From: Candidatus Latescibacterota bacterium
GTDB lineage: Bacteria; JAAXHH01; JABIQT01
Reading direction: 5' to 3'
NCBI GenBank assembly: GCA_018667995.1
Contig: JABIQT010001066.1
Location: forward strand, 1-10,320
Length of the DNA: 10,320 nucleotides
Shown here: positions 1-10,320 of the stretch, piece after piece
Position numbering within the stretch: position 1 is the first letter of the stretch
Layout of the letters: each line of letters opens with the position of its first letter
Position numbers and translations under genes: made by a program
Notes under the pieces: model-generated
Seen by the model: only the letters and a program-made list of their open reading frames with translations
Database searches by the model: none
What the model was told of the DNA's origin: nothing

Positions 1-941
1 ATCGCGAATTTGGAGAGAGGGATTCCGAGTCGATTCGGATTCTCGGTCTTGGAGACTCCTATGCATTTGGCCAAGGTGTTTCGATCGAGGAAGCCTATAT
101 CAAACAACTTGAGGCTGGGCTGCAGGATTCACTTAGTAAAAAAGTGGAAACTATAAATGCAGGTGTGCCTGCCTACGGTTTGGTCCAGGAAGTCAGGTAT
201 TTAGAGAAATACGGTTTGGGTCTGGATCCGGATGTGGTGCTGGTAGGGTTTTTTATAGGCAATGATATTGTAGATTCCTATGAACTGTTCGATTCGGATG
301 GAAAGGCCACCATAGGAGTTCGTGATAATTACCTCTTTACCCGAAAGGCTCGGGACGAGGACGGCGGTATTCGCGGACTGACGGCCCCACTGCGCTATCA
401 GCTGGCCACAGGCTCCCATCTCTACATCTTCTTGAGGAATCGATTCTCAGGACTGCTCACCCAGCTCGGATTGCGAAATATGGGATCCATTACCGAATTT
501 TGTGAGCTCGAGTACACGCCGTATATGGACGCTCAATGGTCGCATACTCAGGATCTGCTCATGGAGCTCGATCAGATTTGTCAGGACAACGAAAAGCGGC
601 TGGTCATCGCCCTTATACCTCTGATATATCAGGTTCATGACGACATTTGGAAAGAGTATGTTTCTATTCTCGATATAGACGAGTCAAAGTATGATATGAC
701 GAAACCCCAACGCCTGATGCTGGAATTCTGTGCCGAAAAAGGGATTCCCTGCTTTGATGTGCTTGATCCTCTCCGGGAAAAGGGAAAGGACGAATTACTC
801 TTCTTCCGTGTTGACGGTCATCTGAATGCGGCCGGTCATCGTGTGATGGGACGGGCACTGACCGATTACCTGACTGAATTCCTCGCTCCCGATAACGACC
901 CCGCGGCTGCAGAGATGCCCTCCACAAGCGCCAGGAAGTAG
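1..941 (+). CDS. SGNH/GDSL-family hydrolase, 5' end outside window
   Basis: The reading frame is open from base 3 of the window to a TAG at 939-941, giving 312 residues of a protein that begins further left. The three SGNH hydrolase blocks are visible. Block I is G-D-S-Y-A-F-G-Q-G, with the nucleophile Ser codon at 57-59. Block III is I-G-N-D, with Asn at 261-263. Block V is D-G-H-L-N-A-A-G-H, with the catalytic Asp/His at 813-821. The family comprises esterases, acetyl-transferring or acetyl-removing enzymes and lipases; the D-x-H-L-N form is common in those next to polysaccharide genes. A GTG at 144 could be read as a start but would discard the nucleophile, so it is not the start. The flippase gene follows after 9 bp, suggesting one operon and a role in modifying the exported glycan, for example at acetyl groups (inference). 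Localisation cannot be judged without the N-terminus. Confidence 0.85.
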   Translation, partial: REFGERDSESIRILGLGDSYAFGQGVSIEEAYIKQLEAGLQDSLSKKVETINAGVPAYGLVQEVRYLEKYGLGLDPDVVLVGFFIGNDIVDSYELFDSDGKATIGVRDNYLFTRKARDEDGGIRGLTAPLRYQLATGSHLYIFLRNRFSGLLTQLGLRNMGSITEFCELEYTPYMDAQWSHTQDLLMELDQICQDNEKRLVIALIPLIYQVHDDIWKEYVSILDIDESKYDMTKPQRLMLEFCAEKGIPCFDVLDPLREKGKDELLFFRVDGHLNAAGHRVMGRALTDYLTEFLAPDNDPAAAEMPSTSARK

Positions 942-950
942 GCCAGGGCG

Positions 951-2459
951 ATGAAAGACGTCGTATCCTCCATAACGCGGAATTTCACGGTCATGTCGGG
1001 ATCCCAGGTTGTCACCTGGATATCCTCCTTTGTGTTGATGCTGTTCCTGCCTCGTTATCTCGGTGATGAAGGATCAGGGCGGTTTTATCTCGCCATGTCT
1101 TTCTCAGGTCTCATTAACGTCATGATGGACCTCGGCTTCGGTAGTCTCTTCGTGAAGGAGATTGCACGCGATCCAGAAAAAGCCGCTCACTACTTTATCA
1201 ACGGTGCCATACTGAGAATCATGGCCTGGGGTTTGGTCGTTCCCTTCCTCGCACTGTACGTCTTCAATTCGGACTATCCCCAAGAAACTGTAGACGTAAT
1301 ACTCATATTGGCAATTGGTGAAGTCCTGGTAGGAATTAGCTCCCTGACACAAGTAGTATTTCAGGGCCTCGAGCGCATGGTCTACAGGTCCTATATGGCC
1401 ATCGTTCAGCGAGTGGCTCTTTCCCTGTTTGGCGTGATCATTCTGGTAATGGGGTATGGCGTCGAGACGATGGCCATGGTGGCGGTGGGGAGTTATGCAC
1501 TCAGCCTGATGGTCGGATTGTCTATCATGCCCCGACTGGTCAAATTCAAAATCGACATAAGGCCCCGGTGGTGGTGGTCACTCCTGAAGCAGGGGTTTCC
1601 CTTTCTGCTTCTCTCGGCATTCGCTCTCATTTACTATCGCATCGATGTAATAATGCTTTCACATATGACCAATGAGAGAGTAGTGGGATGGTATACCGTC
1701 CCCTACCGACTGTTCGATTCATTGATGTTCTTTCCATCCCTCCTGCACATCACGATTTTTCCGGTATTTTCTCGACTTTGGCAGGGCGGGGGCAGGGACG
1801 AGTTGGCTGTCACGGTTCGTCGTGTCGTTGATATCATCGTAATTGTAGGGATTCTGATAGCAGCTGTCACGCTTGCGCTTTCCAAGCCGATTATCAGCTT
1901 TCTCTTCGGTCTGGAGAATTTCAACAATTCGGTGATAATTCTCCAAATTCTCGCTATTACAATTCCTCTCGTTTATGTGAATTTCATTACTGGGACAGTG
2001 GCATCCGCTGTAGACAAACAGAAGAAGGTATCCGTCATAGCGGCTATTGCCGTGTTTATCAATGTGGGGTTGAATTGGTGGTTGATCCCATACTTCCAGC
2101 AGACCATGGGAAATGGCGGCGTAGGAGCGGGCATTGCCACGATCATTACAGAAATCTACATTATGGTCCTGTTCTTTTCTCTCGTACCGAAAGGCATTCT
2201 GGATTGGACTATTGTAACCATTGCCATCCGATCTTCAGTAGCTGGTGTTCTGACAGCTGGGTTCGTATGGTGGATGGATGACCAGGGACTGCCGTTCTAT
2301 CTGAGCGGTATTGCTGGCACTCTGGCCTATGTGGCAATGCTAATCGTTACCCGTGTAGTCACCAGACAGGATATATCATTCATCACGGATCTGGCCCGAC
2401 TGCGTACCCCCGACGTATCTGACACAGAGCCAGAACCAGAACAGACCCGCGCCTTATAG
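951..2459 (+). CDS. Wzx-like oligosaccharide flippase (MOP superfamily)
   Basis: This 502-residue polytopic membrane protein has about 12-14 hydrophobic segments spread over its length and a short polar C-terminal tail rich in Glu/Pro. The N-terminus shows the polysaccharide-export pattern: an amphipathic start, a first membrane helix at about residues 15-35, then a P-R-Y-L-G-D-E-G-S-G-R-F loop. In the middle, an I-D-V-I-M-L-S segment is followed by V-V-G-W-Y and Y-R-L-F-D-S-L, a signature of the flippase branch that moves undecaprenyl-linked oligosaccharide across the inner membrane. Length is normal for the family. It starts 9 bp after the SGNH hydrolase stop, with only a weak AGGG-type ribosome site, so translational coupling is likely. 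No polymerase or glycosyltransferase is within view; they are expected to the left. The family call is firm; the exact substrate is unknown. Confidence 0.9.
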   Translation: MKDVVSSITRNFTVMSGSQVVTWISSFVLMLFLPRYLGDEGSGRFYLAMSFSGLINVMMDLGFGSLFVKEIARDPEKAAHYFINGAILRIMAWGLVVPFLALYVFNSDYPQETVDVILILAIGEVLVGISSLTQVVFQGLERMVYRSYMAIVQRVALSLFGVIILVMGYGVETMAMVAVGSYALSLMVGLSIMPRLVKFKIDIRPRWWWSLLKQGFPFLLLSAFALIYYRIDVIMLSHMTNERVVGWYTVPYRLFDSLMFFPSLLHITIFPVFSRLWQGGGRDELAVTVRRVVDIIVIVGILIAAVTLALSKPIISFLFGLENFNNSVIILQILAITIPLVYVNFITGTVASAVDKQKKVSVIAAIAVFINVGLNWWLIPYFQQTMGNGGVGAGIATIITEIYIMVLFFSLVPKGILDWTIVTIAIRSSVAGVLTAGFVWWMDDQGLPFYLSGIAGTLAYVAMLIVTRVVTRQDISFITDLARLRTPDVSDTEPEPEQTRAL

Positions 2460-2829
2460 GTAGAGCCCTCTTCCTCGTTGTATGCGCCTGACTTCCCTAT
2501 ATACCAGCCTGTGAATGTGTCTCCCAGGCGAGAGTGTTCCATAACATCGAATCATAGGTTATGCTAAGAAGTCCTTGCTACGTGTATCCTGGAGAGTCTG
2601 TGCATAACGTAACCATTTGCGCAGTCTCAGCCGGTTATCGATTAGAATCACGAGCTATTCGAAAGAATTATGCCAGATACACCTGCCCGTGTTGTGACCT
2701 TCCGGTTGATGCCACATCCGGCATGATACACTGTTGGGTGATTGAAAATGACGGGTCTTTCTCAGCTGATGTCTGTGGATAGAGATGCCACATGTTGATC
2801 GTTTTCAGGACTCCAAGATTCCGTTGCCA

Positions 2830-2845
2830 CGTGACCGTCGTCACG
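2830..2845. repeat. GC-rich hairpin in intergenic region
   Basis: CGTGAC and GTCACG form a perfect 6-bp stem around a 4-base CGTC loop. The nearest T-run (about 2860-2863) lies some 14 bases after the stem, so it is not a standard intrinsic terminator. It could be an operator, or a weak stop for the flippase transcript. Confidence 0.4.
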
Positions 2846-3029
2846 ATGTACTGTTACAATTTTACTCTGCCTGGCCTATTTCGGATTGGACAGTATGTTG
2901 ATCCCCGAAAATAACCATTGTAACCTTATTACACAGATTGAATTGGCTTGTCGCCAACATAAGACAATGAAAACATGAATGTTATATACAAAACCCTCGT
3001 TCTGTTTCAGAAAAAGCAGGGGAATTCCT

Positions 3030-3065
3030 TAGTATATTTCAGGGCGTATACTATATTTATCAGGG
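3030..3065. repeat. Palindrome TAGTATA-N10-TATACTA plus paired TATATTT..CAGGG repeats
   Basis: TAGTATA (3030-3036) and TATACTA (3047-3053) form a perfect 7-bp inverted repeat. Overlapping it, TATATTT-CAGGG (3033-3044) recurs as TATATTT-AT-CAGGG (3052-3065), and a further TATATTTC occurs at 3097-3104. TATACT at 3047-3052 would also serve as a -10 box, but no good -35 box is visible. The position, 150-185 bases before the regulator start, suits a control element. Chance occurrence in AT-rich DNA is possible. Confidence 0.35.
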
Positions 3066-3214
3066 TATCCCCGATTGTATGGGTACTTATTTCCCATATA
3101 TTTCTCGATAGTTCGCACAAACAATATAGAGATCATGGTAGTGTAAGAGGCAGAGCGGATGTCCAAATCGCATAGATTTCATCGGGCAAAGCCGCAATCA
3201 GGAAGAGAGATGAA

Positions 3215-4843
3215 ATGGGTTATCAGAATCTATACGATGTAAAGCCTAACAAGGATGGCGCGGATAGCAGCCCGCAACCTAAAGAGGCGACGCCGGCCAT
3301 TCTTTATCTGTCTCTGGATGGTCGTTCCTGCGCTGCCGTTCGTGAGCAGCTCAAGGGCATCCCTTTAATAGAGAGCCAATCAGCATACCATGTCCAACAG
3401 GAGCTGATTTCCAAGCAGTATTCGGTTTTCGTAATACGCTGCAATGCTGTGACCGAGCTCGAATTCGAGATGCTTCAGTACATTAAGGAGCACGATCTCA
3501 TCACTCGTGTCATCGTAAGCGCAGAATCTGGCGCTATCGATCTTGCTGTTCGATTGATGAAGGCGGGTGCCGTAGACTTTATAATGAGCGAGACCCCCGA
3601 CGCACGACTTGCCACCTCTATTCTGAATCAGAGCAAGAAGACCGCCCTAACTACGGTGCCGAGAAAGAGGTCGGTTGTCAGAGAGCGCGCCGCCAAACCT
3701 GCCTCCAAAGAACAATATCCGTTAATTGGCCACAGTCAGGCGATTCGCGATCTTAGGGCCGCGATTCAGCTTGTTGCCAAGTCCCGTGCGCCGGTGTTAA
3801 TCATGGGCGAAAGTGGGACGGGCAAGGAAGTCGTGGCCCGCCAGATACACCAGTTCAGTGAACGAACAGATAAACAATGCATTGCTCTGAACTGCGCCGC
3901 ATTACCCAGTAGCGTCATTGAAAACGAGTTGTTTGGTCACGAAAAAGGGGCCTTCAGTGGTGCGCTTGCGAAGAAGGCCGGATGTTTCGAACTAGCTGAT
4001 GGCGGCACCCTCCTGCTGGATGAAATCACTGAGATGGACATCGACAACCAGGCCAAACTGCTACGCGTACTGGAACACAAGGCATTTCGGCGTCTTGGCG
4101 GTAAGGATGAGGTCACGGTCGATGTGAAGACGATTGCGGCTACTAACAAAGACATCCACGAGTCCATTGAGAATAAGCAGTTCAGACACGACCTGTACTA
4201 TAGACTGGGTGTTATCGAAATCGAGATACCACCTCTGCGGGAACGCAGGGAAGATATCATGCCGCTTATGCAGTTTTTTCTGCATGATATCTGCGAGGAA
4301 TATAAAAAGGCGCCCATGCATTTCTCCGATGAGGCTCTGGAGATTCTGATGGCCTACGAATGGCCGGGAAATGTGCGTGAACTGCGTAATCTGATTGAGA
4401 GATCTGTAGTTATGTGCAGCGGTGAAGAGATTGGCATGGAGCAGATTCCTGCACGTATCAGAAAGCGCATTCAAGATGCCGTTTTCGATTCTGGTGTCGT
4501 ACACATTTCTCCAGAAGATCAACCCACAAATATCATTCCAGTCGCCGGCAACTACAGCGCCCCTGCCCAGCCTCAAGCCGCACCGACCTCATCAGAGGGA
4601 CAGTCCCCCAATCCCCCTGGGAGTATCAGCATTCCGATTGGTAGTTCTTCGCAGGATGCAGAGAAGATATTGATCCTCCAGACATTGATATCCGCGGGAT
4701 ACAATAAATCTAAAACATCCCGTATTCTGGGGGTGAGCCGCAAGACGCTACACAATAAGATTAACGCCCTATTCCCAGAAGGAATCGAAACGGCCTCGGC
4801 GCAGTTTCTCGCCAACAGTGGTTCCTCGCAGCAGGCAGGATGA
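3215..4843 (+). CDS. Sigma-54-dependent transcriptional activator with degenerate receiver domain
   Basis: This is a 542-residue NtrC-type enhancer-binding protein. Residues about 28-125 have receiver-like sequence, but the phospho-acceptor Asp (beta-3, here V-F-V-I-R-C) and the late Lys (here D-F-I-M-S-E) are missing. The AAA+ domain begins at about residue 172. It has Walker A G-E-S-G-T-G-K-E (198-205), the sigma-54-contact loop G-A-F-S-G-A (245-250; usually GAFTGA), Walker B L-L-L-D-E (266-270), sensor I A-T-N (309-311) and P-P-L-R-E-R. A Pro/Ser/Gln-rich linker (about 430-480) leads to a Fis-type helix-turn-helix (about 485-520, with A-G-Y-N-K-S-K-T-S-R-I-L-G-V-S-R). The ATG at 3215 follows an AGGAAGAGAG ribosome site. 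The last four bases are shared with the sulfatase start, so the two are co-translated. The general domain plan resembles PrsR/AtoC-like regulators of envelope polysaccharide. Its targets are not evident here. Confidence 0.92.
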   Translation: MGYQNLYDVKPNKDGADSSPQPKEATPAILYLSLDGRSCAAVREQLKGIPLIESQSAYHVQQELISKQYSVFVIRCNAVTELEFEMLQYIKEHDLITRVIVSAESGAIDLAVRLMKAGAVDFIMSETPDARLATSILNQSKKTALTTVPRKRSVVRERAAKPASKEQYPLIGHSQAIRDLRAAIQLVAKSRAPVLIMGESGTGKEVVARQIHQFSERTDKQCIALNCAALPSSVIENELFGHEKGAFSGALAKKAGCFELADGGTLLLDEITEMDIDNQAKLLRVLEHKAFRRLGGKDEVTVDVKTIAATNKDIHESIENKQFRHDLYYRLGVIEIEIPPLRERREDIMPLMQFFLHDICEEYKKAPMHFSDEALEILMAYEWPGNVRELRNLIERSVVMCSGEEIGMEQIPARIRKRIQDAVFDSGVVHISPEDQPTNIIPVAGNYSAPAQPQAAPTSSEGQSPNPPGSISIPIGSSSQDAEKILILQTLISAGYNKSKTSRILGVSRKTLHNKINALFPEGIETASAQFLANSGSSQQAG

Positions 4844-6294
4844 AGCAGACCCCTAATATCCTGTTTCTCATGGCCGACCAGATGCAGGGCGGTGTCTTCG
4901 ACCAAGGCCACCCGTGTCTAACGCCCAATATCGATCAGCTGGCCTCCCGGGGTGTGCGATGCCGTCGGGCCTATACGCCAAACCCCGTTTGTTCTCCCGC
5001 ACGCGCTAGCCTCATGACTGGCCTCCTTCCTCACAATCATGGTGTCCTCACCGTTACTCACACAGTTGATGACGATCAGAGCCGATTACGGACTGATCAC
5101 CCTCACTGGGCCCAGCGACTATCTGACTCGGGATACCGGACCGGATACTTCGGAAAGTGGCACGTGGAGGAGCATCAATCCCTTGCCGACTTTGGCTGGG
5201 AGCAGAGCGGTGAATTCGGCCATGGAGAATTGGTCAGTGACCTGTTTCAGAATAAGATCCACGAGATGCAGGCCGCTTCCAATGCGGAGGCGACTTATAC
5301 GCACTCCATGAGATTGGATGATAGTACCGGATATCCCGGAAGCATCTTCTACGGTGTCACGTCAATACCGCCTGAACAACGAAAAATGGGTGTGATCACC
5401 GATCTTGCCCTAGATTATCTAGATGATGCCCTGGCGGAGGACGAACCGTGGTGTTGCTTCGCCAGCGTGCCGGAACCCCATGATCCATTCGTGTCCGGGG
5501 AGGCCGCTTTCAATCTGTACGATGTGGACAGCATTGCGCTCAACGAAAATGTAACCGACGATCTCAGTGATCGGCCCGGAATCTACCGCAAGGCCGCGAG
5601 AGTATGGAAGCATATGACCGACCGACAGCGTCGCGAGGCCGCAGTTTGCTACTATGCCTCCATCACGGAAATTGACGCACAGTTTGGACGATTGATAGAC
5701 CGCGTGGCGGCGGCCGGGCAGCTGGACAACACGATTATCGTTGTGACCTCAGACCACGGCGAAGCACTAGGTGCCCACGGGCTGTATTGCAAGAATTTCT
5801 CAGCCTTTGAGGAGATCTATACGATCCCCATGATTGTGTCCGGACCAGGCATTGCACAAAATGTGGTAACCGATGCAAGAGTGGGCCTTCACGACCTCTG
5901 CCCCACGATTCTTGAGTTATCGGGTAGTCCACCGATCGATCATCCGGATTCGCGGTCATTCGCCCCCGTGCTGCGCAATCCCAAGTCCCACGAGGTCGAA
6001 TATACCACCGGATATGCGGAATACTTTGGTGGGCGGATGATATTAACACAACGTGTGGTCTGGGACGGTTCGTGGAAGTTCGTATTCAATGGTTTTGATT
6101 ATGATGAGTTATATAATCTGGACGACGATCCGGGTGAAATGGTAAATCTGGCTGAGAAACCTGAGGCACGTCAGATGCTCCGCCATATGACCCAACTTAT
6201 GTGGCATAAGGTGAAGTCGACTGGGGACCAGTCGCTTCTCAACTCCAAATACCCTCCGCTACGCGTTGCCCCATTTGGACCAGGAATTACCTAG
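4840..6294 (+). CDS. Type I (Cys-type) sulfatase, apparently cytoplasmic
   Basis: This 484-residue sulfatase of the alkaline-phosphatase superfamily hydrolyses sulfate esters. The N-terminus reads N-I-L-F-L-M-A-D-Q-M, giving metal ligands Asp13 and Gln14. The maturation motif C-S-P-A-R has Cys51, expected to be oxidised to formylglycine by a separate enzyme not in the window, and Arg55. Further active-site residues are G-K-W-H (Lys106, His108) and T-S-D-H-G-E (Asp305, His306). The C-terminus has the usual D-E-L-Y-N-L-D-D-D-P-G-E-M-V-N-L stretch. All key positions are kept, so activity is likely. There is no signal peptide; the strand begins at residue 5. The A-D-Q-M form resembles choline-sulfatase and arylsulfatase relatives, but the substrate cannot be told. 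It overlaps the regulator stop by 4 bp (ATGA), so it belongs to the same transcript. A carbohydrate sulfate is plausible given the flippase and rhamnosidase nearby. Confidence 0.92.
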   Translation: MKQTPNILFLMADQMQGGVFDQGHPCLTPNIDQLASRGVRCRRAYTPNPVCSPARASLMTGLLPHNHGVLTVTHTVDDDQSRLRTDHPHWAQRLSDSGYRTGYFGKWHVEEHQSLADFGWEQSGEFGHGELVSDLFQNKIHEMQAASNAEATYTHSMRLDDSTGYPGSIFYGVTSIPPEQRKMGVITDLALDYLDDALAEDEPWCCFASVPEPHDPFVSGEAAFNLYDVDSIALNENVTDDLSDRPGIYRKAARVWKHMTDRQRREAAVCYYASITEIDAQFGRLIDRVAAAGQLDNTIIVVTSDHGEALGAHGLYCKNFSAFEEIYTIPMIVSGPGIAQNVVTDARVGLHDLCPTILELSGSPPIDHPDSRSFAPVLRNPKSHEVEYTTGYAEYFGGRMILTQRVVWDGSWKFVFNGFDYDELYNLDDDPGEMVNLAEKPEARQMLRHMTQLMWHKVKSTGDQSLLNSKYPPLRVAPFGPGIT

Positions 6295-6365
6295 ATCACG
6301 ATCGGACGCAGAACATACCGCTCTGGGTTGGTACGTCTGTAGCTGGGACTTGTAGGTATGGATTG
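6295..6365. other. Convergent intergenic gap, no clear terminator
   Basis: These 71 bases separate the sulfatase and serine-hydrolase-like stops. A CATACC/GGTATG pair with a long loop is the only symmetry seen and no T-run follows it, so read-through in both directions cannot be excluded. Confidence 0.4.
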
Positions 6366-7859
6366 CTATTGCGGAAGGGAGTCTTCTGTCGATACGCGGT
6401 TGGCCCGATGGGTTTCGCCGTCCTTGAGGAACAGGAGATGTGTGATCTCGCCTGTCTCATTAGCCACGAACGTGACCTGAGCGTCCTCCTCCAGAATATA
6501 GAATTCTTGATCTGATCGGGGGATGAGTTCGTTACGGTCCAGACCTGGCGGGCGACCATATAGGCGGGATCCGTCCTTCACGATGGAGACGGATAGACCC
6601 GGTTCGAACTCGTAGAGTCCGGCATAGGCTTCCAGGGTGACTGGGCTGATGAAAGCACGTGGGGGTTTCGGGGGTGTGTTTAACGGGTATCCCGGTTTCA
6701 AGATATGGAATCCGATGTCGTCCACCGGGATTGAAGTGTTTGAAAGAACCACAACGCCCCTTCGGCGCTTCTTGTTGAAGCCGATAAAGGCGGAAAATCC
6801 TCGCGTCATTCCCCGTTTCCAGTGGATTATACGCTCTCCATCTGTCTGTACCAGCCATCCCAGCGAGATTTCCTCATTCTCCCGACCGGTAGGGTACAAG
6901 GGCCGATTTGCTGTCTCGAAGGCGGCCGCGATTGTTACAGAATCCGATTTGTCGTCCTCCGGCAACATGGGAAAGGCATAGATGAATCCCATGGCCGCGG
7001 AAACAAAGATGTTCAGGTCGTGTGCCGTTGATAGCATCCCTTTCGCGCCCGGAAGATCGGGAATTGGGGTAGCCTCCACGGGCCGTCTTAAGCGATCATG
7101 GCCCTCTGAAGTCTGGGCGCTCATTCCCGGAGTAGGAATCACGTGAGTGTTGGTCATTTTGAGCAATCCGAATAGCCGTTCATGAATCAGTTCGTCGAGC
7201 GGTTTCTCCGCCATCAGCGATAGCGCATGTCCCAATAGCGCCATACCCAGTTCAGAATACTCATACTCAGTACCTATTTCACGGTTCAGTGTGCTGCTAG
7301 ACAGAAAACGGTACAATTGTTCTGCGTCCAAGGCAGCCTGGGGATTGAGGGAGTCGGCCATCGCGAGGCTGTCCGGAAAATCGGGGAGACCAGAGGTATG
7401 TGTGGCCAGATTTCCTAGCGTGATCTCCTCGCCGTTCCATGTGGGCATGCGGACATGGGTCGGTAGAAACCTAGACACGGGATCGCTGAGACTCACATCC
7501 GCTGCTTCGACCATTTGGGCCAGCAGGGAGCCGGTCATGACACCCGAGATGGCACCTACCTCGAAGACAGTGGCATTGCTCACCTTTCGGATATCTTTGC
7601 TGTTTAACGTGCCATAGGCGTGGGTTTCCCTGCCATACCCCCGAATGATGCCCACCACCATTCCCATGCTCTGGCGATGAGCATCTACTCGCTCACGGAT
7701 GATAGTCATCACAGGATCCTCTACGGGGTCCTCTTCCTGATTCTCCTGAGCCTTGAGGGGAGTGGTTCCGAGACATAGGATGGCCAGCGCACCTGTGAGA
7801 AATCGGCTTCCCATGCCCCTTCGAGGCCTGGTCATCCATTTTGTTCTACTATGGCTCAT
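6366..7859 (-). CDS. Secreted beta-lactamase-fold (class C / S12-like) protein, probable pseudo-enzyme
   Basis: The protein has 497 residues from the ATG at 7859. A TTG at 7868 and ATGs at 7835 and 7814 are alternatives, and none has a strong ribosome site. A signal peptide is likely: basic residues, then a hydrophobic stretch ending L-K-A before Q-E-N-Q, with cleavage near residue 37. The serine beta-lactamase/penicillin-binding domain spans about 50-380, followed by a beta-rich C-terminal domain (about 400-490) of the kind attached to Pab87-like S12 proteins. The usual active-site line F-E-I-G-S-x-x-K reads F-E-V-G-A-I-S-G, so nucleophile Ser and general-base Lys are Ala103 and Gly106. The second motif Y-x-N is Y-S-E (201-203); the third survives as K-R-G (348-350). 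The frame is intact, and family landmarks such as T-H-T-S-G-L-P-D-F and the L-L-K-M-T-N-T stretch are kept. It therefore looks like a maintained protein without hydrolase chemistry, perhaps a binding or regulatory protein (inference). Confidence 0.85.
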   Translation of the reverse strand: MSHSRTKWMTRPRRGMGSRFLTGALAILCLGTTPLKAQENQEEDPVEDPVMTIIRERVDAHRQSMGMVVGIIRGYGRETHAYGTLNSKDIRKVSNATVFEVGAISGVMTGSLLAQMVEAADVSLSDPVSRFLPTHVRMPTWNGEEITLGNLATHTSGLPDFPDSLAMADSLNPQAALDAEQLYRFLSSSTLNREIGTEYEYSELGMALLGHALSLMAEKPLDELIHERLFGLLKMTNTHVIPTPGMSAQTSEGHDRLRRPVEATPIPDLPGAKGMLSTAHDLNIFVSAAMGFIYAFPMLPEDDKSDSVTIAAAFETANRPLYPTGRENEEISLGWLVQTDGERIIHWKRGMTRGFSAFIGFNKKRRRGVVVLSNTSIPVDDIGFHILKPGYPLNTPPKPPRAFISPVTLEAYAGLYEFEPGLSVSIVKDGSRLYGRPPGLDRNELIPRSDQEFYILEEDAQVTFVANETGEITHLLFLKDGETHRANRVSTEDSLPQ

Positions 7860-7925
7860 CTTAACCAAATGTCTATACCATGTGAAATATGGGGAACTTA
7901 GCGCTGTTACACCAAAACACGCACT

Positions 7926-7953
7926 AATATACGGTATCGCATATGCCTGTAAA
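7926..7953 (-). promoter_or_regulatory. Sigma-70-type promoter for the serine-hydrolase-like gene
   Basis: Read on the minus strand, TTTACA (7953-7948; 5 of 6 to consensus) and TATATT (7931-7926; 5 of 6) are separated by 16 bases. Transcription would begin near 7919, leaving a leader of about 60 bases to the ATG at 7859. It implies that the gene need not depend on read-through from the unknown gene at 7989-8774. Confidence 0.5.
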
Positions 7954-7967
7954 GTATGAATTACAGG
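7946..7967. repeat. CCTGTAA-N8-TTACAGG inverted repeat, candidate operator
   Basis: There is a perfect 7-bp inverted repeat (7946-7952 and 7961-7967) with an 8-base spacer. One arm lies over the -35 box at 7948-7953. Size and symmetry fit a dimeric repressor or activator site. It also lies 22 bases downstream of the stop of the 7989-8774 gene, so a transcript hairpin is an alternative, but there is no T-run after it on the minus strand. Confidence 0.45.
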
Positions 7968-7988
7968 GCTATATGGAGCAACTGAGCC

Positions 7989-8774
7989 TCATGGCAATTC
8001 GATGATGGCGTTGCAGGCTTCGAGGCGAATCGATCTCGAATAGTGGTGTACCTCTATTTCGTCCGATATGGATGTGGGTACGCGAACGATGAATTCCGCC
8101 CAGTGAGGAGTATTAAACGCGACAAAGGCGACGTCAAACCCCCCAATGAGGTCATCGGGATCCACATTCATATCAGGGAAAAGTACGGGCCCCGTATCCG
8201 GTTGATATATGTAGTCGCGCTCGTTGGCGTTTATGGTCTTCACCGGGTATTCTATAACAGCCGTGTATCGATCTGATTCGATCTCCGTTCTCGCATTTAT
8301 CAATCGATTACCCAGCACCGCTTCGACAATCTCCTCGGCCGATGTCATGATGCGTCCAGTTACCTCCGTCAGGTCGACATTCAGGCTATCGAACGTCTCC
8401 TCTGCCTTAATGATTTGTCGTTCGGGTTGATTTCCCAGCGACGGTGGATAGAGCATGACGCCTTTATTCGCAACATCAAAGGCTTTCAACGCCATAAACT
8501 GGTCACCCGAAACGGAACACACCGGCTTGAAATCTGCATTCGGATCGTGCCAGATACCTTCATCTACGCCCACTTGCTCCGTCTTACAACTTACTCCCAG
8601 AACGAAGGACATGAGCCGCCCTGTGGCCTTCTCGTTGATGATGCACCTGCTGTCCAAGGGAATGCGTGCATTATTCAGTGTGTAGGGGGGCTTTTGGGCA
8701 ACGGTTTGCGGTTTCTTCTTGAGCGTGTCGATACGGAAAGTGAGGAAGGATCTTTGATAGTCGATCGTGTCCAT
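7989..8774 (-). CDS. Uncharacterised 261-residue protein
   Basis: I do not recognise the family. The frame is good: ATG at 8774 is preceded by GGGAG with a 5-base gap, and the stop is TGA at 7991-7989. The protein has no signal peptide and no membrane segment. It is mildly acidic, with basic residues concentrated in the first 30. Alternating hydrophobic stretches (about 168-180, 213-221, 226-233, 247-260) suggest a largely beta structure in the C-terminal half, and residues 121-160 look helical. Four cysteines (44, 63, 86, 254) are spread out without a metal-site pattern. The C-terminal part is rich in His/Trp/Tyr (N-T-P-H-W-A-E-F, E-V-H-H-Y-S-R). It diverges from the rhamnosidase gene and lies 129 bp upstream of the serine-hydrolase-like gene on the same strand, so a link to carbohydrate use is possible but unproven. 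Confidence 0.8.
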   Translation of the reverse strand: MDTIDYQRSFLTFRIDTLKKKPQTVAQKPPYTLNNARIPLDSRCIINEKATGRLMSFVLGVSCKTEQVGVDEGIWHDPNADFKPVCSVSGDQFMALKAFDVANKGVMLYPPSLGNQPERQIIKAEETFDSLNVDLTEVTGRIMTSAEEIVEAVLGNRLINARTEIESDRYTAVIEYPVKTINANERDYIYQPDTGPVLFPDMNVDPDDLIGGFDVAFVAFNTPHWAEFIVRVPTSISDEIEVHHYSRSIRLEACNAIIELP

Positions 8775-8814
8775 GACGGCTCCCGGACGTTACGAAATAA
8801 ACATAGCGGCAAAG

Positions 8815-8844
8815 TTGACCCAGCTTAATTTATAGGCGCATAAT
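8815..8844 (+). promoter_or_regulatory. Sigma-70-type promoter for the rhamnosidase gene
   Basis: TTGACC (8815-8820; 5 of 6) and CATAAT (8839-8844; 5 of 6) have an 18-base spacer, placing the start of transcription near 8851 and a leader of about 45 bases. On the opposite strand TATAAA (8834-8829) could serve as a -10 box for the unknown gene, but its -35 box is poor. If both are real, the divergent promoters overlap face to face. Confidence 0.5.
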
Positions 8845-8895
8845 ACATGATGCAAGGCGGTTTACCGGCACATAATCAGCTATGATCGGAATAGT

Positions 8896-10320
8896 ATGCT
8901 AACACATCCAATGTTCGAGGACAATCGCCCATATACCCGCTGGTGGTGGTTCTGCGATGAAATAAAACAGCCTGACATAACGCGACAGTTGCAGTGGGTC
9001 GCGGACCATCACTTCGGTGGTGTGGAGATAGCCTGGATGTATCCGCAGCCGGGAGCACGGGTAGGCGCGAAATGGTTGAGTCCTGAATGGACCACTCTAG
9101 TGGCTTTCGCTAAGTCAGAGGCAGACCGTCTTGGACTTGGATGTGATTTCACCTTCAGTACGGCCTGGCCTTTCGGTGGTTCCATCGTGCCCGCGGCCGA
9201 TGCGTGTCAAGTCTTCGACGGTCTATCAACACAACGAATGGAGAAGCCCTGGGAGCTGGGGCAATTCGGCCGTGGCTATGTATTGAATCATCTGGATAGG
9301 GAGGCTGTACTTCGCTATGGCAAAATAATGGGAGACGCATTGAGGCCCGCCATGGAAGGCTCTGTCTCTGGACTGTTCAGTGACTCCTGGGAGGTGTTTC
9401 CCGAGGGGCTGTGGTCTGTGGGATTGGATCGTGTCTTCAGCGACCGGTTCGGCTATGAGCTCGAGCCCTTCAAGCGGGACCTCGACGAGCACCCCCATAT
9501 ACGCTATGACTATCGCGTCCTGGTTTCTGAAGCCGCGTTGAACGGTTTCTTTCGCCCCTATATTGAGATATGCCGAAATCTCGGCGGCGTGAGTCGCGTT
9601 CAGTGTCACGGCGCACCAACGGATCTGGTGACCGCATTTTCCGAAGTGGACATTCCTGAATCCGAAGCACTGTTATTTGAACCGTTCTTCTCAGCCATAC
9701 CAGCTTCCGGTGCGGCCATAGGAGGCAAACCAGTTGTCAGCTGCGAGACGTTCACCTGTATCTATGGCTATGAGCCCTGGCCTGACAACTCTCCTCATCA
9801 TGGACGGGAGCGTGTCGCGGACCTGAAGCTCTTGGCAGACTCCGTCTTTGCCAATGGTGTCAATCATATCGTGTGGCATGGAATGCCATACAATTCGGAC
9901 GATAGCGGAAATACCTTCTATGCCACTACCCATCTGGGTCCCGATTGTGCCTTTGTGGATGAGCTACCCGCGTTCAATGATTATATGACAACCGTTAGCG
10001 GTTATCTGAAAGCCGGGCAAACCTACACAGACATTGCGATGTATCTCCCACTGGAAGATGTGCGTATGCTGCACCTCCTTCCCGACGAACAACAGACACC
10101 TGCCGGCACCTACTATTGGGAATTACAGGATACGGCGAGACCTCATAATCTATTGGGGTACCACCCACTCTGGGTGTCCGCAGAGATCCTTCAAGAGGCT
10201 TCCGTAGAAGGAGAGAGCATCAGGTGTGGCGCTGCCACATTCAGAATGCTGGTCGTGGATGTGGAATGGCTGGATAGGGAGGCGCTTTCGACGTTGAATC
10301 GGTTGGCCAATTTGGGCGCA
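8896..10320 (+). CDS. GH106-family alpha-L-rhamnosidase, 3' end outside window
   Basis: An open frame of 475 codons runs off the right edge without a stop. The start is set at ATG 8896, which has GGA 5 bases ahead; ATG 8911 is the alternative, and an in-frame TGA at 8848 bars anything further up. The sequence follows the GH106 pattern: R-P-Y-T-R-W-W-W (11-18), an F-G-G-V-E-I strand, K-W-L-S-P-E-W, S-D-S-W-E (162-166) and V-V-S-C-E-T-F-T (Glu284), then a V-W-H-G-M-P-Y-N stretch. Glu166 and Glu284 lie in the conserved acidic segments where family catalytic and calcium-linked glutamates are expected (from family knowledge, not aligned). The enzyme removes terminal alpha-L-rhamnose from glycans. 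Family members are usually 800-1100 residues, so about half is seen. No signal peptide precedes the barrel, suggesting a cytoplasmic enzyme. Confidence 0.82.
   Translation, partial: MLTHPMFEDNRPYTRWWWFCDEIKQPDITRQLQWVADHHFGGVEIAWMYPQPGARVGAKWLSPEWTTLVAFAKSEADRLGLGCDFTFSTAWPFGGSIVPAADACQVFDGLSTQRMEKPWELGQFGRGYVLNHLDREAVLRYGKIMGDALRPAMEGSVSGLFSDSWEVFPEGLWSVGLDRVFSDRFGYELEPFKRDLDEHPHIRYDYRVLVSEAALNGFFRPYIEICRNLGGVSRVQCHGAPTDLVTAFSEVDIPESEALLFEPFFSAIPASGAAIGGKPVVSCETFTCIYGYEPWPDNSPHHGRERVADLKLLADSVFANGVNHIVWHGMPYNSDDSGNTFYATTHLGPDCAFVDELPAFNDYMTTVSGYLKAGQTYTDIAMYLPLEDVRMLHLLPDEQQTPAGTYYWELQDTARPHNLLGYHPLWVSAEILQEASVEGESIRCGAATFRMLVVDVEWLDREALSTLNRLANLGA

Follow-up and report, generated by a model that had tools for sequence, protein, structure and literature searches.

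Proteins with the penicillin-binding fold are almost always treated as enzymes upon a match to PF00144, and the acyl-enzyme chemistry of family S12 is impossible without the serine and the lysine of the SxxK motif. Class C beta-lactamases and D-Ala carboxypeptidases of the AmpC/AmpH type have their fold in common with residues 50-394 of the protein described here, which is encoded in a window (the whole stretch of DNA analysed) of 10,320 nucleotides from a Latescibacterota genome. In contrast to these enzymes, to which it is about 24% identical, the window protein contains neither the catalytic Ser nor the catalytic Lys, and its NCBIfam scores (119.2 and 117.4 bits) are far under the AmpH and class C cut-offs (266, 415). 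Pab87, a CubicO protease (2qmi), carries like the window protein a beta domain C-terminal to its S12 domain. In Pab87 this beta domain is a lipocalin domain, which holds the octamer together (PMC2651629). Pab87 is an active compartmentalised peptidase with SxxK, YxN and HxG (PMC2651629), whereas SxxK and YxN are missing in the window protein. LACTB, a metazoan mitochondrial PBP-beta-lactamase homologue, resembles the window protein in its superfamily and its non-classical role, but an intact SXXK is its defining feature (PMC2266909).

The same two domains and the D-D-I-G-F-H segment, at 29-39% full-length identity, are found in DUF3471-bearing S12 hydrolases (DDIGFH subfamily, L083-L156) of Gemmatimonadota, Acidobacteriota, Bacteroidota, Planctomycetota and others. 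These relatives outside the Latescibacterota carry G-S-x-[ST]-K, Y-S-N and W-H-x-G (nearly all in the form W-H-N-G-G-T-G-G), followed by D-D-I-G-F-H. The window clade, in contrast, is without the Ser, Lys, Asn and His of these motifs and shows an additional stretch of conservation (Y297, P303, E304, D309). Pseudoenzymes are known in many families (PMC5106787, PMC10211241). A literature search over titles and abstracts, which covered few subscription journals, returned no paper on a dead S12 or PBP-type pseudoenzyme.

The gene, its catalytic motifs and the predicted fold

The features of the window are listed in Table 1. From a TTG start, the frame of the pseudo-S12 gene is open over 500 amino acids and thus undamaged, as the first-pass annotation had described it. 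The true start is likely an in-frame ATG, either M4 (7859) or M19 (7814), which would make the protein shorter. PF00144 matches residues 59-381 (E 8.8e-50, 170 bits versus a cut-off of 27) and DUF3471 residues 409-479 (E 6.8e-8).

Table 1. Features of the window (strand and coordinates in window numbering)
Feature	Coordinates	Strand	Remarks
Pseudo-serine-hydrolase (pseudo-S12) gene	6366..7868	-	S12/class C beta-lactamase domain and C-terminal DUF3471
Putative signal peptide	7749..7814	-	residues 19-40, MGSRFLTGALAILCLGTTPLKA; hydrophobic stretch judged by eye
SxxK position	7542..7553	-	reads A-I-S-G (A106, G109); Ser and Lys in 35/35 active relatives
Second motif	7251..7259	-	Y204-S205-E206; Y204 retained, Asn replaced by E206; Asn in 35/35 active relatives
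Third motif	6810..6818	-	K351-R352-G353; His in 35/35 active relatives, Leu in 12/13 orthologues
D-D-I-G-F-H	6705..6722	-	residues 383-388; 384-388 invariant across 48 sequences, active and dead
C-terminal DUF3471 domain	6432..6644	-	beta-rich; same place as the lipocalin domain of Pab87
Partner gene	7989..8774	-	261-aa protein; directly upstream of pseudo-S12, same strand, 120-bp gap
GH106 (alpha-L-rhamnosidase family)-like gene	8896..10320	+	PF17132, 1.5e-18; runs off the contig end
PF00884 sulfatase gene	4840..6294	+	convergent with pseudo-S12; shared only by G001 (L077), 70% identity

A scan of genome contigs with the window protein alone gave no relative, and an alignment of orthologues was required as query. 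With this, 80 loci were fetched by means of the peptides [ED]DIGFH[LI]L and S[GA]MTVFEI, a scan that passes over members carrying neither peptide. Motifs were read only from recovered frames spanning the site, and a few loci with wrong or short frames were left out. The resulting alignment (A3) contains 48 sequences, namely 35 active relatives and 13 of the window clade.

In the translation, the nucleophile region reads T-V-F-E-V-G, then A-I-S-G, then V-M-T-G-S-L-L-A-Q-M-V. In all 35 active relatives as well as in the class C enzymes of the PDB, the nucleophile Ser stands in the column of A106 (codon 7553-7551) and the general-base Lys in that of G109 (codon 7544-7542), which bears out the reading of AxxG in place of SxxK made from the window alone; the second motif was likewise read correctly as Y-S-E (7259-7251). 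The third motif was said to remain as K-R-G. These letters are present and compatible with the class C KTG form of [HK]xG, but calling them retained is misleading, because position 351 is His in the active relatives and Leu in all but one of the orthologues, so that Lys351 is private to the window protein. In the window protein, Ser-x-x-Lys is limited to residues 7 and 428, both outside the S12 domain, and no replacement Ser-x-x-Lys common to the orthologues was found within this domain in the alignment. An alternative active-site Ser-x-x-Lys, which would speak for a displaced nucleophile, is thus not there. Judged from these alignments, S12 (SxxK) chemistry has almost certainly been lost in the window protein.

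Ser106, Lys109, Phe111, Asn206, Gly276 and His351 are invariant in the 35 active relatives and missing in all 13 members of the window clade in A3; the catalytic set corresponds to A106, G109, E206 and K351 in window numbering. Kept in the window clade are G105, E103, Y204, S205, W350, G353, T355, G357 and D384-H388, so that the loss falls mainly on the catalytic positions. The pocket was assessed from the alignment: Y204 and D384-H388 do not vary between dead and active members, which fits a pocket that is still partly used for binding.

The AlphaFold2 model of the window protein, calculated from A3, reached a pLDDT of 87 and a pTM of 0.79. The segment 50-394 of this model could be superposed on class C beta-lactamases and D-Ala carboxypeptidases (Z 39; rmsd 2.2 over 316 residues). 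According to the model, the S12/class C beta-lactamase fold is intact, in agreement with the penicillin-binding fold proposed earlier. Over both domains, the best Foldseek matches were esterase IS11 and Pab87, where 2qmi aligned loosely over residues 48-491 (rmsd 10.8).

The protein is probably exported, as suggested by its sequence. The first-pass annotation had assigned a signal peptide, and a hydrophobic segment does lie at residues 19-40; it was recognised by eye and is weak evidence, and the N-termini of the orthologues are hydrophobic too. A promoter had been called visible. The best sigma-70-like site on the minus strand, TTTACA-16-TATATT (7953-7926), lies inside the 120-bp gap after the co-directional upstream gene and might represent it, although six such sites were observed in 6200-8950 versus 2.7 expected, which makes this a weak indication.

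Orthologues, origin of the loss and selection

Searches at the order, class and phylum level all gave the identical set of 16 genomes. Pseudo-S12 is present in 13 of these, including the source genome of the window (85% complete, 1165 contigs). By record title, several of the 13 are Candidatus Latescibacterota and others carry the older name 'Gemmatimonadetes'. Compared with the window protein, identity is 51% for the G001 orthologue and about 44-47% for those of genus g3 (eleven species).

A normal SxxK, which in orthologues would point to an error in the window, occurs in none of the 13 proteins. The site reads G-Q-L-S-S in the 11 g3 species, G-P-L-S-S in G001 and G-A-I-S-G in the window. 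Motif 2 is Y-S-D or Y-S-E throughout, i.e. the Asn is always replaced by an acidic residue, and motif 3 is L-[TSN]-G in 12 orthologues and K-R-G in the window. Every pseudo-S12 protein is therefore devoid of all four catalytic residues (Ser and Lys of SxxK, Asn of motif 2, His of motif 3). Within g3, Q106, S109 and D206 show no exception (11/11 species), and an acidic insertion of variable length is located ahead of motif 2. Other S12 proteins of the same genomes have SxxK wherever an S12 frame was recovered, e.g. FRIASQTK in most g3 genomes, and are far from the window protein (about 22-29% identity). No active protein of the DDIGFH subfamily turned up in these genomes. A 100-aa frame (L066, G002:C49:65395-65547) matches only the C-terminal end of pseudo-S12 (52% identity to the window) and lies on the same contig as a full pseudo-S12 gene, so that it is a free-standing copy or a remnant of the C-terminal domain.

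A tree was calculated after removal of the motif columns and included four representatives of the pseudo clade, which formed one side of a branch with an SH-aLRT of 100. The stem of the clade is long (0.78 changes per column), and its attachment point among the active relatives is not fixed by the tree. By tree and alignment, the catalytic residues were lost once, in the ancestor shared by a single Latescibacterota group. One S12 protein from a MAG titled 'Bordetella parapertussis' (L100, CALQCC020000008.1) was placed among Acidobacteriota, for which reason this label looks wrong.

Pairwise dN/dS of pseudo-S12 had a median of 0.31 and ranged from 0.19 to 0.43 (59 pairs, dS < 2). The median was 0.13 for the partner, values of 0.13-0.19 were obtained for the GH106-like gene and 0.05-0.44 for pairs of active relatives. 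As measured by these ratios, pseudo-S12 is under purifying selection, with looser constraint than its neighbours since its dN/dS is above those of the partner and the GH106-like gene. The loss common to the orthologues and a dN/dS well below 1 argue for a maintained protein and not a decaying gene, as had been claimed from the window. Orthologue-wide loss of catalytic residues together with purifying selection is the mark of a pseudoenzyme, and both were found here (13/13; dN/dS 0.19-0.43).

The three-gene cassette and its surroundings

An adjacent orthologue of the partner gene is located next to pseudo-S12 in all 13 genomes. Both genes lie close together in g3, and about 1.1 kb separates them in G001. 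In the latter (L077, the nearest relative) this space contains a 182-aa ORF of opposite orientation (8971-9519, minus strand), whose N-terminus resembles that of a lipoprotein. The partner protein has no match in Pfam, NCBIfam or PHROG, no evident signal peptide and no relative among PDB sequences (best E 0.87). Its model (pLDDT 82.7) matched no PDB fold with E <= 0.001 (best VIA, Z 2.7), which is no proof of a new fold. The family is characterised by the motifs CKTE, PNADF, EYPxKTxN and YQxDTGPVxxPD and has remote paralogues in the same genomes.

In 13/13 genomes, the pair is flanked by an orthologue of the GH106-like gene, which in the window is divergent from the pair; in G005 a single additional ORF intervenes. 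No evident signal peptide was seen in the GH106-like protein. Its orthologue in L077 matches PF17132 partially (278-634 of 743) and is partial also against 5mqm. With this orthologue as query, G000:C1015:1-390 matched the missing C-terminal part of the query with 42% identity.

Pseudo-S12, partner and GH106-like gene occur in an all-or-none manner (13/13 genomes versus 0/3). In the three genomes without pseudo-S12 (G013, G014, G015), neither cassette neighbour was found, only remote partner paralogues; absence is less certain in G013 and G015, which are only 90% and 83% complete. Further ORFs at L175, L172 and L170 resemble, by eye, phytanoyl-CoA-dioxygenase-like and luciferase-like genes.

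Possible roles of the pseudo-S12 protein

The catalytic machinery was lost, yet the gene and the same two neighbours were kept in 13 bacteria, so that the protein probably binds instead of cutting. The best explanation, with a probability of roughly 55%, is a lineage-specific, vertically kept pseudoenzyme that is exported and attaches non-covalently to a ligand or partner. A secreted or periplasmic ligand-binding protein, an inhibitor or a scaffold had been put forward as candidate roles in the first-pass annotation. The ancestor would have been a secreted S12 hydrolase of the widespread subfamily with GSxxK, EYSN, WHNGGTGG and DDIGFH. The common ancestor of one Latescibacterota group would then have lost Ser, Lys, motif-2 Asn and motif-3 His, while fold, motif-2 Tyr and DDIGFH segment were retained. 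The protein, which probably has lost all activity, would have an extracytoplasmic role and bind non-covalently, either in the former active-site cleft, through the C-terminal beta domain, or both. It may form the ligand- or partner-binding part of a co-conserved module with the 260-aa protein and the GH106-like glycosidase, plausibly serving glycan sensing, capture or handling; a connection to glycans is suggested by the GH106-like and sulfatase neighbours. A direct complex with the exported pseudo-S12 is unlikely unless topology was misjudged, since partner and GH106-like protein are without evident signal peptide.

Tentatively, the three genes could be seen as a hitherto undescribed extracytoplasmic module in which a dead S12/DUF3471 receptor, the 260-aa family and a GH106-like glycosidase serve to take up or sense one particular glycan. 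It would belong to Latescibacterota, among them members whose labels assign them to a sponge-associated group. We regard this more specific proposal as doubtful. Latescibacterota living with sponges have been described in a paper that makes no mention of GH106, lactamase or sulfatase (PMC12993501), and a literature search for Latescibacterota, sponge and sulfatase together returned no paper.

Some dead paralogues regulate active ones by oligomerising. Pseudo-S12 might likewise oligomerise, as subunit or inhibitor, with a hydrolase that it regulates, be it an active paralogue of family S12 or a different secreted enzyme, a rather unlikely alternative. Pab87, among the best Foldseek matches, is octameric through its C-terminal domain (PMC2651629), and S12 proteins with SxxK exist in the same genomes (FRIASQTK in most g3). 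These paralogues are distant, however, at about 22-29% identity; none was seen in the syntenic block, and the genomes yielded no active DDIGFH-subfamily member.

Less probable still is a new enzyme, in which catalysis has migrated to, or newly arisen at, S108, S109 (of the orthologues), Y204 or D/E206. Y204 and S108 are invariant in 13/13 proteins, residue 206 is always acidic (E/D), and migrated catalytic residues are reported for some putative pseudoenzymes (PMC10211241). S108, however, is not new, since Ser or Thr is found there in active relatives too, S109 is Gly in the window protein, and the variation at positions 106 (A/P/Q) and 109 (G/S) is unlike a conserved new catalytic set. A decaying gene or an assembly artefact, to which the long stem of 0.78 changes per column and a dN/dS above that of the neighbours might point, is very improbable, as open frames and conserved synteny were found in 13 independently assembled genomes, dN/dS is below 0.45 in all 59 pairs and the replacement motif is conserved within g3; sequencing error and gene decay were ruled out by the shared loss, the open frames and dN/dS.

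For a non-covalently binding pseudoenzyme, a clade in which the whole SxxK/YxN/HxG set is gone while fold and cassette are fixed would represent a clean natural conversion of a hydrolase to a presumed binding protein, accompanied by a partner family without description in Pfam, NCBIfam and PHROG. Annotation would name the pseudo-S12 gene a serine hydrolase or beta-lactamase. PF00144 matches in metagenomes should therefore be viewed with caution and not be tallied as beta-lactam resistance or peptidase genes.
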